Below are positions 1-64,000 of a DNA stretch of 64,000 bases, piece by piece (position 1 is the first letter of the stretch; each line of letters starts with the position of its first letter). Source of the DNA: Clostridium niameyense (GTDB lineage Bacteria; Bacillota; Clostridia; Clostridiales; Clostridiaceae); contig NZ_LN849007.1 of the NCBI RefSeq assembly GCF_001243045.1, positions 1,702,989 through 1,766,988 of the forward strand. Direction: 5' to 3'. The notes below the pieces were generated by a model. That model worked only from the letters and a program-made list of their open reading frames with translations. It was not told the origin of the DNA and searched no databases. A program made the translations under genes and the position numbers.

Positions 1-551
1 ATTATATCTATCAATTTTAATATAGAATCTGATATTAATTGCACTGGTGCTGGGTTTAAAACCACTTGAATATTATTTTCACTAGCTATTGAAATTACTT
101 TTTCTAAGGCATCTTTATTTGTTTCTAATTGAGTTACAAAAATATCACAATTTTTTATTTCTTCTGTAACCATTTCTATTTCTGTATCTGTAATATTTCC
201 ACAGGCACCTGAAATAACAACAATTTCATTTTCACTTGTATTTGAATCTACTGTAATTAAAGCTGTACCTGTAGATAATTGTTTATCCTCAAACATATAC
301 TTTGTATCCATCTTTTCTTTTTTATATGTCTCTAATGCCAATTGTCCAAAAACATCTTTACCAATTTTTGATATAAAAGTAACATCTCCTCCAGCCCTTT
401 TAGCAGCTATAGCCTGGTTAGAACCTTTTCCTCCTGGCCCTATTTTAAAGCTTTCTCCTTTTACAGTTTCTCCTGGAACCGGCAAATGAGGTGTACGTGC
501 CATTAAGTCTGCTATAAAGCTCCCGAATACTACAATTTTCTTTTTCATCAT
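1..551 (-). CDS. rbsK: Ribokinase, C-terminus cut off by window edge
   Basis: PfkB-family sugar kinase that phosphorylates ribose to ribose-5-phosphate in the cytoplasm. The visible ~183 residues are the N-terminal half. They include the family start (VVFGSFIADL), the substrate-binding GGKGSNQAIAAKRAG stretch and VVLNPAP; the C-terminal catalytic DTxGAGD region lies outside the window. Two adjacent ATGs (551 and 548) are possible. AAGGAGAG seven bases upstream fits 551. The gene reads out of the window, so any rbs operon partners are not visible. The family is clear; ribose rather than another pentose is inferred from the overall match. Confidence 0.88.
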   Translation of the reverse strand, partial: MMKKKIVVFGSFIADLMARTPHLPVPGETVKGESFKIGPGGKGSNQAIAAKRAGGDVTFISKIGKDVFGQLALETYKKEKMDTKYMFEDKQLSTGTALITVDSNTSENEIVVISGACGNITDTEIEMVTEEIKNCDIFVTQLETNKDALEKVISIASENNIQVVLNPAPVQLISDSILKLIDI

Positions 552-822
552 ACCCTAACTCTCCTTTATTACCTTAAGAAAAATAATCTTCATATTTATA
601 TAAACCATATTATCACAAAATAAATAATTCTATTTATTATTCTTCCAATATAATATTATTTATTTTAATTTCTCTAAAATAATATTACTCTAACTACTAT
701 AAGATATTAAATTAATCTTAGAACCTACTCTATATAAAAACATCGTAAAGATTTAATAATACGTATATCTTATATGTTATAATGTTGATATATATATACA
801 TGTAAGGAGTAATTTATTTACT

Positions 823-3780
823 ATGAGGAATTTTTTTTGTAAAACAAAAAAATTTTATATATTATTTTTTTTATTTATTATTTTATTCTTTATTAGCTAT
901 TCCCATTGTAATGCTCATGAAATTTATAGTTGTCCTGAAAATAATAAAACAAAAAATGTTTTAATAGTACATTCTTATAATAGAACATTTAAATGGACAA
1001 ATGATACTACAAAAGGAATAGAATCTTCTATAAAAAATTCCTACTATAGTTTAAATATAAACCATGATTATATGGATTTAAATAGGATGTGTAATGAAGA
1101 ATATTTTAAAACTTTTTATAATATGCAAAAATTAAAATATGAGAATTTTAAATTTGATGTGATAATTTGCTGTGATAATGGAGCTTTTAGATATTTTAAT
1201 CAATATGGTAAAAATATTTTTCCTAATACTCCTGTTATATTCTGTGGCATTAATTCCATAAATACTCAACAAATAATAGAAAATCCTTTATTTAAAGCTG
1301 TAGAAGAAAACTTAAATTTAGAAGAAAATCTTAAAATTATATCTAAATTACAACCTAATATTAAAAAAATTATTTTCATTGGTAATTCGCATTTAATAGG
1401 TTCAAATTCATCAGAACATTTTAATAAAATTATAGCTAAATATAAAAGTAATTTTTCGTTTCAATTTGTAAAGCCTATTACTGTACAACAGTTAACAGAT
1501 ACATTAAAAAATTTAAATCCTAAAACTACAGCTGTAGTTTTTACATTAAATCCCATATTAGATAATTTAAACAGGGGAACTTACTTATCTAACCTAACTT
1601 ATGATTCTTTTAAAAATAGTAAAGTTCCTTTATATTCTTTTTGGGATTTTGATTTAAATCATGGAACTATTGGAGGTAAACTTGTAAATGGCTTTAATGA
1701 AGGAAAATTAGCTGGTAATTTGGCTTTAAAAATTTTAAATGATGAAAACATAAATTCAATACCCAATATGAACATCCATGAAAATGAAATTATTTTCGAT
1801 TATAATAAATTAACAAGTTTTAATATAAATTTAAAAAACTTACCTAAAAATTCTAAAATTATAAATAAACCTGAACCTTTTTATAAAACATATAAAAAGC
1901 TTGTTATTTTTATTATAGTATTTATAAGCTTATTACTTTTATTTATAATAATCCTATTTTTCTATGTAAGAGAAAAAGAAAAAAATAGAAAGAAACTAAA
2001 TGAAAGCTATAATAAGTTGTCCTTAGTTTATGAAGAATTACTAAATACTGAAGATGAATTGAGAAAACAATTTTATGAACTACAAGCAAGTGAAGAAAAA
2101 TTACGCATAAGCGAAGAAAGACACAAATTAGCATTAGAAGGTTCTAGTGATGCTATTTGGGAATGGAACACAAAAACAGATGAATTTTTTATATCAGATA
2201 AATGGACGGAAATTTCAGGATATAAAATTTGTAAAAATACAAAATTAAAAAATATATCTTCTGATTTTATACTATCAGAAGATAAATCTAAACTTATAAG
2301 TGCATTTAACAACTGCACCTTAAAAAATTCTAAATTGAATAATGAATTTAGAATTAAAACTAAAAGTAATAAAATTAAATGGCTTTTAATTAGAGGAACC
2401 TTTGTATCTCATTCCTGTTGCAATCCATTAAAAATGTGTGGATCTATAACAGATATTTCTCAAAGGAAAGTAGAAGAACAGTTTATAAAACAAATGGCTT
2501 TCTATGATCCCTTAACTAAATTACCTAATAAGCATTTTTTTATAAATAAATTAAAAAAAGAGATTAAAAACAGTATAAAGAATAATACCCAAGGTGCTGT
2601 TTTATTTATAGATCTAGATAATTTTAAAACCATAAATGATACTTTAGGACACTATTATGGTGATGAGCTCTTAAAAAATTTTAGCTTTAAAATAAATAAA
2701 TTGTTAGATCATAAATCTATAGCTGCCCGGTTTGGTGGAGATGAGTTTTTAATATTAATTCCTGAAATAAAAAATCTAAAAGAAGTTAAATTACTTTATA
2801 CTAATATTTTAGATATTTTTAAAAATCCTTTCAACCTAAATAATACTAAAAATTATCTTACTGGAAGTATAGGCGGCGCAATTTTCCCCAAAAATGGAAC
2901 AAATGCTGATATTATATTTAAAAGCGTTGATATGGCTATGTACGCTGCAAAGCAAACAGGAAAAAACAAATTTTGTTTTTTTAATAAACAAATGTCAGAT
3001 AAAGTTTTAAGAGCTATTAAAATAGAAAAAAACTTACGAACTGCTTTAGAAAATAATGAATTTACCATATATTATCAGCCACAAATTTCTCTATCCAAAG
3101 ATAATTTATATGGTTTAGAAGCCATTCTTATATGGAATAACAAGGAACTTGGTATAGTTTCACCTAAAGATTTTATTCCTATAGCTAAAGAAACTAAACT
3201 TATTATTCCTATAGGAAAATGGTTGATAAAAAATGTTTGCACTCAATGTAAACTTTGGCTAGAAAAAGGTTATAAATTTAACTCTATATCTGTTAGTATA
3301 ACTGCAACTCAACTTAGTCAAGATGATTTTATAAATATCATAAAGGATAATATGAAAACCATGAATATTCTACCAAATTTACTGCATATTCAGATATCTG
3401 AAAATTCATTAATGAAATCAATATATAATAACATAGCTAAACTAACTGAATTAAAAAAATTAGGTGTAGGAATTACATTAGACAATTTTGGATATGGTTC
3501 TTCCTCTTTAAATTATTTTAAAAAAATACCCTTGGATACTTTGAAAATTCATAAATCTTTTATAAATAATATATGTGAAGATTATGAACAAAACATAATT
3601 ACTAAAGAAATAATACGTCTTTGTAATAAATTAAATTACGTTATAATAGCAGACGGTATAGAAAATTCATCCCAATTGGAAACTCTTAAAAATATGAATT
3701 GTGATATAGGACAAGGATCTTACTTTAGTAAACCTATATCAAAAGAAAATGTGGAAATATTACTTCAAAACACTTTATAA
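823..3780 (+). CDS. Membrane receptor: ABC-type solute-binding sensor, PAS, GGDEF, degenerate EAL
   Basis: Cyclic-di-GMP signalling protein of 985 residues. Order: N-terminal hydrophobic signal/anchor (about 10-30), an extracellular domain resembling ABC_sub_bind periplasmic proteins (about 40-345), a membrane helix (about 365-387), a short coiled coil, a PAS domain (about 430-550), GGDEF (about 560-720) and EAL (about 735-985). The GGDEF motif is intact (about residue 638, ARFGGDEF) with the metal-binding FIDLDNFK segment. The RxxD inhibitory site is absent. The EAL half lacks several catalytic residues: EAI for EAL (about 766), DN for the DD pair (887-888), IH for ID (909-910) and DGIE for EGVE. 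I infer a cyclase whose EAL half is regulatory or inactive. AAGGAG lies about 13 bases before the ATG, a long spacing. It stands alone and ends in a terminator shared with the convergent patatin gene. Confidence 0.85.
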   Translation: MRNFFCKTKKFYILFFLFIILFFISYSHCNAHEIYSCPENNKTKNVLIVHSYNRTFKWTNDTTKGIESSIKNSYYSLNINHDYMDLNRMCNEEYFKTFYNMQKLKYENFKFDVIICCDNGAFRYFNQYGKNIFPNTPVIFCGINSINTQQIIENPLFKAVEENLNLEENLKIISKLQPNIKKIIFIGNSHLIGSNSSEHFNKIIAKYKSNFSFQFVKPITVQQLTDTLKNLNPKTTAVVFTLNPILDNLNRGTYLSNLTYDSFKNSKVPLYSFWDFDLNHGTIGGKLVNGFNEGKLAGNLALKILNDENINSIPNMNIHENEIIFDYNKLTSFNINLKNLPKNSKIINKPEPFYKTYKKLVIFIIVFISLLLLFIIILFFYVREKEKNRKKLNESYNKLSLVYEELLNTEDELRKQFYELQASEEKLRISEERHKLALEGSSDAIWEWNTKTDEFFISDKWTEISGYKICKNTKLKNISSDFILSEDKSKLISAFNNCTLKNSKLNNEFRIKTKSNKIKWLLIRGTFVSHSCCNPLKMCGSITDISQRKVEEQFIKQMAFYDPLTKLPNKHFFINKLKKEIKNSIKNNTQGAVLFIDLDNFKTINDTLGHYYGDELLKNFSFKINKLLDHKSIAARFGGDEFLILIPEIKNLKEVKLLYTNILDIFKNPFNLNNTKNYLTGSIGGAIFPKNGTNADIIFKSVDMAMYAAKQTGKNKFCFFNKQMSDKVLRAIKIEKNLRTALENNEFTIYYQPQISLSKDNLYGLEAILIWNNKELGIVSPKDFIPIAKETKLIIPIGKWLIKNVCTQCKLWLEKGYKFNSISVSITATQLSQDDFINIIKDNMKTMNILPNLLHIQISENSLMKSIYNNIAKLTELKKLGVGITLDNFGYGSSSLNYFKKIPLDTLKIHKSFINNICEDYEQNIITKEIIRLCNKLNYVIIADGIENSSQLETLKNMNCDIGQGSYFSKPISKENVEILLQNTL

Positions 3781-3791
3781 TAAATTAAGTG

Positions 3792-3820
3792 AAACCATCA
3801 GTATTTTAATATGATGGTTT
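3792..3820. terminator. Bidirectional terminator between convergent genes
   Basis: Nine-base inverted repeat AAACCATCA/TGATGGTTT with an 11-base loop, followed by T-rich sequence on both strands. It lies between the stops of the receptor gene and the patatin gene. Confidence 0.8.
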
Positions 3821-3828
3821 TATTTTCA

Positions 3829-4701
3829 TTATATAACCCTTGTATTTTCCCCTCCCATAAATCTTATAATCTTTTTATAATTTTTTGTAGCATCATTATA
3901 TCCATTTTCTAAAAGTTGTGTTAATTTTCTAGGGTTCTTTTCAAATCTTTCTACATTTAAAGGTTTAGATGGTCTTAAAACTAAAACCTTACCCTCTTTC
4001 TCTAAAGCATCTATATAATCTAAAGTTTGATTATAGTTTTTATACCTATATTTTAATGTTTTTAAAAGTTTGGGATAATTCTTATATTTAATCTCTAATA
4101 TTTTATATAATTTATTAGGTGTTTTTCTATAATTTCTATTTCTAGTTAATACTATTATATTTTTACCGTTACCATCTTGTATAGACTTCTTTATAGGAAT
4201 TGCATCAGATAAACCTCCATCTAAAAGTTCATACCCCTTAAATTTCACTATAGGAGATACTAAAGGAAGTGAAGAAGATGCTCTGAGCACGTTAAATTTT
4301 TCATCTATATCATCTTTAGTAAAATATATAGGTTTTCCAGTACTACAATCTGTAGTACCTATTAAAAATTTACAAGAAGAGTTATAAAAACTTTTAAAAT
4401 CAAATGGTATATGTTTATTTGGTATCTCGTTAAATATAAAATCCATTCCAAAGAAAGAACCTTCTTTTATAAAGTTTTTAATACTCATATATCTTTTATC
4501 ATTTATAAAATTCAAATTTATCTTTTCATTTCTCCCTTTTTGCCCTGAAATATAAGACATTGCATTACAAGCCCCTGCAGATACTCCTATAACATAACTA
4601 AAATAAATTTGTCTTTCTATAAAAAATTCTAATACTCCACAAGTATAAGCTCCTCTCATACCTCCCCCTTCAAGTACTAACCCTATATTTGCATCCTCCA
4701 A
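3829..4701 (-). CDS. Patatin-like phospholipase
   Basis: Serine acyl-hydrolase of the patatin family (RssA/YjjU group), likely a cytoplasmic lipase or phospholipase. All catalytic elements are visible: oxyanion GGGMRG (12-17), nucleophile GVSAG with Ser41, and Asp161 in DGG. The C-terminal ~100 residues match the extension common in clostridial members. Length of 290 residues is normal. The start is TTG at 4701, chosen because AAAGGA lies about 9 bases upstream and no ATG precedes the conserved LVLEGGG segment in frame. It is a single-gene unit. A second patatin-like protein at 61987-62748 has lost these residues. The natural substrate is not known. Confidence 0.88.
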   Translation of the reverse strand: MEDANIGLVLEGGGMRGAYTCGVLEFFIERQIYFSYVIGVSAGACNAMSYISGQKGRNEKINLNFINDKRYMSIKNFIKEGSFFGMDFIFNEIPNKHIPFDFKSFYNSSCKFLIGTTDCSTGKPIYFTKDDIDEKFNVLRASSSLPLVSPIVKFKGYELLDGGLSDAIPIKKSIQDGNGKNIIVLTRNRNYRKTPNKLYKILEIKYKNYPKLLKTLKYRYKNYNQTLDYIDALEKEGKVLVLRPSKPLNVERFEKNPRKLTQLLENGYNDATKNYKKIIRFMGGENTRVI

Positions 4702-4960
4702 TTATATTCATCCTTTCTAATATTTATCTTTTTATTGCATCCCATTTTACATTATTTATATTTTTTACAACTAATAACCATTATATACCTTTGATATATA
4801 AATCTCTATATTATAAAAAATATACTATTTAAATAATGTTTTATTTAATAAAAACAATAACATTATTATAAAAATTAGCATAATATATAACTGTATTGAT
4901 TTAATACATTTTTCTACTTTTCATAAATCTTCATATGAACTAACCTTATGACCCCCATAC
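4702..4960. other. Non-coding stretch ending in an orphan terminator; possible small RNA
   Basis: No credible reading frame on either strand. On the + strand this stretch leads into a strong intrinsic terminator at 4961-4989 that no upstream protein gene needs, because the nearest + gene already ends at the hairpin near 3820. Just before the terminator is a short C-rich run (GACCCCCATAC) that would be single-stranded and could pair with G-rich ribosome sites. I could not fix a convincing promoter. An independent small RNA transcript is an inference. Confidence 0.3.
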
Positions 4961-4989
4961 GGTCGTGCTTTTGCACGACCTTGTTTTTT
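4961..4989 (+). terminator. Strong intrinsic terminator with no obvious gene
   Basis: GC-rich 8-bp stem GGTCGTGC/GCACGACC closed by a TTTT loop and followed directly by TTGTTTTTT. The T run is only on the + strand, so the transcript it ends runs rightward. Confidence 0.8.
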
Positions 4990-5041
4990 ATAAATATAAA
5001 GCAAAAAAACTTTTAAAGTTTTTTTGCTTTATATTTATAAA
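4987..5041. repeat. 55-base perfect palindrome (27-bp stem)
   Basis: Bases 4987-5013 are the exact reverse complement of 5015-5041 around a single central base. Only four G/C pairs occur in the stem, two of them the adjacent GC at 5001-5002. It begins inside the T tract of the preceding terminator. It could be a second terminator, a cruciform, or the relic of a small mobile repeat; nothing distinguishes these. The rest of the gap to the next gene (about 5042-5590) is AT-rich and shows nothing else I can support. Confidence 0.75.
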
Positions 5042-5606
5042 TTTCTTGTTAAAAACAACCTATAAAAGCTTTTGGTTAATTTTAAATTTTTTGCTTTTAT
5101 GATAATTAAAATTACTAAGTAAATTATAATAATGTTAGTATATATTATTACTTTTTATAAATCAAATAAAAAAACTTATAACAGCTTTTCTCTATAAAAA
5201 TAGTAATAATTGTTTTTTATTTTCTAGTTTTGCATTTTTACTTGCAATTGTATATATTCAGATTTTAATATGTTTTTTATTTTTATTCATTAATTTCTTA
5301 TTTTTTTACACTTGAAAAATCTTCACTTCCTTCAAAATACTAGAGATTGAATAATGTATTATATATTATTTCAAAATATTTTTTAATAATATTTGTATTT
5401 ATTAATAAAAAATATATAAGATTATCACATTTTGCCTTTAGACTAGTTATTATAGCATATTCATGTATAAGATCTCATTGACTTCCCTTGTTGCATTTTT
5501 CTGAATATAATAAAAATTGATATTTTGCTTTTTTTCTGATACAATTTCTATATCTTAAAAAAAACAAATAAATTTATAAATATAAACAAAAGAGGTGAAC
5601 ATAATT

Positions 5607-7046
5607 ATGGGCATTTTTGAAAATATTATATCTACTACAAATAATTTATTATGGTCTTATATTCTGATAATAATGCTTATTTCTTTAGGACTTTATTTTT
5701 CATTTAAAACAAAGTTTGTTCAAATACGATATTTTAAAGAAATGTTTAAATTATTAGGGGAAGGTGCTAGTAATTCTGTAAGAGGAAAAAAAGAGAAAAA
5801 AGGAGTTTCTTCTTTTCAGGCCTTTTGTATTAGTACTGCCTCAAGGGTTGGTACTGGTAATTTAGCTGGTGTGGCTATAGCTATAGCGTCTGGCGGACCT
5901 GGTGCTGTGTTTTGGATGTGGATTATAGCTTTAATTGGTGGTGCTTCAAGCTTTGTTGAAAGTACCTTAGCTCAAATTTATAAAGTTGAAGATGATCATG
6001 GCTTTAGAGGTGGACCTGCTTATTATATGGAAAAAGCTTTAAATAAACGTTGGCTGGGAATTATATTCTCTATATTAATTACTATAAGTTTTGGTCTTGT
6101 TTTTAATTCTGTACAATCAAATACTATTTCTTTGGCCTTTGAACAAGCCTTTGGAGTTAAAACTATTGTTATTGGCTCATTGCTTGCATTGAGTACTTCT
6201 GTGATAATATTTGGCGGAATTAAAAGAGTAGCAAAAGTCGCTGAAGTTATAGTTCCTATAATGGCCACAGCTTACGTATTGGTTGCTTTGTTCGTATTAT
6301 TTAAAAATATAACAATCATACCAAAAATATTTAATCTTATAATAGAAAATGCTTTTGGTGTAAGACAAGTTATGGGTGGCGGATTAGGAGCAGCTGTTTT
6401 AATGGGAATTAAAAGAGGATTATTTTCAAATGAAGCTGGTATGGGAAGTGCTCCAAACGCTGCCGCAACTGCCACTGTAACGCATCCTGTTAAACAAGGT
6501 CTTATTCAGACCCTAGGAGTTTTTACAGATACGCTTTTAATTTGTAGTGCAACTTCATTCATAGTATTAATTTCAGGAAGTTATATAAATTCAAACTTAA
6601 CAGGTATCCAACTTACACAAACAGCTTTAAGCTCTGAGGTAGGTCCTTGGGGAAATACTTTTATAGCACTTTGCATACTTTTATTTGCCTTTAGTTCTAT
6701 TGTAGGTAACTATTATTATGGTGAAACAAATATAGGATTCTTAAGGGGAAATAAAATTTGGTTATTCTTATATAGAGCTGCTGTAGTAGGAATGGTCTTA
6801 TTTGGATCCGTAGCTAAAATACAAATTGTTTGGGATATGGCAGATTTATTTATGGGAATTATGGCTATTATAAATCTAATTGCTATATCAATGCTATCTA
6901 AGATTGCTTTTGATGCATTAAAAGATTATGATATACAAAAGAAATCTGGTAAAGAACCTGTATTTTTTAAAGATAGTATACCTTACTTGAAAAATGTAGA
7001 AGCATGGCCAAGTCGTGAAGAATATAAAGAAGATACCGCAGTTTAA
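5607..7046 (+). CDS. Sodium/alanine (or glycine) symporter, AgcS family
   Basis: Integral membrane importer that couples Na+ or H+ to alanine or glycine uptake (amino acid carrier family 2.A.25). About ten hydrophobic segments are visible. Family segments include STASRVGTGNLAGVA near the N-terminus, the GGPGAVFWMWI stretch and GLFSNEAGMGSAPNAAA in the middle. Length of 479 residues is typical. An upstream in-frame GTG (5595) is part of the AGAGGTG ribosome site, so ATG 5607 is preferred. It is followed by a terminator and then an XRE-cupin regulator that may control it. Alanine versus glycine cannot be told from sequence alone. Confidence 0.9.
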   Translation: MGIFENIISTTNNLLWSYILIIMLISLGLYFSFKTKFVQIRYFKEMFKLLGEGASNSVRGKKEKKGVSSFQAFCISTASRVGTGNLAGVAIAIASGGPGAVFWMWIIALIGGASSFVESTLAQIYKVEDDHGFRGGPAYYMEKALNKRWLGIIFSILITISFGLVFNSVQSNTISLAFEQAFGVKTIVIGSLLALSTSVIIFGGIKRVAKVAEVIVPIMATAYVLVALFVLFKNITIIPKIFNLIIENAFGVRQVMGGGLGAAVLMGIKRGLFSNEAGMGSAPNAAATATVTHPVKQGLIQTLGVFTDTLLICSATSFIVLISGSYINSNLTGIQLTQTALSSEVGPWGNTFIALCILLFAFSSIVGNYYYGETNIGFLRGNKIWLFLYRAAVVGMVLFGSVAKIQIVWDMADLFMGIMAIINLIAISMLSKIAFDALKDYDIQKKSGKEPVFFKDSIPYLKNVEAWPSREEYKEDTAV

Positions 7047-7065
7047 AACATATTTAAGTTATTCA

Positions 7066-7100
7066 TGATGGACTTTTGATATAATATCAGAAGTCTATCA
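7066..7100 (+). terminator. Terminator after the AgcS gene
   Basis: Sixteen-base stem with two G-U pairs (7066-7081 with 7085-7100), followed by a T-rich stretch. Confidence 0.7.
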
Positions 7101-7170
7101 TTATTATATCAACTTTTTATTTTAATTTTATGTTATAATCTATAATATATATATTTTATAGGAGGACAAC

Positions 7171-7704
7171 ATGGATTTAGGAGAAAAAATAAAATATTAC
7201 AGAAAGAAAAAAGGACTTACCATAAAAGAATTATCTGAGCTAACTGATTTATCTATAGGTTTTATTAGTAATTTAGAAAGAGACTTAAATAGTCCTTCTG
7301 TAAGCAATCTTCAACAAATATGTGAAGTATTAGATATAAATCTAATGGAAATATTAAATTCCAATAACGATAGGCAATATATAGTACTTAAAAATAATCG
7401 CAAGGAAATTTTTTCTACGGAAGACAATAAGATACAGTTTGAAATGCTTACTTCTGGAAACAAAGAATTAAATGGTATAGCAATTACTATAGAAGGAAAT
7501 ACAGATTATAATGATACTTCTTGGGGACATAATTATGATGAATTAGGAGTAGTTGTTAGGGGATGTTTGGAAATACAATTGGATTCTGAAACATATACAC
7601 TTTATGAAGGTGATAGTATTTATATAAATAAGTTCACTCCTCATAAGTATAAAAACCCTTCTCATGAAACTAATATCACTTACTGGTTTTCTATAAAAAC
7701 TTAA
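7171..7704 (+). CDS. XRE-family regulator with C-terminal cupin domain
   Basis: DNA-binding transcriptional regulator of 177 residues. Residues 1-65 form a helix-turn-helix of the Xre/Cro type (KGLTIKELSELTDLSIGFISNLERD). Residues about 105-175 form a small-ligand cupin barrel (HNYDELGVVVRGCLEIQL, GDSIYINKFTPHKYKNPS). This architecture is common in local regulators of amino-acid and polyamine uptake. TAGGAGG lies 6 bases upstream of the ATG. The neighbour upstream is the AgcS symporter in the same direction, so control of that gene is a reasonable inference. The ligand is unknown. Confidence 0.87.
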   Translation: MDLGEKIKYYRKKKGLTIKELSELTDLSIGFISNLERDLNSPSVSNLQQICEVLDINLMEILNSNNDRQYIVLKNNRKEIFSTEDNKIQFEMLTSGNKELNGIAITIEGNTDYNDTSWGHNYDELGVVVRGCLEIQLDSETYTLYEGDSIYINKFTPHKYKNPSHETNITYWFSIKT

Positions 7705-7714
7705 TAAAAAATAA

Positions 7715-7737
7715 AAGTATATAGTTTATATATACTT
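7715..7737. terminator. Weak bidirectional AT-rich terminator
   Basis: Nine-base stem AAGTATATA/TATATACTT between convergent genes, with A/T-rich flanks. All but one pair are A-T, so confidence is moderate. Confidence 0.45.
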
Positions 7738-7759
7738 AAACTTTTAATATTTTTTAAAT

Positions 7760-7918
7760 TTAATTTATTAATTTTTGTTCATTATAATATACATATATAA
7801 GCTTGTCTAATTCTTGACTTAATTTCAATACTTCGCCCTCATAAAGTGTTGCATCATTTTCTAACAATTTATTTAATTTTTCTTGAGCTTTTTTTAATGA
7901 AATAGCAATCATTGTCAA
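7760..7918 (-). CDS. Spo0E-like aspartyl-phosphate phosphatase
   Basis: Small cytoplasmic regulator of about 52 residues. The Spo0E family dephosphorylates Spo0A~P and so delays sporulation. The helix-loop-helix pattern and the signature SQELDKLI are present (LKKAQEKLNKLL, then VLKLSQELDKLIYVYY). The frame stays open far upstream, but GGAGG sits 6 bases before a TTG at 7918; an ATG at 7912 is the alternative. Upstream codons have no ribosome site. It is a single-gene unit convergent with the XRE regulator. Which Spo0A-pathway protein it acts on cannot be told. Confidence 0.75.
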   Translation of the reverse strand: MTMIAISLKKAQEKLNKLLENDATLYEGEVLKLSQELDKLIYVYYNEQKLIN

Positions 7919-8294
7919 TTTATACCTCCATTTATTTTTTAACACATGCTTAATTATACAATCACTTGCCAAAAAGTTCAACATTTTACTATATTTTGTA
8001 TATTTGATTTTGTTATACATATTATTACTTTTTATTATAATTATTTATTTCATTTTTACATATATCAATTATTTTATATTCATTTATTATTTCTTCAACA
8101 TAATTAACAAATTTATATTTCTAACATTTATTATTATACTATTTTAGAGTAATTTTTAAAATTGTTAATATATGCTCCTTTACTTAGAATAATTTATTTG
8201 ATACAATTATAAAGTAAATACAATATAGTACAAGCACTTGATTACTCTAATATATCACGCATACAAATATTTTACATATAAGGAAGGATATTTT

Positions 8295-9050
8295 ATGAAT
8301 AAAAATCATAAATTTGATAAACATTTTAAAAAATTAAGTGAAGAAGAAAATCAAGAAAAATACATAAAAGAAATGCATGAAATGGCCGATAAAAATGCCA
8401 AAAAAAATAATGCTATCTTTATATCGGTGATTATACCTATATTAATAATTTGTGTAATAGTAATTAAACAAATTTGCTCTTTCTCCTTCAATGTATCAAA
8501 AAATACAAAATCACAACCTACTACTTCACAATCAGTAAATAATAACTCAAATAAAACAAAAACTAAAAAAGGAAATACTAAAAATAACGAAGTATTAGCT
8601 TTAAATTCACAAATAGCTAAATATATAGAAAATCAATCTAATAGAGAAAAATCTTTAAAGGAAGCCTTAAAAATAAATAAAGATAGTAACAAGGGTGTTT
8701 CAATTATATATATTTCTCAAATATTAAGAGATAATAAATTGAATATACCTAAAAATACCATAAGTACAAAAGGCTTAATGCAAGAATTAGAAAAACAAAA
8801 TTGGGAAAAAATAACAGATTATAAAAAATTGCAAAAAGGTGACATTTGTTTCACAACTACAGATAATTCTGGCTCACCATCTCATGCTTATATTTTTATG
8901 GGATGGATAAATGAAGGGAAAACCGATTATGCTAATGTATGCGATGGACAAATATCTGATTATAGTAGTACGATTCATAAAAGAAATATAAGTATATCTA
9001 CTCCCGAAAAAGATAAAATAGGTTTCTTCATGAGGAAACCTAATAAATAG
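8295..9050 (+). CDS. Membrane-anchored NlpC/P60- or CHAP-like protein lacking the catalytic cysteine
   Basis: A 251-residue protein with a charged N-terminus, one membrane helix (about 40-65), a Lys/Asn/Ser/Thr-rich linker, and a C-terminal globular domain (about 110-250). That domain resembles cell-wall amidase folds: VSIIYISQILRDN fits the helix that normally starts with Cys, LQKGDICFT is the usual following strand, and SHAYIFMGW carries the His. No Cys is at the nucleophile position; Val/Ser are there instead. I infer a non-catalytic or altered wall-binding protein. The ATG at 8295 is chosen because AAGGAAGGA precedes it; an earlier in-frame ATG at 8238 has no ribosome site. The fold assignment is tentative. 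Confidence 0.6.
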   Translation: MNKNHKFDKHFKKLSEEENQEKYIKEMHEMADKNAKKNNAIFISVIIPILIICVIVIKQICSFSFNVSKNTKSQPTTSQSVNNNSNKTKTKKGNTKNNEVLALNSQIAKYIENQSNREKSLKEALKINKDSNKGVSIIYISQILRDNKLNIPKNTISTKGLMQELEKQNWEKITDYKKLQKGDICFTTTDNSGSPSHAYIFMGWINEGKTDYANVCDGQISDYSSTIHKRNISISTPEKDKIGFFMRKPNK

Positions 9051-9053
9051 ACA

Positions 9054-9089
9054 AAAATCAGCTAGTCATTAATATGACTAGCTGATTTT
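9054..9089 (+). terminator. Terminator
   Basis: Perfect 16-bp stem (9054-9069 with 9074-9089), TAAT loop, T-rich right arm. It follows the stop of the wall-domain gene. Confidence 0.85.
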
Positions 9090-9253
9090 CTTCATTAATA
9101 CTATTAACAAATATACTATTTTAAATTTAAGGAAGTATTTTATTATCATTGTTACCATTATTATAAAAAATATTCATTAAAATAAAAAAATTTTACTTTT
9201 ATTATTACATATATAAAAAAAACATAACTATAATATGTTTAGAGGTGTTCTTT

Positions 9254-9604
9254 ATGATTATTAATATTTCAAAACAAGCTGAAAATAACTTATTAAAAAT
9301 GTTAAGTGACAATAACTATTCTTGTGTTAGATTTCATCAATTAAAAAGTTGTTGTGGCAATGCTCTTGTAGATATCTTATTAGATGATATTAAAAAAAAT
9401 GATATAATTTATAAAATTAATAATTTAACTGTAGTATACGATAAGAATTTAAGTGAAAAAGTAAAATCTATAGAAGTTATATTTAAAAATAATACATTTA
9501 TGATGAAAATAATCCCAACAACAGATAAAAGGTCTAATTGTACTAATTGCAGTGGTTGTCACAAAAATTCTAACTGTGCTAATTGCTGTAATCATAATAA
9601 GTAA
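9254..9604 (+). CDS. HesB/IscA-like protein with cysteine-rich tail
   Basis: Protein of 116 residues. The N-terminal ~90 residues resemble the HesB/IscA iron-sulfur biosynthesis fold (ISKQAENNLLKML, then CVRFHQLKSCCGNALVDILLD). The usual C-terminal CxC of IscA is replaced by a tail with seven Cys in about 25 residues (CTNCSGCHK, NCANCCNH), which could bind metal or a cluster. The in-frame GTG at 9245 belongs to the AGAGGTG ribosome site, so ATG 9254 is chosen. It is a single gene, convergent with the macrodomain gene. Family match is moderate; the metal is unknown. Confidence 0.65.
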   Translation: MIINISKQAENNLLKMLSDNNYSCVRFHQLKSCCGNALVDILLDDIKKNDIIYKINNLTVVYDKNLSEKVKSIEVIFKNNTFMMKIIPTTDKRSNCTNCSGCHKNSNCANCCNHNK

Positions 9605-9639
9605 AATATGCCTAATAATTCAATAGGCATATTTTACTT
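9599..9639. terminator. Bidirectional terminator
   Basis: Perfect 16-bp stem (9599-9614 with 9624-9639) that includes the stop codon of the HesB-like gene. It serves the convergent macrodomain gene as well. Confidence 0.85.
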
Positions 9640-9649
9640 ATTACTATAT

Positions 9650-10189
9650 TTATATTAAAATAGCTCTTTCCTTTTGTAAAAATACATTATAAGTTTTCTT
9701 ATCATAATTACACATAATCACACGTTCTATACTAGTATGGTTATCTTTTAAATATTGAATAGTAGTTTCTAAAAGTACTTGTGCACATTTATCCTTGGGA
9801 TATCCAAATATTCCTGAACTTATAGCTGGCATAGATATTGATTTTAAATTATACATATCTGCTAAATTTAATGCTGTATTTACTGATTTCATTAACTTTT
9901 CATCTTCTTGTCCTTCTCCCATTTTAGGGCCCACTACATGAATTACAAATTTACAAGGAAGATTATATCCTAAAGTTATTATTCCCTTTCCCGAAGGAAT
10001 CTGTCCTGATTTTTCTATAATTTTTCTGCTATGTTCTTGTAATAAATCACCTGCTCTAGTAGCAATAGTTAACGCTGCCCCACCTTTATGTATCATAAAG
10101 CCATTAGCTGGATTTACTATAGCATCTGTTTCCTCCTTTGTAATATCCCCTTGTTTAATAAATATAGTTTTTTCACCTATTTTGATCAT
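9650..10189 (-). CDS. Macrodomain protein (ADP-ribose binding, YmdB-like)
   Basis: Single-domain macrodomain of 179 residues. It probably hydrolyses O-acetyl-ADP-ribose or removes ADP-ribose from proteins. Visible family motifs are GDITKEETDAIVNPAN (phosphate and adenine binding), the GGAALTIATRAG loop, SMPAISSGIFGYPKDKCA and ALNLADMYNLKSI. The in-frame GTG at 10198 lies within the AAAGGGTG ribosome site, so ATG 10189 is preferred. It sits 12 bases after the LURP-one gene and is probably co-transcribed with it. The physiological substrate is not known. Confidence 0.88.
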   Translation of the reverse strand: MIKIGEKTIFIKQGDITKEETDAIVNPANGFMIHKGGAALTIATRAGDLLQEHSRKIIEKSGQIPSGKGIITLGYNLPCKFVIHVVGPKMGEGQEDEKLMKSVNTALNLADMYNLKSISMPAISSGIFGYPKDKCAQVLLETTIQYLKDNHTSIERVIMCNYDKKTYNVFLQKERAILI

Positions 10190-10201
10190 AAAATTCACCC
10201 T

Positions 10202-10693
10202 TTAATCTTCTTCTTTATTTTTATTATTATGTATTACCTCGTCTATAATAATAACTATAGCCAGAATAAGGATTTGACTTTCTCCATCCTTTATATTTAC
10301 TTCATAGCAATCTTTTATTGATAATAATCTTTTCTTTACTATAGCTATTTTTTTTCCTTGCTTTTGTATATAAAAATTATAGTGAAATATATCTCCCTTA
10401 ACCTCATAATTTCCTATTACACTTTCTACTAAAAATACAGGTTTTATAAAGCTAACTTGCTTTTTTACAATTGCTACATCATTACCATTAATATTTATGT
10501 AGTATTTAGGAACTATCTTTATAATTTTTTCTTTAATATAAACAACTTCTCTATCATAAGTATCATACATTCTAAATTTTTTTCCTAAAGACATAAGGCT
10601 ACCTTCTACTTTATATAGTTTTTGTCCTTCTTCATTTTCAACTATGTACTTATCCCTTATAGAAAATAATTTTTGCTTTATAATAAACTTCAT
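10202..10693 (-). CDS. LURP-one-related (YxjI-like, tubby-fold) protein
   Basis: Protein of 163 residues made of repeated beta-strand segments (KFIIKQKLFSIRDKYIVENE, GKKFRMYDTYDREVVYIKEK, DVAIVKKQV, KIAIVKKRL), the pattern of the LURP-one/DUF567 family. That family has a tubby-like barrel, sometimes associated with membranes, of unknown role. No signal peptide. The in-frame ATG three codons earlier abuts the AAAAGG ribosome site, so ATG 10693 with 9-base spacing is chosen. First gene of a probable two-gene unit with the macrodomain protein. Confidence 0.8.
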   Translation of the reverse strand: MKFIIKQKLFSIRDKYIVENEEGQKLYKVEGSLMSLGKKFRMYDTYDREVVYIKEKIIKIVPKYYININGNDVAIVKKQVSFIKPVFLVESVIGNYEVKGDIFHYNFYIQKQGKKIAIVKKRLLSIKDCYEVNIKDGESQILILAIVIIIDEVIHNNKNKEED

Positions 10694-10772
10694 ATTTATC
10701 ATCCTTTTTTATTTATTACATCAAATTTATAATAACATATTTTTACTTGAATATTAATTAATATGAACAAAA

Positions 10773-10809
10773 ACACTATGAAAATTCATATAATAAAATC
10801 TCATAGTGT
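10773..10809 (-). terminator. Terminator of the surface-protein operon
   Basis: Nine-bp stem ACACTATGA/TCATAGTGT, followed on the minus strand by TTTTGTT. It follows the stop at 10823. Confidence 0.75.
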
Positions 10810-10822
10810 CATGTACCAATAT

Positions 10823-11893
10823 TTAGTTTTTGTCAAAATCTATAGTTTTTATTAAAATTTTATTGCCACTTCTAGAAACTATTCCATTATTAAATATATC
10901 AATAAATTTACCCGTGTATTTAAATTCTTGCTTTGAAGATACCTCTTTTAATTTATTATCTTCATTCTCTACAATAAATACATGTCTATTAGTACCTATT
11001 TTTATATTCTGTGCTTCCACACTATTATTTAATACCAACTCTCTTTTATTAAGTGTTTTTTCTCCTAAGCCCCAGTAAACAATTTGATCTATTTTCTTTT
11101 CTGATGCATTTAAATTAGTTCTTCCTAAATATATTCTATCCCCATCATCTATCTTTAAAATAGAATATGCGTATCCATTTTCTCCAGATATATTATTTTC
11201 ATTACCTTCTATATATATATTGTTATTATTTTTATTTTCATAAACTAATTTATCTTCACTATTCATTACAGCTATTTCTCCAATATTATTTCCTATATTT
11301 TTTATTCTTTGAAGCTCTGCCATAGTGTTTATTCTATACATTCTGTTTCTTCCCGCTGCATTTTTCAATTTTACATATATAGTATTAGTAGCAGTAGATA
11401 AAGTCATTTTATCTATATTATAGCTTCCAGATGGTAAATTTATTATGGTCTTTTTACCATTGTTATCCTCTAACTGGAATCTTTCACCTCTTTCACTATC
11501 ATAAGAATAAAAAGTTAAATAATGGCCTCCACCTTCCTCTGACTTTTCTCCTATAAATAGTATATTTCTATCTGGTAGCCATGAAGTATAATTTATTTCC
11601 CCATTATTAAATTGTACACTTTTTTCTTTTTTATCTTTTGCATCTACTATAACTATTTTATTCTCATAGTAATAAGATATATACTCTCCACTATAAGATA
11701 CTTGTATATTTTTAGCCTCTTCCGGTATGTCTATAGACACATTCCTTTTTAAAGTTTTATTATTATCCTCTACCTTACTTATCTTAAAATCTTTTGAGGA
11801 AGATAAGTAAACTCTATCAATAAAAAGTAAGCATAAAAAGGATATTACTAAAGGAATAATCGTCCATATAAAAAATAATTTTATTTTTTTCAT
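10823..11893 (-). CDS. Membrane-anchored propeller-like protein, unknown function
   Basis: I do not recognise a named family. The protein of 356 residues has a short cytoplasmic N-terminus and one membrane helix (about 7-30), then an extracellular region of repeated beta segments (VSYSGEYISYYYENKIVIVDAKDK, YTSWLPDRNILFIGEKSEEGG, TIYVKLKNAAGRNRMYRI). Such ~45-residue repeats suggest a TolB/WD40-like propeller. It starts 12 bases after the phosphodiester glycosidase gene and shares its terminator, so the two probably work together at the cell surface, perhaps on an exopolysaccharide. That role is inferred from context only. Confidence 0.7.
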   Translation of the reverse strand: MKKIKLFFIWTIIPLVISFLCLLFIDRVYLSSSKDFKISKVEDNNKTLKRNVSIDIPEEAKNIQVSYSGEYISYYYENKIVIVDAKDKKEKSVQFNNGEINYTSWLPDRNILFIGEKSEEGGGHYLTFYSYDSERGERFQLEDNNGKKTIINLPSGSYNIDKMTLSTATNTIYVKLKNAAGRNRMYRINTMAELQRIKNIGNNIGEIAVMNSEDKLVYENKNNNNIYIEGNENNISGENGYAYSILKIDDGDRIYLGRTNLNASEKKIDQIVYWGLGEKTLNKRELVLNNSVEAQNIKIGTNRHVFIVENEDNKLKEVSSKQEFKYTGKFIDIFNNGIVSRSGNKILIKTIDFDKN

Positions 11894-11905
11894 AAGTACT
11901 CTCCT

Positions 11906-12913
11906 TTATGGTTCTACATATAAAACTGTGGCCACTGTTCTCTCTCCATCCCAGTTACAAGGTCTATTTATAACTTTTCCGTTATAATACATAGTAGATG
12001 AAGATCCACCATCTAAATTACTAGCATTTACTACTCCTCTTTGAAGTAATATATTTTCCACATCATCTAAAGTTGCTCCTTGTTTTATTCCTCTTCGTCC
12101 ATCTATAACAAGAAATACTATTGTACCATCCTTTTTCTGACCTACTGCAGTTCTGGGGTTTATTCCCTCATTATAGTGTATAGGCTGACCATTAACTATT
12201 AATGTATTCCTAAAGGAAAGTGCCTCCACTACTCCCTGACTTAGAAGTTCCTCTACAGTATGGTTTCCCACTATTAGAAGTCCGTCCTTGGTAAAAGCAG
12301 TAACATTAGCTTTTTCTCCTCTTTTAAAATCGTTATATATAACTTTTCCTTTAGATATGACCAGTCCTTCAGGATATGCACCTGTACCTGTCCATAGCTT
12401 TCCATCGGAAGATACATCTCTAAATCCTCCTCCATTAACTGCCGCTATGGCCCTATTTCTTTTAGCTATTTGACTAGTTCTTTCACCCATTTTTCCTAAG
12501 TATTGAGTAAATCCTATTTTAACTTTCTTGGGATTTTTAATCTCAATTATATACCCGTCAAACTTAGCATTACTTATATCATATCTCTCAATAGAATTTT
12601 TTCCTGTGTTTTGTATATTTATTCCACTAGTATCCTCGGCCATAGCAGGTTTAGAATTACCTTTATTTAATATTTTATTTATTTTTTCTTCGGATAAAAA
12701 TGTAGTTGCAATATATTGATGTTTATATGTTGCCATTGCTGTTCCAACTATAGTATTTCTAACGCCATCAAAAGGTCCATAAAAAACTAATAATATTGTA
12801 AATACAATACCTATTACAAATTCATATAATATAAAAAACATAAGTCTTTTTAAAAAAGACTTCTTATTTTTCTTTTTATTTTTTACTCTTGATTTATTTC
12901 GCTTTTTAGACAT
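11906..12913 (-). CDS. Membrane-anchored phosphodiester glycosidase (NAGPA/DUF2233 family)
   Basis: Protein of 335 residues: a strongly basic cytoplasmic N-terminus (1-20), one membrane helix (about 23-46), then a family domain (about 130-335). NAGPA domains cleave sugar phosphodiesters, as in the uncovering enzyme for mannose-6-phosphate. In bacteria they are linked to exopolysaccharide or teichoic-acid metabolism. Visible motifs are AAVNGGGFRD, GTGAYPEGLVISKGKV, NPRTAVGQKKDGTIVFLVIDGR and NLDGGSSSTMYYNG (catalytic core). First gene of a two-gene operon with the propeller-like protein. The bacterial substrate is not known. Confidence 0.85.
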   Translation of the reverse strand: MSKKRNKSRVKNKKKNKKSFLKRLMFFILYEFVIGIVFTILLVFYGPFDGVRNTIVGTAMATYKHQYIATTFLSEEKINKILNKGNSKPAMAEDTSGINIQNTGKNSIERYDISNAKFDGYIIEIKNPKKVKIGFTQYLGKMGERTSQIAKRNRAIAAVNGGGFRDVSSDGKLWTGTGAYPEGLVISKGKVIYNDFKRGEKANVTAFTKDGLLIVGNHTVEELLSQGVVEALSFRNTLIVNGQPIHYNEGINPRTAVGQKKDGTIVFLVIDGRRGIKQGATLDDVENILLQRGVVNASNLDGGSSSTMYYNGKVINRPCNWDGERTVATVLYVEP

Positions 12914-13189
12914 AATTACCTCTTTCTAATAATTATTTTAATGTAACATTATAATTATATCAAAAAAATAGAATTCTGTGTAACAAATAGTTTACAAGTA
13001 TTATATTCGTAGTACCTTAAAAAATTATAATAAAATATATTCCTAGAATTTTAAATCTAAAAATATCTATATATATTGCAATTAACAGTAACTTATTCTA
13101 TAATATAATATTGTTCTTTCGTTAATTAACATTTTTGTAATTAAATGTTATAATTTTGCTAATAGTATTTATCTAGGGAGGGATCTTTA
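12914..13189. other. Divergent intergenic promoter region
   Basis: About 275 bases between divergent genes. On the + strand TGTTATAAT (extended -10) lies near 13147-13155, about 35-40 bases upstream of the OppA-like start. It is preceded by a small inverted repeat AACATTT/AAATGTT. No reading frame or riboswitch was seen. Confidence 0.4.
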
Positions 13190-14776
13190 ATGAAACTAAA
13201 AAAGTTATTTACGGCAATTTTAATAGCCTTTATAGCTTTTACTCTTACCGCCTGCAATAATAAAAAAAATTCTAATAGTAACAATAGTTATAAGGTAAAA
13301 ATTAGAAACGGAGGAAATATAATTTTTTCCATAGACTCAAGTCCAGAAATATTAAATCCTTTATATTCCTACGACAGAGCTACTATGACTATAAATAATG
13401 CTATCTTCTCTCCATTGTTTACTATACATGGGGAAAAGATTGATTATTATCTCGCAGATAACATCACACATTCTAAAGATTATTTAACCTATACATTAAA
13501 ACTAAAGAAAAATTTAAAATGGCATGATGGAAAACCTTTAACTGTAGATGATATAGTATTTACTATGGAAAAAATAATGGATAAAAGGCAAAATACATTT
13601 CTTAGAGAATTATTTATTATAAATAATAAACCTATAACAGTAAAAAAAATAAATAATGATACTATAGAATTTAAATTACCTAGTATACAAATGGCTTTTT
13701 TAAACTCATTATCACAAGTGAGCCCTATTCCTAAACATGTGTTTTCTGAGGAAAATGATATACAAAAAAGCTCCAAAAACAATCATCCCATAGGCTCTGG
13801 ACCATTCAAATTTAAAAACTTTAATAAAAATAAGGATATTGTTTTAGAAAGATTCGATAATTATTTTAGAGGAAAAGCACATTTAGATTCTATAACTTAT
13901 AAAGTATTAAAAAACAAAAATTCTATTGATGAAAACATCAGTTCTGTGGAAAACCACGTCAGATACATAAAGCCAAAAGACATAAAAAAATTTAAAGATA
14001 GTGAGCATTATAATATTATAACCTTTGAAGAAGGTATGGTTGATGGTATAATTTTAAATTGCATTAGACCAAATCTAAATAAAAAAGAAGTAAGGCAAGC
14101 TATTGCTTATAGTTTAAATAAGGAAGGTCTACTAAAAGCAGGTTATGAATCCGAAAAATATGCACAAAAAGCTTATAATATATTTCCCATAAATACTTTA
14201 TATTACAATAAAAATATTAATAAGTATAAACAAAATAAGAATATGGCAAAAGATTTATTAAAAAAAACTAATATCAAAAATATAACACTTTCCCTTGTTT
14301 ATGTAAAATCTAACAAACCTGACGAGAATAAAGCTTTAGTAGTTCAAAAAAACCTAAAAGATATTGGTATAAATGTAGAACTTAAACCACTTGATAAAGA
14401 TAGTTTTATTCAAGAAATATTCATAGATCAAAGAAAAAATTATGATTTTATATTTAATGGATACATAATGGGATGTGATCCAGATTCCTACAAAGATATA
14501 TTTATGACAGATAAACAATATAATACCTCTAATTATAGCAATAAAGAAGTAGATGATTTATGGACTAAAGCTAGTATAGAAACTGACAAATCCAAAAGAA
14601 AATATCTTTATAAAGATATTCAAAATAAAATAATAGATGATATGCCTATATACCCTATTGCTAATCCAAAATCTATAATAGCAATAAGCAAAAAAATTGG
14701 TGGTATAAAAGAAGCTAAACCTGTTCCAATATTTATGTTTCAAGACTTATCAAAACTCTATATAATAGAAAATTAA
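13190..14776 (+). CDS. Peptide/nickel-type ABC substrate-binding lipoprotein (SBP family 5)
   Basis: OppA/DppA-like extracellular binding protein of 528 residues. A lipoprotein signal peptide ends in FTLTAC (Cys22), which would be lipidated. The mature part has the family-5 pattern: NGGNIIFSIDSSPEILNPLYSY, then LKKNLKWHDGKPLTVDDIVFTMEKIMD, then NHPIGSGPFKFKNF, and RQAIAYSLNKEGLLKAGY. GGGAGG precedes the ATG. No permease or ATPase gene is adjacent and a strong terminator follows. It is therefore an orphan receptor that must share a transporter elsewhere or serve in sensing. Ligand unknown. Confidence 0.88.
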   Translation: MKLKKLFTAILIAFIAFTLTACNNKKNSNSNNSYKVKIRNGGNIIFSIDSSPEILNPLYSYDRATMTINNAIFSPLFTIHGEKIDYYLADNITHSKDYLTYTLKLKKNLKWHDGKPLTVDDIVFTMEKIMDKRQNTFLRELFIINNKPITVKKINNDTIEFKLPSIQMAFLNSLSQVSPIPKHVFSEENDIQKSSKNNHPIGSGPFKFKNFNKNKDIVLERFDNYFRGKAHLDSITYKVLKNKNSIDENISSVENHVRYIKPKDIKKFKDSEHYNIITFEEGMVDGIILNCIRPNLNKKEVRQAIAYSLNKEGLLKAGYESEKYAQKAYNIFPINTLYYNKNINKYKQNKNMAKDLLKKTNIKNITLSLVYVKSNKPDENKALVVQKNLKDIGINVELKPLDKDSFIQEIFIDQRKNYDFIFNGYIMGCDPDSYKDIFMTDKQYNTSNYSNKEVDDLWTKASIETDKSKRKYLYKDIQNKIIDDMPIYPIANPKSIIAISKKIGGIKEAKPVPIFMFQDLSKLYIIEN

Positions 14777-14782
14777 TATATA

Positions 14783-14834
14783 AAAGGACAGTTCATTAAA
14801 AGAATAATATTACTCTTTTAATGAACTGTCCTTT
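14783..14834 (+). terminator. Strong terminator after the SBP gene
   Basis: Perfect 21-bp inverted repeat (14783-14803 with 14814-14834), 10-base loop. The right arm ends in CCTTT. Confidence 0.88.
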
Positions 14835-14892
14835 AATTTAAATACTTTATAAACTTTATTAAATATATTATAATTTTTTATTAACAAATTTA

Positions 14893-14945
14893 TTGACAGT
14901 ATATGTGAACGCATGTATACTGTGTATATACTATATATACAATTT
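14893..14945 (+). promoter_or_regulatory. Sigma-A promoter with overlapping inverted repeats
   Basis: TTGACA (14893-14898), 17-base spacer, TATACT (14916-14921). CAGTATA (14897-14903) and TATACTG (14916-14922) are exact inverted arms overlapping the -35 and -10. Further TATAC/GTATA repeats follow to about 14940. This looks like an operator for a dimeric repressor of the export operon downstream. No regulator gene is adjacent, so the binding protein is unknown. Confidence 0.75.
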
Positions 14946-14959
14946 AAGGAGGTGAGTAA

Positions 14960-15634
14960 TTGAGCTTAATTGAAATAAAAAATGTAAGTAAAAACTTTTT
15001 TTTAGCTAAAATGGAGGTTAATATATTAAAAAATATATCTCTAAACATAAACGAAGGTGATTTCGTGGCACTTATAGGTGAATCTGGTTCTGGAAAATCT
15101 ACTTTACTAAACATTATGGGTGGTTTAATGCCTCCTTCCTCTGGTGAAGTAACTATAGCTAATGAAAAAGTAACTGGATTATGTGAAAATGAATTAGCAC
15201 TTTTTAGAAGACGACATATGGGATTTGTATTTCAATCCTATAATTTAATTCCCCAACTTACCGCTTTAGAAAATGTAGAGCTTCCTCTTATTTTTTCTGG
15301 TATAAATAAAAAAGAAAGAAAAGATAAAGCCTTAAAAATGCTTGAAAAAGTTGGATTAGTAGAAAGAGTTTATCACAAGCCTTCAGAATTATCTGGCGGT
15401 CAACAGCAAAGAGTTTCCATTGCTAGAGCTTTAGTAAATAACCCTAAAATAATTTTAGCTGATGAACCTACTGGAAACTTAGATAGTAAAAACGGTTTAG
15501 AAGTCTTAGAAATGCTAAAAAATTTAAATGAAACTACTAATCAAACCTTTGTAATAGTTACTCACTCATCTAAGGTTTGCGAATATGCCACTAAAATAGT
15601 CAAAATTGCAGATGGACAAATTGTTTCTAATTAA
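14960..15634 (+). CDS. MacB/LolD-type ABC transporter ATP-binding protein
   Basis: ATPase subunit of 224 residues. Walker A is GESGSGKST (about 38-46), the signature is LSGGQQQR (about 140-147), Walker B is IILADEPTGNLDS and the switch His is in VTHSS. This is the MacB/LolD/FtsE class that powers mechanotransmission exporters. TTG at 14960 is the start; GGAGG lies 7 bases before it. First gene of a four-gene operon with a CARDB secreted protein, a MacB-type permease and a Yip1-like membrane protein. Confidence 0.92.
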   Translation: MSLIEIKNVSKNFFLAKMEVNILKNISLNINEGDFVALIGESGSGKSTLLNIMGGLMPPSSGEVTIANEKVTGLCENELALFRRRHMGFVFQSYNLIPQLTALENVELPLIFSGINKKERKDKALKMLEKVGLVERVYHKPSELSGGQQQRVSIARALVNNPKIILADEPTGNLDSKNGLEVLEMLKNLNETTNQTFVIVTHSSKVCEYATKIVKIADGQIVSN

Positions 15635-15645
15635 GGAGGATTAAA

Positions 15646-16464
15646 ATGAAAAAGCTAATATATATTTTTACATTTATTTTTTTCATATCAATAGTTCCAT
15701 TTTCTATAGTACATGCAGATTCTGGTACAATAACTTTAACTAAAGTTAATACTTCCCCTGAAACTATAGAGCCTGGTAATAAATTTAAAATTAACTTTTC
15801 TATAAAAAATAATAAAGATTCTAAATTAAAAGACGTAATAATTACATTAGTAGGATTAGAAGGCAAAAATACTTTAACTGGATTTTCTCCTGTAGGAACC
15901 ACTAATGAAATTTATGTGGGGGATATTTCAAATTACTCTACTAATAGTAATTCGATAAACATGATTTGTGATCCTTCTCTAAAAGCTGGTAGCTATAATC
16001 TTACAGTAAAAATTAGCTATAAACTTTATGGACAATATAATGAAGAAACTAGAGTTATAGGAATAGTTTTAGGTAATAAACCTAATTTAATTATAACTTC
16101 TGTTAATAATAAGGATTCCGATAATGGCAAAAAACTCAATGTGAACTTTATAAATAGTGGTAGAGGTACATTAAAAGATGTTATGGTAAATGTTACTGCA
16201 AAAGATAAACACTTTTCAAAATTCTTTGGAACTATGGAATCTGAGGATGAGAATGAATTCTCACAGGAATTAAATTTATCTGGTAATATTAATGGTAAAA
16301 TTGAGATTTCTTATAAAGATGAATTAAATAAAGAAGGTAAAATAATTCAAGATTTTAATATCAAAGGTGAAAAAATTGATACTAATTCTAATAATAAAAA
16401 TAAAAAAGGTGTTTTAAGCCACATTGGTTCTTTCTTTAAAGCTTTATTAGGAATAGGTGATTAA
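15646..16464 (+). CDS. Secreted CARDB-domain protein of the export operon
   Basis: Protein of 272 residues with a signal peptide (about 1-24) and two Ig-like domains of the CARDB/COG1361 S-layer type: NTSPETIEPGNKFKINFSIKN, then KPNLIITSVNNKDSDNGKKLNVNFINSGRGTLKD without further enzyme motifs. The C-terminus has a Lys/Asn-rich linker and a short amphipathic tail (VLSHIGSFFKALLGIGD). It lies between the ATPase and the permease, a position typical of an extracytoplasmic adaptor. It probably acts like a membrane-fusion partner or an envelope stress sensor. That role is inferred. Confidence 0.78.
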   Translation: MKKLIYIFTFIFFISIVPFSIVHADSGTITLTKVNTSPETIEPGNKFKINFSIKNNKDSKLKDVIITLVGLEGKNTLTGFSPVGTTNEIYVGDISNYSTNSNSINMICDPSLKAGSYNLTVKISYKLYGQYNEETRVIGIVLGNKPNLIITSVNNKDSDNGKKLNVNFINSGRGTLKDVMVNVTAKDKHFSKFFGTMESEDENEFSQELNLSGNINGKIEISYKDELNKEGKIIQDFNIKGEKIDTNSNNKNKKGVLSHIGSFFKALLGIGD

Positions 16465-16465
16465 T

Positions 16466-17746
16466 ATGAAACTTAATGACCTTATAGAAATTATTTGGAA
16501 TAATCTCTGGAAAAGAAAAGCTAGAACTTTACTAACTATGTTAGGTGTAGTTATTGGAAGTATAGCTATATATGTAATTATTTCTTTGGGAAATGGATTC
16601 CAAAAATACATGTCTAGTCAATTAAATTCTTTAGGAGATATAAACACTATAACAGTTTCTCCTTATAATGACTCTATGGCTATGTATGATAATTCTAAGG
16701 GTAAAAATAAGAAAAAAATTTTAAATAAAAAAAATATAACTGAATTAGAAAAATTAAATTATGTCAAATATGTAGTTCCTAAACTATCTGAAGATATATC
16801 TCTATCTTACAAAAAAAATGATATTAATTCTGCTATGCTTCAAGGTATGACTATGAAAAATTATAGTAAAGATCATGAATTGCTATTAGGAAAATTTCCT
16901 AAGGACTCAAAAAATGAAGTAGTTTTAGGATACAAAATTGCAGCTTATCTTTTAAATATTAAAGATACTAAAAACATAAAAAATGAAGACTTAGAAAAAA
17001 TCCTTAGAAAAAAAATCAAAATTAAAGTTTCTACAGTAAATGACAAAGGTGAAGATGAATGGAAAACCTATTCTGTTAGGATAACTGGTATTTGCAAGGA
17101 AAACTTTTCTGATGACTTCAGTATAAAATCTCCTATAAACTTCGCCAAAAATATAGTAGAATACAAAAACAAGGATAATAATTTTCTTAAAAATAAAGGT
17201 TATAACAATATAGATTTAGTGCTTAAAAATCAAGATGATAGTTCTAAAGCTGAACAATATCTAAAGGACCATGGATATTTATACTCTTCATTTAAACAAA
17301 TGCAAGATAGTATAGGAAAAACCCTAAATGGTATTAAATTAATACTAGGTGCTATCGGTGGTATATCTCTATTAGTTGCAGCCTTTGGAATAGCTAATAC
17401 TATGAATATGTCTATATTAGAGCGAAGAAAAGAAATTGGTATTATGAAAGTCGTTGGTGCATCAATTGGAGATATAAAAAGAATTTTTATAGGAGAAGCT
17501 ACTGCTATTGGTTTTATGGGTGGAATAATAGGCATAGTAATTGGAAGCCTAATAGGATTTATTATAAATCTTGCATTAAAATCTAAACTTTCATCATCTG
17601 GTGGAAGCGTAAAAGTAGCTGTTTCTAGTTTAGGACTAGTATTATTCGTTTTATTATTTTCATCTTTAGTTGGATTTTTATCAGGATTATATCCTGCCAC
17701 TAAAGCTTCTAAATTAAATGTTATAAATTCTATAAAAGATGAATAG
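16466..17746 (+). CDS. MacB-type ABC permease (FtsX family)
   Basis: Permease of 426 residues. One membrane helix near the N-terminus (about 20-45, LLTMLGVVIGSIAIYVIISLG), a large extracytoplasmic MacB_PCD domain (about 45-280), then three helices (about 290-420) forming the FtsX domain (SILERRKEIGIMKVVGAS is the hallmark). GTG 16457 is in frame but forms part of TAGGTG; ATG 16466 fits better. The stop of the CARDB gene is two bases upstream. It should work with the ATPase at 14960 to export a peptide, lipid or antibiotic. Substrate unknown. Confidence 0.9.
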   Translation: MKLNDLIEIIWNNLWKRKARTLLTMLGVVIGSIAIYVIISLGNGFQKYMSSQLNSLGDINTITVSPYNDSMAMYDNSKGKNKKKILNKKNITELEKLNYVKYVVPKLSEDISLSYKKNDINSAMLQGMTMKNYSKDHELLLGKFPKDSKNEVVLGYKIAAYLLNIKDTKNIKNEDLEKILRKKIKIKVSTVNDKGEDEWKTYSVRITGICKENFSDDFSIKSPINFAKNIVEYKNKDNNFLKNKGYNNIDLVLKNQDDSSKAEQYLKDHGYLYSSFKQMQDSIGKTLNGIKLILGAIGGISLLVAAFGIANTMNMSILERRKEIGIMKVVGASIGDIKRIFIGEATAIGFMGGIIGIVIGSLIGFIINLALKSKLSSSGGSVKVAVSSLGLVLFVLLFSSLVGFLSGLYPATKASKLNVINSIKDE

Positions 17747-17758
17747 GAGGAATTTAAA

Positions 17759-18448
17759 ATGGAAGAAAATCAAACTAATACTATAGAAAAATTAACTTTT
17801 AAAGAAAAGGTAACTTATTTCTTTAAATCACCATCAAAATTATTTAAGGCTACAGCAACTGAAAAGCCTAAAATTTGGCCATTACTTTTATTCGTATCTT
17901 TGTGTACTTTAATAAATGCTCTAGCCTTTTCCAGTACTTCAAAGACTGTTAGGGATGAACTAATAAAGAAAGGCACTAAAGGTATGGATATAAAAACGGC
18001 AGAAATAACTAAAAATATTATGACCAAAATTATGAGTCCTACTTATCATTGCATCTCCTCTTTAGTAGGAGTAATTATAGGTACATTCTTTATAGCATTC
18101 CTTATATTTATATTATTTAAAATTTGTAAGACTCATATAAATTATAAACAAACTGTATTTATATGTTTAGTATCTTCTGTAGCTACATCTATTGGGCTTG
18201 TATTTAAAGCTATATATATGTTCATATCCAAAAGACCTGTAGGGGTGGAAGCTATTACAAACCCTTCTGTTAAATCCGCTTTAATGAGTTCTTTAGATAT
18301 ATTTTCTATATGGTATTATGTCATTTTAGGAATAGGAATATATACTGTAGGAAAAACTTCTAAAAGGAAAGCTACAATTATAACTATAATATTAGCTGCG
18401 ATTACTGTAGGTTTTACACTTTTATCTGTTAAATCTAAAATGCATTAA
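17759..18448 (+). CDS. Yip1-family membrane protein
   Basis: Integral membrane protein of 229 residues with about five hydrophobic segments. The N-terminal cytoplasmic part (FKEKVTYFFKSPSKLFKAT, ekP, WPLLLFVSL) matches the Yip1 family often found beside MacB-type exporters. AGGAGG lies 7 bases before the ATG, 12 bases after the permease stop, so it is the last gene of the operon. Its role in the export complex is unknown. Confidence 0.8.
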   Translation: MEENQTNTIEKLTFKEKVTYFFKSPSKLFKATATEKPKIWPLLLFVSLCTLINALAFSSTSKTVRDELIKKGTKGMDIKTAEITKNIMTKIMSPTYHCISSLVGVIIGTFFIAFLIFILFKICKTHINYKQTVFICLVSSVATSIGLVFKAIYMFISKRPVGVEAITNPSVKSALMSSLDIFSIWYYVILGIGIYTVGKTSKRKATIITIILAAITVGFTLLSVKSKMH

Positions 18449-18472
18449 TTAAACATATTTTAAATGAATAAT

Positions 18473-18508
18473 AAGGTTCCCTTTTTAACAAATAAAAATG
18501 GGAACCTT
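18473..18508. terminator. Terminator of the export operon
   Basis: AAGGTTCCC/GGGAACCTT stem (18473-18481 with 18500-18508), followed by TTATT. It lies between convergent genes and can serve both. Confidence 0.8.
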
Positions 18509-18550
18509 TTATTAATAAACACAAAAAACTACTATATCTTTTATTGCATA

Positions 18551-20044
18551 TTACAATGAAACATCTTCTTGCATTGAAATATCTTCTTCCATTAAACTTT
18601 TTCTAAAAGATATCATGGAAAGTATCATTATAAAAACAAATGGAAAAGCTGCTAATATAGACGCTGTTTGTATCATTTTTAATCCGCCTGCTAGTAAAAA
18701 TGATATAGTTAAGCCCCCTTGTAATATTCCCCATACAAACTTTTTAGTATTTGGTGGATTTAAACTTCCATTTGATGATAACATAGCTAAAACAAAGGTT
18801 GCAGAATCTGCTGATGTTATAAAAAATATTAAAGATAAAATCATTATAAGAATATTTATCAATAATCCACAAGGATATTTACTCATAATAACAAAAAATG
18901 CTGTATCAACCTTTTGTATTGCAGTTAATATTGTGGCTTTATCCATATTAAATCCCATTGTCCCAAACATAGCAAACCATAAGAAAACCATTAGACTAGG
19001 AATTATTAAAACCCCTAGCAAAAATTCTCTTATAGTTCTTCCTTTTGAAATTCTAGCTATAAATATTCCGACTGGTGGAGTCCAAGCTATCCACCAACCC
19101 CAATAAAATAAAGTCCAGTCTTTATACCAATTACCATGCAAAAATATATTATTATTAGTTGTAACTAAATCTTTACTATAATATATAATCCCTTTAAATA
19201 GATTCTTAAAGATCTCTGATGTAGGTCCAACTATTAATACAAGTATTACAACAAAAATAGCAATAAATATGTTAAGATTAGATAAGGTTTGTATTCCTTT
19301 ATCAATTCCTGACATAGCCGAACTCATATAACATATAGTTACTATTGATACTATAAGTAATTTAACTTTTATATTTTCAGGTATATTAAATAAATAATTT
19401 AATCCCGCATTTATTTGTAATGTCCCCATTCCAAGAGAAGTTATTATTCCTGCTACTGTAGCAAATATAGTAAAAATATCAACTATGCTACCTATTAATC
19501 CATTGGCTCTTTTTTCTCCTATAATAGGAATAAGTATACTACTCATTAAAGCTGGTTTCTTCTTTCGAAATTGCATATATGCTAGAACTAATGCTAATAT
19601 GGCATAACAAGCCCATGCGGATATCCCCCAATGTAAGAACACCTTTTTTAAAGCAAACATTTTAGATTTTTCTGTAAAACCTTTTTCTCCTAAGGGATGT
19701 ACATAATGAATTAATGGTTCTGCTACAGACCAAAATACTAGACCCATCCCCATGCCTGCACAAAACAACATTGATAACCATGATATAAAACTATACTTAG
19801 GTTTTTCATTATCATTACCTAATTTTATTTTTCCATATCTACCTAATGCAGCCCAAAGACAAAATATAAAAAATGAAAGTATTGCACCTGAATATAACCA
19901 ATAAAAATTATCCAGCAAAAAATTAAGAACATTTGTTGTAATATATCCAAATGCCTTTACATTTAAAAATACAAATATCATTATAGCCATTAATACTATA
20001 GTAGATATTAGAAAAACCTTTTCACTTTTAAGCTTATTTATCAT
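18551..20044 (-). CDS. BCCT-family transporter (glycine betaine/carnitine/choline)
   Basis: Secondary transporter of 497 residues with 12 membrane helices. The BCCT aromatic signature is visible (FYWGWWIAWTPPVGIFIARISKGRTIREF, residues about 310-340; the WGWW box binds trimethylammonium), as are WLSMLFCAGMGMGLVFWSVAEPL and DSATFVLAMLSS. The glycine-rich GMGMGLV segment suggests Na+-coupled betaine uptake rather than the exchanger type, but this is not certain. AAGGGAG precedes the ATG. It is a single gene divergent from the dipeptidase, and a role in osmoprotection or trimethylamine metabolism is possible. Confidence 0.9.
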   Translation of the reverse strand: MINKLKSEKVFLISTIVLMAIMIFVFLNVKAFGYITTNVLNFLLDNFYWLYSGAILSFFIFCLWAALGRYGKIKLGNDNEKPKYSFISWLSMLFCAGMGMGLVFWSVAEPLIHYVHPLGEKGFTEKSKMFALKKVFLHWGISAWACYAILALVLAYMQFRKKKPALMSSILIPIIGEKRANGLIGSIVDIFTIFATVAGIITSLGMGTLQINAGLNYLFNIPENIKVKLLIVSIVTICYMSSAMSGIDKGIQTLSNLNIFIAIFVVILVLIVGPTSEIFKNLFKGIIYYSKDLVTTNNNIFLHGNWYKDWTLFYWGWWIAWTPPVGIFIARISKGRTIREFLLGVLIIPSLMVFLWFAMFGTMGFNMDKATILTAIQKVDTAFFVIMSKYPCGLLINILIMILSLIFFITSADSATFVLAMLSSNGSLNPPNTKKFVWGILQGGLTISFLLAGGLKMIQTASILAAFPFVFIMILSMISFRKSLMEEDISMQEDVSL

Positions 20045-20397
20045 AAAACATCTCCCTTTAATATAACAACTTATTTATATAATGATATCAACAACCCTAT
20101 TATAGCATTGAAGTTGTTAATTGTAAAATATTCCTTTCATATATTCTTTCATTTATAAAAACTCATCATAAACTAACATAAATTAAATAAGGCTTCCTTA
20201 CTTAAATACAATATCTTTTACTAATAATATTTAGATTTTAAAATTCATATATATAATTACATTATAATGATTTATTTAAATAAACTATTTTTGTATAATT
20301 TGTTATAATTAACTGTAATAAGATATAGTAATATAAAAGTAATTGAGAAATTTATCTGTTATAATAATATAAATAAATTGAGAAGTGAGGAATTATA
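20045..20397. other. Divergent intergenic region
   Basis: About 350 bases of AT-rich DNA between the divergent BCCT and dipeptidase genes. It must hold both promoters; TATAAT-like hexamers occur near 20295-20310 on the + strand. No frame, riboswitch or repeat worth naming was seen. Confidence 0.35.
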
Positions 20398-21366
20398 ATG
20401 AATTTTATTGATTTACACTGTGATACAATTTATGCCCTTATGAATAAAAAAACTTGCCTAAATAAGTCTGTTACTATAAAGGAAGGGGAAACTTTATATG
20501 AAAATACTTTAGGTGTGGATTTAAAAAAACTAAATTCTGCTCATTCATTAGCTCAATTTTTTGCCCTTTTCATAGATAAAAGCGAAACTAAAACCCCTTT
20601 AAAAACTTGCCTTAAAATGTTAGACTTTTTTTATAATGAACTAGAGAAAAATAAAAACTATATCCGTATAGCCAAAAATTATCAAGATATTGTTAAAAAC
20701 AATAATGATAATAAACTCTCCGCCTTATTAACCATTGAAGAGGGTGGAGTATTAGAAGGAGAACTATATAATTTAAGAAACTTTTATAGATTGGGAGTCC
20801 GACTTATAACTTTAACTTGGAATTTTCCAAATGAAATAGGGTTTCCAAACTGCAAACAAAAATACATGGATAAAGGCCTAAAACCTTTTGGTTTTAAAGT
20901 GATAGAAGAAATGAATAAATTAGGCATGTTAATAGATGTGTCTCATTTATCCGATGCTGGTTTTTGGGATGTAGCCAATAATAGTAAAAAGCCTTTTATA
21001 GCGTCACACTCTAATGCTAGATTTATAACTAATCACCCTAGAAATTTGACTGATCCTATGATAAAATCCTTATCTGAAAGAGGAGGAACTATAGGTATTA
21101 ATTTTGAAAGAACATTTTTAGGTGAAAATGATTATGGTAAAATTGCAGATATGATAACTCATATAAAACATATAAAAAAAGTTGGTGGTATAAATTGCAT
21201 ATCCATTGGTTCGGATTTTGATGGTATAGAAGTTCCTAGTGAAGTAAAAAACTCCAGTAAAATATATAAACTAATAACTACGCTGCAAAAAGAAAATTTT
21301 ACAGAAAATGAAATTGAAAAAATACTTTATAAGAACGCCTTAAGAGTTATACAAGAAATTTTATAA
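20398..21366 (+). CDS. Membrane dipeptidase-type hydrolase (peptidase M19)
   Basis: Zinc dipeptidase of the renal dipeptidase family, 322 residues, cytoplasmic (no signal peptide). Metal ligands fit the family: DLHCDT near the N-terminus (HxD), the bridging Glu in IEEGGVL (about 118), His in IDVSHLS (about 182) and ASHSNAR (about 203), and GSDFDGIE near the C-terminus. It hydrolyses dipeptides, including some D-amino-acid-containing ones. GAGGAATTATAATG gives a clear start. Single gene ending in a shared terminator. Physiological substrate unknown. Confidence 0.9.
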   Translation: MNFIDLHCDTIYALMNKKTCLNKSVTIKEGETLYENTLGVDLKKLNSAHSLAQFFALFIDKSETKTPLKTCLKMLDFFYNELEKNKNYIRIAKNYQDIVKNNNDNKLSALLTIEEGGVLEGELYNLRNFYRLGVRLITLTWNFPNEIGFPNCKQKYMDKGLKPFGFKVIEEMNKLGMLIDVSHLSDAGFWDVANNSKKPFIASHSNARFITNHPRNLTDPMIKSLSERGGTIGINFERTFLGENDYGKIADMITHIKHIKKVGGINCISIGSDFDGIEVPSEVKNSSKIYKLITTLQKENFTENEIEKILYKNALRVIQEIL

Positions 21367-21370
21367 ATTT

Positions 21371-21423
21371 AAAGCTACTATGTGGAAAACTTATATATAA
21401 ATACATTTACACATAGTAGCTTT
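21371..21423. terminator. Bidirectional terminator
   Basis: Perfect 14-bp arms AAAGCTACTATGTG/CACATAGTAGCTTT between the dipeptidase and the convergent HAD gene. Confidence 0.82.
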
Positions 21424-21444
21424 TATAATACTGTACTGAACCCT

Positions 21445-22026
21445 TTATATAGCTTTGTCTTCCATATAAATTTCTTTTACTATATTATAAACTTCCCTCC
21501 AATTATAAACCCTTATTATATTATAACCATGAATATTTTTATTGTAATTTGTATCTATCAAAATAACCTTGAATCCAGCCTCTGAAAGTTCCAAAGCATT
21601 ATTAGGATTATCTTCAATAAATATATCACACTTCAATTCTATGGCCTTTTTTACTTTATAGTGACTACCCAAAACATAAAGTTCATTATAGTTTATTCCA
21701 TTATTCTCTAGATAACATCTAGTTAACATTTCTAATGATTTATCTCTAGCTGTAACGAAATATATGTTATTGTATTCTTTCAAAATATTTAATACATCTT
21801 TTGCATCTTTTCTTACTTTTTCCTCTACAGTATGAATTCTTACTTTATGTTTTTCATAAAATTCATTATACTGCTCCTCCGTAATTCCCATAACCTCGTC
21901 TATATTATATTTAGTAACCTCAGAAGGTTTTATATTCTTTTTAAAATGTTTATTAAATATATTTAGCCAATAATAGGGTTCCGTAACAGTTCCATCGATA
22001 TCTATACAAATATTTAATTTATCCAC
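21445..22026 (-). CDS. HAD phosphatase, 5'-nucleotidase NT5C type
   Basis: HAD-superfamily hydrolase of 193 residues. Motif I is DIDGTV near the N-terminus, motif II/III is VTARDKS (about 93), and motif IV is IFIEDNP (about 135). It matches the deoxy(pyrimidine) 5'-nucleotidase NT5C-type group, which would remove phosphate from nucleotides. GTG at 22026 is chosen because AAGGGG lies 8 bases upstream; an earlier in-frame GTG at 22044 lacks a ribosome site. Single gene. Substrate preference is inferred from the family only. Confidence 0.8.
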   Translation of the reverse strand: MDKLNICIDIDGTVTEPYYWLNIFNKHFKKNIKPSEVTKYNIDEVMGITEEQYNEFYEKHKVRIHTVEEKVRKDAKDVLNILKEYNNIYFVTARDKSLEMLTRCYLENNGINYNELYVLGSHYKVKKAIELKCDIFIEDNPNNALELSEAGFKVILIDTNYNKNIHGYNIIRVYNWREVYNIVKEIYMEDKAI

Positions 22027-22187
22027 TATGCCATCCCCTTTCACTTTTGCCTTAACCTTTACTACATTCTATCATATTTAAAATATTGTATATAATCATT
22101 TTATTGTAATGTAATATTTATGATACCATAATAAATCATTTCATTCTATTAATAACAATTATTTTTTATATAATATATTTTTGGTAT

Positions 22188-22214
22188 AAAAAAAGGAACT
22201 TATTATAAAGTTCC
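22188..22214 (-). terminator. Terminator of the sda operon
   Basis: GGAACTT stem (22195-22201 with 22208-22214) followed by seven T on the minus strand. Confidence 0.85.
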
Positions 22215-22216
22215 AT

Positions 22217-23107
22217 CTATTTTTTACAATTTGCACATCCAAATACTTTTTCCTTAAGTTTAATGCCAGAACAAGTAGTTGCAACTCCTCCTAAAGCTGT
22301 TTCTCTTAAAGCCTCTGGAAGCTGTTTCCCCACTTTATACATAGCTTCTACCGCATCATCAAAGCATATATGACTTTTAACCCCTGCCATTACCAAATCT
22401 GCTGTAGTTAACGCACTTACTGTGCCTGCTATATTTCTTTTAGCACAAGGAACTTCTACAAGTCCTGCTACAGGATCACATACAAGACCTAGAACATTTT
22501 TAATAACTATGGCTGCTGCATCCAAAGCCTGATCTACTGTTCCTCCCATCATTTCTACTACAGCTGCTGATGCCATAGCCGCAGCTGATCCACATTCTGC
22601 TTGACATCCTCCTTCTGCTCCTGCTGTAGTAGCATTTTTTGTAATAAGTATACCAACTCCTGCTGCTGTGAATAATGCTTTTACTAACTCATCACTATCT
22701 TTTTTTAATTTTTCCCCTGCAGATATTATTACAGCCGGAAGTATACCTGAAGAACCTGCAGTAGGTGATGCTACAATCTTACCCATAGCTGCATTAACCT
22801 CTGATGTTGAAATAGCCCTTGCCATAGCCTTTACCATAAATTCTCCTGTTAATGTATTTTCATTTTTAGAATAAGTATAAAGTTTAACTCCATCTCCTCC
22901 AATTAATCCACTAACGGATTTAACCTCTTTTTCACAACCCACCTTAGAAGAATGTTTCATTACTTCAAGGCTTTTTTTCATAGAGTTAAATATTTCTTCT
23001 TTACTTAATCCATTATTTTCTGATTCTGTTTCTAAAGCATATTCCCATATATTACAATTTTTAATATTGCAAATATCTATAAGCTCTTTACCACTATTTA
23101 CAAACAT
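22217..23107 (-). CDS. sdaAA: L-serine dehydratase, iron-sulfur alpha subunit
   Basis: Catalytic subunit (296 residues) of the two-subunit [4Fe-4S] L-serine ammonia-lyase, which converts serine to pyruvate and ammonia. Family segments include SPTAGSSGILPAVIISAGEKL (substrate loop, about 113), EGGCQAECGSAAAMASAA (cluster Cys, about 165-180), LGLVCDPVAGLVEVPCAKRN (Cys about 210-225) and a C-terminal FGCANCKK with further Cys. It lies 14 bases after the beta subunit, in the same operon. In clostridia this feeds Stickland-type amino-acid fermentation. Confidence 0.95.
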   Translation of the reverse strand: MFVNSGKELIDICNIKNCNIWEYALETESENNGLSKEEIFNSMKKSLEVMKHSSKVGCEKEVKSVSGLIGGDGVKLYTYSKNENTLTGEFMVKAMARAISTSEVNAAMGKIVASPTAGSSGILPAVIISAGEKLKKDSDELVKALFTAAGVGILITKNATTAGAEGGCQAECGSAAAMASAAVVEMMGGTVDQALDAAAIVIKNVLGLVCDPVAGLVEVPCAKRNIAGTVSALTTADLVMAGVKSHICFDDAVEAMYKVGKQLPEALRETALGGVATTCSGIKLKEKVFGCANCKK

Positions 23108-23121
23108 CCTATTTATCCTCC

Positions 23122-23796
23122 TTATTTAATTGGATTTATAACTTTTACATTTTGTATGTTAGGAATAGTTTTTATCTTATCTATTATACCTTTTGGTATA
23201 GGAGCATCCGTTTCAAAAGTCATAGTGGCCTGAAATCCCTTACTTTGTCTGAAAACCTTCATAGTAGCTATGTTTATCTCCTCTGCATACATCATAGTAC
23301 TGATTTTAGATATAATTCCCGGCACATCTTTATGATGAGTTATAATTGTAGGGTTGTTTCCAGTAAATTCTATCGGTTGTCCATCTATTTCTGTTATTAT
23401 TATATTTCCTCCACCTATAGAAGATCCTACAATTTCTGATATTTTTCCATCTTCTTTTTTTATTATAAATTTAACAGTATTAGGATGAACATCTCCTAAA
23501 TCCGATTCTATAAATTCATATTTTAACCCACTATCTTTTGCTATACTAAAAGAATCTCGAAGTCTATCATCCCAAGGATCCATGTTTAATATACCTGCTA
23601 TTAATGCCTTATCTGTACCATGACCTTTGTAAGTTTTGGCAAATGATCCATGAAGTAAAAATTTAACCTCTACAATCTTTTTATCTCCTACTATAGAACT
23701 TGCAACCTTAGCAAGCCTTGCAGCTCCTGCTGTATGAGAACTTGAAGGACCTATCATAACTGGACCTATTATATCAAATACACTATAGTCTTTCAT
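23122..23796 (-). CDS. sdaAB: L-serine dehydratase, iron-sulfur beta subunit
   Basis: Beta subunit of 224 residues. The N-terminal part has the serine-dehydratase beta fold (IIGPVMIGPSSSHTAGAARLA, GSFAKTYKGHGTDKALIAGILNMDPWDDRL). Residues about 148-222 are an ACT domain (NPTIITHHKDVPGIISKISTMM), which in this class can sense serine. First gene of the sdaAB-sdaAA operon. The start ATG at 23796 has a GGAGG-type site upstream. Confidence 0.95.
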   Translation of the reverse strand: MKDYSVFDIIGPVMIGPSSSHTAGAARLAKVASSIVGDKKIVEVKFLLHGSFAKTYKGHGTDKALIAGILNMDPWDDRLRDSFSIAKDSGLKYEFIESDLGDVHPNTVKFIIKKEDGKISEIVGSSIGGGNIIITEIDGQPIEFTGNNPTIITHHKDVPGIISKISTMMYAEEINIATMKVFRQSKGFQATMTFETDAPIPKGIIDKIKTIPNIQNVKVINPIK

Positions 23797-24022
23797 ATTT
23801 TCCTCCCATTCCTTAGATGTTTTATAATTTATTTTTATTATAAATATTATTCATATTAGTGATTAAAATTTCACTTTTTTGAATTCAATTCTTAATTTTA
23901 GTATACTGTATTTATATTTTTTTTCAATAAAATTTCTAAGTTATTATATAATTTTTTTAATGTAAAAAATAACAGTAGCTAAATGAAACTTACTACTGCA
24001 TTATACCTATAGTATATTTTTG
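23797..24022. other. Intergenic region before sdaAB
   Basis: About 225 bases holding the promoter of the sda operon and the 3' end of the diguanylate cyclase transcript. No T-box or riboswitch signature was seen. Confidence 0.3.
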
Positions 24023-25279
24023 TTAATATAAAGTTTGATTTTTACTATAAATTACAAACTTATCTTTTCCTAATTTTTTAGCCTTATACATAGCCTTGTC
24101 TGCATTATCAATTAATGTCTTAATATCTTGTCCATCATCAGGAAAGAAACTTATGCCAATACTAATTTTAACATTTATATTTTCACCATCTAGGTTAATG
24201 TCTTCCTTAAAAGATTCTAAAATTTTTAAAACTACTTTTTTAACTTTACATTTATCTTTAATATTTTTTAATAAAATAATGAATTCATCTCCTCCAAATC
24301 TAGCTATTATATCTCCTTTTTTTAAAATATTCTTAATTCTGCTGGAAACTACACATAAAATTTTATCTCCTATACAATGACCATACATATCATTAATATT
24401 TTTAAATTTATCTAAATCTAAAAATATTATAGCAAAACACTTATTTTCTTTTAACTCATTATTAATCTCCCTATAAAATCTGTTTCTATTAGGTAAATCT
24501 GTAAGTCCATCAAAATAAGCCATATGACTTGTTTCATCTCTAAATTTTTTTATTTCAGTTATATCTTTTATATAGGATATTATGGCTACTTCCCCTTCCA
24601 TATTTATAAACTTACATACTTCTTCTGTATAAAAATTTGTACCATCTTTTTTTCTATATACTTTCTCTAAAAACTTATCCTCTATAGGATAGTACATTTC
24701 TATATTTTCATTATAAGGTATAATATCTCTTACATTTAATCTTCTCATTTCCTCTTCAGTATATCCAAATAAATTACAAGCTGAATTATTAAAATACAAA
24801 AATCTCCCATATATATTTCTTATGATAACTGCATTACTACTAGATTCAACTATGGATTTATATATTTTTTCCTTACTTTTTAATACTATTTCTCTAATTT
24901 TATATTCACTTATATTATTAAGAATTAAGAAAAAATATTTTCTTTTATACTTTCTCAAATAAACTTTAATCCAGTTATTCTTTTCTATAAAATAATATTC
25001 AAATTCAGTGTCAGACAGTTTATTATTCCACATATTATTTAACTCTTTTAATATAAACTCTCTATAATTATCTAAATACCCTATTTCACTGGCCCTTCTA
25101 TTTTCTATTTTTTCTTTTAATATACCTATGAATTTTTCAAAGCCTTTATTTATCTTAATAAAAATCCAATCACATATTTTTCTATTATCACTTAGAACAA
25201 TTTTACAGTAACTATAAGCTATTCCCAACTCTTCTATTACATATAAATCAGCTTTATTCTCATAATTTTTATTTTCCAA
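24023..25279 (-). CDS. PAS-GGDEF diguanylate cyclase, cytoplasmic
   Basis: Makes cyclic di-GMP. Protein of 418 residues without membrane helices. Residues about 15-125 form a PAS-like domain, about 130-245 a clear PAS (VIIRNIYGRFLYFNNSACNLFGYTEEEM, VRDIIPYNENIEM), and about 250-415 a GGDEF domain. The active site is intact (ARFGGDEFIILL, IFLDLDKFKNINDMYGHCIGD). The inhibitory RxxD is KKGD, so product inhibition is probably weak or lost. There is no EAL domain. Single gene; TTTTCCAAAACC region upstream carries GGAGGAG. The PAS ligand is unknown. Confidence 0.9.
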   Translation of the reverse strand: MENKNYENKADLYVIEELGIAYSYCKIVLSDNRKICDWIFIKINKGFEKFIGILKEKIENRRASEIGYLDNYREFILKELNNMWNNKLSDTEFEYYFIEKNNWIKVYLRKYKRKYFFLILNNISEYKIREIVLKSKEKIYKSIVESSSNAVIIRNIYGRFLYFNNSACNLFGYTEEEMRRLNVRDIIPYNENIEMYYPIEDKFLEKVYRKKDGTNFYTEEVCKFINMEGEVAIISYIKDITEIKKFRDETSHMAYFDGLTDLPNRNRFYREINNELKENKCFAIIFLDLDKFKNINDMYGHCIGDKILCVVSSRIKNILKKGDIIARFGGDEFIILLKNIKDKCKVKKVVLKILESFKEDINLDGENINVKISIGISFFPDDGQDIKTLIDNADKAMYKAKKLGKDKFVIYSKNQTLY

Positions 25280-25419
25280 AACCTACTCCTCCTCATCTAT
25301 TGCTACATTATGGAGTATGTATTTTTAATTAAATTTAACCCAGGACATACGTACTGGGTAAATCTTTTATATCCTTATATAATTTTATTATATTTTAGTT
25401 TAAGTTATTAATAAAAAAA

Positions 25420-26934
25420 CTAATATCTTTCCACTACTACATCATTTCTTATCATATTCCAAATCTCAGGATCCTCCATACCCAATCTCCAAAGTGCTAC
25501 TCCTCTTATACCTTTTTGGAAAGCTAACTGTATTTTCGCGTATATACTATCCTTATCTTCAAACCACACCTCATGTTTATCTCCACTCTCACTTATATAA
25601 CTAAACATAGGAGTCTTAGTTGTCTCATCAAATATAATTTCCTTATTATACTTTCTTGCCAAATCTACTGCCATTTCATAAGTTACATAAGTATTACCTC
25701 CTGTTGTTAAATTGAAATCAAATCCAAATACAGAAACAGCCCCTACTACTTTTTTTCTTGAAACTCTTGTTATAGTATAATTTAAAACCCTATTCATCCA
25801 ACCTATAGATACTACAGGTCCTGGCCCACTTCCTGGCCATCCATGTTCATTGTATAGCATAACTATAAATTGATCTACAGTAGATCCTATCACACTATAA
25901 TCAAAAGGATCAGAAAATGGATTAAAAGGTTCATCACTTACTCTAGCAGGTATAGATACTGAAAAATAATATCCATTTTTTCGTAATGCTGCACCTAATT
26001 CTAAATATAATAATGATAATTTTTCTCTATCTTCTATATGAACATCTTCTATATCAATATTTACACCATCAAAATTATATCTTCTAATTAATTCTATTAT
26101 ATTATTTATAAATATGGCTCTATTTTCTTTGGTGCTTACTAATTCTTTTACTAAATTTTTAGCAAAATTTACTCCTCCATTTTTATAGAGAAGATTATGA
26201 ACTAAAGCTAACATTTTTAAATTATTTTTATGGGCTATATTAACTAAATTACTAATCTCATCATCTGTAAATTGTCCAAACTTTTCAATTTGTGTAGCAT
26301 TATTTTCATCTATTCTAAAAATAAACATAGCTACTTCTGATAGGGAATTTATGTTATTAATAAAAGAATTATATGATGATGGTAGTGTAGGACCCTCTGA
26401 TAAAGTATAAAATCCATCTATAGCTGATACTGGTTTCATAGTGCCATAAGTTTTAAATTCCGTCACTGTGGATGATACAAAAGCCTCATTTCCATTAAAT
26501 AATCTCACTTTATACCATTGACCTTGCACTTTTAATATAGGCAATTTTGCACCCTTTACCATTCTGTATAAAATATCTGAATTCAAAGAATCTTCTCTTC
26601 TTATATTAGCTATATCACTTCTAACTATAGCTTCTGTATATAGTGGTATTTGCAATATTTGCCCTATATCTAGATTAGTAGATGGTAAATTATTTAATAC
26701 TACCAGACTTTTTACAGTAGTATTAAATTTTTCTGCAATTAGATACAAACTATCTTGAGGCTTTACCATATATACTGATACCGGTATGAAAAGCTCTTGA
26801 CCTATATATAATTCATTACTAGTAAGTCCATTATATTGTTTTAATTCTTCCACAGAAATACCATAACTTCTTCCAATATTAAATAAAGTATCTCCTTTTT
26901 TTACTCTATAAACTACGTTAGGTTGTCTCCACAT
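25420..26934 (-). CDS. Spore cortex N-acetylglucosaminidase-like enzyme: LysM x2, SH3-like, GH18
   Basis: Protein of 504 residues without signal peptide, as for SleL/YaaH-type enzymes made in the mother cell. Two LysM repeats (about 8-51, VYRVKKGDTLFNIGRSYGIS; about 54-98) bind peptidoglycan. An SH3b-like segment follows (about 105-158). The GH18 catalytic barrel (about 168-500) has the acidic motif DGVNIDIE (289-296; Glu296 the proton donor). It probably cleaves cortex muramic-lactam-containing glycan during germination or acts on the spore surface. It lies beside two spore-surface genes in the same direction. Exact bond specificity is inferred from the family. Confidence 0.88.
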   Translation of the reverse strand: MWRQPNVVYRVKKGDTLFNIGRSYGISVEELKQYNGLTSNELYIGQELFIPVSVYMVKPQDSLYLIAEKFNTTVKSLVVLNNLPSTNLDIGQILQIPLYTEAIVRSDIANIRREDSLNSDILYRMVKGAKLPILKVQGQWYKVRLFNGNEAFVSSTVTEFKTYGTMKPVSAIDGFYTLSEGPTLPSSYNSFINNINSLSEVAMFIFRIDENNATQIEKFGQFTDDEISNLVNIAHKNNLKMLALVHNLLYKNGGVNFAKNLVKELVSTKENRAIFINNIIELIRRYNFDGVNIDIEDVHIEDREKLSLLYLELGAALRKNGYYFSVSIPARVSDEPFNPFSDPFDYSVIGSTVDQFIVMLYNEHGWPGSGPGPVVSIGWMNRVLNYTITRVSRKKVVGAVSVFGFDFNLTTGGNTYVTYEMAVDLARKYNKEIIFDETTKTPMFSYISESGDKHEVWFEDKDSIYAKIQLAFQKGIRGVALWRLGMEDPEIWNMIRNDVVVERY

Positions 26935-27010
26935 AAATTTATCTCCTTTAAATCTATTGCTATAATTTATATTATTCTAATTAACACAAAAGTTGATTAA
27001 TGCAGTAGAT

Positions 27011-28372
27011 TTAATTTTTATATTCTGTATACTTATTTTGTAAAAAACTAATATTTAAATTTATAACCATGCTCTCCTTTAAACTATAAAATATATTTTC
27101 CCTTTTCAAATTACAACTAGCATCTTTATGTTCATATTTTAAATGGCATTTAACTGCAAACTTTTCCAATCTTCCATATAATATATTATTATGTTTAAAA
27201 TCATTATTATCAAATACTATAGGTAGATATTTATCATTTTTATTAAATATATCTATATCAAATTTTAGATTACTAGTAATTTTAAAATCTTTATATGCTA
27301 TTAAGCCTTTTTTACAGGTTAATATTTTATCTCCATCTATTGAATCTAAAATACTATACTCTATAAAACTTCTTACATAACCTTTTATAAAAACTGTAGA
27401 ATTATTTTTATAACTTAACTTTACTAATGTTCCCTCCTCAACAAATACTCGATTTTCAACATTGTGAATTTCTATAAATCCATCTTTTATTTTAATATCA
27501 TTAATTAAACTTATTTGTGTCTCTAAAGACTTAACAATAACTGGAACATTAATTATAATACTTTCATTTTTTTTATCTACTCTATCTTCTTTATCTATAT
27601 TCTTTGCCTTAACTACTTCTTTTACTTTATCTATATTTTCTTCTTTATTTATAATCTTTTCTTTATCTACACATATTTTTTTGCCCATAACATATTCTTT
27701 ATCTACATTCTCTACCTTACTTACTTCTTCTCTACTTATATTCTCTCCTTTGTTTATAGTTTTTTCTTTATCTATACGCTTTTTTTTATCCATAACATAT
27801 TCTTCATCTACATTCTCTACATTACTTACCCCTTCTCTACTTATATTCTTTCCTTTGTTTATAGTTTTTTCTTTATCTATACGCTTTTTTTTATCTATAA
27901 CATATTCTTCATCTACATTCTCTACCTTGCTTACTCCTCTTCTACTTATATTTTCTCCTTTATTTATAGTTTTTTCTTCATCTATACACTTTCTATTATC
28001 TATACTATTTTCTTTGGCTATATCTTCCAATTTATTTATACTTTTTTCTTTATGTATATTTTTTACTTTATCTATAACATTTTTTTTATGTGAATCTTCT
28101 CCTATATATATATCTTTACTCTTATCTATTATCTTTTTTTTATTTATATTCTTTTTATCATGGCACATTTTTTCTTTATTTGTAATATTATAATCTATTT
28201 CTTTTCCTTCTAAGGTCAAATTATTATTAACATCTTTTTTGATAATATTTTTGTGGTTGGTTTCTCTATTTTGTACATTTTGCACAAAATATAAAATCCA
28301 TTGATTTTGCAAACTAATTTTTTCATTGTATAAAATTAAAAATAAAAAAAGTAGTCGTTGGAAATTCATCAT
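27011..28372 (-). CDS. Repeat-containing CsxC-like spore-surface protein
   Basis: Protein of about 453 residues. Start ATG 28372 is chosen over the GTG nine bases upstream because TAGGTG (which includes that GTG) is the ribosome site. Order: a short hydrophobic stretch (about 5-18), a long Lys/Glu/Ile/Asn-rich region (about 45-265) with 35-residue tandem repeats, and a C-terminal beta domain (about 270-453). The beta domain (NVPVIVKSLETQISL, TVFIKGYVRSFIEYS) is similar in layout to the neighbouring CsxC-like protein (KTPVVLAEKNVQIDV, KLFISGYVRENIEYA). The pair look like diverged paralogues. The repeat region is probably extended or coiled. Exosporium or coat location is inferred from CsxC relatives and from context. 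Confidence 0.65.
   Translation of the reverse strand: MMNFQRLLFLFLILYNEKISLQNQWILYFVQNVQNRETNHKNIIKKDVNNNLTLEGKEIDYNITNKEKMCHDKKNINKKKIIDKSKDIYIGEDSHKKNVIDKVKNIHKEKSINKLEDIAKENSIDNRKCIDEEKTINKGENISRRGVSKVENVDEEYVIDKKKRIDKEKTINKGKNISREGVSNVENVDEEYVMDKKKRIDKEKTINKGENISREEVSKVENVDKEYVMGKKICVDKEKIINKEENIDKVKEVVKAKNIDKEDRVDKKNESIIINVPVIVKSLETQISLINDIKIKDGFIEIHNVENRVFVEEGTLVKLSYKNNSTVFIKGYVRSFIEYSILDSIDGDKILTCKKGLIAYKDFKITSNLKFDIDIFNKNDKYLPIVFDNNDFKHNNILYGRLEKFAVKCHLKYEHKDASCNLKRENIFYSLKESMVINLNISFLQNKYTEYKN
27691..28005. repeat. Three tandem 105-bp repeats inside the CsxC-like gene
   Basis: A 105-bp unit starts at 27691, 27796 and 27901 with high identity; a more decayed relative extends further toward 28060. 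Each unit encodes 35 residues beginning YVMDKKKRIDKEKTINKGEN and ending near VSKVENVDEE. The length in whole codons keeps the frame, so copy number can vary without breaking the gene. Confidence 0.85.
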
Positions 28373-28400
28373 ATTTTTCACCTACAAATAATACTATGTA

Positions 28401-28440
28401 AATTATCCACACCTTACTTTTATATAAGGTGTGGATAATT
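28401..28440 (-). terminator. Terminator between the two CsxC-like genes
   Basis: Perfect 16-bp stem (28401-28416 with 28425-28440), 8-base loop. It follows the stop at 28446, so the downstream repeat gene probably has its own promoter or is read by leakage. Confidence 0.75.
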
Positions 28441-28445
28441 AATAT

Positions 28446-29273
28446 TTAACAGTCTATAGATACTTGTTGTACTTGTAATACTTTAATTCTTACATAAACT
28501 ACCATTTTTTGTAACAGTTCATCATATTTTTTTACTCCTGCAAATTCGCAAGGTTCCTGCTGAATATCAGCTTGAAATATTCGAGATCCTTCTAATTCGC
28601 AATAAGGTTTTTCTGTAAATCTTACTTCATCTTCTAAATATTCTTCACAATCCATTTTACCTATTCTTTTTTTCTTACAATTTTCATTACATGGTCTATC
28701 ATCACAATATAAATCCGTTCTATTTTGAGGTAATCTTTCAAATAATATTGGTGGATTTACATAATCAACTTCTGTAACACAATTAAATGGAATCTTTTCT
28801 GTAGTATGGTTTATATCTCCACTAACTGCATATTTACTAACACAATCAGCTGAAGCATATTCTATATTTTCTCTCACATAACCACTTATAAATAACTTTC
28901 CAGTAGTAGGAACTCCATTTTCCGTAATTCCTATATTTGGTATCAATTCACATTGAGTTAAATATACATCTTTTTTTATTCTTTTAATTTCATAATATTT
29001 TCTTTTTAATTTTAATCTAGCTTCTACATCTATTTGTACATTTTTTTCTGCTAAAACTACTGGTGTTTTTACAACCACAGGTCCATTTATTCCTTGTGGA
29101 GTAAGATTTGTTCCATTGGATAAACATAAAGTTTTACTACTTAATACCTTACCACAACCAAAATTGCATTTACCATTACCTGTATTAGGATTGTTATCTG
29201 TATTAGAAGTGCTATCTACACTAGAAGTATTATCTATTGTTTCGCAATTTTCATTATATTGTTCTATATCCAA
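28446..29273 (-). CDS. CsxC-family exosporium/spore-coat protein
   Basis: Protein of 275 residues, Cys-rich. N-terminal Ser/Thr/Asn-rich tail (1-35), then GCGKVLSSKTLCLSNGTNLTP and a beta domain (about 65-190) with VVVKTPVVLAEKNVQIDVEA and GKLFISGYVRENIEYA. This resembles the CsxC proteins of Clostridium exosporium and, more distantly, SPOCS/DUF3794 domains. A Cys cluster follows (LYCDDRPCNENCKKK, about 198-212), consistent with disulfide cross-linking in spore layers. A sporulation sigma-factor promoter is expected, but I cannot define it. Family naming is from memory and moderately sure. Confidence 0.7.
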   Translation of the reverse strand: MDIEQYNENCETIDNTSSVDSTSNTDNNPNTGNGKCNFGCGKVLSSKTLCLSNGTNLTPQGINGPVVVKTPVVLAEKNVQIDVEARLKLKRKYYEIKRIKKDVYLTQCELIPNIGITENGVPTTGKLFISGYVRENIEYASADCVSKYAVSGDINHTTEKIPFNCVTEVDYVNPPILFERLPQNRTDLYCDDRPCNENCKKKRIGKMDCEEYLEDEVRFTEKPYCELEGSRIFQADIQQEPCEFAGVKKYDELLQKMVVYVRIKVLQVQQVSIDC

Positions 29274-29481
29274 TTAAAATTCCCCCTGGTTTTTTTGTTT
29301 TATATTTTTTATTTTTTACTCTTTTGTTTTACACTTTTTTGTTTTTATTCTTTTGTTTTATACTATATAATATGGTGGACATACTATTTTGCTACTATAA
29401 ATCAAAAATAAAATATTTTTAAATGATTAAAATATATTTATATTCATCTATATTATTAAAATACTGAAAGGGGATTTTACT

Positions 29482-30009
29482 ATGGAACGTTATGTTATAG
29501 TTTGTTTAGTAAAAGGAGAAGCTTTAAAATTTCATGAAAGCTTAGTTGGAAATGTATGCTTTAAATTTAAAGTTAATAGACAAAAACTTCCTTGTCACTT
29601 TACTATAAAAGCTCCTTTTGAAACAGATAATATAAAAAAAGTAGAAAATTTAATAGAGGAATTCACTAAAGATAAGACTAAAGAAGACCTAAGAATTAAA
29701 GGCTTCAATCATTTTGGAAATAGAGTTGTATATATGGAAGTTAATCCTTCAAAAAATGCAATAGATCTCCATAATAATTTTATATATAAACTTAAAACTT
29801 TAAACGAAATCTCTTTTAAAGCAAATGAAAACAAAAATAAAGTTTTTCATTGTACTATTGTAACTAAATTTCCTCAAGAGAAATTTTCTCCTATATGGGA
29901 ATATATAAATAATTTTTATCCTAATTTTAATACTTATTTTGATAATATATCTATACTTAAATGGAATAAAAATAAATGGATAACTTATAAAGAATTTAAA
30001 TTAAAATAA
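29482..30009 (+). CDS. 2H phosphoesterase (2'-5' RNA ligase family)
   Basis: Protein of 175 residues with the two HxT motifs that define the 2H superfamily: HFT (His39, Thr41) and HCT (His123, Thr125). Such enzymes act on cyclic phosphates or 2'-5' RNA linkages; relatives include LigT and Bacillus YjcG. GGGGATTTTACT precedes the ATG. Cytoplasmic, single gene. Substrate unknown. Confidence 0.85.
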   Translation: MERYVIVCLVKGEALKFHESLVGNVCFKFKVNRQKLPCHFTIKAPFETDNIKKVENLIEEFTKDKTKEDLRIKGFNHFGNRVVYMEVNPSKNAIDLHNNFIYKLKTLNEISFKANENKNKVFHCTIVTKFPQEKFSPIWEYINNFYPNFNTYFDNISILKWNKNKWITYKEFKLK

Positions 30010-30090
30010 TACATTATTTAATTTAAAATATTAGCATTTATAAAATTTAAGAATAGTATGGTAATGTAATTACTTTTTAGGAGTTAAAAA

Positions 30091-30465
30091 ATGTGTCCTT
30101 ATCTTTATTATTTGCTCTACAATAACAATTATATGATGAGAGGTTATAGGCAAACCCCTATAGGACCTCCTCCTAGTTGGTCTCCAATGAATTCGCCTGG
30201 ATCATCTGGGCCTCCAACTTCTCCTCCACCAAATATCACTCCTTCTAAATCAGAAAATGAACTTGGAGTTAAAGCTGTTGATCCTGGCTCCATAAGATTT
30301 TGCAGGTATAAATTTACTTATATCTGGCCAAGTAGAGGTAGACCTTTCTGGGCTTGGATTGTTTTTATAGGAAGACGTTCTATATCAGGTTGGAGATGGA
30401 CTGGTTGGAGATGGGTATATTTTGGTATGGATCTTAGACAAATTGATAGTTTTACATGTTTTTAA
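30091..30465 (+). CDS. Small Pro-rich/aromatic protein of unknown function
   Basis: Protein of 124 residues in two parts. Residues 1-58 are low complexity: Tyr/Asn-rich, then Pro/Ser-rich (GPPPSWSPMNSPG). Residues about 60-124 are a compact aromatic domain with VDPGSIRFCRYKFTYIWP, FWAWIVFIGRRSISGWRW and a final Cys-Phe. I recall similar small proteins in related Clostridium genomes but know no function. Composition suggests a surface or spore-coat protein. AGGAG lies upstream of the ATG. Confidence 0.7.
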   Translation: MCPYLYYLLYNNNYMMRGYRQTPIGPPPSWSPMNSPGSSGPPTSPPPNITPSKSENELGVKAVDPGSIRFCRYKFTYIWPSRGRPFWAWIVFIGRRSISGWRWTGWRWVYFGMDLRQIDSFTCF

Positions 30466-30496
30466 AAATATAGAGCCTTTTAAAGGCTCTATATTT
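30466..30496. terminator. Bidirectional terminator
   Basis: AAATATAGAGCC arms around a short loop (30466-30480 with 30482-30496), between the Pro-rich gene and the convergent tyrS. Confidence 0.82.
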
Positions 30497-30497
30497 A

Positions 30498-31697
30498 CTA
30501 TTTTATTATTATTTTTATAAATTTTTTCTTTCCTACTTGAAGTATGTCTTCACTTTTTATTTCTGTATTATCATCTGATTTTTCACCATTTATTTTTACT
30601 GCATTTTGTTTTACAAGTCTTCTTGCTTCATTTCTACTTGGTGCAAAATTAGCCTTACATATTAAATTTACAAGATTAAGTTCATCTTGTGCTACTTCTA
30701 AAGTTTTTATATCTTCTGGAATATTTCCTTTTTGGAATATATTTTTAAAGTTATCTTCTGCTTTTCCTGCTTTTTCTTCTCCGTGATATAATCTAACAAT
30801 TTCCTTAGCTAACTGCATTTTTATATCTCTTGGATTTATCTTATCACTTTCTAATTCCTCTTTTATCTTTTCAACTTCATCTGGATGTACATCTGTAGCT
30901 AATTCATAATATTTTATTATCATATTATCTGGTATAGACATAACCTTACCATATATATCATTAGCTTCCTCATTTATTCCTATATAGTTTCCTAGACTCT
31001 TACTCATTTTATCTTTTCCATCTGTACCTTCCAATAAAGGCATAAATATAGCTATCTGACTTTCTTGTTCATAATCTTTTTGAAGTGTTCTTCCCATAAG
31101 AACATTAAACTTTTGGTCTGTTCCCCCAAATTCTATATCAGCTTTTAAATGAACTGAATCATATGCTTGAAGTAATGGGTAAAAGAACTCATGTATTCCT
31201 ATACTTGAATGATTTTGGAATCTCTTTTTAAAATCTTCTCTTTCAAGCATTCTTGCTACAGTGTATTTTGAAGTTAACTCTATAGTATCTCTTAAAGTTA
31301 ATTTACTAAGCCATTCGCTATTAAATCTTAATTCTGTTTTTTCTCTATCTAATATTTTAAACATTTGCTCTTCATAAGTCTTAGCATTTGTTAATACTTG
31401 TTCACGTGTTAAAGGCTTTCTAGTTTTTGATTTTCCTGTAGGATCACCTATCATGCCTGTAAAATCTCCAATTAGTATAACTGCCTTATGACCTAAATCT
31501 TGAAGTTGCTTTATTTTTCTTAAAACTACTGCGTGACCTATATGGATATCTGGTGCTGTTGGATCCAATCCTAATTTAACTGTTAATGGTTTTCCTGTTT
31601 CTTTAGATTTTTCTAATTTCTTTTTTAAATCCTCTACGTCAATAATTTCGTCTGCTCCCTTAGCTATTATCTTTAATTGTTCTTCTACAGATTTCAT
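30498..31697 (-). CDS. tyrS: Tyrosyl-tRNA synthetase
   Basis: Class I synthetase of 399 residues that charges tRNA-Tyr. HIGH is at about 52-55 ([11 protein letters not shown]), KMSKS at about 233-237 ([12 protein letters not shown]), and a C-terminal S4 RNA-binding domain at about 335-395 ([21 protein letters not shown]). The upstream leader at 31814-32113 is a T-box with a UAC tyrosine specifier, so expression rises when tRNA-Tyr is uncharged. Confidence 0.96.
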
Positions 31698-31813
31698 AAT
31701 TACTAATTCCTCCTTAATTTTTCTTTATAAATATAACTCGAGAAATGTACATTTTCATATTTTTAATTTTTTATTAAATAAAAGCTAGCTTTTTAATATT
31801 ATCTATAATAAAT

Positions 31814-32113
31814 AAAAAATCCCGTCTCTAGATAAATCTAGAGGACGGGAGTTATACTCACGCGGTACCACCTCGTTTTATTAAATACATTACTGTATTT
31901 AACCTTAGAAAGTACGATACTAAAAAGTATTTATACTTTAGCACTATAACGGGTGCAATTAACCGAAAACAGCCTACTACCTAAAAAGGGTTTGGTGATT
32001 AGCTCAGAGATGTATTCAAAATAGCTTTCTATACTCTTTTCCAGCAACTAGAGCTCTCTTTAAAAGAAAATCCATTTTTACTCTTTCTCTTCATAACTTT
32101 CAATTTAGTATTT
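31814..32113 (-). promoter_or_regulatory. Tyrosine T-box leader of tyrS
   Basis: Contains the T-box GGTGGTACCGCGT (31860-31872 on the minus strand) that pairs with the uncharged tRNA acceptor end. The terminator is CCCGTCCTCTAGA/TCTAGAGACGGG with a T run (31814-31849). The Stem I specifier loop GAATACATC carries the Tyr codon UAC at 32012-32014. AGAGAGCTCTAG and the AG-bulge elements of Stem I lie just upstream of it. Uncharged tRNA-Tyr should favour the antiterminator. Confidence 0.94.
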
Positions 32114-32119
32114 TAGTGA

Positions 32120-32148
32120 ATTATAGCATAGCATTTATATATTGTCAA
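32120..32148 (-). promoter_or_regulatory. Sigma-A promoter of tyrS
   Basis: TTGACA (32143-32148), 17-base spacer, TATAAT (32120-32125) on the minus strand, both perfect consensus. Confidence 0.93.
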
Positions 32149-32187
32149 TTTGTTTATAATAATATTTTTGTAAAATTAGATAAATTA

Positions 32188-32919
32188 TTATCTCCTAAAA
32201 ATTTTATTTACGTTATTATAACCACTTAAACTTAAAAATATTTGGCTTGGAAGATAAAATATCCAAATTAAAGAATTACTTATATTTTCAAAACCATTAT
32301 ATTTTAATACTAAATAATCATCAATATTATATAGTGCTACATTAACATCACAAAATAAAAATAAGATTAATCCTAAAATTATTAGAATACATGTTTTCTT
32401 TGAAAAAAATTTCCTTTTAAAAGTACCTAAAGAAATTATTAAACTATGGATTAATATTAATCCATAAACTAATGAAATAGAAATTATAAAATTATTATCA
32501 TGAAATAAATTTATATAATTTAACAACAGAAATAAAATTATATAAATCATTAATATAAAAAAATAATTATATGTTTTTATATTCTTTCCCCTATTGTGTC
32601 TTATTATATAAGTAAATTGTACTAAACAAAAAAATAATATACCTAGTACATAATTATTTATAATAAGAAAATTGAAATCTGCTATAATCGTAAATAATAA
32701 CGCTATTCTAACAAGATTTTTATCTAAAGAATCATATTTGTCTTCCCCAATCAATAAGGTTATTATAAAACATATTAATATTCCTATATATTTTAATAAA
32801 TTAGAACATCTCCATAAATTACTTTTATTAAAAAAATCTATAGTAATAAATGTGCAATAGTTTATAATATTTAACCATGTTAAAAATCTTATAAATTTAT
32901 ATTTATAATTTTCAATCAC
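32188..32919 (-). CDS. YhhN-family membrane protein (lysoplasmalogenase-like)
   Basis: Integral membrane protein of 243 residues with about seven or eight helices. It fits the YhhN/TMEM86 family, whose animal members hydrolyse lysoplasmalogens. The two conserved acidic positions are visible: IIADFNFLI (about 80) and FLFCDVNVAL (about 190). The C-terminal IWIFYLPSQIFLSLSGY is typical. Anaerobic clostridia make plasmalogens, so a lipid role is plausible but not shown. The tyrS promoter lies 40 bases downstream without a clear terminator between. Confidence 0.78.
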   Translation of the reverse strand: MIENYKYKFIRFLTWLNIINYCTFITIDFFNKSNLWRCSNLLKYIGILICFIITLLIGEDKYDSLDKNLVRIALLFTIIADFNFLIINNYVLGILFFCLVQFTYIIRHNRGKNIKTYNYFFILMIYIILFLLLNYINLFHDNNFIISISLVYGLILIHSLIISLGTFKRKFFSKKTCILIILGLILFLFCDVNVALYNIDDYLVLKYNGFENISNSLIWIFYLPSQIFLSLSGYNNVNKIFRR

Positions 32920-32933
32920 AAAAATTATCCTCC

Positions 32934-32972
32934 GAAGCTTTCAATATAATTTATTACTTATATTATTGCCAA
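32934..32972 (-). terminator. Imperfect hairpin, possible terminator
   Basis: GAAGCTTT and AAAGCTTC arms with partly paired AT-rich interior, lying between the HAD phosphatase stop and the YhhN start on the minus strand. The T tract is poor. Confidence 0.4.
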
Positions 32973-33004
32973 AGCTTCTTAATAATCTTCGAGTTTCTCT
33001 TTTT

Positions 33005-33808
33005 TTATACAATCTGAAGCTTATTTATATAATCATTAATTACATTATAAACTCCATTGTTATTATTACTTTCAGCTATAAAATTAGCATTTTGTTTTAC
33101 ATCCTCTGGAGCATTTTCCATAGCATAGCTATAATAGGCCTTTTTAAACATAGCAATATCATTATAATAATCACCAAAAACCATGGTGTTTTTTTCAGAA
33201 ATGTTAAATTTCTCTTGAAGTATTTTTATAGCATTTCCTTTACTTACTCCCTTGTTCATTATATCTATCCAACAATCGCCAGATACTACAAATTCCAAAT
33301 TAGGACTTAAATTTTCTTCTAAATATTCAAGGGTTTCTTTTCTTACTTTTCTATGACAATAATATGTTAATTTATATATAGGTTCTTCTACCTCATTAAA
33401 ACACTTTACTTTTTCTGACTCTACTTTAAAATAATTAAATCTTTCTAATAAATTATTAGAAGGTTTTACTGTATAAGCTTTGCTTTCTCCAGCTAAAAAT
33501 AATTCCTCTTGAAATTGTAATTTTAAATTTTTTACGCTTTCTATATCTTCTTTACTTATAATACTTGAATACAATGTTTGTCCATCTTTATTATATTTTA
33601 TAATAGCTCCATTATGAGCAATAAATATCATATTTTTATCAGCTTTATCAAAATTATTTACTAATTGGGAATAAAATCTCCCACTAGCAGCTACAAATTT
33701 TATATCCTTCTTATATAAAATATTTATTAAATTGAATATTTTTTCACATATTATTCCCTTATCATTTATTAAAGTTCCATCTAAATCTGTTGCTATAAGC
33801 TTTATCAT
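33005..33808 (-). CDS. Cof-type HAD phosphatase
   Basis: HAD-superfamily hydrolase of 267 residues with a C2B cap. Motif I is DLDGTLI near the N-terminus, motif II is AASGRF (about 41), the motif III Lys is in SKGNAIKIL (about 192) and motif IV is VFGDYYNDIAMF (about 212). Family members dephosphorylate sugar phosphates, flavin nucleotides or pyridoxal phosphate with wide specificity. GGGAGG lies upstream of the ATG. Cytoplasmic, single gene. Confidence 0.9.
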   Translation of the reverse strand: MIKLIATDLDGTLINDKGIICEKIFNLINILYKKDIKFVAASGRFYSQLVNNFDKADKNMIFIAHNGAIIKYNKDGQTLYSSIISKEDIESVKNLKLQFQEELFLAGESKAYTVKPSNNLLERFNYFKVESEKVKCFNEVEEPIYKLTYYCHRKVRKETLEYLEENLSPNLEFVVSGDCWIDIMNKGVSKGNAIKILQEKFNISEKNTMVFGDYYNDIAMFKKAYYSYAMENAPEDVKQNANFIAESNNNNGVYNVINDYINKLQIV

Positions 33809-33889
33809 TAAATTTCCTCCCTGTACTTATAATTACTACATTATAATAACATTTATTTTATAATTCTCCAACAAATTAAACATAAATAG

Positions 33890-33925
33890 AAAAGAAGCAC
33901 ATCAAAATGTTTTGAAATGCTTCTT
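33890..33925. terminator. Hairpin terminator
   Basis: GAAGCA/TGCTTC outer arms with an inner TCAAAA/TTTGA pairing, T-rich flanks on both sides. It follows the stop of the 47-residue gene on the minus strand. Confidence 0.7.
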
Positions 33926-33934
33926 TTTTGCGTA

Positions 33935-34078
33935 TTAACACTTGTTTCTTGTACCCTGTCTTGCTGCTATTTTACTAGAATTTCCTGTATCCATAAAACC
34001 TGTTTTAGAATTTCTACTATTTTCAGTACTATCTATAGCCTTTTTGTTCTTATCTTCTATATTATACTTCCTACTCAT
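33935..34078 (-). CDS. Small 47-residue protein, unknown function
   Basis: Short frame with a strong ribosome site (GAGGTG six bases before ATG 34078) and its own terminator downstream, which together support it. The protein is very hydrophilic: MSRKYNIEDKNKK at the N-terminus, and a conserved-looking end GFMDTGNSSKIAARQGTR with a final Cys. No membrane helix. Size and composition recall small acid-soluble spore proteins, but I see no family motif. Function unknown. Confidence 0.6.
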   Translation of the reverse strand: MSRKYNIEDKNKKAIDSTENSRNSKTGFMDTGNSSKIAARQGTRNKC

Positions 34079-34138
34079 AACTTCACCTCTTACTTTATAG
34101 TACATAAAGTATTATCTGCAAAATTTAAAATAATATTA

Positions 34139-34990
34139 TTAATTATTTTGTTTTTCTGAAGCATCTACTATATGTTTCAATAAAAGAGAGGTAGTTACAG
34201 CTCCTATCCCCCTTGGCACAGGGGTTATAGCTTTTAATTTTGTATTTACATTATCAAAATCTACATCTCCACATAAGTTTCCTTCTTCATCCACATTAAT
34301 GCTTACATCTACAACAATAGAATTTTCATTAAAATATTCTTCCCCTAACATTTTAGCCCTTCCTATAGCTGTAATTACTATATCTGCATTCTTTGTTATA
34401 GAAGATAAATTTTTTGTTTTTGAATGAGCTATAGTAACAGTAGCATCTTCAGACAAAAGCATCATACTTAATGGCTTTCCAACTACCATACTTCTATTTA
34501 TTATAACTATATTACTTCCTCTAAGTTCTATATTGTAATATTTTAAGGTTTCAATGGCTGCTTCAGAAGTACACGGAATAAATCCATTTAACTTACCTTC
34601 AAATATTTTTTCTAAGTTTAGTGGATTCATACAATCCACATCTTTGCTTAATTCTATAGAAGAATTTATTACATCTTGATCTAAATGTTCTGGAAATGGC
34701 CTAAATACTAAAATACCATTAATTTTTCTATCCTTATTTAATTTTTGTATTAAACTTAAAACATCTCTTTGAAGTACATTGTCCTCTAATTCATATACAT
34801 TAGTATCTATACCTAAACTAGTGCAATTTTTCATTATACTCTTTTCATAAGATATGTCATCTTCCTTATTTCCTATACGTACAATAGCAAGCATTGGGGT
34901 TATATGTTTTTTATTTAATTTTTGTACTTTTAATCTAATATTATTTTTTATATTTAAAGCTATATCTTTTCCATATAATATTTTAGTCAT
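34139..34990 (-). CDS. folD: Methylenetetrahydrofolate dehydrogenase/cyclohydrolase FolD
   Basis: Bifunctional one-carbon enzyme of 283 residues. Methylene-THF is oxidised to methenyl-THF with NADP+ and hydrolysed to formyl-THF. Family segments are [12 protein letters not shown] (catalytic Tyr/Lys region, about 46-57), [13 protein letters not shown] (about 94), [24 protein letters not shown] (Rossmann GxS/P, about 168) and [17 protein letters not shown] near the C-terminus. Its ATG overlaps the stop of fchA by one base (TAATG), so translation is coupled. The second cyclohydrolase beside it suggests this FolD may act mainly as dehydrogenase. Confidence 0.95.
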
Positions 34991-35622
34991 TATTTTCCCC
35001 CTTTTATTAAATTTTCTACATGCTCTTTTACATCTTCTGCTCTTTTTGAGTACTCTAAAACTAAATCATCTATCTGCTTTTCTAAAGCATTCTTCATATT
35101 TTTATTTTTCATCATATTAGTATTTATATAAACATTTAATCTTGAAGCTTCTAAAGCAGATTTACAAAATAAAACCCCTACTGCTACGTCGCTTATTGCA
35201 ATTTTGGTTCCTTTTTTTGATAATTGTTCATGGAGTTCAATTGCTCTACAACAAGTTTTTGCAACTTCCAATGGTACTAGACTAGCCTTTTCCAATACCT
35301 CCTCCATAACCTTTTCTTTGTATTTTATTTCTGTATCAGTATTTTTAGGAAGTGAATACGCTTTTGATAATGGATAAAAAACATCTGCATCCTTTTGAAC
35401 TAAAGTTTCTAATTTTTTTATTAGCTCTTCTCCTTCCTCTAATATAGATTTTATGTCCTTTTCCACATCTTTATATTTTTTCTTTCCTACTGTAAGATTT
35501 CCTACCATATTTCCAAGAGCCATACCTAAAGCTCCAACATAGGCACAAGCTCCTCCACCACCAGGTACTGGACTTTTTGAAGCTAATACATCTATAAAAT
35601 CCTTACAACCTTTTTCTAACAT
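34990..35622 (-). CDS. fchA: Methenyltetrahydrofolate cyclohydrolase (FTCD_C family)
   Basis: Protein of 210 residues of the cyclodeaminase/cyclohydrolase family. The N-terminal [32 protein letters not shown] is the hallmark; the rest is helical. It interconverts methenyl-THF and formyl-THF and is known from purinolytic and acetogenic clostridia. It is the first gene of a translationally coupled pair with folD. The gene name follows the clostridial enzyme and is inferred from family and context. Confidence 0.85.
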
Positions 35623-35673
35623 AAAATACCTCCTAAAACTAATATATAAACATTACTTCATCTTTGCATATAA

Positions 35674-36591
35674 TTATTTAAGTTTAAATTCTAAAGCTTT
35701 TACTAAATTAGTTAACATCTCATTTACTGGTGTAGGTATTAAATATTTTTTTCCTTCTTCTACTATAGATTTATTTATAGTATCTATTTCAGTTCTTCTT
35801 TTATGTAAAATGTCTTGTAACATTGATGATTCATTTTCACTAGTATTAAATGCTACTTCCTTTACTTTTTTTATACTATGTTTTAAATTAAAATTAAAAC
35901 CTTTTGCATTGGCTACTTTGACCGCTTCTTCAACTGCCTTTTCCATAATATCTAATGCATATTGATTTTTTAACAAGTATCCATTTTTTATGTTTAATAT
36001 AGCTGTTATAGCATTAATACCTACATTTATAACTAACTTATTCCAAATTATTTTTATAGGCTCTTCACAAATTTCTGTTTTAAATCCTGCCTCATTTAAT
36101 ATATTATAAATTTCATACAACTTGTCTTTATTTTTCTTATCTATAATTCCTATATGTGTATCCCCACATCCCCCATGCTTAATATAACCTGATTTAATTC
36201 TTGTACAGCCATGAGATGTAGTTCCAAAAATTATATTTTCTATAGACACATATTTATTTATTTTTTCTACATTACCATAACCATTTTGTAAGGTCAATAC
36301 CATAGTATCTTTTCCTATTAAAGTTTTATTTTCTTTTATAACTCTCTCAGTATTTGTAGATTTTACAAATACAATAACTAAATCTGCAATACCTATACTA
36401 TCCGAATTTAAAATAGCCTTAGGATAGGTTTTTACACAACCTGTATTTTCTTCAATTATTAAACCTTCTTCATTAATCTTATTTACATGCTCTATCCAAG
36501 GATCTATTAAATATACTTTTTTATTATTTTTAGATAAATATCCCCCATACAAACACCCCATGGCACCTGCACCAATTATAGCTATCTTCAT
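35674..36591 (-). CDS. panE: 2-Dehydropantoate 2-reductase family protein
   Basis: NADPH-dependent ketopantoate reductase of 305 residues, a step in pantothenate and CoA synthesis. Rossmann motif GAGAMGCLYGGYL (7-19), VFVKSTNT (about 73), TLQNGYGNVEKI (about 99), the catalytic Lys region IIWNKLVINVGINAI (about 182) and the C-terminal HKRRTEIDTIN (about 265) all fit. Paralogues that reduce other 2-keto acids exist in clostridia, so pantoate synthesis is probable, not certain. It lies about 50 bases before fchA in the same direction and may be in one operon with fchA-folD. Confidence 0.85.
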   Translation of the reverse strand: MKIAIIGAGAMGCLYGGYLSKNNKKVYLIDPWIEHVNKINEEGLIIEENTGCVKTYPKAILNSDSIGIADLVIVFVKSTNTERVIKENKTLIGKDTMVLTLQNGYGNVEKINKYVSIENIIFGTTSHGCTRIKSGYIKHGGCGDTHIGIIDKKNKDKLYEIYNILNEAGFKTEICEEPIKIIWNKLVINVGINAITAILNIKNGYLLKNQYALDIMEKAVEEAVKVANAKGFNFNLKHSIKKVKEVAFNTSENESSMLQDILHKRRTEIDTINKSIVEEGKKYLIPTPVNEMLTNLVKALEFKLK

Positions 36592-36664
36592 AAAATTCTC
36601 TCCTCAATAATATAAATCTATTAACTACTATTTTACACCTTTAATAGAAATCCTTCCAAAAACA

Positions 36665-36703
36665 AAAATAAGCCTAACTTTTGAATAAAGTTAGGCTTAT
36701 TTT
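36665..36703 (-). terminator. Terminator of the psuKG remnant
   Basis: Sixteen-bp stem (36665-36680 with 36688-36703), 7-base loop, T-rich. It persists although the upstream genes are broken. Confidence 0.85.
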
Positions 36704-36735
36704 TATTATGCAAATTACAAATTTTAACCTGTTAA

Positions 36736-37539
36736 TTATAATCTAGCTAATTCTATAGCTAAATCAGATGCTACAGCTACATTATTATAAACTAATTTTA
36801 TATTAGATTCAAGGCTTTTTCCTTTAGTTATTTCTTTTACTTTGGCAAGTAAAAATGGTGTAGTTTCTTTTCCCTTTATTCCTTTTTCATTAGCTTCATT
36901 TAAGGCATCTTCTATAGCTTTATTTATAACATCATAACTCATTTGATATTTTTATGGTATTGGATTTGCTACAACCATTCCCCCTTGTAGATTTAAATCC
37001 CATTTAACCTTTAATGCTTTTGCAAAATCTTTTGCTGTATCTATCCTATAGTCTACCTTAAATTCACTTTTTCTAGTATAGGAGGCTGGTAATTCCTCTG
37101 TTCCAAAACCTACCACAGGCACCCCTTGGGTTTCTAAATATTCTATCCTAAATCTAGTATAGATTTAGCACCTGCACAAACTACTGCTAAATTTGCAATA
37201 ATCATAGTAGATGAAACTGTAGTTGCTCCATCTAAATTTTTTAGATATTATAAATGGTATATCTCTTCTACTTGTTTTAATAACTTCTGTTCCTTTTTTT
37301 CCTAGGTATTCTATTTCATCTTTTGTTAAGCCTACTTTTAATTTTCCATTTAATATAGCTATAGTTGCTAGTATTGCTCCCTTATCCCTTACTATTTTTT
37401 CTACACTTAAAGCCGTTTCTACATTTTGTGGATATGACATTCCATGGGATATTATAGTAGATTCTAATGCTACTACTGCTTTGTTTTCCTCTAGAGCTTT
37501 TTTAACTTCTTCATTAATTTCTAAATATTTTTCTAACAT
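36736..37539 (-). pseudogene. psuG: Pseudouridine-5'-phosphate glycosidase, inactivated
   Basis: The intact enzyme (about 305 residues) splits pseudouridine-5'-phosphate into uracil and ribose-5-phosphate. Here the N-terminus is in frame (VVALESTIISHGMSYPQN to TSRRDIPFIISKK). The frame then shifts near 37235-37245. The next segment (GATTVSSTMIIAN) runs straight into LAVVCAGAKSILDLG, so about 35 codons including the usual ATGGIGGVHRG stretch are deleted. A second frame disruption follows near 37150. The last part (LEYLETQGVPVVGFGTEEL, then VVANPIP) meets a TAA near 36957 before the C-terminus (SYDVINKAIEDALNEA to LVYNNVAVASDLAIELARL, 36736-36942). Several independent lesions show long-standing loss. 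Confidence 0.9.
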
Positions 37540-37845
37540 AATCCAATCTCCTTCATCTTATTATTTATATTCTCAACTGATATATTAGAATTAATAGTCT
37601 CTTCATGAGATAAAGCTAGTATAGAAGCTACCATTGAAAACTTTGTAATATTTTCTATAGAAAAATCATTTAAGTAACTATAAACCATTGAAAACGTCTC
37701 TTTTACTTTTTATAAAATCTAATGGTATTTTATCAAATATATCCATGTGAGCTATAGCCACTATCATATATCCTGTTTCATTTAATATAGATAGCTAGGT
37801 AGACGTAGCATTTTCTTGCATTATTATTTAATATTTCTTTTTTAT
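37533..37845 (-). pseudogene. psuK: Pseudouridine kinase (PfkB family), remnant
   Basis: Translated pieces in different frames match the middle and end of a PfkB-type pseudouridine kinase: LNETGYMIVAIAHMDIFDKI and PLDFIKSKRD, then YLNDFSIENITKFSMVASIL and ALSHEETINSNISVENINNK. The last frame ends in a TAG (37533-37535) that overlaps the psuG start, the usual coupled arrangement. The N-terminal half is missing and internal frames are broken (about 37640-37720 and about 37795). The right boundary is approximate. Confidence 0.75.
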
Positions 37846-37865
37846 AATAATCTAGCGTAATATAA

Positions 37866-37907
37866 AAAACTATCATCTACAATTTAAGTCTTGTAAATGA
37901 TAGTTTT
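37866..37907 (-). terminator. Terminator after the aspartate decarboxylase gene
   Basis: AAAACTATCAT/ATGATAGTTTT arms (37866-37876 with 37897-37907) with an inner TACAA/TTGTA pairing. Confidence 0.8.
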
Positions 37908-37943
37908 CTATTAATTTTTTGATTACTCGTTAATAATTTTAAG

Positions 37944-39584
37944 TTATTTTTTTGCGGAAGTATGAAGTTTCCATTCCTTTACATATTCTTCTAAAACAGT
38001 ATGCAGTACAGTTCCTATTTTTGAATATGCCTCATCATTAAGATTTGCTAGTGATATTCTAATAGACCATTCTGGTCCATAGAATCCTCCACCACCTAAT
38101 AAAACTATAGAAGATTTTTCGGCTAATCTTAATAATATATCTATAGGCTTATAATTTTTTTCTAAATAACTACTAAATTTCTCCCCATAATAGCAATTTG
38201 CCCACTCTAAAAGATCAAATTCAGTATAGTAGGATGCATCATATTTATCTTCTTCTAATTTTAATCCTAACCCCTCAAATAATAATCTTTTACGACGTCT
38301 ACATATGTTCTTGGTTAGGTTTTTATATTTTTTTTCTTTATCTAACACATCAAATATTGAGAAAAAGGCCATCTGTACTTGTTGAGGGGTAGAGAGTCCC
38401 GCTGTATGATTTAAAGCCACCTGTCTACTATCTGCTACAATTCTATCTATAAAAGGAATATCTTCTGGATTAGTAGATAATGCTTCATAACGTTTCTTTA
38501 ATGCTTCTTTTTTATCTGAAGGAAGTTCCTTTATCAATTTATCAAATACATTTTCTTCATAAAGAGCAATAGTACCAAGTCTCCATCCAGTTACACCAAA
38601 GTATTTTGAAAAGGAATAAACACCTATAGTATTAAAAGGTAAATCTGCTACTAAAGAAGTAAAACTATCTACAAAAGTTCCATATACATCGTCAGAAATT
38701 ATCATTAAATTAGGATTATTATTCTTAACTATTTCAACTATCTTTTCTATGGATTCTGGCTTTATTGCAACAGATGGTGGATTACTTGGATTCACTAAGA
38801 ATAAGGCTTTAATATCTGGATCTTTAAGCTTTTCAATTTCACTTTTGGGATATTGCCATGTATGTGTGCCATCCTCAGTGGTCTCTGATGCTCTAATTTT
38901 TACAACATTAAAATCATAACGAGGTATTAAAGGTATCTCTAAATAAGGTGTAAATATTGGTGTCATTAATGCAATTTTATCTCCTCGATTTAATAGTTCA
39001 TTTGCAATTAATGAATCAAATATATAACACATAGCTGCAGTAGCTCCTTCTACAGCAAATAAATTGAAGTTACCTTTTAATTGTTTATTGTAACATATTT
39101 CCTCCATTAAATAATCTTGTACTACTTTTTCTATATGTGTAAGCATTCTATCTGGTACTGGATAGTTATCTCCTATAATAGCATCTGCTAATTCATATAC
39201 CCAATCATCCTCATTAAACCCTTTAACCTTTATACCATAATTTATTATGTTATTTAAAAGTTCAATTGAAATTTCACCTTTATGTTTTTCTATATAATTA
39301 TTAAACCTTTTATAAATACCATCTTTTTGAGGCATTCCAGCTAAATCTCCATCATTCCATACTCTACGAGATTCTTCTACTGCAAATTGACCAAATGAAA
39401 AAAAAGCTTCTCGAGGAGTTGCTGCAATCCAGTTGGGATTTCCTCTTCCTGCATCTAATAATACATGAGCACTTTTTTCTCTTGGTCCTTTTGCAAAACT
39501 TATTAATTTATTTTTTAATTCAAAAGGACTAACTTTTCCATAGATTTTTTCTAGTTCCATACGTTGAAGATTATACTTATCCAT
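37944..39584 (-). CDS. asdA: Aspartate 4-decarboxylase (bifunctional aminotransferase)
   Basis: PLP enzyme of 546 residues, fold type I, that converts aspartate to alanine and CO2 and also transaminates. The long N-terminal extension (LDAGRGNPNWIAATPREAFF, WNDGDLAGMPQKDGIYKRF) is specific to this family. The PLP Lys is in GVYSFSKYFGVTGWRLG (about 325-335), and ALFLVNPSNPPSVAIKPE and IISDDVYGTF are the cofactor-binding segments. The paired aspartate:alanine antiporter AspT often next to this gene is absent here. The reaction can generate proton-motive force and raise pH when such an antiporter is present elsewhere. Confidence 0.9.
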   Translation of the reverse strand: MDKYNLQRMELEKIYGKVSPFELKNKLISFAKGPREKSAHVLLDAGRGNPNWIAATPREAFFSFGQFAVEESRRVWNDGDLAGMPQKDGIYKRFNNYIEKHKGEISIELLNNIINYGIKVKGFNEDDWVYELADAIIGDNYPVPDRMLTHIEKVVQDYLMEEICYNKQLKGNFNLFAVEGATAAMCYIFDSLIANELLNRGDKIALMTPIFTPYLEIPLIPRYDFNVVKIRASETTEDGTHTWQYPKSEIEKLKDPDIKALFLVNPSNPPSVAIKPESIEKIVEIVKNNNPNLMIISDDVYGTFVDSFTSLVADLPFNTIGVYSFSKYFGVTGWRLGTIALYEENVFDKLIKELPSDKKEALKKRYEALSTNPEDIPFIDRIVADSRQVALNHTAGLSTPQQVQMAFFSIFDVLDKEKKYKNLTKNICRRRKRLLFEGLGLKLEEDKYDASYYTEFDLLEWANCYYGEKFSSYLEKNYKPIDILLRLAEKSSIVLLGGGGFYGPEWSIRISLANLNDEAYSKIGTVLHTVLEEYVKEWKLHTSAKK

Positions 39585-39920
39585 TATAAAAACTCCTCTC
39601 TAGTTATAAGAAGTTACTGTAATTATGAAAATTTTACATAATTTAAGTTTATGTTATGCAAGTCTTCTTAAAAATATTCTTACATTAACTTCTATCTTTT
39701 ATATAATATTTTCCAGTTTCATTGTCTACTATTTCTTTTTAATTCTGAAAATAATCATACATTCTAAACTAAAAACAAAATTGTTTTAACTCTATAAATA
39801 ATATATCAAAAAATACCAGTACATGTAACATCTTGTTATCAATTTTACATTTTTATAATATATATATAACTTAAAATAGATATATTAATAATAAACAAGC
39901 TATAATTTTCACAAAATAAT
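39585..39920. other. Intergenic region upstream of asdA
   Basis: About 335 AT-rich bases. They hold the promoter of asdA (minus strand). No frame, T-box or riboswitch signature was seen. Confidence 0.3.
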
Positions 39921-39965
39921 AAATATAACCTCAATACTTTACCATTAAGTATCGAGGTTATATTT
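39921..39965 (-). terminator. Terminator of the ABC importer operon
   Basis: Nineteen-base arms with one A-C mismatch (39921-39939 with 39947-39965), 7-base loop, T-rich on the minus strand. Confidence 0.8.
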
Positions 39966-39978
39966 AAATTATATATAG

Positions 39979-40773
39979 TTAGGAAAATAGTACTCTATCG
40001 CTTAAATTATCACCTAATTTTATTTCTTCAAAACATTTAAATAATTTTTCTTTATTTAAATGCTCTTTACTTTCTCCATTTATGTCTAAAACTATGTTAC
40101 CTTTGTGCATCATAATAAGTCTATTACCATAATTTATAGCTACATTTAAATCATGAGTTATCATTAATGCAGTCATTTTATGTTCTTTAACTATTTTATT
40201 GGTAAAATTCATTATTATTTTAGAAGTTTTAGGATCTAACGCAGCAGTGTGTTCATCAAGCAATAATAATTTTGGTTTTTTCATTACTGCCATTATTAAA
40301 GATAAGGCTTGCCTTTGGCCTCCTGATAATGAACCTACTTTTACATTTAATTTATCTTCTAGTCCTAAATTTATCTCCTTTAGCATTTCTATAAATAAAG
40401 ATATATTTTTTTTGTCTATAGCTTTAGTAAGTCCAAATCTATGACCTTTATTATAAGCCATAGACATATTTTCTAATATAGTCATAGAAGGAGCAACTCC
40501 TTTTGATGGGTCTTGAAATACTCTTGCTATATACTTAGAATTTTCATATTCTTTATTAAAAGTTATATCTTTATTATCTAATAGTATCTTCCCTTTATCT
40601 AGTTTTATATTACCAGATATCATATTTAATATAGTAGACTTGCCTGCCCCATTACTACCTATTATGCTTATAAAATCTCCTTCATTTATATTTATATTAA
40701 AATCTTTAAATAACTTATTTTCATTTACTGTATCCCTATTGAATACCTTGCATAGATTGTTTATCTGTAACAT
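39979..40773 (-). CDS. ABC importer ATP-binding protein (TrpXYZ-type, COG1101)
   Basis: ATPase subunit of 264 residues. Walker A GSNGAGKST (about 38-46), signature LSGGQRQAL (about 148), Walker B LLLLDEHTAALDP (about 168-180; the DEHTAALDP form is typical of this subfamily) and a switch His in ITHDL. It overlaps the permease gene by 38 bases, so translation is coupled. With the two genes upstream it forms a putative importer of the COG2984-COG4120-COG1101 class, which includes tryptophan and other small-molecule transporters. The substrate here is unknown; HutP context suggests an amino acid such as histidine. Confidence 0.9.
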   Translation of the reverse strand: MLQINNLCKVFNRDTVNENKLFKDFNININEGDFISIIGSNGAGKSTILNMISGNIKLDKGKILLDNKDITFNKEYENSKYIARVFQDPSKGVAPSMTILENMSMAYNKGHRFGLTKAIDKKNISLFIEMLKEINLGLEDKLNVKVGSLSGGQRQALSLIMAVMKKPKLLLLDEHTAALDPKTSKIIMNFTNKIVKEHKMTALMITHDLNVAINYGNRLIMMHKGNIVLDINGESKEHLNKEKLFKCFEEIKLGDNLSDRVLFS

Positions 40774-41638
40774 TTAAATCCCCCTCTTTTCTAGCTTTTT
40801 TATGTGTTAGTGTAAAAGGTTTATTATTTATGCTTAAAGCTATAACTACAATAACTGCAGTAACTAGTTTTAAATCTGTAGGTGCTAATCCTACCACTAA
40901 TGCAAAGGCTACAGCTAATTTATAAACTAAAGCTCCTAAAATTACTGTAGTAGTTTGTTTTAAGAATTTTATATCTTTAAATACAGATTCACCTATAATT
41001 ACAGATGCAAGGCCCATTACTACTATACCAGTTCCCATACCTACATCACAAAATCCTTGATATTGAGCCATCAAAGCCCCTCCTAAAGCTACCATACCAT
41101 TAGATATCATTAAGCCTAATATTTTTATCGCATCTTTATTAACCCCTAGAGATGTAACTAACTGTTCATTATCCCCTACCGCCTTTAATATAAATCCTGT
41201 GTTTGTACTTAAAAATAAGTCCATAGATATTTTAACTATTAAAAGAATAACTGTAATTATGATTATAGGATACATAGTCTTTGAAAATAAATGAGTTCTA
41301 TCAAATAAAGGTATATTAGATTTTTTCATTATTCTTAAATTAACAGAATATAAACCCACCATAACTAATATGCCTGAAAGTAAGTTACTTATTTTAAACT
41401 TAACATGAAGTATTCCTGTAGCTAATCCTGCTATAGCCCCTCCAATTATAGCTAAAGCACATCCTATTATGGGATTCATTCCTTTAACTAAGCATATCCC
41501 TACTATAGCTGCTCCTAATGGGAAAGTTCCATCTACAGAAAGATCTGGAAAATCTAAAATTTTATAAGTTATATAAACTCCGAAACATACAATAGAAAAT
41601 ATAAATCCTTGTTCTAAAACACTTAATAATATATCCAT
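40736..41638 (-). CDS. ABC importer permease (TrpXYZ-type, COG4120)
   Basis: Membrane subunit of 300 residues with eight to nine helices, related to branched-chain amino-acid permeases. Typical segments are LDFPDLSVDGTFPLGAAIV near the N-terminus (the DLSVDG(T/S) motif is diagnostic), ALGGALMAQYQGFCDVGMGTG in the middle and a Lys/Arg-rich C-terminus. Its ATG directly follows the stop of the binding-protein gene, and its end overlaps the ATPase gene. Expression control is described at the leader (42637-42945). Confidence 0.9.
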   Translation of the reverse strand: MDILLSVLEQGFIFSIVCFGVYITYKILDFPDLSVDGTFPLGAAIVGICLVKGMNPIIGCALAIIGGAIAGLATGILHVKFKISNLLSGILVMVGLYSVNLRIMKKSNIPLFDRTHLFSKTMYPIIIITVILLIVKISMDLFLSTNTGFILKAVGDNEQLVTSLGVNKDAIKILGLMISNGMVALGGALMAQYQGFCDVGMGTGIVVMGLASVIIGESVFKDIKFLKQTTTVILGALVYKLAVAFALVVGLAPTDLKLVTAVIVVIALSINNKPFTLTHKKARKEGDLNVTDKQSMQGIQ

Positions 41639-42646
41639 CTATTTTACACCATCCTTAACTTTTTCTGATTTTTCCTCTATATTCTTAGGAATATTTATAT
41701 TAAGTTTCTTAGCCATTTTTTCGTTTACTACAAGCTGAGTATTTTTCATGAACTTAATGTTCATATCCTTAGGATTTTCGCCATTTATTATTTTTAAAGC
41801 TAAATTAGCTGATTCCTCACCTAACTTATAATAATCTATACCACAAGTTGCTAAAGCTCCTCCTTGTACGTGTGCCTTTTCTGAGCCCATTATTGGTATA
41901 TTTTTTTTAGTGCACTCACTACTTATAAACGGCATAGAAGATGCCACTGTATTATCTGTAGGTATAAACATTATATCTACTTTATTTAAAATTGAAGCTA
42001 AGGATTGGTGAATATCATTCACATTAGTTATACCTTGTTTAACAATTTTAAGTCCAAACCTTTTAGCAGATTTTTCTGCCTCTTTAACTTGAATCTCTGA
42101 ATTTTTTTCACTGGTATTATATAAGATACCTATAGTCTTTTTCCCAGGCAATATTTCCTCAATAAGTTTAAAATTTTCATCTATAGATATTTTATCGGAA
42201 ACTCCCACTACATTAGTTCCTGATTTATCCACAGATTTTACAATACCTGCCTGTACAGGATCTGTAACCGCAGTCATAACTATAGGAATATTCTTTGTTG
42301 AATTGAAAGCTGCTTGCGCAGATGGTGTGGCTATAGCAAAAATTATGTCTTTTCTTTTGGCTGAAAATGTTTGAGCTATAGTTTGAATTGTAGTCATATC
42401 TCCTTGTGCATTTTGAAAATCAATTTTTATATTTTCTCCATCTTTGTGACCTTTTTTATTTAAGGTATCTACAAAGCCTTTTCTTGCTAAGTCCAATGCA
42501 GGATGTTCTAAAATCTGCATTATACCTATATTAATTACTTTTTTATCCTTTAAATTTCTAGAGCTATTAATTTTTAAGCAAACTCCTAAAATTACTAAAG
42601 ATAAAATTATAGATATAAAAATACCTATGTTTTTTCTTTCTACCAT
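41639..42646 (-). CDS. ABC importer substrate-binding protein (ABC_sub_bind, TrpX-like)
   Basis: Binding protein of 335 residues with an N-terminal hydrophobic anchor (about 8-25) and no lipobox Cys. The mature domain has the COG2984 pattern: INIGIMQILEHPALDLARKGFVD, IAQTFSAKRKDIIFAIATPSAQAA, NIPIVMTAVTDPVQAGIV and AHVQGGALATCGIDYYKLG. The same fold is used as the sensor domain of the protein at 823-3780. The ATG at 42646 has AGGAGG 8 bases upstream. The start codon lies inside an 8-base unit repeated many times in the leader. First gene of a three-gene operon; ligand unknown. Confidence 0.9.
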   Translation of the reverse strand: MVERKNIGIFISIILSLVILGVCLKINSSRNLKDKKVINIGIMQILEHPALDLARKGFVDTLNKKGHKDGENIKIDFQNAQGDMTTIQTIAQTFSAKRKDIIFAIATPSAQAAFNSTKNIPIVMTAVTDPVQAGIVKSVDKSGTNVVGVSDKISIDENFKLIEEILPGKKTIGILYNTSEKNSEIQVKEAEKSAKRFGLKIVKQGITNVNDIHQSLASILNKVDIMFIPTDNTVASSMPFISSECTKKNIPIMGSEKAHVQGGALATCGIDYYKLGEESANLALKIINGENPKDMNIKFMKNTQLVVNEKMAKKLNINIPKNIEEKSEKVKDGVK

Positions 42647-42945
42647 GCTACCATCCTCCTAATGTATTAAATTTTATATTTTGAAAGCTTAATAAATTTC
42701 AACCTTTAATTTAGACAATAAAAAATCTCTTCCTGTAGAAGAGTACAATTAATAAGCCTTTTAAATAAAGGTTAAAAAATATCTACTACCAAACTACCAT
42801 GCTACAATTTTTCACTACCATACTACTTTTATAAATCAATACCAATTTGATTTATAACCACTATACTACTTTTAAATTTATAACTACTACACTACTATTT
42901 TAATCATCTTAAGTTTTAAATTATTATGCCAATAAAAAATATTTT
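42637..42945 (-). promoter_or_regulatory. Leader with spaced NAG triplets and terminator hairpin; candidate HutP target
   Basis: Transcript leader of about 300 bases. Near-identical 13-base copies occur at 42883-42895 (GTAGTGTAGTAGT), 42857-42869 (GTAGTATAGTGGT), 42814-42826 (GTAGTATGGTAGT) and 42793-42805 (GTAGCATGGTAGT), the last continuing with TTGGTAGTAG to 42783. They resolve into 8-base units RGUAGYRU in groups of 2, 2, 2 and 3. Three more units in perfect register (AGGAGGAT, GGTAGCAT, GGTAGAAA; 42637-42660) cover the Shine-Dalgarno and AUG of the binding-protein gene. A hairpin TTATAAATCAA/TTGATTTATAA lies between copies 2 and 3 (42830-42858). A terminator-like CTCTTC/GAAGAG plus T run is at 42717-42743. 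AACCTTT near 42770 can pair locally with AAAGG or distally with AAAGGTT near 42702, so alternative folds exist. Binding by the adjacent HutP is inferred. Confidence 0.7.
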
Positions 42946-42951
42946 AGAACT

Positions 42952-42980
42952 ATTATACATATTCTCAAAATTTTTGTCAA
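42952..42980 (-). promoter_or_regulatory. Sigma-A promoter of the ABC importer leader
   Basis: TTGACA (42975-42980), 17-base spacer, TATAAT (42952-42957) on the minus strand, both perfect. It places the transcript start near 42945 and makes the importer operon separable from hutP upstream. Confidence 0.92.
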
Positions 42981-43020
42981 CTAATATTTAATTTTACAGT
43001 AATAAAATTAAATAAATACT

Positions 43021-43437
43021 TTATAAATCTGGAATAGAACGATGACCTAAACCTATTACAACTTCATTTAAATGTAAAAGTCCTATACTCATAAATATAC
43101 AAACACTTAAATGTTCTCCTGATTTGGCTATACCTATCTTTCCACCTACATTTAATCCGTTAGCTTTTTCCATAACCTGAAATAGAGCCTCCCTTGTAGC
43201 TCCTGCTACAGCACCATCATGTACATGACATTCCTTGGTTAATCCTGATCTTTTAGCCGCTACTAAAGCTCTTTCTATTATTTTACTCATAGATACATTT
43301 ATATTCCCACCTACATCCACAGCTGTTGTTAATATACCTTCTTTTTTATATTTATTCATTAATACTTTTTCTTCTTCTCTCGAAGATATGGACATTTTTA
43401 CAGAAGCCTTAGCTACTTTTTCACTTTCTATTTTCAA
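43021..43437 (-). CDS. hutP: HutP-family RNA-binding antiterminator-like regulator
   Basis: Protein of 138 residues of the HutP family. Bacillus HutP is a hexamer that needs L-histidine and Mg2+ to bind spaced UAG triplets in hut mRNA and prevent termination. Matching segments are the N-terminal helix (VAKASVKMSISSREEEKVLM), the core GAVAGATREALFQVM (about 75-89) and the C-terminal HLNEVVIGLGHRSI (about 122-135). The two His before the core (CHVHDG, His71 and His73) and His132 may form the metal/ligand site, arranged differently from what I recall of the Bacillus His73/His77/His138 set. TTG 43437 is the start, with AGGAGG 7 bases upstream. No hut genes are in the window; the next genes downstream form the ABC importer with a UAG-rich leader. 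Confidence 0.85.
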   Translation of the reverse strand: MKIESEKVAKASVKMSISSREEEKVLMNKYKKEGILTTAVDVGGNINVSMSKIIERALVAAKRSGLTKECHVHDGAVAGATREALFQVMEKANGLNVGGKIGIAKSGEHLSVCIFMSIGLLHLNEVVIGLGHRSIPDL

Positions 43438-43579
43438 AATAATACCTCCTATTATGTTTTATAAAAGAGATTTATCATAAAATTAAGCATTGCCCTGAAA
43501 ATTCACAATTCACTTAAAATCAGTTTAATTATAACATATAAATATCAATATAAACATTTTTTATTTATAATAAAATGAA

Positions 43580-43597
43580 GGTAGTAAATTTACTACC
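43580..43597 (-). terminator. 18-base perfect palindrome; terminator of the codBA remnant or hutP operator
   Basis: GGTAGTAAATTTACTACC reads the same on both strands and is followed on the minus strand by TTCATTTTATT. It lies between the decayed codA end and hutP. A terminator is the simplest reading; its symmetry also allows a DNA-binding site for hutP control. Confidence 0.5.
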
Positions 43598-43629
43598 CTC
43601 ATTTCAAATAATTAATTTAATATTATTTA

Positions 43630-44016
43630 TTAAATTGCACTATTTTTAGTTATTAAGTCTAAATATTTATTTATTTCATCATATCCCATAAGTTCCTTAA
43701 TCCTTATTATACCTCTTCTTTTCGGATAAGTATCAAATCTTCCCTGAAGATGAGTATTAACCAGCGGATTAGCTACAAAATCTATTTTAGATATTTTTAA
43801 AAGTCTAAATTATTTATATGTATAGGCATTATTGTAAGAATGCATTGCTATAGTATAACTTGCTGTAACTCTTTCGCCAATGTTATTTTCATAGGCCCTT
43901 GTAGCTACTACTTCTATAAGTCTAGATTGTTCATCATCTATTTCATCACAATGTACATCTTTTAATGCTTCTTCTACAACTTCAAAACCACCCTTAAAAT
44001 ATAATATTTTTTCCAC
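43630..44016 (-). pseudogene. codA: Cytosine deaminase, decayed remnant
   Basis: Broken pieces match CodA in order. First EVVEEALK, joined by a deletion to [20 protein letters not shown], then [19 protein letters not shown] (the metal-site HxD region and a TxxMHSYN segment). A stop follows near 43810, then in another frame [20 protein letters not shown] and [18 protein letters not shown] further deletion jumps to [19 protein letters not shown], ending at a TAA near 43630. Intact CodA is about 420 residues, so more than half is lost, including the N-terminal HxH region. The enzyme cannot be functional. Confidence 0.85.
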
Positions 44017-44029
44017 CTAGAACTGCTAA

Positions 44030-44190
44030 ACAAATTGTTTAAAATTAAGCCCTATCCCTAAACTTCCTCCTGTCCACATACTTGCAGAGAAAAAGTAAAT
44101 CCAAGCATTACCATAAGCATAGATAAAAATCCCCCTTTTATCTTTTTCACCCACTGCCTATAAAGAAAAATCGTGATCATAATTTTCATT
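44030..44190 (-). pseudogene. codB: Cytosine permease N-terminal remnant
   Basis: Pieces in two frames match the start of the CodB permease: SMLMVMLGFTF, then after a one-base shift FSASMWTGGSLGIGLNFKQF, then LAVLGGK. After that the sequence runs by deletion into codA. The rest of the permease (about 380 residues) is gone. It sits directly downstream of a PyrR attenuator, the expected place for a pyrimidine-controlled codBA operon. Confidence 0.7.
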
Positions 44191-44250
44191 TTTGTTTATA
44201 GTTTATCCTTCTCTTCTAGTTCAAAATTTTTGATTAGATAAACTAGTACT

Positions 44251-44417
44251 TAAAAAATAAAGGCTTTTGTCAATACTGACAAAAGCCTAAATCACTAATT
44301 AAATTTTAATATACCCATAATATTCATTCCACTTTGTCAGCCTCTCTGGACTAATTTAAAAGTACTAGCTATTCGATTTTTTCACTTAATTATTTTACAA
44401 AACTCAAATTATGTCAA
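44251..44417 (-). promoter_or_regulatory. PyrR-responsive attenuator and promoter of the codBA remnant
   Basis: Minus-strand promoter TTGACA (44412-44417), 17-base spacer, AATAAT (44389-44394). The leader has the PyrR loop AGTCCAGAGAGGCT (44339-44352), matching the conserved UCCAGAGAGGCU element of pyr mRNAs. It ends with a perfect 12-bp terminator AGGCTTTTGTCA/TGACAAAAGCCT (44261-44272 with 44277-44288) and a T-rich tract (44251-44260). GCTGACAAAG just after the loop can form part of an antiterminator with the terminator's left arm. High UMP bound to PyrR would favour termination. The genes it controlled are decayed. Confidence 0.87.
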
Positions 44418-44419
44418 TG

Positions 44420-45583
44420 CTAGAATAAATCTTTAAGCTTATCTCCAAATAAATCACCTAAAGTTGTATTTTCCTCTTTAGAATCATCATATTTTGAAAA
44501 GTCTTGTGCTGGCTTCTCTATAGCTTCTTTTATGCTTAATGACATCCTCTTTTCTTCTGGATCTATTTCTAATACTTTTACCTTCACCTTATCTTGTAAA
44601 TTTAATTTTTCTGAAGGTTTTGCTATATTCTCATTACTTATTTCTGAAATATGAACTAATCCCTCTATTCCCTTTTCTACTTCCACAAAAGCCCCAAAGT
44701 TTAATAGTTTAACTACTGTACCTTCTACTACATCTCCTTGTTTAAATTTATCTGCTACAGTATTCCATGGATTTTCCTTTATATTCTTTAAAGCTAAAGC
44801 AATTCTTTTAGTTTCCTTGTCAAAATCTAATATATAAACTTCTACTTCATCCCCTATTGAAACTACTTCTGATGGGTGATTTACTCTACCCCAAGATAAT
44901 TGAGAGTTGTGTATTAATCCATCTACTCCTCCAATATCTACAAAAGCTCCAAACCTTTCTAATCTTCTTACAGTTCCTTTAACCTTTTCTCCCTTTTTTA
45001 AATTATCCCATAGCTTTTGAATTTTTATCTTTTCCTTTTCTTGTAATACTATTTTTCTTGACAATACAACTTTTCCTTTTTTTCTATCTAATTCTATTAA
45101 TTTAACTTCTAATTTTTTACCTTTAAAATTCTCTAAGCTATCTATATATTTATTATCTATATGAGAAGCTGGTATAAAAGCTCTTATGCCATTTATATAA
45201 GCAGTAACTCCACCTTTTACTATATTTTCTACAGTAACTTCTAATATTTCTTGTGACTTAAAACTCTTAATTAATTCTTTCCAAGCATTTTCTTCATCAG
45301 CTTTTTTCTTAGACAACACTACATTACCTTCTCCATCATTTATATCTAGAACATAAACATAAACTTCATCATTTTCTTTTATAAAATCTTTAAGATTTTC
45401 TTCTTCATTATATAAAAATTCTTCTTTTTTAACTATTCCATCAGATATATAGCCTATATTAAGTACTACTTCTTTATCTGAAACTGAAATAACTCTTCCT
45501 TTTACTATATCTCCTCTATGTATTTTTTTCATGGTAGATTCAATATCACCCATTATATCCTTCATTGAGATTTCCTCTGTCAT
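44420..45583 (-). CDS. rpsA: S1-domain RNA-binding protein (ribosomal protein S1-like)
   Basis: Protein of 387 residues with four S1 domains, at about 17-85, 102-165, 187-255 and 272-340 (GDIVKGRVISVSDKEVVLNIG, EVTVENIVKGGVTAYINGIRAF, GEKVKGTVRRLERFGAFVDIG, GDVVEGTVVKLLNFGAFVEVE). This is the short S1 form of Firmicutes. It binds single-stranded mRNA and may assist translation initiation or mRNA stability. The C-terminal acidic tail is normal. The codBA promoter overlaps its 3' end, and no terminator is visible between them. Confidence 0.9.
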   Translation of the reverse strand: MTEEISMKDIMGDIESTMKKIHRGDIVKGRVISVSDKEVVLNIGYISDGIVKKEEFLYNEEENLKDFIKENDEVYVYVLDINDGEGNVVLSKKKADEENAWKELIKSFKSQEILEVTVENIVKGGVTAYINGIRAFIPASHIDNKYIDSLENFKGKKLEVKLIELDRKKGKVVLSRKIVLQEKEKIKIQKLWDNLKKGEKVKGTVRRLERFGAFVDIGGVDGLIHNSQLSWGRVNHPSEVVSIGDEVEVYILDFDKETKRIALALKNIKENPWNTVADKFKQGDVVEGTVVKLLNFGAFVEVEKGIEGLVHISEISNENIAKPSEKLNLQDKVKVKVLEIDPEEKRMSLSIKEAIEKPAQDFSKYDDSKEENTTLGDLFGDKLKDLF

Positions 45584-45716
45584 ACAATAACAACCCCTTA
45601 TTTATTTTTTATATTAATATAATTTTATCATAATTTAAAACATATATAAAAATAATATATGCTATATACCTATATATTATCAAATAATTATGAGTTATTT
45701 CTTAATTTTATTTAAT

Positions 45717-45740
45717 AAAAAAAGGATGATATACTCATCC
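45717..45740 (-). terminator. Terminator about 150 bases past the PEPCK-like gene
   Basis: GGATGA/TCATCC stem with 5-base loop followed by seven T on the minus strand. The 145 bases between it and the PEPCK-like stop have no intact frame. They carry fragments (IIVLVFVCIN and FLDSMVYIPYKKVDKEI in adjacent frames) that may be the relic of a small membrane protein. Confidence 0.75.
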
Positions 45741-45885
45741 CTTTAATCTATACATACTTTTTCCATTTGTCATATTTCTTTATCTACTTTTTTGTATGGA
45801 ATATATACCATGCTATCTAAAAAAATAACTCCCATTAATGCAGACAAATACTAAAACTATAATTACTATAAATATTTAAATCTTA

Positions 45886-47625
45886 TTATAAATTTTTTAT
45901 TTCATCTAATAACTCTGTAGCAGCTTTTTTAGGACCATCTTTTTCCATACCATCTATTCCTAATCTTGTTCTCAATTGACCTACTCGTACACCTGAATTA
46001 AAGAATTTATCAAAATAAACCTTTAAAAGTTCTTCTGTTTCTTCTCTTTTTTGAGCTGGTCCAAAAGGATTTGCAAAATAAGTTTTTACAAGACCTTTTT
46101 CTGTAGTAGTACCTTTTGCCATTCTAGCGCCTTCTCTAAACACATTCATTGCACTCTTTGCATCTTTAAAATATTCTAAATCTGCTCCATCTTTTTCATA
46201 ATTGTTTGCATATAAGAATAAATCTACTGGATATCCTTTAGTTATTTCTTTATGAGTCGCTACTGGTATAACTAATCTTGCATTAACTTTATCTGGATTC
46301 ATAAATATACTTCTATCAATTTGTTTAAAAGCATATCCTGTATCTAAATCATCTAATCTAACAAAAGCACCTATTTCTGTACCATAACCTAATGGTTTCC
46401 CATCTCCATTTAGTTTTACTACACCCATATCATCAAATATTATAGTCATATCGCTAATATAGTCTTCACTTAATTCTCTAAAGGCTTCTAAACTTTCTGA
46501 CTTTCCTGCACCACTATCTCCCATTATAATTACATTAGCAGTCTTATTATTTTTAGTAACTATATTAACCATTGCACCATGTATAGGAAGATATCCCTCT
46601 TTTATCATTATTAAATTGTGTAAAGTTAAAGTCATTTTTTTCATATATCCAAAATAATCTATAGCATCATTATAATTTACATAACCTAACATAATGTTAT
46701 TTTTCTTATCATTATAAAACACTGTTTTAATATCCTTATCATGGTCTCTTGCACCAAATACATAAACTATATCTGGATTTTTTTCCCTATATTCTTCTTC
46801 TCTAGCCATTTCAAATAAGTTACATAAAGTAATACCATGATCCATAAAATCTCTATGAAAATATATATAAGCTAAAAGTGACCCAACTTTTGCTGGATAA
46901 CAAAACCAATGGTCTACATTTATTCTACAATTTTTTAATGGATTATCATCAGTTTCTGTAAACATACCGTCTCTTTTATTTTTCTTAGGATAAGTTATAA
47001 AAGGTGGATCTAACAATATAGATTCTATAAAAGGAACTTTCTTAAGAACCTCATATTCGTTAGGGGCATCCCAAGAAGAACTATTTAAAATAACCCCAGC
47101 ATTTCCGCCAGCTGGAAGCTGTCTATATACATTAGGCTTATATCCTATAACATTTTCTTCTATTTTTCTGTAAGTTCTTAATATAAGATTAGAAAAACCA
47201 TTATTGGCCTCAATAAAACTCACATTTTGAAATCCTTCCCTTTTTTTGTTGTTTTGTACTATGGTATATCTCTCGAGTTTTCTCCAAAAATTGTATAAAT
47301 CTTCTATAAACATAACAAATTTATCTTTATCTTTTAAAATTTCTGCATACTTAGGTTTTAATTCTATAATCTCGTCAGCTTTTAAAATCATTAACATTTT
47401 AAATACATTAGTTATATCATCCAAAAAAGCTTCGGTATTTTTTTCTTCTAAATTATCCTCTATGTATTTATATATATTACTTTCTTTTCTCTTTATTTTA
47501 TCTATGTATATTGATAAAACCTTTCTAAATCCATAACTATTAAATAAAGCTTCTGGAGTATCACAATATTTTGCTGTAAAATTTATCATAGCTTTTCCAT
47601 TACTTAAAGAAAATTCTTTCTGCAT
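45886..47625 (-). CDS. Phosphoenolpyruvate carboxykinase-like protein
   Basis: Protein of about 579 residues. It has a P-loop GDSGAGKSE (about 373-381) and an acidic FDDMGVV about 35 residues later, an arrangement shared by PEPCK and HPr kinase. Similar clostridial proteins are annotated as ATP-type PEP carboxykinase. The usual PEPCK motif GLSGTGKTT is absent, and the N-terminal 200 residues are unlike the classic enzyme, so function as PEPCK (oxaloacetate plus ATP to PEP) is not certain. ATG 47625 is chosen because GGAGG lies 10 bases upstream; an in-frame ATG 48 bases earlier is possible. Single gene. Confidence 0.65.
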   Translation of the reverse strand: MQKEFSLSNGKAMINFTAKYCDTPEALFNSYGFRKVLSIYIDKIKRKESNIYKYIEDNLEEKNTEAFLDDITNVFKMLMILKADEIIELKPKYAEILKDKDKFVMFIEDLYNFWRKLERYTIVQNNKKREGFQNVSFIEANNGFSNLILRTYRKIEENVIGYKPNVYRQLPAGGNAGVILNSSSWDAPNEYEVLKKVPFIESILLDPPFITYPKKNKRDGMFTETDDNPLKNCRINVDHWFCYPAKVGSLLAYIYFHRDFMDHGITLCNLFEMAREEEYREKNPDIVYVFGARDHDKDIKTVFYNDKKNNIMLGYVNYNDAIDYFGYMKKMTLTLHNLIMIKEGYLPIHGAMVNIVTKNNKTANVIIMGDSGAGKSESLEAFRELSEDYISDMTIIFDDMGVVKLNGDGKPLGYGTEIGAFVRLDDLDTGYAFKQIDRSIFMNPDKVNARLVIPVATHKEITKGYPVDLFLYANNYEKDGADLEYFKDAKSAMNVFREGARMAKGTTTEKGLVKTYFANPFGPAQKREETEELLKVYFDKFFNSGVRVGQLRTRLGIDGMEKDGPKKAATELLDEIKNL

Positions 47626-47821
47626 AACAATAAAACCTCCAACCATGAAATTTAATTTAGTTAAATCCTTCATTTTAAATTACTAAGTACAATTATATCA
47701 TATATTTTTGAAATTTATATACTTTTATTTATTCATTTTATATAAAAAATAAACACTATATAATTTAACTTTATAAATTATATAGTGTTCATTATATTCT
47801 GCGATAATATCAAAGCATTTA

Positions 47822-49552
47822 TTATAACTTAAGCTTTTCAAGTTTAACTATAAGTGTTTTTGATACATCATTTAAATTTTCTGTTATATTAGATAAATAC
47901 TTAACTGAAGTAATTTGTGATTCTATACTACTTGTAATTTCATCTGCTGATAAACTATTTTCTTTAGATACGTGAGCTAAATTTTCAATTTGTTCAGTTA
48001 TACTCATAATGTTAGATGCCATTTCCTGCGAAGCTAAGGACACTTCTTCTATCATATTAGAAACCTCATTTATAGATATAACTATCTCTTCAAATTTAGA
48101 GTTGGCATTTTTGACAAAATTATTTTGTTCCAAAGTTTTTTGTGATACTTCCTTCATAGATTCACTTGCATCTTCTATACCTTTTCTTACCTCTTGAATC
48201 AAATTAAATATTTCTTCTGAGGAATTAGAAGATTCCTCTGCTAACTTCTTAACCTCTTCTGCTACAACTACAAATCCTTTTCCTTGTTCCCCTGCACGAG
48301 CAGCTTCTATAGAAGCATTAAGAGCTAACAAATTAGTTTGAGATGCAATAGCACCTATAGTATCTGCTATTCCATTTATTTGTTCTGACTTATCCCCAAG
48401 CCCTGTTACTAATATAGAAGTTTCTTCTACCACATTAGAAATTTCTTTAGAATGGTCTTGCAATTTTCCCATAAATTTATTTCCTTCTGTAGCATGCTCT
48501 GTTGTATTTATAGCATGTTGTGTTACTTTTTGTGAATTACTAGCTACTTGAGTTACTGCAGAATTTATTTGTTCAACCCTATTTGAAGTCTCTACAAGCC
48601 AAGAACTTTGTTCCTCTATTTTTTTACTTATATTTGTAGTAAGGAAATTTACATTTTTAAATTGTTTGGCTGCATCAGAAAAAGATTTACAAAACTCTTC
48701 ATTATCCTTATCTAATGTATTTGAAACTTCTTTAACTTCCTTTAATATATTTTGAATTGCATCTAGCATTCTATTAGTATATAAAGCTAATTCTCCAATT
48801 TCATCATTACTATCTATATAAATTCTTTTTGTTAAATCTCCTTCTAAATTAGATATTTCCCTCATTTTATCAACTAAAATTACTATAGAATTAGTTTGTT
48901 TTTTAGCTATTCTTCCTACTATTAATCTTACAATTAACAAAGCTACTATTAGTAAAATAGCTAAAATGGCTAATAGTAAATATTTAGCCTTTATAATCAT
49001 ACTATTATTTAACCCTATACATATAGCTATATTTACATTATGATTTGCTTTTAAAGGTATAAATATATTTAAATCCTTAGTTCCATCTTTAACTTGTGGT
49101 TTATTTTCACTTACAGCTTTTTTTATATTTTCTAAATTACTCTCATTAGTGTAAGTTTGTCCAAATTTTTGTGGACTATTTTGTGTTTTGTCAATAATAT
49201 ATCTCCAACTTTTATCCGAATCATTTATAAGTATATATGCCCCATCAATTAAACCATTTGCCTTGGATATTAATAAATCCATTGATCTATTTATCTTTTT
49301 ATAGATATCACTATTTTCCTTTTCAGTAGTTAAAGCCGTTAAGTCTTTTCCTTCTAATTCATGAGATACTATTGAAGATATTCCGGGACCTGCACTAACA
49401 GCTATTGTTTTTATAACTTTACTAATAAATATATAAGAACATATGCCAATAACTAAAAATAGAGAGATAATAAGACACATAATATTTTTTATCCATTTAT
49501 TTTTAATAGTAGTTTTTTTAATTCTAATCATCCCCTTGTATAATTTTTGCAT
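47822..49552 (-). CDS. Methyl-accepting chemotaxis protein, transmembrane
   Basis: Chemoreceptor of 576 residues. Two membrane helices (about 25-50 and about 190-212) flank an extracellular sensor of ~140 residues (single-Cache-like: [20 protein letters not shown]). HAMP is at about 213-265 and the signalling coiled coil at about 280-570 with the hairpin tip [33 protein letters not shown]. Signals pass to CheW/CheA. The start is unclear: ATG 49552 has no ribosome site, and ATG 49531 immediately follows AAGGGG. Ligand unknown. Confidence 0.92.
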
Positions 49553-49692
49553 TTTAAATCATATATGTTAATTACAATAAATATTAGCATATATTATATA
49601 TAGTTTGAAATTAATTTTTTGTAAATATCTTATATATTTATTAAATATATATATAAATAAAAACTTGTGAATTTGATTCACAAGTTTTTATT

Positions 49693-50274
49693 TTAATATT
49701 CGTAAACAGATACATTTTCGCATACTGTAACTTTTAATAATTTATCTTTAAAAAGCTTTTTATAAGAACATAGGAATTCATTTAACTCACTATCTTGCAA
49801 ATTTATTTTTGACTTACTTTTTAACATAACATTATTATCATTAACTTCTATTGTTAAATCATTTAATTCATTTTTTATGTTATAATAAATTGTTTGTTTT
49901 ATTTGAGGAGTTAAATTATATTTTTCATTAAAACTCATACTCTTTCTTATGGATTCATAATTTAAACTATCAAAATCTATACCCATATCTTTCATGTCTA
50001 TACCTAATGATTTCATTTCACCTTTTATATCCTCTAAATTAAATCCATACATATTTGAATATTTTTCCATAAGTTTTTTTTGTATATTACTAAACTTCTC
50101 TTCAGATATGTTGTTTTTATTCATATAGTCTTTTATTTTAGTCATAAACTCTGACATATTTAAAGTTCCATCTGCTATTGACGCATATAAGCTATACACA
50201 TATTGTTCAAATTTATCTAAATCCTTATCTGTAGCCTTATTTTTTAAATCATCAAAACTTATAATTTCACTCAT
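49693..50274 (-). CDS. Clostridial hypothetical protein (DUF3867-like)
   Basis: Cytoplasmic, mostly helical protein of 193 residues, strongly charged, without signal peptide or known catalytic motif. The pattern (ISFDDLKNKATDKDLDKFEQYVYSLYASIADGTLNMSEF) resembles a clostridial family I recall as DUF3867. Its own hairpin lies at 49658-49690. GGAGAG precedes the ATG. Function unknown. Confidence 0.65.
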   Translation of the reverse strand: MSEIISFDDLKNKATDKDLDKFEQYVYSLYASIADGTLNMSEFMTKIKDYMNKNNISEEKFSNIQKKLMEKYSNMYGFNLEDIKGEMKSLGIDMKDMGIDFDSLNYESIRKSMSFNEKYNLTPQIKQTIYYNIKNELNDLTIEVNDNNVMLKSKSKINLQDSELNEFLCSYKKLFKDKLLKVTVCENVSVYEY

Positions 50275-50412
50275 AGTACTCTCTCCTTAAATACTAATTT
50301 TTATGACCTTAATATACATTTTAGCATATTTTTTATTATTTAAAATACTTTATGTTATTTTATCTTTTATCCAAAATTTAAATATTTATATAAAAACCTA
50401 GATTCACAAAAC

Positions 50413-51333
50413 CTAGGTATTACTTTTAATTAATTCATAATAAGCCTTTATATTTTTCAGTGGATTTAATTCTTCATCTTCCACTATATATTTAATAAAT
50501 TCAGGGTAAAGTTCTACTGCTTTATTTAAATCATTTAATGCTTTATCATACTCTTTTAAATTTACATAATAACAAGCTCTATTATAATATAAAAATCCCT
50601 CTTGTGGATTCTTATTTATTCCCTCACTTATTATCTCTATAGCCTTTTTATATTGATTGTTTTCCCTATATATAACAGCCAAATTAAGATAAGAATAAGG
50701 ATAATTTTCATTATCTTCTATGGATAATTCATAAAATCTTTTTGCCTGTTCTAGTTCATTTAAATTATTTAATATAACAGCTTTATTAAATGCCGCCATA
50801 TAATGATCAGGATATATTCTTAAGCTTTTTTCTATTATTTTAAGAGCTTTTTTATATTCACCTAACTCCTCGTATATAGAAGCTAAATTAGTATAACTCC
50901 AAAAATCATCCTCATCCATAGATATTACTTTTTCATAACATTTAATAGCTAAGTCTTTCTTATCTATATTATCATATACTCCTGCTAAAAAAAAATATGC
51001 TCTATTATAATTAGGATTTAGGTCTATAGCCTTTTCATAATATTCAATAGCCTTATTATAGTCTCCTTCATTATCATAAATAATAGCTAATCCATAATAG
51101 GCCCTCTCATCTTTAGGATTAATACTTAACACTTTATTATAAACCTTTTCTTCTTCAATATAATCATATAATTCATCATAAATTAATGCCATATCTAATA
51201 AAAGTTCTACATCCTTGTTTCCCCCTAAAGCATAAGCTTTTTTATAAAATTCCAATGCCTTTTCTACGTTCCTATTGATGTAAAAATTCTTACCTATAAC
51301 CTTATAATTGTGCCACCTTTGATTATTATACAT
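50413..51333 (-). CDS. TPR-repeat protein
   Basis: Protein of 306 residues with about seven to eight tetratricopeptide repeats of 34 residues (AYYGLAIIYDNEGDYNKAIEYYEKAIDLNPNY is a perfect example, about 90-121). No signal peptide or catalytic domain, so it is probably a cytoplasmic protein-interaction scaffold. Single gene with a short hairpin downstream (ACCTAGGT near 50397-50425). Partner unknown. Confidence 0.88.
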   Translation of the reverse strand: MYNNQRWHNYKVIGKNFYINRNVEKALEFYKKAYALGGNKDVELLLDMALIYDELYDYIEEEKVYNKVLSINPKDERAYYGLAIIYDNEGDYNKAIEYYEKAIDLNPNYNRAYFFLAGVYDNIDKKDLAIKCYEKVISMDEDDFWSYTNLASIYEELGEYKKALKIIEKSLRIYPDHYMAAFNKAVILNNLNELEQAKRFYELSIEDNENYPYSYLNLAVIYRENNQYKKAIEIISEGINKNPQEGFLYYNRACYYVNLKEYDKALNDLNKAVELYPEFIKYIVEDEELNPLKNIKAYYELIKSNT

Positions 51334-51522
51334 AATTATGCTCCTTTAAAATTTAGGTTGCCTTATTTATTTATTAAATAATATCACATTATATATACAA
51401 TGTAAAAATATCGCTACTTAAACTTTCTTCGTTTTTTAATGTATTATTTAAAATCCTAATATTTTCAATTTATGATATACTATGTTTTATATATATAATT
51501 TATTATAAATAAGGAGAACATA

Positions 51523-52449
51523 ATGAAAACAACAGAAATATTCTCTAAAAACCCTTATAAAACTATATTCGCCTCTATAAGTTGTATCTTATGGGGAAGT
51601 GCTTTTCCAGTACTTAAGATAAGCTATAGTGAACTTCAAATGTCTCAAAATGATATGATTGCAAGAATTCTTTTAGCAGGTATAAGATTCTTCTTAGCTT
51701 CTACTATTATTTTTTTGTTTATAACTTTTATACTAAAAAAATCTATAAAAATAAACAAAACTTACCTATTGAAACTTTTAATTATAGGAATACTTCAGAC
51801 AAGCCTTTATTATTTCCTTTTTTATACTGGAGTAGCTAATACCAAAGGTATGAAAGCTGCTATTATTGGAGCAATGGAAATATTTTTTGTAATTATTATA
51901 GCTCATATCATCTATACCAATGATAAAATAAATAAAACTAAAATAATAGGCCTTATTCTAGGATTTTTAGGGATAATTATAGTAAACTGGGGAAGTTCTT
52001 TTAGACTAGATTTTAATTTCAAGGGAGAAGGATTTTTAATATTATCTTCTTTTATAGGTGCTATTTCTGCCATACTAGCTAAAAATTTAAGTAGAAAATT
52101 ACATCCATCTTTAATAACTGCTTGGCAAATGTTTTTAGGATCTATAATTTTATTAGTATTTGGATATATAAATTTATCAAGTAATGCCATTGTATTCAAC
52201 ACTAAAGGCTCTTTACTTTTAATTTATTCAGCCTTTTTATCCGCTACAGCTTTTTCTATTTGGTATGCCTTATTAAAATACAACAAAGCTGGAGAAATAA
52301 GCTTATATAAGTTTATAACCCCTGTATCTGGTGCAATTTTGTCCTCTATATTTTTGCCTAACGAAAAATTCACCTTTAATATACTTATTTCTTTAATATT
52401 AGTAGTTTTAGGCATTATTTTAGTAAATATTAATTTAAATAGGGATTAA
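51523..52449 (+). CDS. EamA/DMT-family transporter
   Basis: Membrane protein of 308 residues with ten helices in two EamA halves (about 12-145 and 160-300). Segments such as CILWGSAFPVLKISYSEL, VANTKGMKAAIIGAMEIFFVII and GFLGIIIVNWG are typical. These transporters export amino acids or other metabolites. AAGGAG precedes the ATG. Divergent from the TPR gene; ends in a shared terminator. Substrate unknown. Confidence 0.9.
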   Translation: MKTTEIFSKNPYKTIFASISCILWGSAFPVLKISYSELQMSQNDMIARILLAGIRFFLASTIIFLFITFILKKSIKINKTYLLKLLIIGILQTSLYYFLFYTGVANTKGMKAAIIGAMEIFFVIIIAHIIYTNDKINKTKIIGLILGFLGIIIVNWGSSFRLDFNFKGEGFLILSSFIGAISAILAKNLSRKLHPSLITAWQMFLGSIILLVFGYINLSSNAIVFNTKGSLLLIYSAFLSATAFSIWYALLKYNKAGEISLYKFITPVSGAILSSIFLPNEKFTFNILISLILVVLGIILVNINLNRD

Positions 52450-52450
52450 T

Positions 52451-52494
52451 AAAAATAAGAATTAATAAGATTGATTTTATTAATTCTTATTTTT
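52451..52494. terminator. Bidirectional terminator
   Basis: Perfect 18-bp arms (52451-52468 with 52477-52494). The right arm overlaps the last codons of the convergent ferritin-like gene. Confidence 0.85.
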
Positions 52495-52953
52495 AATATA
52501 AGGAGTAAATAGTTCTACATGGTTTTTTTCTTCCTCTATTATTGTCAGCATTGTATTGTACGCTAATGTATTAGTATCTGATTCCCTTCTTACTAATTGT
52601 CCCTTTACATCTAATAATAATGCTAAATTATCCTCTTCAAGTTCTACAGCGAAATTTATAAGTTTATTTACATTATCTATATTAGGTATTACAAGCTTAC
52701 TCTTAAATTGTTGTATTTTAGAAGATATTTTGTCATAAGCATAAAAATCTATATACTCCTGTAAATTTTCTTCTATATTATTCTTAATATCTTCATAATA
52801 CCTTTTGTGCTTTTGCTCTTGCTTTGCAAAAGTATCTGCTAATACCTTCATTCTTATATCTTCAGTTGATTGTGATATTTTTTTAAACATTTCAAAACCT
52901 TTTTCTTCAATATATATAAGATTATTTATTATATCTATTATTGTATAAGACAT
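52480..52953 (-). CDS. Ferritin-like (rubrerythrin-type) diiron protein
   Basis: Four-helix bundle protein of 157 residues. Diiron ligands fit the pattern: Glu in YIEEKG (16-17), Glu-x-x-His in KQEQKHK (about 46-49), Glu in VELEEDN (about 104) and ExxxH in IEEEKNH (about 140-144). There is no rubredoxin-like Cys domain, so it is an erythrin-like protein, probably for oxidative-stress protection or iron handling. Single gene. Confidence 0.8.
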   Translation of the reverse strand: MSYTIIDIINNLIYIEEKGFEMFKKISQSTEDIRMKVLADTFAKQEQKHKRYYEDIKNNIEENLQEYIDFYAYDKISSKIQQFKSKLVIPNIDNVNKLINFAVELEEDNLALLLDVKGQLVRRESDTNTLAYNTMLTIIEEEKNHVELFTPYIKNKN

Positions 52954-53077
52954 GTATTTCCCTCCCCTTATCCTTTAAACATATTTTATAAAGTTTCATT
53001 ATTTATTATATTATAATAAATTAATTTATATAATACATCATATTTACAAATATTTATTATTTGTAAATCAATTAAGA

Positions 53078-53097
53078 GTTTTCACAAAAGTGAAAAC
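53078..53097 (-). terminator. Hairpin after the cytosolic chemotaxis protein
   Basis: GTTTTCAC/GTGAAAAC stem with AAAA loop. T tract on the minus strand is short (CTCTTAATT). Confidence 0.5.
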
Positions 53098-53126
53098 CCT
53101 TAGCTAATTTTAAATAATTTTATATT

Positions 53127-53960
53127 TTATTTGAAGTCTTGTACAAAATTATTAAGTTTTTTCACAGAGTCCCTTATACTATCTAATGTAGCAGATATCT
53201 CCTCCGTAGCTGCTGCTTGTTGTTCACTAATTGAACCGCTATTACTTATAGCTCCACTTATTTGTTTTACAGCTTCATTCATTTCTTGAATAATAGTTCT
53301 TATTTCTACGGCTGCTTCTTTGCTTTGATTTGAAAGTTTTCTAACCTCATTGGCAACTACAGCAAATCCCTTTCCTTGTTCTCCAGCTCTAGCTGATTCT
53401 ATAGCTGCATTTAATCCTAATAAATTAGTTTGTGCTGCTATATTTTGAATTATCTCTAATGCTTTTGTTGTTTTTTCGGCCTTTTGTAAAGTATTATTAA
53501 CAAGGTCTATAGCTTCTTGTCCTGATTTTGCTAAATCTGTAGCCCCCTCTGCTACTTGTTCTATACTTTCAGCTACTTGATCAGTAGATTCCATTAAACC
53601 TTTAATACTATTAACTAAATCTACGTTTTCCTCTACATCTACACAAGTACATAAACTTCCAACTATTTTACCATCGTAATTTCTAATTGGAGATACAATA
53701 GATTTTACAGCTACTCCAAAAGTTTCTTTAGACAATATTTTCTCCATTGATTTACCTAATTTTATACTCTCTGAAATTAAAGATGGTTGATGTATTTTGT
53801 CACCCACACTAATATTTAAATTAAATTTCTTAGCTGGAAAATAGTCTACATATTTTTCTAAATCTGAAATTATTATAGCACTGTCCTCTCTAAATACCTG
53901 TTGGCAATAAGGGGCTGCTTTACTTAATGAATTTAAAATGTCATTACTCATGTTTTCCAT
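53127..53960 (-). CDS. Cytosolic methyl-accepting chemotaxis-like protein
   Basis: Soluble chemoreceptor of 277 residues without membrane helices. Residues 1-110 form a sensor with a PAS-like end ([24 protein letters not shown]; the two Cys near 105 could bind metal or be redox active). Residues about 115-277 are a short signalling hairpin with the tip [34 protein letters not shown]. No HAMP. AGAGGTG precedes the ATG. Its cue is likely intracellular. Confidence 0.9.
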
Positions 53961-54054
53961 ACTCTACACCTCTTCGTTTTCTTTTAGCATTTTTTAGTAT
54001 CTATTAAAAATATTTATACTATATATGTAGTTTTTAAGATATATTTATATAACA

Positions 54055-54106
54055 TTACATTTTAAAGAAATTATAATTTTATAATTATAATTTCTTTAAA
54101 ATGTAA
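54055..54106. repeat. 52-base perfect hairpin (24-bp stem, 4-base loop)
   Basis: Bases 54055-54078 are the exact reverse complement of 54083-54106, with TTAT between; the stem has only three G/C pairs. It lies in the gap between the AAA/TOPRIM pair and the chemotaxis gene. Like the palindrome at 4987-5041 it could be a terminator, or the relic of a small mobile repeat. Flanking DNA in this 300-base gap shows no frame. Confidence 0.75.
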
Positions 54107-54231
54107 AAAAATCCTAACTATAAATATAATTATACCATTTATAGATAATACATACACGTTTTTTAATTCAAAAAACACTTATAATTTAAAATAAATATAA
54201 TACAATACAACTTTAGTAATTAATTATAAAA

Positions 54232-54266
54232 TAAAAAAAGCCCTACTGCAACTAGTAAGGTCAGCA
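54232..54266 (-). terminator. Terminator of the AAA/TOPRIM operon
   Basis: CCTTAC/GTAGGG stem (one wobble pair) closed by an 8-base loop and followed on the minus strand by CTTTTTTTATTTT. Confidence 0.7.
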
Positions 54267-54268
54267 TA

Positions 54269-54961
54269 TTATTCACTATAAAAACATTCATCAAAAAATA
54301 AATTAAAATTACAATATCTATTTAGTGAATTGTTATTTTGTTTTATAAAATTCCACGTATAATCATAATCTCCTTTTATAGAGAAATTACTATTTTTTAT
54401 AAATCTAACAAATTCCATTTCATTATTATAGTATTTATCTATAAAATTATCTGAATAATCATCCTTCAAATCATCTTCTAAATTTTGATTATTGTGTAAA
54501 ACATGCTCTAAATTACAAGAAAAGTAGTACATATGATAACTAGTCTTACTAATATTTTTAGTACTGTATAATTTATCCAACACTTTAGATTTCTTATTAT
54601 TTCTTTCTATTATTCCATTTACATTAGAAGTTAAAATATTTTTATCTGTATATATAACTTTATCCACTTCTTCTTTTACTATTAAGTTTTTATCAATATA
54701 AGCTCCATCAGTGTCTATTAAATGTATTATTTTTAAAATATCTGACTTTTTATATCTATTAACATCTAAAAATTTTTTAATTTGGTCATTTACTTTTGCT
54801 ATACAATTTTGAATAGTGGTATCTTTTCTTGAAGTAATATCCCCATTTACTACTTGAAATTCAATCTTATCATTTCTTAATAATCTGGACAAAATTAATG
54901 AAAGAGAATTCTTATCTGATATGCCCTCTACTATAAATAAAATAATCTTTTTACTTTTCAT
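54269..54961 (-). CDS. TOPRIM-like nuclease component of a putative defence pair
   Basis: Protein of 230 residues. The N-terminal ILFIVEGISDKNSLSLIL (catalytic Glu12) and later HLIDTDGAY (Asp83, Asp85) match the TOPRIM active-site pattern of OLD-, RloB- and DUF4435-type nucleases. The remainder is alpha-helical without a known motif. Its start overlaps the end of the ATPase gene by about 11 bases, so the two are translationally coupled. Such ATPase plus TOPRIM pairs include AbiL, PARIS and OLD-like systems that act against phages. Which, if any, this belongs to cannot be told by eye. Confidence 0.7.
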   Translation of the reverse strand: MKSKKIILFIVEGISDKNSLSLILSRLLRNDKIEFQVVNGDITSRKDTTIQNCIAKVNDQIKKFLDVNRYKKSDILKIIHLIDTDGAYIDKNLIVKEEVDKVIYTDKNILTSNVNGIIERNNKKSKVLDKLYSTKNISKTSYHMYYFSCNLEHVLHNNQNLEDDLKDDYSDNFIDKYYNNEMEFVRFIKNSNFSIKGDYDYTWNFIKQNNNSLNRYCNFNLFFDECFYSE

Positions 54962-56327
54962 TTATTATTTTTCCCGCCTTTCTAAAGGCATAATTTATTT
55001 CAAAAGTATTGGTTTCCTCATAAACTTTTTCTTTTTGTCCTCCTAGATATATAGCTCTTAAATAAAAATCCCTTAAATTATTATTACTTTTTACATTAGT
55101 TAATCTTACATATCTATTCTTAGGATTTATTGTTGTAAATACAATAGACCCTTTACTTAATTTTTCTAAGGCTCGTAAATTATGGGAAGTAAAAACAAAT
55201 TGTCCTTTTGCATTTTCTTCAAGTATATTTAGTATTTCTCCCAATAAATATTCAAATATTCCTGAATCTAGTTCATCTACAACTAAACATACGCCTCGAT
55301 AATTATACATTGCAATTAATGCAGTTAAGATAGATATTATTTTTTTTATACCATTAGACTCATATCTTAATGGAATTCTTTTGTCTTCCCTAACAGATAC
55401 TAACTCTACATTAATACTTTTATTTCCTTTTTTATCCAATTCACTACCATAGTCTGCAATATCAATATTTAATCCCGGAATGATAAATCTTATAACTGTA
55501 TTAATCTGTTCTAATATTCTTTTTAGAATACCATAACCTTCTTCTGTAACTTTAGAACTTTCAAATAAGTTAACATGGTCCTCCAAAATAATATTTTTAT
55601 TATTCTCTAATCTAACAGTAAACTTTGATAGATAATTTTTTATTATAAATAAATTAAATTCTGCAAAATGTCTTAGTGCGTTTATTATCTTAACATAATT
55701 CTTATTATCTCTAAAACCCCTATTAAATATTTCTAAACTTCTTTTATTAAAAATAAATGATTCTCCGCTTTCTTGAGCTAAAACCTTTGCAACAGCAATA
55801 TTAATAAGAAGTTCCTTATTTCCACTAACTAATTCATTATATCTACATAATGGTTTAAAAATAGCATTGTCTTCCATGTTATAATCAATGACTTTGGTTT
55901 TTACCCTCCTTTTTTCATTTGTTAAAGGTGAATAACTTAAAACTTCCTTGCTTATTACAATCTCATTATTTTCTACATTTCTTTTTATTTCAATATCATA
56001 ATAAACTAAAAGCTTTTCTTCATTATCTTCCATTAAAAATGTAAAACCTAAATTACACTTACTCCTATATTGGGTAATAAAATATTGTGCATCTTCTGTC
56101 AGTGGTTTTCCTAAAAGAACACTCTTTAAAAAGGCAATTATATCCACCAAAGCTGTTTTACCTGAACCATTTTGCCCATATATACCCAATATATCTGATT
56201 TCTTTTTATATGAACTATTTATATTTTTCTTCAAATTTATGTAACTTTTGAGAGAAACTTTTCCTTCTTCAATATTTTTAAAATTATTTATTCTTATTTC
56301 TTGCAAACGAATAATAGATTTTTTCAT
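54951..56327 (-). CDS. AAA-type (SMC/OLD-like, COG1106) ATPase of a putative defence pair
   Basis: ATPase of 458 residues related to ABC/SMC-type AAA_15 proteins. Walker A GQNGSGKT (51-58) lies early in the sequence (INNFKNIEEGKVSL precedes it). Walker B is CLVVDELDSGIFEYLL (about 355) and the sensor His is in FTSHNLRALEKL (about 385). The middle ~200 residues are an insertion as in OLD-like ATPases. A conserved tail DFYLRAIYLGGQKEKVYEET fits COG1106. ATG 56327 is chosen for its AGGAGG 7 bases upstream over an in-frame ATG 30 bases earlier. It probably senses an invader and licenses the TOPRIM partner; this is inferred. Confidence 0.8.
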   Translation of the reverse strand: MKKSIIRLQEIRINNFKNIEEGKVSLKSYINLKKNINSSYKKKSDILGIYGQNGSGKTALVDIIAFLKSVLLGKPLTEDAQYFITQYRSKCNLGFTFLMEDNEEKLLVYYDIEIKRNVENNEIVISKEVLSYSPLTNEKRRVKTKVIDYNMEDNAIFKPLCRYNELVSGNKELLINIAVAKVLAQESGESFIFNKRSLEIFNRGFRDNKNYVKIINALRHFAEFNLFIIKNYLSKFTVRLENNKNIILEDHVNLFESSKVTEEGYGILKRILEQINTVIRFIIPGLNIDIADYGSELDKKGNKSINVELVSVREDKRIPLRYESNGIKKIISILTALIAMYNYRGVCLVVDELDSGIFEYLLGEILNILEENAKGQFVFTSHNLRALEKLSKGSIVFTTINPKNRYVRLTNVKSNNNLRDFYLRAIYLGGQKEKVYEETNTFEINYAFRKAGKIINEK

Positions 56328-56357
56328 ATACATTCCTCCTATTTTTGAATGTATCAT

Positions 56358-56610
56358 TATAAATTATAAATTTCAATATCAAAAATAATTTTCATTACAA
56401 AATGTACCATTTATCCATTTTACATATATTATTATTCATTATTTATATATTTATTCAATAGAAATTTCATTGTTTTTAAATATATTATTCTAAAGAACAA
56501 AAGCATCTTAATTTTAATCTCCATTTTATAAAAAACAGTCTTATTATTTTAACTATATACTATAAAAAATCTTGGCATTTTAGATGCTTTTATTTTAATA
56601 TAATTACTTA
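56358..56610. other. Intergenic region between the serine operon and the AAA/TOPRIM pair
   Basis: About 250 bases. AAAAGCATCT (about 56500) and AGATGCTTTT (about 56580) are inverted arms about 70 bases apart that may end the serine operon transcript. The promoter of the ATPase gene should lie near 56360-56420. No frame was seen. Confidence 0.35.
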
Positions 56611-57855
56611 CTAAAATTCATGAATAAACAATCCACTCCTTAATTTTGGTTCAAACCAAGTAGATTTAGGAGGCATAACTTCTCCTTCATCTGCTATTCC
56701 CATAAGTTCTTCTACTGAAGTTGGATACATGGAGAAGGCTACTCCTTTCCCTTGAGCATCTATAATTTTTTCAAGTTCTTTAAGCCCCCTTATTCCACCC
56801 ACAAAATCTATTCTATTATCTTTCCTCGGATCTTGGATTTTTAAAATTGGATAAAGTAAATTATTCTGTAATATGGATACGTCTAAACTTCCAACTATAT
56901 CTTCTTTATCAAAGGTTCCTTCCCTAGCCTTTAATTCATACCATTTATTATTTATATACATTCCAAAATAATGTTTTTTTTCAGGTTTATATGGCTTGTT
57001 TTCTTTATACAAATTTACATGAAATTTTTCTTTTATTTTTTCTATAAGTTCCTTTCCACTATAATTTAAAGTATCTTTTAATACCCTATTATAATCCATT
57101 ACTTTTAAGCTATCATGAGGAAATAGTACTGCTAAAAAGAAATTGAATTCTTCCTCTCCTGTATAATTTTTTAATTCTTTTCTCTTATTTAATGCAACAT
57201 TTACTGCTGAAGCTGCCCTATGATGGCCATCAGCTATATAAACCTCTGGTACATTTTCAAACTCTTTACATATTCTATATGTTAAATCTTCTTCATCTAT
57301 TTTCCATATAGTATGTTTAACTTTATCCTCTGCTTGAAAATTATACAAAGGTTCATTTTTCTCACATTCTTTCATCATGTTATCTATGAAATTATTATAT
57401 TTATAAGTTAGAAATATTGGACCTGTATGAGCTTTAACTATAGCTACATGATTAGTTCTATCTATTTCTTTTTCTTCTCTAGTTTTTTCGTGTTTTTTTA
57501 TAACATTATTTAAATAATCATCTACAGATACACAACCTACAATACCTGTTTGAATAACTTCTCCCATCTGAATTTTATATATATATAAGCACTTCTTATC
57601 CTCTTTTATAAATATTTCTTTTTTTATCATATTTTCTAAGTTATCCTTAGCCTTTTCATAAACCATTCTATCATATAAATCCACATATTCTGGAAGATCT
57701 ATTTCCGCCTTATCTATATGAAGAAAAGAATAGGGGTTTTTTACTACATTTTCTTTAGCTTCATAGCTATTTAAAACATCATAAGGAAGTGCTGCAACTT
57801 TATTCTCATATCCATTTTTAGGTCTTATAGCTTTAAATGATCTCAGTATTGTCAT
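56611..57855 (-). CDS. DUF1015-family protein of the serine operon
   Basis: Protein of 414 residues of the DUF1015 family (SFKAIRPKNGYENKVAALPYDVLN, YADGHHRAASAVN at about 220-232, and GNADEGEVMPPKSTWFEPKLRSGLF-like C-terminal part). The family often sits beside serA and serC in clostridia and other bacteria; function is unknown. The conserved DGHHR looks like a catalytic or phosphate-binding site. GGGAGG lies 8 bases before ATG 57855, which itself is inside the 3' end of serA, so translation is coupled. A serine-linked kinase or phosphatase is possible but speculative. Confidence 0.85.
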   Translation of the reverse strand: MTILRSFKAIRPKNGYENKVAALPYDVLNSYEAKENVVKNPYSFLHIDKAEIDLPEYVDLYDRMVYEKAKDNLENMIKKEIFIKEDKKCLYIYKIQMGEVIQTGIVGCVSVDDYLNNVIKKHEKTREEKEIDRTNHVAIVKAHTGPIFLTYKYNNFIDNMMKECEKNEPLYNFQAEDKVKHTIWKIDEEDLTYRICKEFENVPEVYIADGHHRAASAVNVALNKRKELKNYTGEEEFNFFLAVLFPHDSLKVMDYNRVLKDTLNYSGKELIEKIKEKFHVNLYKENKPYKPEKKHYFGMYINNKWYELKAREGTFDKEDIVGSLDVSILQNNLLYPILKIQDPRKDNRIDFVGGIRGLKELEKIIDAQGKGVAFSMYPTSVEELMGIADEGEVMPPKSTWFEPKLRSGLFIHEF

Positions 57856-58777
57856 GTTCTTTTCCTCCCATTTCAAAGAAATTTTCTACTACCTCTATTA
57901 TTTCCTCCCCAATTCTTCTTTGAGCCTCTTTAGTTGATGCTCCTATATGAGGAGTTACACTTACTCTTTCGTGATTTATAAGTTCCCTATTAGGATTAGG
58001 CTCTCTCTCAAATACATCTAGAGCCGCACCCTCTACTTTTCCTGAATTTAATGCTGTAAGCAAAGCCATCTCATCTAAAACCCCGCCTCTTGCACAATTT
58101 ATTATATAAACCCCATCTTTCATCATTTCTAATTCTTCTTGTCCAATTAAATATTTCTTATCTTTATTTAAAGGTACATGAATAGATATATAATCGGAAA
58201 CTTTTAATAAATCCTTAAAACTAAAATACTTAAATTCTTTAAATTCCGTACATTCTCCTAATAAGTCATAATAAATTACATTCATTCCTAATGCATTAGC
58301 TCTTTTAGCAACCTCCCTAGCTATTCTTCCAAAACCAACAAGACCTAGAGTCTTTCCATAAATTTCGGTACCCTTATATCTTTTTTTCTCCCACTTTCCT
58401 TCAATCATAGTAACATTAGATTCATTTATAAATCTACTTATACAAAATATGTGTCCCATGGTAAGTTCTGCTACAGATATACTACTAGCTTTAGGTGTAT
58501 TTAAAACTCTTACACCTTTTTCTTTTGCATAATCTATATCAATGTTATCTACACCTACACCAGCTCTTACTACTAATTTTAAGTTTCCTTTTATTCCTTC
58601 ATCTATTAAATCCTCAGTAATTTTAGTAGCTGATCTTACTATTACAGCATCAAAATTCTTAATTTTATTTTTAAGCTCCTCTTTCTCATAATGTTTGTCT
58701 ACTACTAAGCATCCTTTATTTCTTAATATATCTATTGCATTTTTATCTATTCCATCGCAAACAAGTATATTTAACAT
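57833..58777 (-). CDS. serA: D-3-phosphoglycerate dehydrogenase
   Basis: NAD-dependent 2-hydroxyacid dehydrogenase of 314 residues, first step of serine synthesis. VGVDNIDIDYAKEKGV (about 77), Rossmann GLVGFGRIAREVAKRA (about 143-158), the catalytic Arg in NCARGGVLDE (about 229), Glu in ALDVFEREPN (about 257) and His in TPHIGAST (about 276) are visible. It lacks the C-terminal ACT regulatory domain, the short type. It lies 23 bases after the aminotransferase gene in a T-box-controlled operon. Confidence 0.92.
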   Translation of the reverse strand: MLNILVCDGIDKNAIDILRNKGCLVVDKHYEKEELKNKIKNFDAVIVRSATKITEDLIDEGIKGNLKLVVRAGVGVDNIDIDYAKEKGVRVLNTPKASSISVAELTMGHIFCISRFINESNVTMIEGKWEKKRYKGTEIYGKTLGLVGFGRIAREVAKRANALGMNVIYYDLLGECTEFKEFKYFSFKDLLKVSDYISIHVPLNKDKKYLIGQEELEMMKDGVYIINCARGGVLDEMALLTALNSGKVEGAALDVFEREPNPNRELINHERVSVTPHIGASTKEAQRRIGEEIIEVVENFFEMGGKEHDNTEII

Positions 58778-58800
58778 AAAATTATCCTCCTTTAAATCTG

Positions 58801-59871
58801 TTAAAATCCTAAAATATCATCTATGTTATATAATAATCCTTTTATATCTGCTAAAGTACACTGACCCATATGAGCTATTCTAAAAGTTTTATCTTTTAAT
58901 TTTCCATAACCATTAGATATTGTAAAACCTCTTTCCCCTAATTTATTATTTAAATCAGTTATATTTATATTTCTTATATTTTCTATATTAGTTAGTGTAT
59001 TTGATAGATATTTTTCATCCCCATAAATTTTAAATCTATCTTTAGCCCACTTTCTAACATATGTGGCCATTTGTATATGCCTTTCATATCTATTCTCTAG
59101 GCCTTCGTCTAAAATTTTATCTAATCTATAATCTAAAGCATACATATGTGATATTGATGGCGTAGAAGGATATTGATAATTTTTCTTTTGCACATATTTA
59201 TATAAAGAAAGTAAATCTAAATAGTATCCTCTATTAGGAATAGTTTCAGCTCTTTTTATAGCTTTTTGTGAAAAAGAGCACATAGCTATTCCTGGTGGCA
59301 GCGCTAGAGCTTTTTGACTAGAAGTTATACATATATCAATTCCTAATTTATCCACCTCTATTTTAGTTCCTGCCATAGAACTTACACAGTCTAGTGACCA
59401 TACAATCTCAGGATATTTTTTAATTACCTCTGACATTTCTTCTATTGGATTCATAATTCCTGTTGATGTTTCGTTATGGGTTATAAATACTGCATCATAT
59501 TTTCCTGTAGCTAAAATCCTATCTATTTCTGTTTTATCTATAGCTTCACCCCAAGGCACTTCATATAGATCTACAGGAACATTATTAGCTTTAGCTATTT
59601 CATACCACCTTTTGCCGAATGCCCCTATAGAAAAAACTATAGCTCTTTTAGCTGTAGTTGAGCGAATTGTCCCTTCTAAAAGTCCTGTACCTGAAGATGT
59701 AGACAATAGTATTTGTTCCTTTGTAAAAAATACTTTTTTTAATTTATCACTAATACTCTTTTGAAGTATAGATGCATCTTTAGTTCTATGACCTATCATT
59801 AAATTTGACATTTTTTCCAATACATCTTTTTCCACTTCTACTGGTCCTGGTATAAATAATTTTTTATGCAT
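58801..59871 (-). CDS. Class V aminotransferase, phosphoserine/serine-type
   Basis: PLP enzyme of 356 residues, fold type I class V, related to alanine-glyoxylate and serine-pyruvate aminotransferases. PGPVEVEKDVLEKMSNLMIGHRT starts the family, the PLP Lys is in ITSSQKALALPPGIAM (about 187), and SLDCVSSMAGTKIEVD precedes it. Position before serA, under a serine T-box, suggests it acts as the phosphoserine aminotransferase (SerC role) in this organism. Substrate is inferred from context. Confidence 0.85.
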   Translation of the reverse strand: MHKKLFIPGPVEVEKDVLEKMSNLMIGHRTKDASILQKSISDKLKKVFFTKEQILLSTSSGTGLLEGTIRSTTAKRAIVFSIGAFGKRWYEIAKANNVPVDLYEVPWGEAIDKTEIDRILATGKYDAVFITHNETSTGIMNPIEEMSEVIKKYPEIVWSLDCVSSMAGTKIEVDKLGIDICITSSQKALALPPGIAMCSFSQKAIKRAETIPNRGYYLDLLSLYKYVQKKNYQYPSTPSISHMYALDYRLDKILDEGLENRYERHIQMATYVRKWAKDRFKIYGDEKYLSNTLTNIENIRNINITDLNNKLGERGFTISNGYGKLKDKTFRIAHMGQCTLADIKGLLYNIDDILGF

Positions 59872-60063
59872 ATTAATTCCTCCTGCTTATTTGTAATATT
59901 GTTATTTTTCTGATTTTTATTTCTATATTTTATTAAGTTAAATTTATAAAGTTATACCCTCATAAAGATTAAAATTTAAAAAATATATATTTTTTAAATT
60001 TATTTCACTGAACTTTATTACATATAAAAACTTTTCTTCATTTTTATGTAAGTATTCGACCAA

Positions 60064-60330
60064 TAAAAAAGTCAATCGCCCTCTTAGGGACGATTGACTC
60101 GCGTTGCCACCCTTTTTAACCATACTATATTTACAAATAATATGATTCTCTCAATTATATAACGGTTTTATCCGAATTACTTATCGCAATTACCTCCAGG
60201 GTGGATTCACTAAAATATGAAGTATCAGCTTACAGCAAACACTGACTCTCTTTAACTTATATCCAAGTTACTATTCCTATCATTGGCAGCTATTAAATTT
60301 TTTCAAAACTCAATTTTAAATGTTGAGTTT
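60064..60330 (-). promoter_or_regulatory. Serine T-box leader of the serine operon
   Basis: Minus-strand T-box GGGTGGCAACGCG (60099-60112), terminator GTCAATCG/CGATTGAC with T run (60064-60098), and a Stem I specifier loop GTGAATCCACCC with the Ser codon UCC at 60203-60205. AGAGAGTCAGTG of Stem I lies upstream. Uncharged tRNA-Ser should permit readthrough into the aminotransferase, serA and DUF1015 genes. Confidence 0.93.
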
Positions 60331-60359
60331 ATTATAAAATCAATAGGATTTACTGTCAA
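60331..60359 (-). promoter_or_regulatory. Sigma-A promoter of the serine operon
   Basis: TTGACA (60354-60359), 17-base spacer, TATAAT (60331-60336) on the minus strand, both perfect. It lies just past the mgtE stop, with no terminator between. Confidence 0.92.
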
Positions 60360-60389
60360 CAACAAGATTCTGAAATTTTTTATAGTATT

Positions 60390-61721
60390 TTATATTCCAA
60401 GTAGCGTAGTTGCAATGGAAAAATAAATAAATAGTGCTACGGCATCTACTATAGTTGTAATTAATGGACTTGCCATTATCGCTGGATCTAACTTAAACTT
60501 CTTAGCTATTATAGGTAAAACTCCACCTACCACCTTTGCTAAAATCACTGTAAAGAATAAACTTGTACATACAGTAATAGATATTAAAAAGTTTACCCCT
60601 TCAAAATAATAAATTCTTAGGAAATTAAATATTGATAATACCAATCCTACTATAATACTAACTCTAAATTCTTTCCAAACTACTCTAAACATATCTTTTA
60701 TCTTTATTTCTCCTAAAGCAAGACCTCTTATTATTAAGGTTGAAGATTGGGAGCCTGCATTACCACCTGTATCCATAAGCATAGGTATAAATGATGCTAA
60801 AATTACTACTGATTGAAGAGTGTCTTGATATCTTCTAATTATATTTCCTGTAAAAGTGGCAGACACCATAAGTACTAAAAGCCATATTATTCTATGCTTT
60901 GCTAAAGTCATAACTCCAGTATTTAAATATTCTTCTTCTGAAGGCTCCATAGCAGCCATTTTATGAAAATCCTCTGTATTTTCTTGATCTATTATATCAA
61001 CTATATCATCTATAGTTATTATTCCTACTAATCTATGCTCTTTATCTACTACAGGCATAGATATTAAATCATATTTTTTAAATTGAGCTGCTACAAACTC
61101 TTGATCATCATAAGTATTAATATATATATAATTTCTAGTCATTATATTTTCTATTTTTTCACTTTTTTCACTAAGTATAAGCTTTCTTATAGATACAATT
61201 CCCTCTAATTTTCTACCATTATCTATAACATAACAAATATTTATTGTTTGCTTATCCACTCCAATTTTTCTTATACGTTCTAATGCTTGTTCTACAGTCA
61301 TTTCTTTTTTTAAATCTACGTATTCTATTGTCATTAAGCTTCCTGCTGAATCTTCTTCATAATTTAAAAATTGATTAATAAGTTTTCTCTTATTTTCATC
61401 TGTATTTTTCAATATTTTTTTTACTATATTAGCAGGCATTTCTTCTAGTATATCTATTACATCATCAAAATATAATTCATCTAATATATTAACCTTTTCT
61501 TTATGTGTAATAGAGCTTATTATATATTTTTGTGCATAATTACTCATATAAGAAAATACATCTACTGCCCTGTCTTTTGGAAGTATTCTAAATAAAATCA
61601 ACATTTTTTCTTGTTGAATTTCTTCTAATAAACTGGCAATATCAGCATTATTTAGCTTTATTAATTCATTTCTAGCCTCAACATATTTGCTGTCTTCTAT
61701 AAGATCTAATATTCTTTCCAT
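60390..61721 (-). CDS. mgtE: Magnesium transporter MgtE
   Basis: Mg2+ channel of 443 residues. N-terminal MgtE_N domain of helical repeats (about 15-120), two CBS domains (about 130-250; MTIEYVDLKKEMTVEQAL, IMTRNYIYINTYDDQEF) that sense cytosolic Mg2+, and five membrane helices (about 275-443; GNAGSQSSTLIIRGLALGEI and PLITTIVDAVALFIYF are the pore signatures). The Shine-Dalgarno lies in the loop of a hairpin whose right arm touches the ATG, in an alternating leader (see 61721-61854). Confidence 0.95.
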   Translation of the reverse strand: MERILDLIEDSKYVEARNELIKLNNADIASLLEEIQQEKMLILFRILPKDRAVDVFSYMSNYAQKYIISSITHKEKVNILDELYFDDVIDILEEMPANIVKKILKNTDENKRKLINQFLNYEEDSAGSLMTIEYVDLKKEMTVEQALERIRKIGVDKQTINICYVIDNGRKLEGIVSIRKLILSEKSEKIENIMTRNYIYINTYDDQEFVAAQFKKYDLISMPVVDKEHRLVGIITIDDIVDIIDQENTEDFHKMAAMEPSEEEYLNTGVMTLAKHRIIWLLVLMVSATFTGNIIRRYQDTLQSVVILASFIPMLMDTGGNAGSQSSTLIIRGLALGEIKIKDMFRVVWKEFRVSIIVGLVLSIFNFLRIYYFEGVNFLISITVCTSLFFTVILAKVVGGVLPIIAKKFKLDPAIMASPLITTIVDAVALFIYFSIATTLLGI

Positions 61722-61854
61722 TTGTGGCCTCCTCCTTTTTATGCCACAAATTATACGAATAAATATAAAGATGGTATAATTGTGGCTTTACTATATTATT
61801 TTTTAAATTATAATTACAACCTTCAGGACTATAAGGTCCAGATTCCACAATCAT
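61678..61854 (-). CDS. Possible leader peptide frame overlapping mgtE
   Basis: Open frame of 58 residues starting MIVESGPYSPEG, with AAAGG 6 bases before ATG 61854. It overlaps the first 44 bases of mgtE in another frame. It has three Pro codons (residues about 7, 10 and 24) and no recognisable domain. Its start covers segment 1 of the alternating leader, so translation of it, even partial, would change mgtE folding. No independent evidence that it is translated. Confidence 0.35.
   Translation of the reverse strand: MIVESGPYSPEGCNYNLKNNIVKPQLYHLYIYSYNLWHKKEEATNGKNIRSYRRQQIC
61721..61851 (-). promoter_or_regulatory. Four-segment alternating hairpin leader of mgtE
   Basis: On the minus strand, in order: segment 1 ATTGTGG (61845-61851), segment 2 GCCACAATTATA (61775-61786), segment 3 TATAATTTGTGGC (61743-61755) and segment 4 GCCACAAA (61721-61728). 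1 can pair with 2 (7 bp) and 3 with 4 (8 bp), or 2 with 3 (12 bp, one bulge). In the 3:4 hairpin the Shine-Dalgarno AAAAAGGAGGAG is in the 14-base loop and the right arm abuts the ATG. The usual M-box riboswitch was looked for and not seen. Confidence 0.6.
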
Positions 61855-61911
61855 CACCAACCTTTCACAATTTTATATATTTATATTAAAATTTTATAAT
61901 TTTACTTACCT

Positions 61912-61920
61912 ATTATAACA
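61912..61920 (-). promoter_or_regulatory. Extended -10 promoter of mgtE
   Basis: TGTTATAAT on the minus strand about 190 bases before the mgtE start. No good -35 is seen because that position lies in the preceding terminator stem. Confidence 0.55.
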
Positions 61921-61927
61921 CAAAATT

Positions 61928-61972
61928 ATTAAAGAGGATGTATCTAATTAGTTTTAATACATCCTCTTTAAT
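61928..61972 (-). terminator. Terminator of the patatin-like gene
   Basis: Perfect 15-bp arms (61928-61942 with 61958-61972), 15-base loop, T-rich on the minus strand. Confidence 0.82.
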
Positions 61973-61986
61973 AAAACTTTATAATT

Positions 61987-62748
61987 TTAAGCTATGTTTT
62001 TTATAAAATTCGTAAAATTATTATATCCTATTTCCATATTTCCGCTATTTAACCTTATACAATTCTTTATTTCCCATATATTAATCTTATCCTTATATTT
62101 ATCAAAATTATAATTTTCTCCTTGAGAATTTATTACTAATATATTTTTATAACCTCTATCTATTAATTGATTTATAGCTATTTCTCCATTTATCTCTGGT
62201 GTTATATAAGATTTACTTCTAACTTTCTTAGTAAATATCATAGGTTGCGCTATAACATTTAATAAAAGTGATTCTTTTTGTCTATATTCAAGTTTGTTAA
62301 ATTCAAAACTCTTTTCAAACATAAATGGTAATGTGTAACAGCAAATCAAGCATTCCATGTTAAAATCATCACTATATAAAAGGTTTACATCACCATCATT
62401 AATTACTTTTAATAATGAATACCAAGAATATATACCGTCCTTACTTATTTTATTGCTCCAATTTTGGAAATTCTTTTTAAAAGATTTATTTATACAATGC
62501 ATATCTAATAAATTTAAACATTCTTCTTTATTTAAAAATAATTTATCCTCTTGTGTTATCTTAAAAGTCATATTATCCATAGATTTATAATCTTTTCTAG
62601 CAAATAATATAGAGGTCAAGGCTCCTAATCCTATTCCTGTTGTTACAGTAAAATTTTCATAAAGCTTATTTTTCAATATAGCTTTAAATACCCCTGATTG
62701 ATAAAATATATCATTCCCCAAAAAAACTATTGCTAAATCATTCTTCAT
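61987..62748 (-). CDS. Patatin-like protein lacking catalytic residues
   Basis: Protein of 253 residues with the order of patatin elements but altered active site. The nucleophile elbow reads GIGLGA (expected GxSxG), so Ser is replaced by Gly. The oxyanion GGGxRG is LGNDIFYQSG. The DGG near the C-terminus is replaced by PEINGEIAINQLIDRGYKNILVIN. Overall layout still fits (FKAILKNKLYENFTVTTGIGLGALTSILFARKDYKSM). It is probably a pseudoenzyme or a diverged binding protein. ATG 62748 is chosen for AGAGGTG upstream over an in-frame ATG 63 bases earlier. Confidence 0.7.
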   Translation of the reverse strand: MKNDLAIVFLGNDIFYQSGVFKAILKNKLYENFTVTTGIGLGALTSILFARKDYKSMDNMTFKITQEDKLFLNKEECLNLLDMHCINKSFKKNFQNWSNKISKDGIYSWYSLLKVINDGDVNLLYSDDFNMECLICCYTLPFMFEKSFEFNKLEYRQKESLLLNVIAQPMIFTKKVRSKSYITPEINGEIAINQLIDRGYKNILVINSQGENYNFDKYKDKINIWEIKNCIRLNSGNMEIGYNNFTNFIKNIA

Positions 62749-62863
62749 GCTATCACCTCTATTAGTTTTATCTGTATATATTTTATCATATTTTTCTTTA
62801 TATAAAAACATAATTTGTTATATAAATAACAATTTTTTCTTCAACTTATTTTTGACCATTACA

Positions 62864-62962
62864 TTAATCTATAAACGAATGTATTTTTGTAACAGTTATA
62901 GTTATAATAATCAAACTTAATATATAAAATAAACCATTAAATCTTCTATCACTTTTATCCAT
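62864..62962 (-). CDS. 32-residue single-pass membrane protein
   Basis: Short frame starting MDKSDRRFNGLFYILSLIII, with GAGGT 7 bases before ATG 62962. One membrane helix (about 11-26) follows a charged N-terminus; the C-terminus is short. It lies between the histidine kinase stop and the patatin-like gene, in the same direction. Such small membrane proteins can regulate sensor kinases, but no function is known. Base composition is like its neighbours. Confidence 0.45.
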   Translation of the reverse strand: MDKSDRRFNGLFYILSLIIITITVTKIHSFID

Positions 62963-63049
62963 AAGCTGTACCTCATTATTAATAAAATTCACCCTAATAT
63001 ATTGTATAAATTATCGGTATAAAGGTGCTTGTCTTAATATAATATATTC

Positions 63050-64000
63050 TTAAATTACATCGGAAAATTCAATATTAGCATTCTTTATGATGTAACTTTT
63101 TTCAAATTCATCTATTATATATTGTTCTTCACTGACTGTTTTAGATGGAATTTCTATTATAATTTCCGTTCCTTTATTTTCTTCACTTATTAAACCTATT
63201 TGCCCCTTATGAATATCTACCATTGATTTTACTAAAGATAATCCTATACCACTTCCCTGAGATTTTGATGTATTGTTAGGAGCTTGTACAAATCTTTTAA
63301 ATATATCCTTTTGCAGACTAGAAGGTATGCCTATGCCATTATCTTTTACAGAAATGCTCACTTTATCTTTCTTATCTGTAATTTCCACCAAAATTTTTCC
63401 TAATCCATCTTTTTTATACTTAACAGAATTAGATATTAAATTTAATATTATTCTTTCCATCATATCTTTATCACAAGCTACTACCTTTTCTTCTACATCT
63501 GTGTCAAAAATTATATTGAGATTATTATCATACACATATGGACAAACAGATGTAACTACACTTTCAACTAATTCTACTATATTTATATTTTTCAAGTTAG
63601 GTTTATAATATCCCTCTTCTATCTTTGTAGAATCTATTAAATTATTTATAATTCTTAAGAGTCTATAGCAATTTTGTTTTATAATATTCATGTATTTTTT
63701 TAAAAAATCATCTTTTTTATTTTCTAAATTTATATCCATAACCTGTATAGCTGAATAAATAACATTTATAGGTGTTCTAAGCTCATGAGATAAATCAGCA
63801 AAAAACTCCATCTTAAACTTATTTTCTTCCTTTATATTTCTACACTCTTGTTCTAAGGTTTCTAATTTGTTTAAAACAGTATTATTCTTTATATAAATAC
63901 ACATATAGTTTTTTTCAGATAGCTCTATATTAAATATGGTTAAATCTACATCTAGACTAGTTCCATCTTCTAAAATCATAGTTTGATGTTTATAATTCAT
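63050..64000 (-). CDS. Sensor histidine kinase, 5' end outside window
   Basis: C-terminal 316 residues of a histidine kinase. A PAS-like end (about 1-45), a short coiled coil, HisKA with SHELRTP (phospho-accepting His about 71-77) and HATPase_c with the N box ERIILNLISNSVKY (about 185), G1 DNGIGIP (about 218) and G2 GSGIGLSLVKSMVDIHKG (about 242) are visible. The frame stays open to the window edge. The upstream PAS or input domain and the partner response regulator are not visible. The short C-terminal tail after the ATPase domain is ~30 residues. Confidence 0.92.
   Translation of the reverse strand: MNYKHQTMILEDGTSLDVDLTIFNIELSEKNYMCIYIKNNTVLNKLETLEQECRNIKEENKFKMEFFADLSHELRTPINVIYSAIQVMDINLENKKDDFLKKYMNIIKQNCYRLLRIINNLIDSTKIEEGYYKPNLKNINIVELVESVVTSVCPYVYDNNLNIIFDTDVEEKVVACDKDMMERIILNLISNSVKYKKDGLGKILVEITDKKDKVSISVKDNGIGIPSSLQKDIFKRFVQAPNNTSKSQGSGIGLSLVKSMVDIHKGQIGLISEENKGTEIIIEIPSKTVSEEQYIIDEFEKSYIIKNANIEFSDVI

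Follow-up and report, generated by a model that had tools for sequence, protein, structure and literature searches.

What does a HutP-family protein regulate when its gene lies beside an importer operon? HutP is a classic metabolite-sensing RNA-binding antiterminator, and the analysis described here ties a large clostridial branch of its family to UAG triplets that lie 8 nucleotides apart at importer start codons. The DNA analysed is a stretch of 64,000 nucleotides from Clostridium niameyense (hereafter, the window), in which the hutP gene has no linkage to hut (histidine degradation) genes and is followed by the genes of an ABC importer instead (Table 1). According to the original prediction, a HutP-family gene lies upstream of an importer operon with a promoter of its own, a leader bearing NAG triplets in groups of 2, 2, 2, and 3 at an 8-base period, a terminator-like hairpin, and three more units in register over the Shine-Dalgarno sequence and the AUG of the first gene. 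Each of these elements is present, and the observation as a whole was confirmed.

Table 1. Features of the hutP-importer locus, in window coordinates
Feature	Position	Strand	Basis
hutP-family gene (PF09021), 138 aa, TTG start	43021..43437	(-)	profile match
Importer-operon promoter, TTGACA-N17-TATAAT	42952..42980	(-)	sequence
UAG/NAG triplet array, period 8, groups 2, 2, 2, 3; proposed HutP-binding leader	42783..42897	(-)	conserved in relatives
GUAGUAGA, end of the array; candidate antiterminator strand, complementary but for one mismatch to the terminator 5′ arm	42782..42789	(-)	
Intrinsic terminator, CTCTTCT-aca-GGAAGAG-ATTTTTT	42720..42743	(-)	sequence
AGGAGGATGGTAGCATGGTAG, three NAG triplets 8 apart over the Shine-Dalgarno sequence and AUG	42640..42660	(-)	
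Substrate-binding protein (PF04392), tyrosine-type (Glu256, Tyr272)	41639..42646	(-)	
Permease (PF02653)	40736..41638	(-)	
ATPase (PF00005)	39979..40773	(-)	

In the window's leader, UAGs at 42897 and 42889 are interleaved with UAGs at 42894 and 42886; an AAG at 42871 with a UAG at 42863, two UAGs at 42825 and 42817, and three UAGs at 42804, 42796, and 42788 follow. At the start site, GAG (42658), UAG (42650), and UAG (42642) are exactly 8 apart (GAG-N5-UAG-N5-UAG). Upstream of the start site there are five TAG pairs at distance 8, a number reached by none of 5000 dinucleotide shuffles (mean 0.30, maximum 4), while the plain number of TAGs is ordinary (14 versus 10.7 in the shuffles, p 0.10). 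Thus, it is the spacing and not the number of the triplets that is non-random. In the other leaders (n = 46), the best promoter site has no mismatch in 17, one in 19, two in nine, and three in one, as a raw count. Between rpsA and hutP, the window also has a PyrR-binding attenuator (Rfam, 64.8 bits; 44253-44366, minus strand), after which comes a decayed stretch with stops (43640-44250, minus strand) whose fragments resemble a cytosine permease and a deaminase by eye. Judged by eye, the attenuator and the decayed stretch read like the remains of a pyrimidine-salvage operon.

Is the protein a true member of the HutP family? The ORF matches the whole PF09021 profile (E 4.2e-45; 153.6 bits against a curated cut-off of 25; residues 8-133 of 138). 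A structure comparison was needed because HutP was absent from the PDB matches of a single-sequence search with the window protein and was reached only at E 0.16 by a profile search of the PDB. The comparison revealed that the window protein has the HutP fold. The protein belongs in PF09021, and the system is filed here as a new variant of HutP-type regulation and not as a hut antiterminator.

The original prediction also stated that the His ligands of this protein are rearranged. In Bacillus HutP, these residues coordinate Mg2+ and histidine, and their three positions are 73, 77, and 138. Four hut-type HutPs (L151-L154) keep the HALYH-like and EHE motifs, and their neighbours, named by eye, are histidine ammonia-lyase (HutH)-like at L151-L153 and imidazolonepropionase (HutI)-like at L154. 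In ten rows of the window's group, the His columns of these four proteins hold Gly75, Gly79, and Glu125. These three residues are invariant across 49 sequences of the group, importer-linked or not, and so are His71, His109, His122, and His132. The rearrangement is therefore real and common to the group. One genome (G020) has three HutPs, of which the third is a divergent relative (L155, 3036-3452, minus strand) adjoining an IclR-like regulator and a peptidase-like gene, both named by eye.

Are the spaced units conserved? A scan of one genome per species with a two-peptide pattern, which favours close relatives of the window's HutP, gave 89 confirmed HutP loci, and the best 80 were used. An importer lies within 1.5 kb downstream of hutP in 46 of these 80, and several of the remaining loci are short contigs. 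The binding protein gene comes first in 45 of the 46 importers and the permease gene in one (L020); the leader statistics cover the 45 binding-protein-first leaders and the window (n = 46), with L020 left out. Start codons were picked by the Shine-Dalgarno score and not by the motif. It was found that, counted without regard to kinship, the 46 leaders hold 151 TAG pairs at distance 8 (the window's five included), compared with 16.6 in shuffles of the other 45. Distances 5, 9, 11, 13, 16, and 18 are also raised (46 to 68 pairs each), which is partly expected from UAGUAG doublets and runs. The controls have no excess at distance 8, with five pairs upstream of hutP and one on the antisense strand.

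At the importer starts, UAG occupies both -4 to -2 and +5 to +7 in 41 of 46 cases (the exceptions are L012, L055, L059, L061, and L062), and GAG occupies -12 to -10 in 39 of 46. A non-coding GGUAG at -6 to -2, between the Shine-Dalgarno sequence and the AUG, is nearly invariant, for which no coding or ribosome-binding reason is evident. Conservation of the 8-base units and of the start-codon units in related genomes, on which the original prediction had staked its case, thus held. In a second Clostridium clade (L132, L134, L135, and, with an intervening gene, L133), hutP lies near an importer and the UAGs at the start are only irregular. Two distant members (L136 and L137) have AGGAGGACGGTAGTATGGTAG or AGGAGGACGGAAGAATGGTAG at the importer start and almost no upstream UAG array; from these, the start-codon site may be older than the array. 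An Rfam search of the window's leader found no family there. No T-box covariance-model match was found in window positions 36000-50000 up to E 1, and no T-box was found in the other 46 leaders by a simple pattern.

Might the start-codon units be read otherwise, either as a tiny upstream frame spanning the start site (AUG-GUA-GYA-UGG-UAG) or by a different RNA-binding protein? An ATG at -8 to -6 in 36 of the 46 importer starts suits such a frame. However, the AUG is absent from the other ten, and three of the five symporter sites described below have AAG in its place with the UAG spacing kept, so the tiny frame is not conserved and was rejected. Another reader of the units is opposed by the finding that the start motif tracks the presence of HutP, as follows. 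I regard both versions as very improbable.

Of 206 genomes of one family, 125 have HutP (124 above the cut-off), 114 have the importer, and 47 have the strict start motif, whose reversed control pattern matched five. Forty-four genomes have both motif and HutP, three the motif only, 80 HutP only, and 79 neither (Fisher 1.6e-8, ignoring phylogeny). The importer occurs with HutP in 103 genomes and without it in 11, and the genomes without the importer comprise 21 with HutP and 71 with none (kinship again ignored). None of the 11 genomes having the importer without HutP has the start motif. The three motif genomes outside the 44 have it at unrelated places, namely at a response-regulator-like gene start in G105 and G217, which have no HutP, and inside a coding sequence in G111, which has a sub-threshold HutP fragment; these three were judged to be chance matches. 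Altogether, 52 motif sites comprise 43 importer starts, one stop-interrupted importer match (G191), five starts of Na+ symporters, and three places elsewhere. In G191 (contig C1, around 1858000), the HutP match and the importer match both contain a stop while the start motif persists, as if the pair were decaying together or the sequence were at fault.

In seven genomes (G015, G016, G017, G024, G134, G159, and G163), hutP is elsewhere, at least 3.5 kb away or not upstream at all, and the importer has nevertheless kept the motif. This retention argues that HutP acts in trans. The tie between HutP and the importer, a further part of the original prediction, is thus supported by conserved synteny, by co-occurrence, and by the motif being kept when the genes are unlinked. 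The motif is also selective among importers. A search of 18 genomes with the importer protein gave 28 matches in 17 genomes; the start motif is present on 17 of the 28, one per genome, and absent from the other 11 (four of them weak, L118-L121).

Are there other members of the regulon? A 13-base pattern gave 19 matches in 14 genomes, and four of them are outside the hutP-importer leaders and importer starts: one at a symporter start (L082), two inside coding sequences (L084 and L085), and one between ORFs with no recognisable gene start (L083). An 11-base pattern gave 36 matches in 20 HutP genomes and its reversed form gave 55, so the shorter pattern carries no signal. Seven places fetched from G138 and G184 are one leader beside hutP (L148), five sites in coding sequences on either strand, and one intergenic site (L150). 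A plasmid search gave no match and a viral-contig search none that was confirmed, and a phage search gave one unannotated faecal record (L001).

Of the 124 HutP genomes, 21 have no importer by this search. Three of the 21 have a hut-type HutP (L151-L153), and in G138 and G184 hutP is 209 and 815 bases from a contig end. Ten of the importer-less genomes were fetched, and in all of them hutP is followed by different genes, such as adhE-like and AAA-ATPase-like ones (named by eye), so HutP must have further or older roles. At L058, L064, L065, L067, and L070-L079, a HutP-family gene without an importer is followed by genes for a large ComEC-like membrane protein and a DNA-polymerase-subunit-like protein, with one intervening ORF at L079; the genes of this recurring neighbourhood were named by eye.

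How might a protein on these sites act? The original prediction allowed for antitermination, translational occlusion, or both. A terminator lies between the array and the start codon in 35 of the 46 leaders, and none was found in 11. In 31 of these 35 leaders, the stretch that pairs best with the terminator's 5′ arm overlaps a UAG; the best-pairing units contain GGAGA facing UCUCC in 22 of 35, and L050 and L054 have changed in step (AGGCGAG facing CUCGCCU). The leaders' own arms pair better than swapped ones (p 5e-5 for the 35 leaders and 0.0009 for 23 distinct arms). Several units were compared in each leader and the best-pairing one was kept; it is the UAG nearest the terminator in six of the 35 leaders and one of the four nearest in 33. 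The antiterminator pairing is hardly above shuffles (mean z 0.63), the window's own pairing has to be allowed one mismatch and falls below its shuffles (z -0.8), and the folding energy of the leader is ordinary (z -0.65). If the pairing is real, a protein on the pairing unit would favour the terminator and would therefore agree in sign with occlusion of the start codon, where a bound protein can only hinder translation. Since in most leaders the terminator 5′ arm pairs best with a UAG unit, which is modest evidence, and since a protein on the start site hinders translation, termination together with translational occlusion fits better than antitermination. Where a leader lacks a terminator, control would act on translation alone.

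The same regulator and sites might instead work with the classical sign of the Bacillus hut operon, where the occupied array would prevent termination and so switch on the importer. Known HutP is reported (PMC7430163) to prevent terminator formation and to be activated by histidine and Mg2+. Terminators after the array in 35 of 46 leaders are consistent with this sign, and the opposing antiterminator pairing is itself modestly supported. However, the start-codon triplets, which are the best conserved part, leave a bound protein no effect other than hindering translation, and in the proposed pairing the UAG units belong to the antiterminator strand. In the Bacillus hut leader, a HutP site overlaps the terminator itself. 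I consider the classical sign rather unlikely. Of the two mechanisms allowed for at the outset, translational occlusion fits better and antitermination in the Bacillus sense has become less likely.

What does the importer carry? The closest solved relative of its binding protein is 6hni (CD0873; E 1e-95). According to PMC6816091, CD0873 is a tyrosine binder in which Glu-263 holds the hydroxyl and Tyr-279 keeps tryptophan from fitting, and phenylalanine and tryptophan binders are reported there to carry Ala at the Glu-263 place. The equivalents in the window's binding protein are the Glu and Tyr given in Table 1. Of 49 aligned HutP-linked proteins, one (L061) is cut short; the 48 others reach the site and all carry an acidic residue (Glu or Asp) at it, the residue pairs being 46 Glu/Tyr, one Asp/Tyr, and one Glu/Phe. 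In the same genomes, three paralogues preceded by T-boxes have Val at the Glu site, and the paralogue T-boxes have a UUC codon slot (phenylalanine) in six of the seven shown. Three T-boxes lie ahead of each of the paralogues L104 and L111, two of those at L104 being below the gathering score. Six further paralogues are of the Glu/Tyr type but not linked to HutP, and the four of these that were checked (L114-L117) have no start motif. Thus, tyrosine import also runs without the HutP system. A tryptophan-importer label for the window's binding protein was rejected, because the protein scores 335 bits where NCBIfam requires 390 for TrpX.

The symporters with the start motif (L082, L122, L123, L130, and L131) are members of the sodium-dependent transporter family, an assignment based on NCBIfam for L122 and L123 and on likeness to these two, judged by eye, for the other three. 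The closest solved relative of the L123 symporter is 4us3, presumably MhsT. T-boxes with a UAC codon slot were found at L122 and L131 (by Rfam alignment) and at L082 (by eye); since the symporter T-boxes have one extra loop base, the position of the slot was read off the Rfam alignment. The reading of the slot was checked with a T-box in the window (31838-32103, minus strand), which has UAC ahead of tyrS. A second T-box in the window (60083-60292, minus strand) has a UCC slot ahead of aminotransferase-like and phosphoglycerate-dehydrogenase-like genes (named by eye), which suggests serine control; the aminotransferase-like gene had no NCBIfam match at E 1e-60. Judged from these protein and RNA sequences, tyrosine is with good confidence the cargo of the importer, and I infer that it is also the ligand of HutP. 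In C. difficile, tyrosine uptake feeds p-cresol production, as reported in PMC6816091.

The original prediction had suggested histidine as both ligand and cargo. For HutP to be a histidine sensor here too, with an importer for histidine or a related compound, would accord with its PF09021 membership and its HutP fold. Against it, the importer residues match a tyrosine binder, three of the five symporter targets have UAC T-boxes, and the hut-type histidines (HALYH-like and EHE motifs) are replaced by the two glycines and the glutamate described above. Because of these three observations, histidine is put aside as improbable. A less remote alternative is that HutP controls tyrosine uptake while sensing a different cue, such as another aromatic amino acid, a related acid, or a metal. 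The computed evidence bears on the ligand only indirectly, and three solved members of the binding-protein family are reported in PMC6816091 to hold three different aromatic amino acids. Both target classes, on the contrary, point to tyrosine. The regulator of a dedicated importer commonly senses the cargo of that importer. A different cue is, in my estimation, unlikely but the most serious of the alternatives.

The fold, the repeats, their conservation, the co-occurrence, the retention of the motif when unlinked, and the tyrosine signature of the cargo protein are computed; RNA binding, the sign of control, and the ligand are put forward here as proposals. With its ligand bound, most likely tyrosine, an oligomer of HutP would sit on the UAG/NAG triplets 8 nucleotides apart. 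On the start-codon triplets it would block the Shine-Dalgarno sequence and the AUG, and on the array it would sequester a UAG unit of the 3′ portion, keeping this unit from pairing with the 5′ arm of the terminator and so allowing the terminator to form. At low tyrosine, both blocks would be released and the importer would be made. This two-block model in full, in which the clostridial HutP branch binds RNA in trans and thereby represses tyrosine importers, is the reading I find probable, with some reserve. The broader proposal is that evolution has turned the HutP fold, independently of TRAP, into a TRAP-like repressor that senses tyrosine and acts at two levels (termination and start-codon occlusion) with a sign opposite to that of HutP; its small regulon, controlled in trans, would comprise ABC importers and sodium symporters across the Clostridia. 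For this, the chances seem to me about evenly balanced. The original interpretation is thus partly supported: the HutP-importer tie, the units, and the rearranged histidines stand, histidine as ligand and cargo finds no support, and Bacillus-type antitermination is the less likely sign.

Has such a system been described? Among the matches listed from the open-licence full-text literature, judged by titles and the beginnings of abstracts, no report of HutP at importers was found, and an earlier description elsewhere is possible. In these matches, HutP is connected with the use of histidine by Bacillus and with nothing else, other occurrences being unrelated abbreviations. The nearest known protein is Bacillus subtilis HutP, the hut operon antiterminator (PDB 1vea, 1wpv, and 1wmq). 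In both systems the target leader carries NAG/UAG triplets at regular intervals, with a period of 7 in Bacillus and 8 in the window. In contrast to Bacillus HutP, the target in the window is a tyrosine-type importer and not the hut genes, triplets lie over the start codon, the His ligand positions are Gly, Gly, and Glu, and the sign would be repression. If true, one RNA-binding fold would be shown changing its ligand, its spacing, and its regulatory sign.

TrpXYZ of Streptococcus suis is reported in PMC9382623 to be a T-box-controlled aromatic amino acid importer. The T-box importers (S. suis TrpXYZ and the loci L104, L111, and L112) have the importer family and the RNA control of termination in common with the window, whereas the window's leader has no T-box and a protein would read the RNA in place of a tRNA. 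The CD0873 lipoprotein of C. difficile shares the Glu and Tyr selectivity residues of the window's binding protein. HutP of this branch would then be a protein-based tyrosine sensor beside the T-box. In logic, the closest likeness is to TRAP, the amino-acid-sensing protein on NAG repeats that controls the trp genes in Bacillus, causing termination upstream and blocking ribosome binding at the tryptophan importer gene trpP. TRAP is an 11-subunit ring whose repeats are separated by 2-3 nucleotides. Unlike TRAP, the window protein has the unrelated HutP fold, the spacers are 5 nucleotides, and the ligand would be tyrosine instead of tryptophan; the likeness is in the logic and not in the protein. 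If the model is true, the clostridial HutPs would be a second natural solution to the problem that TRAP solves.
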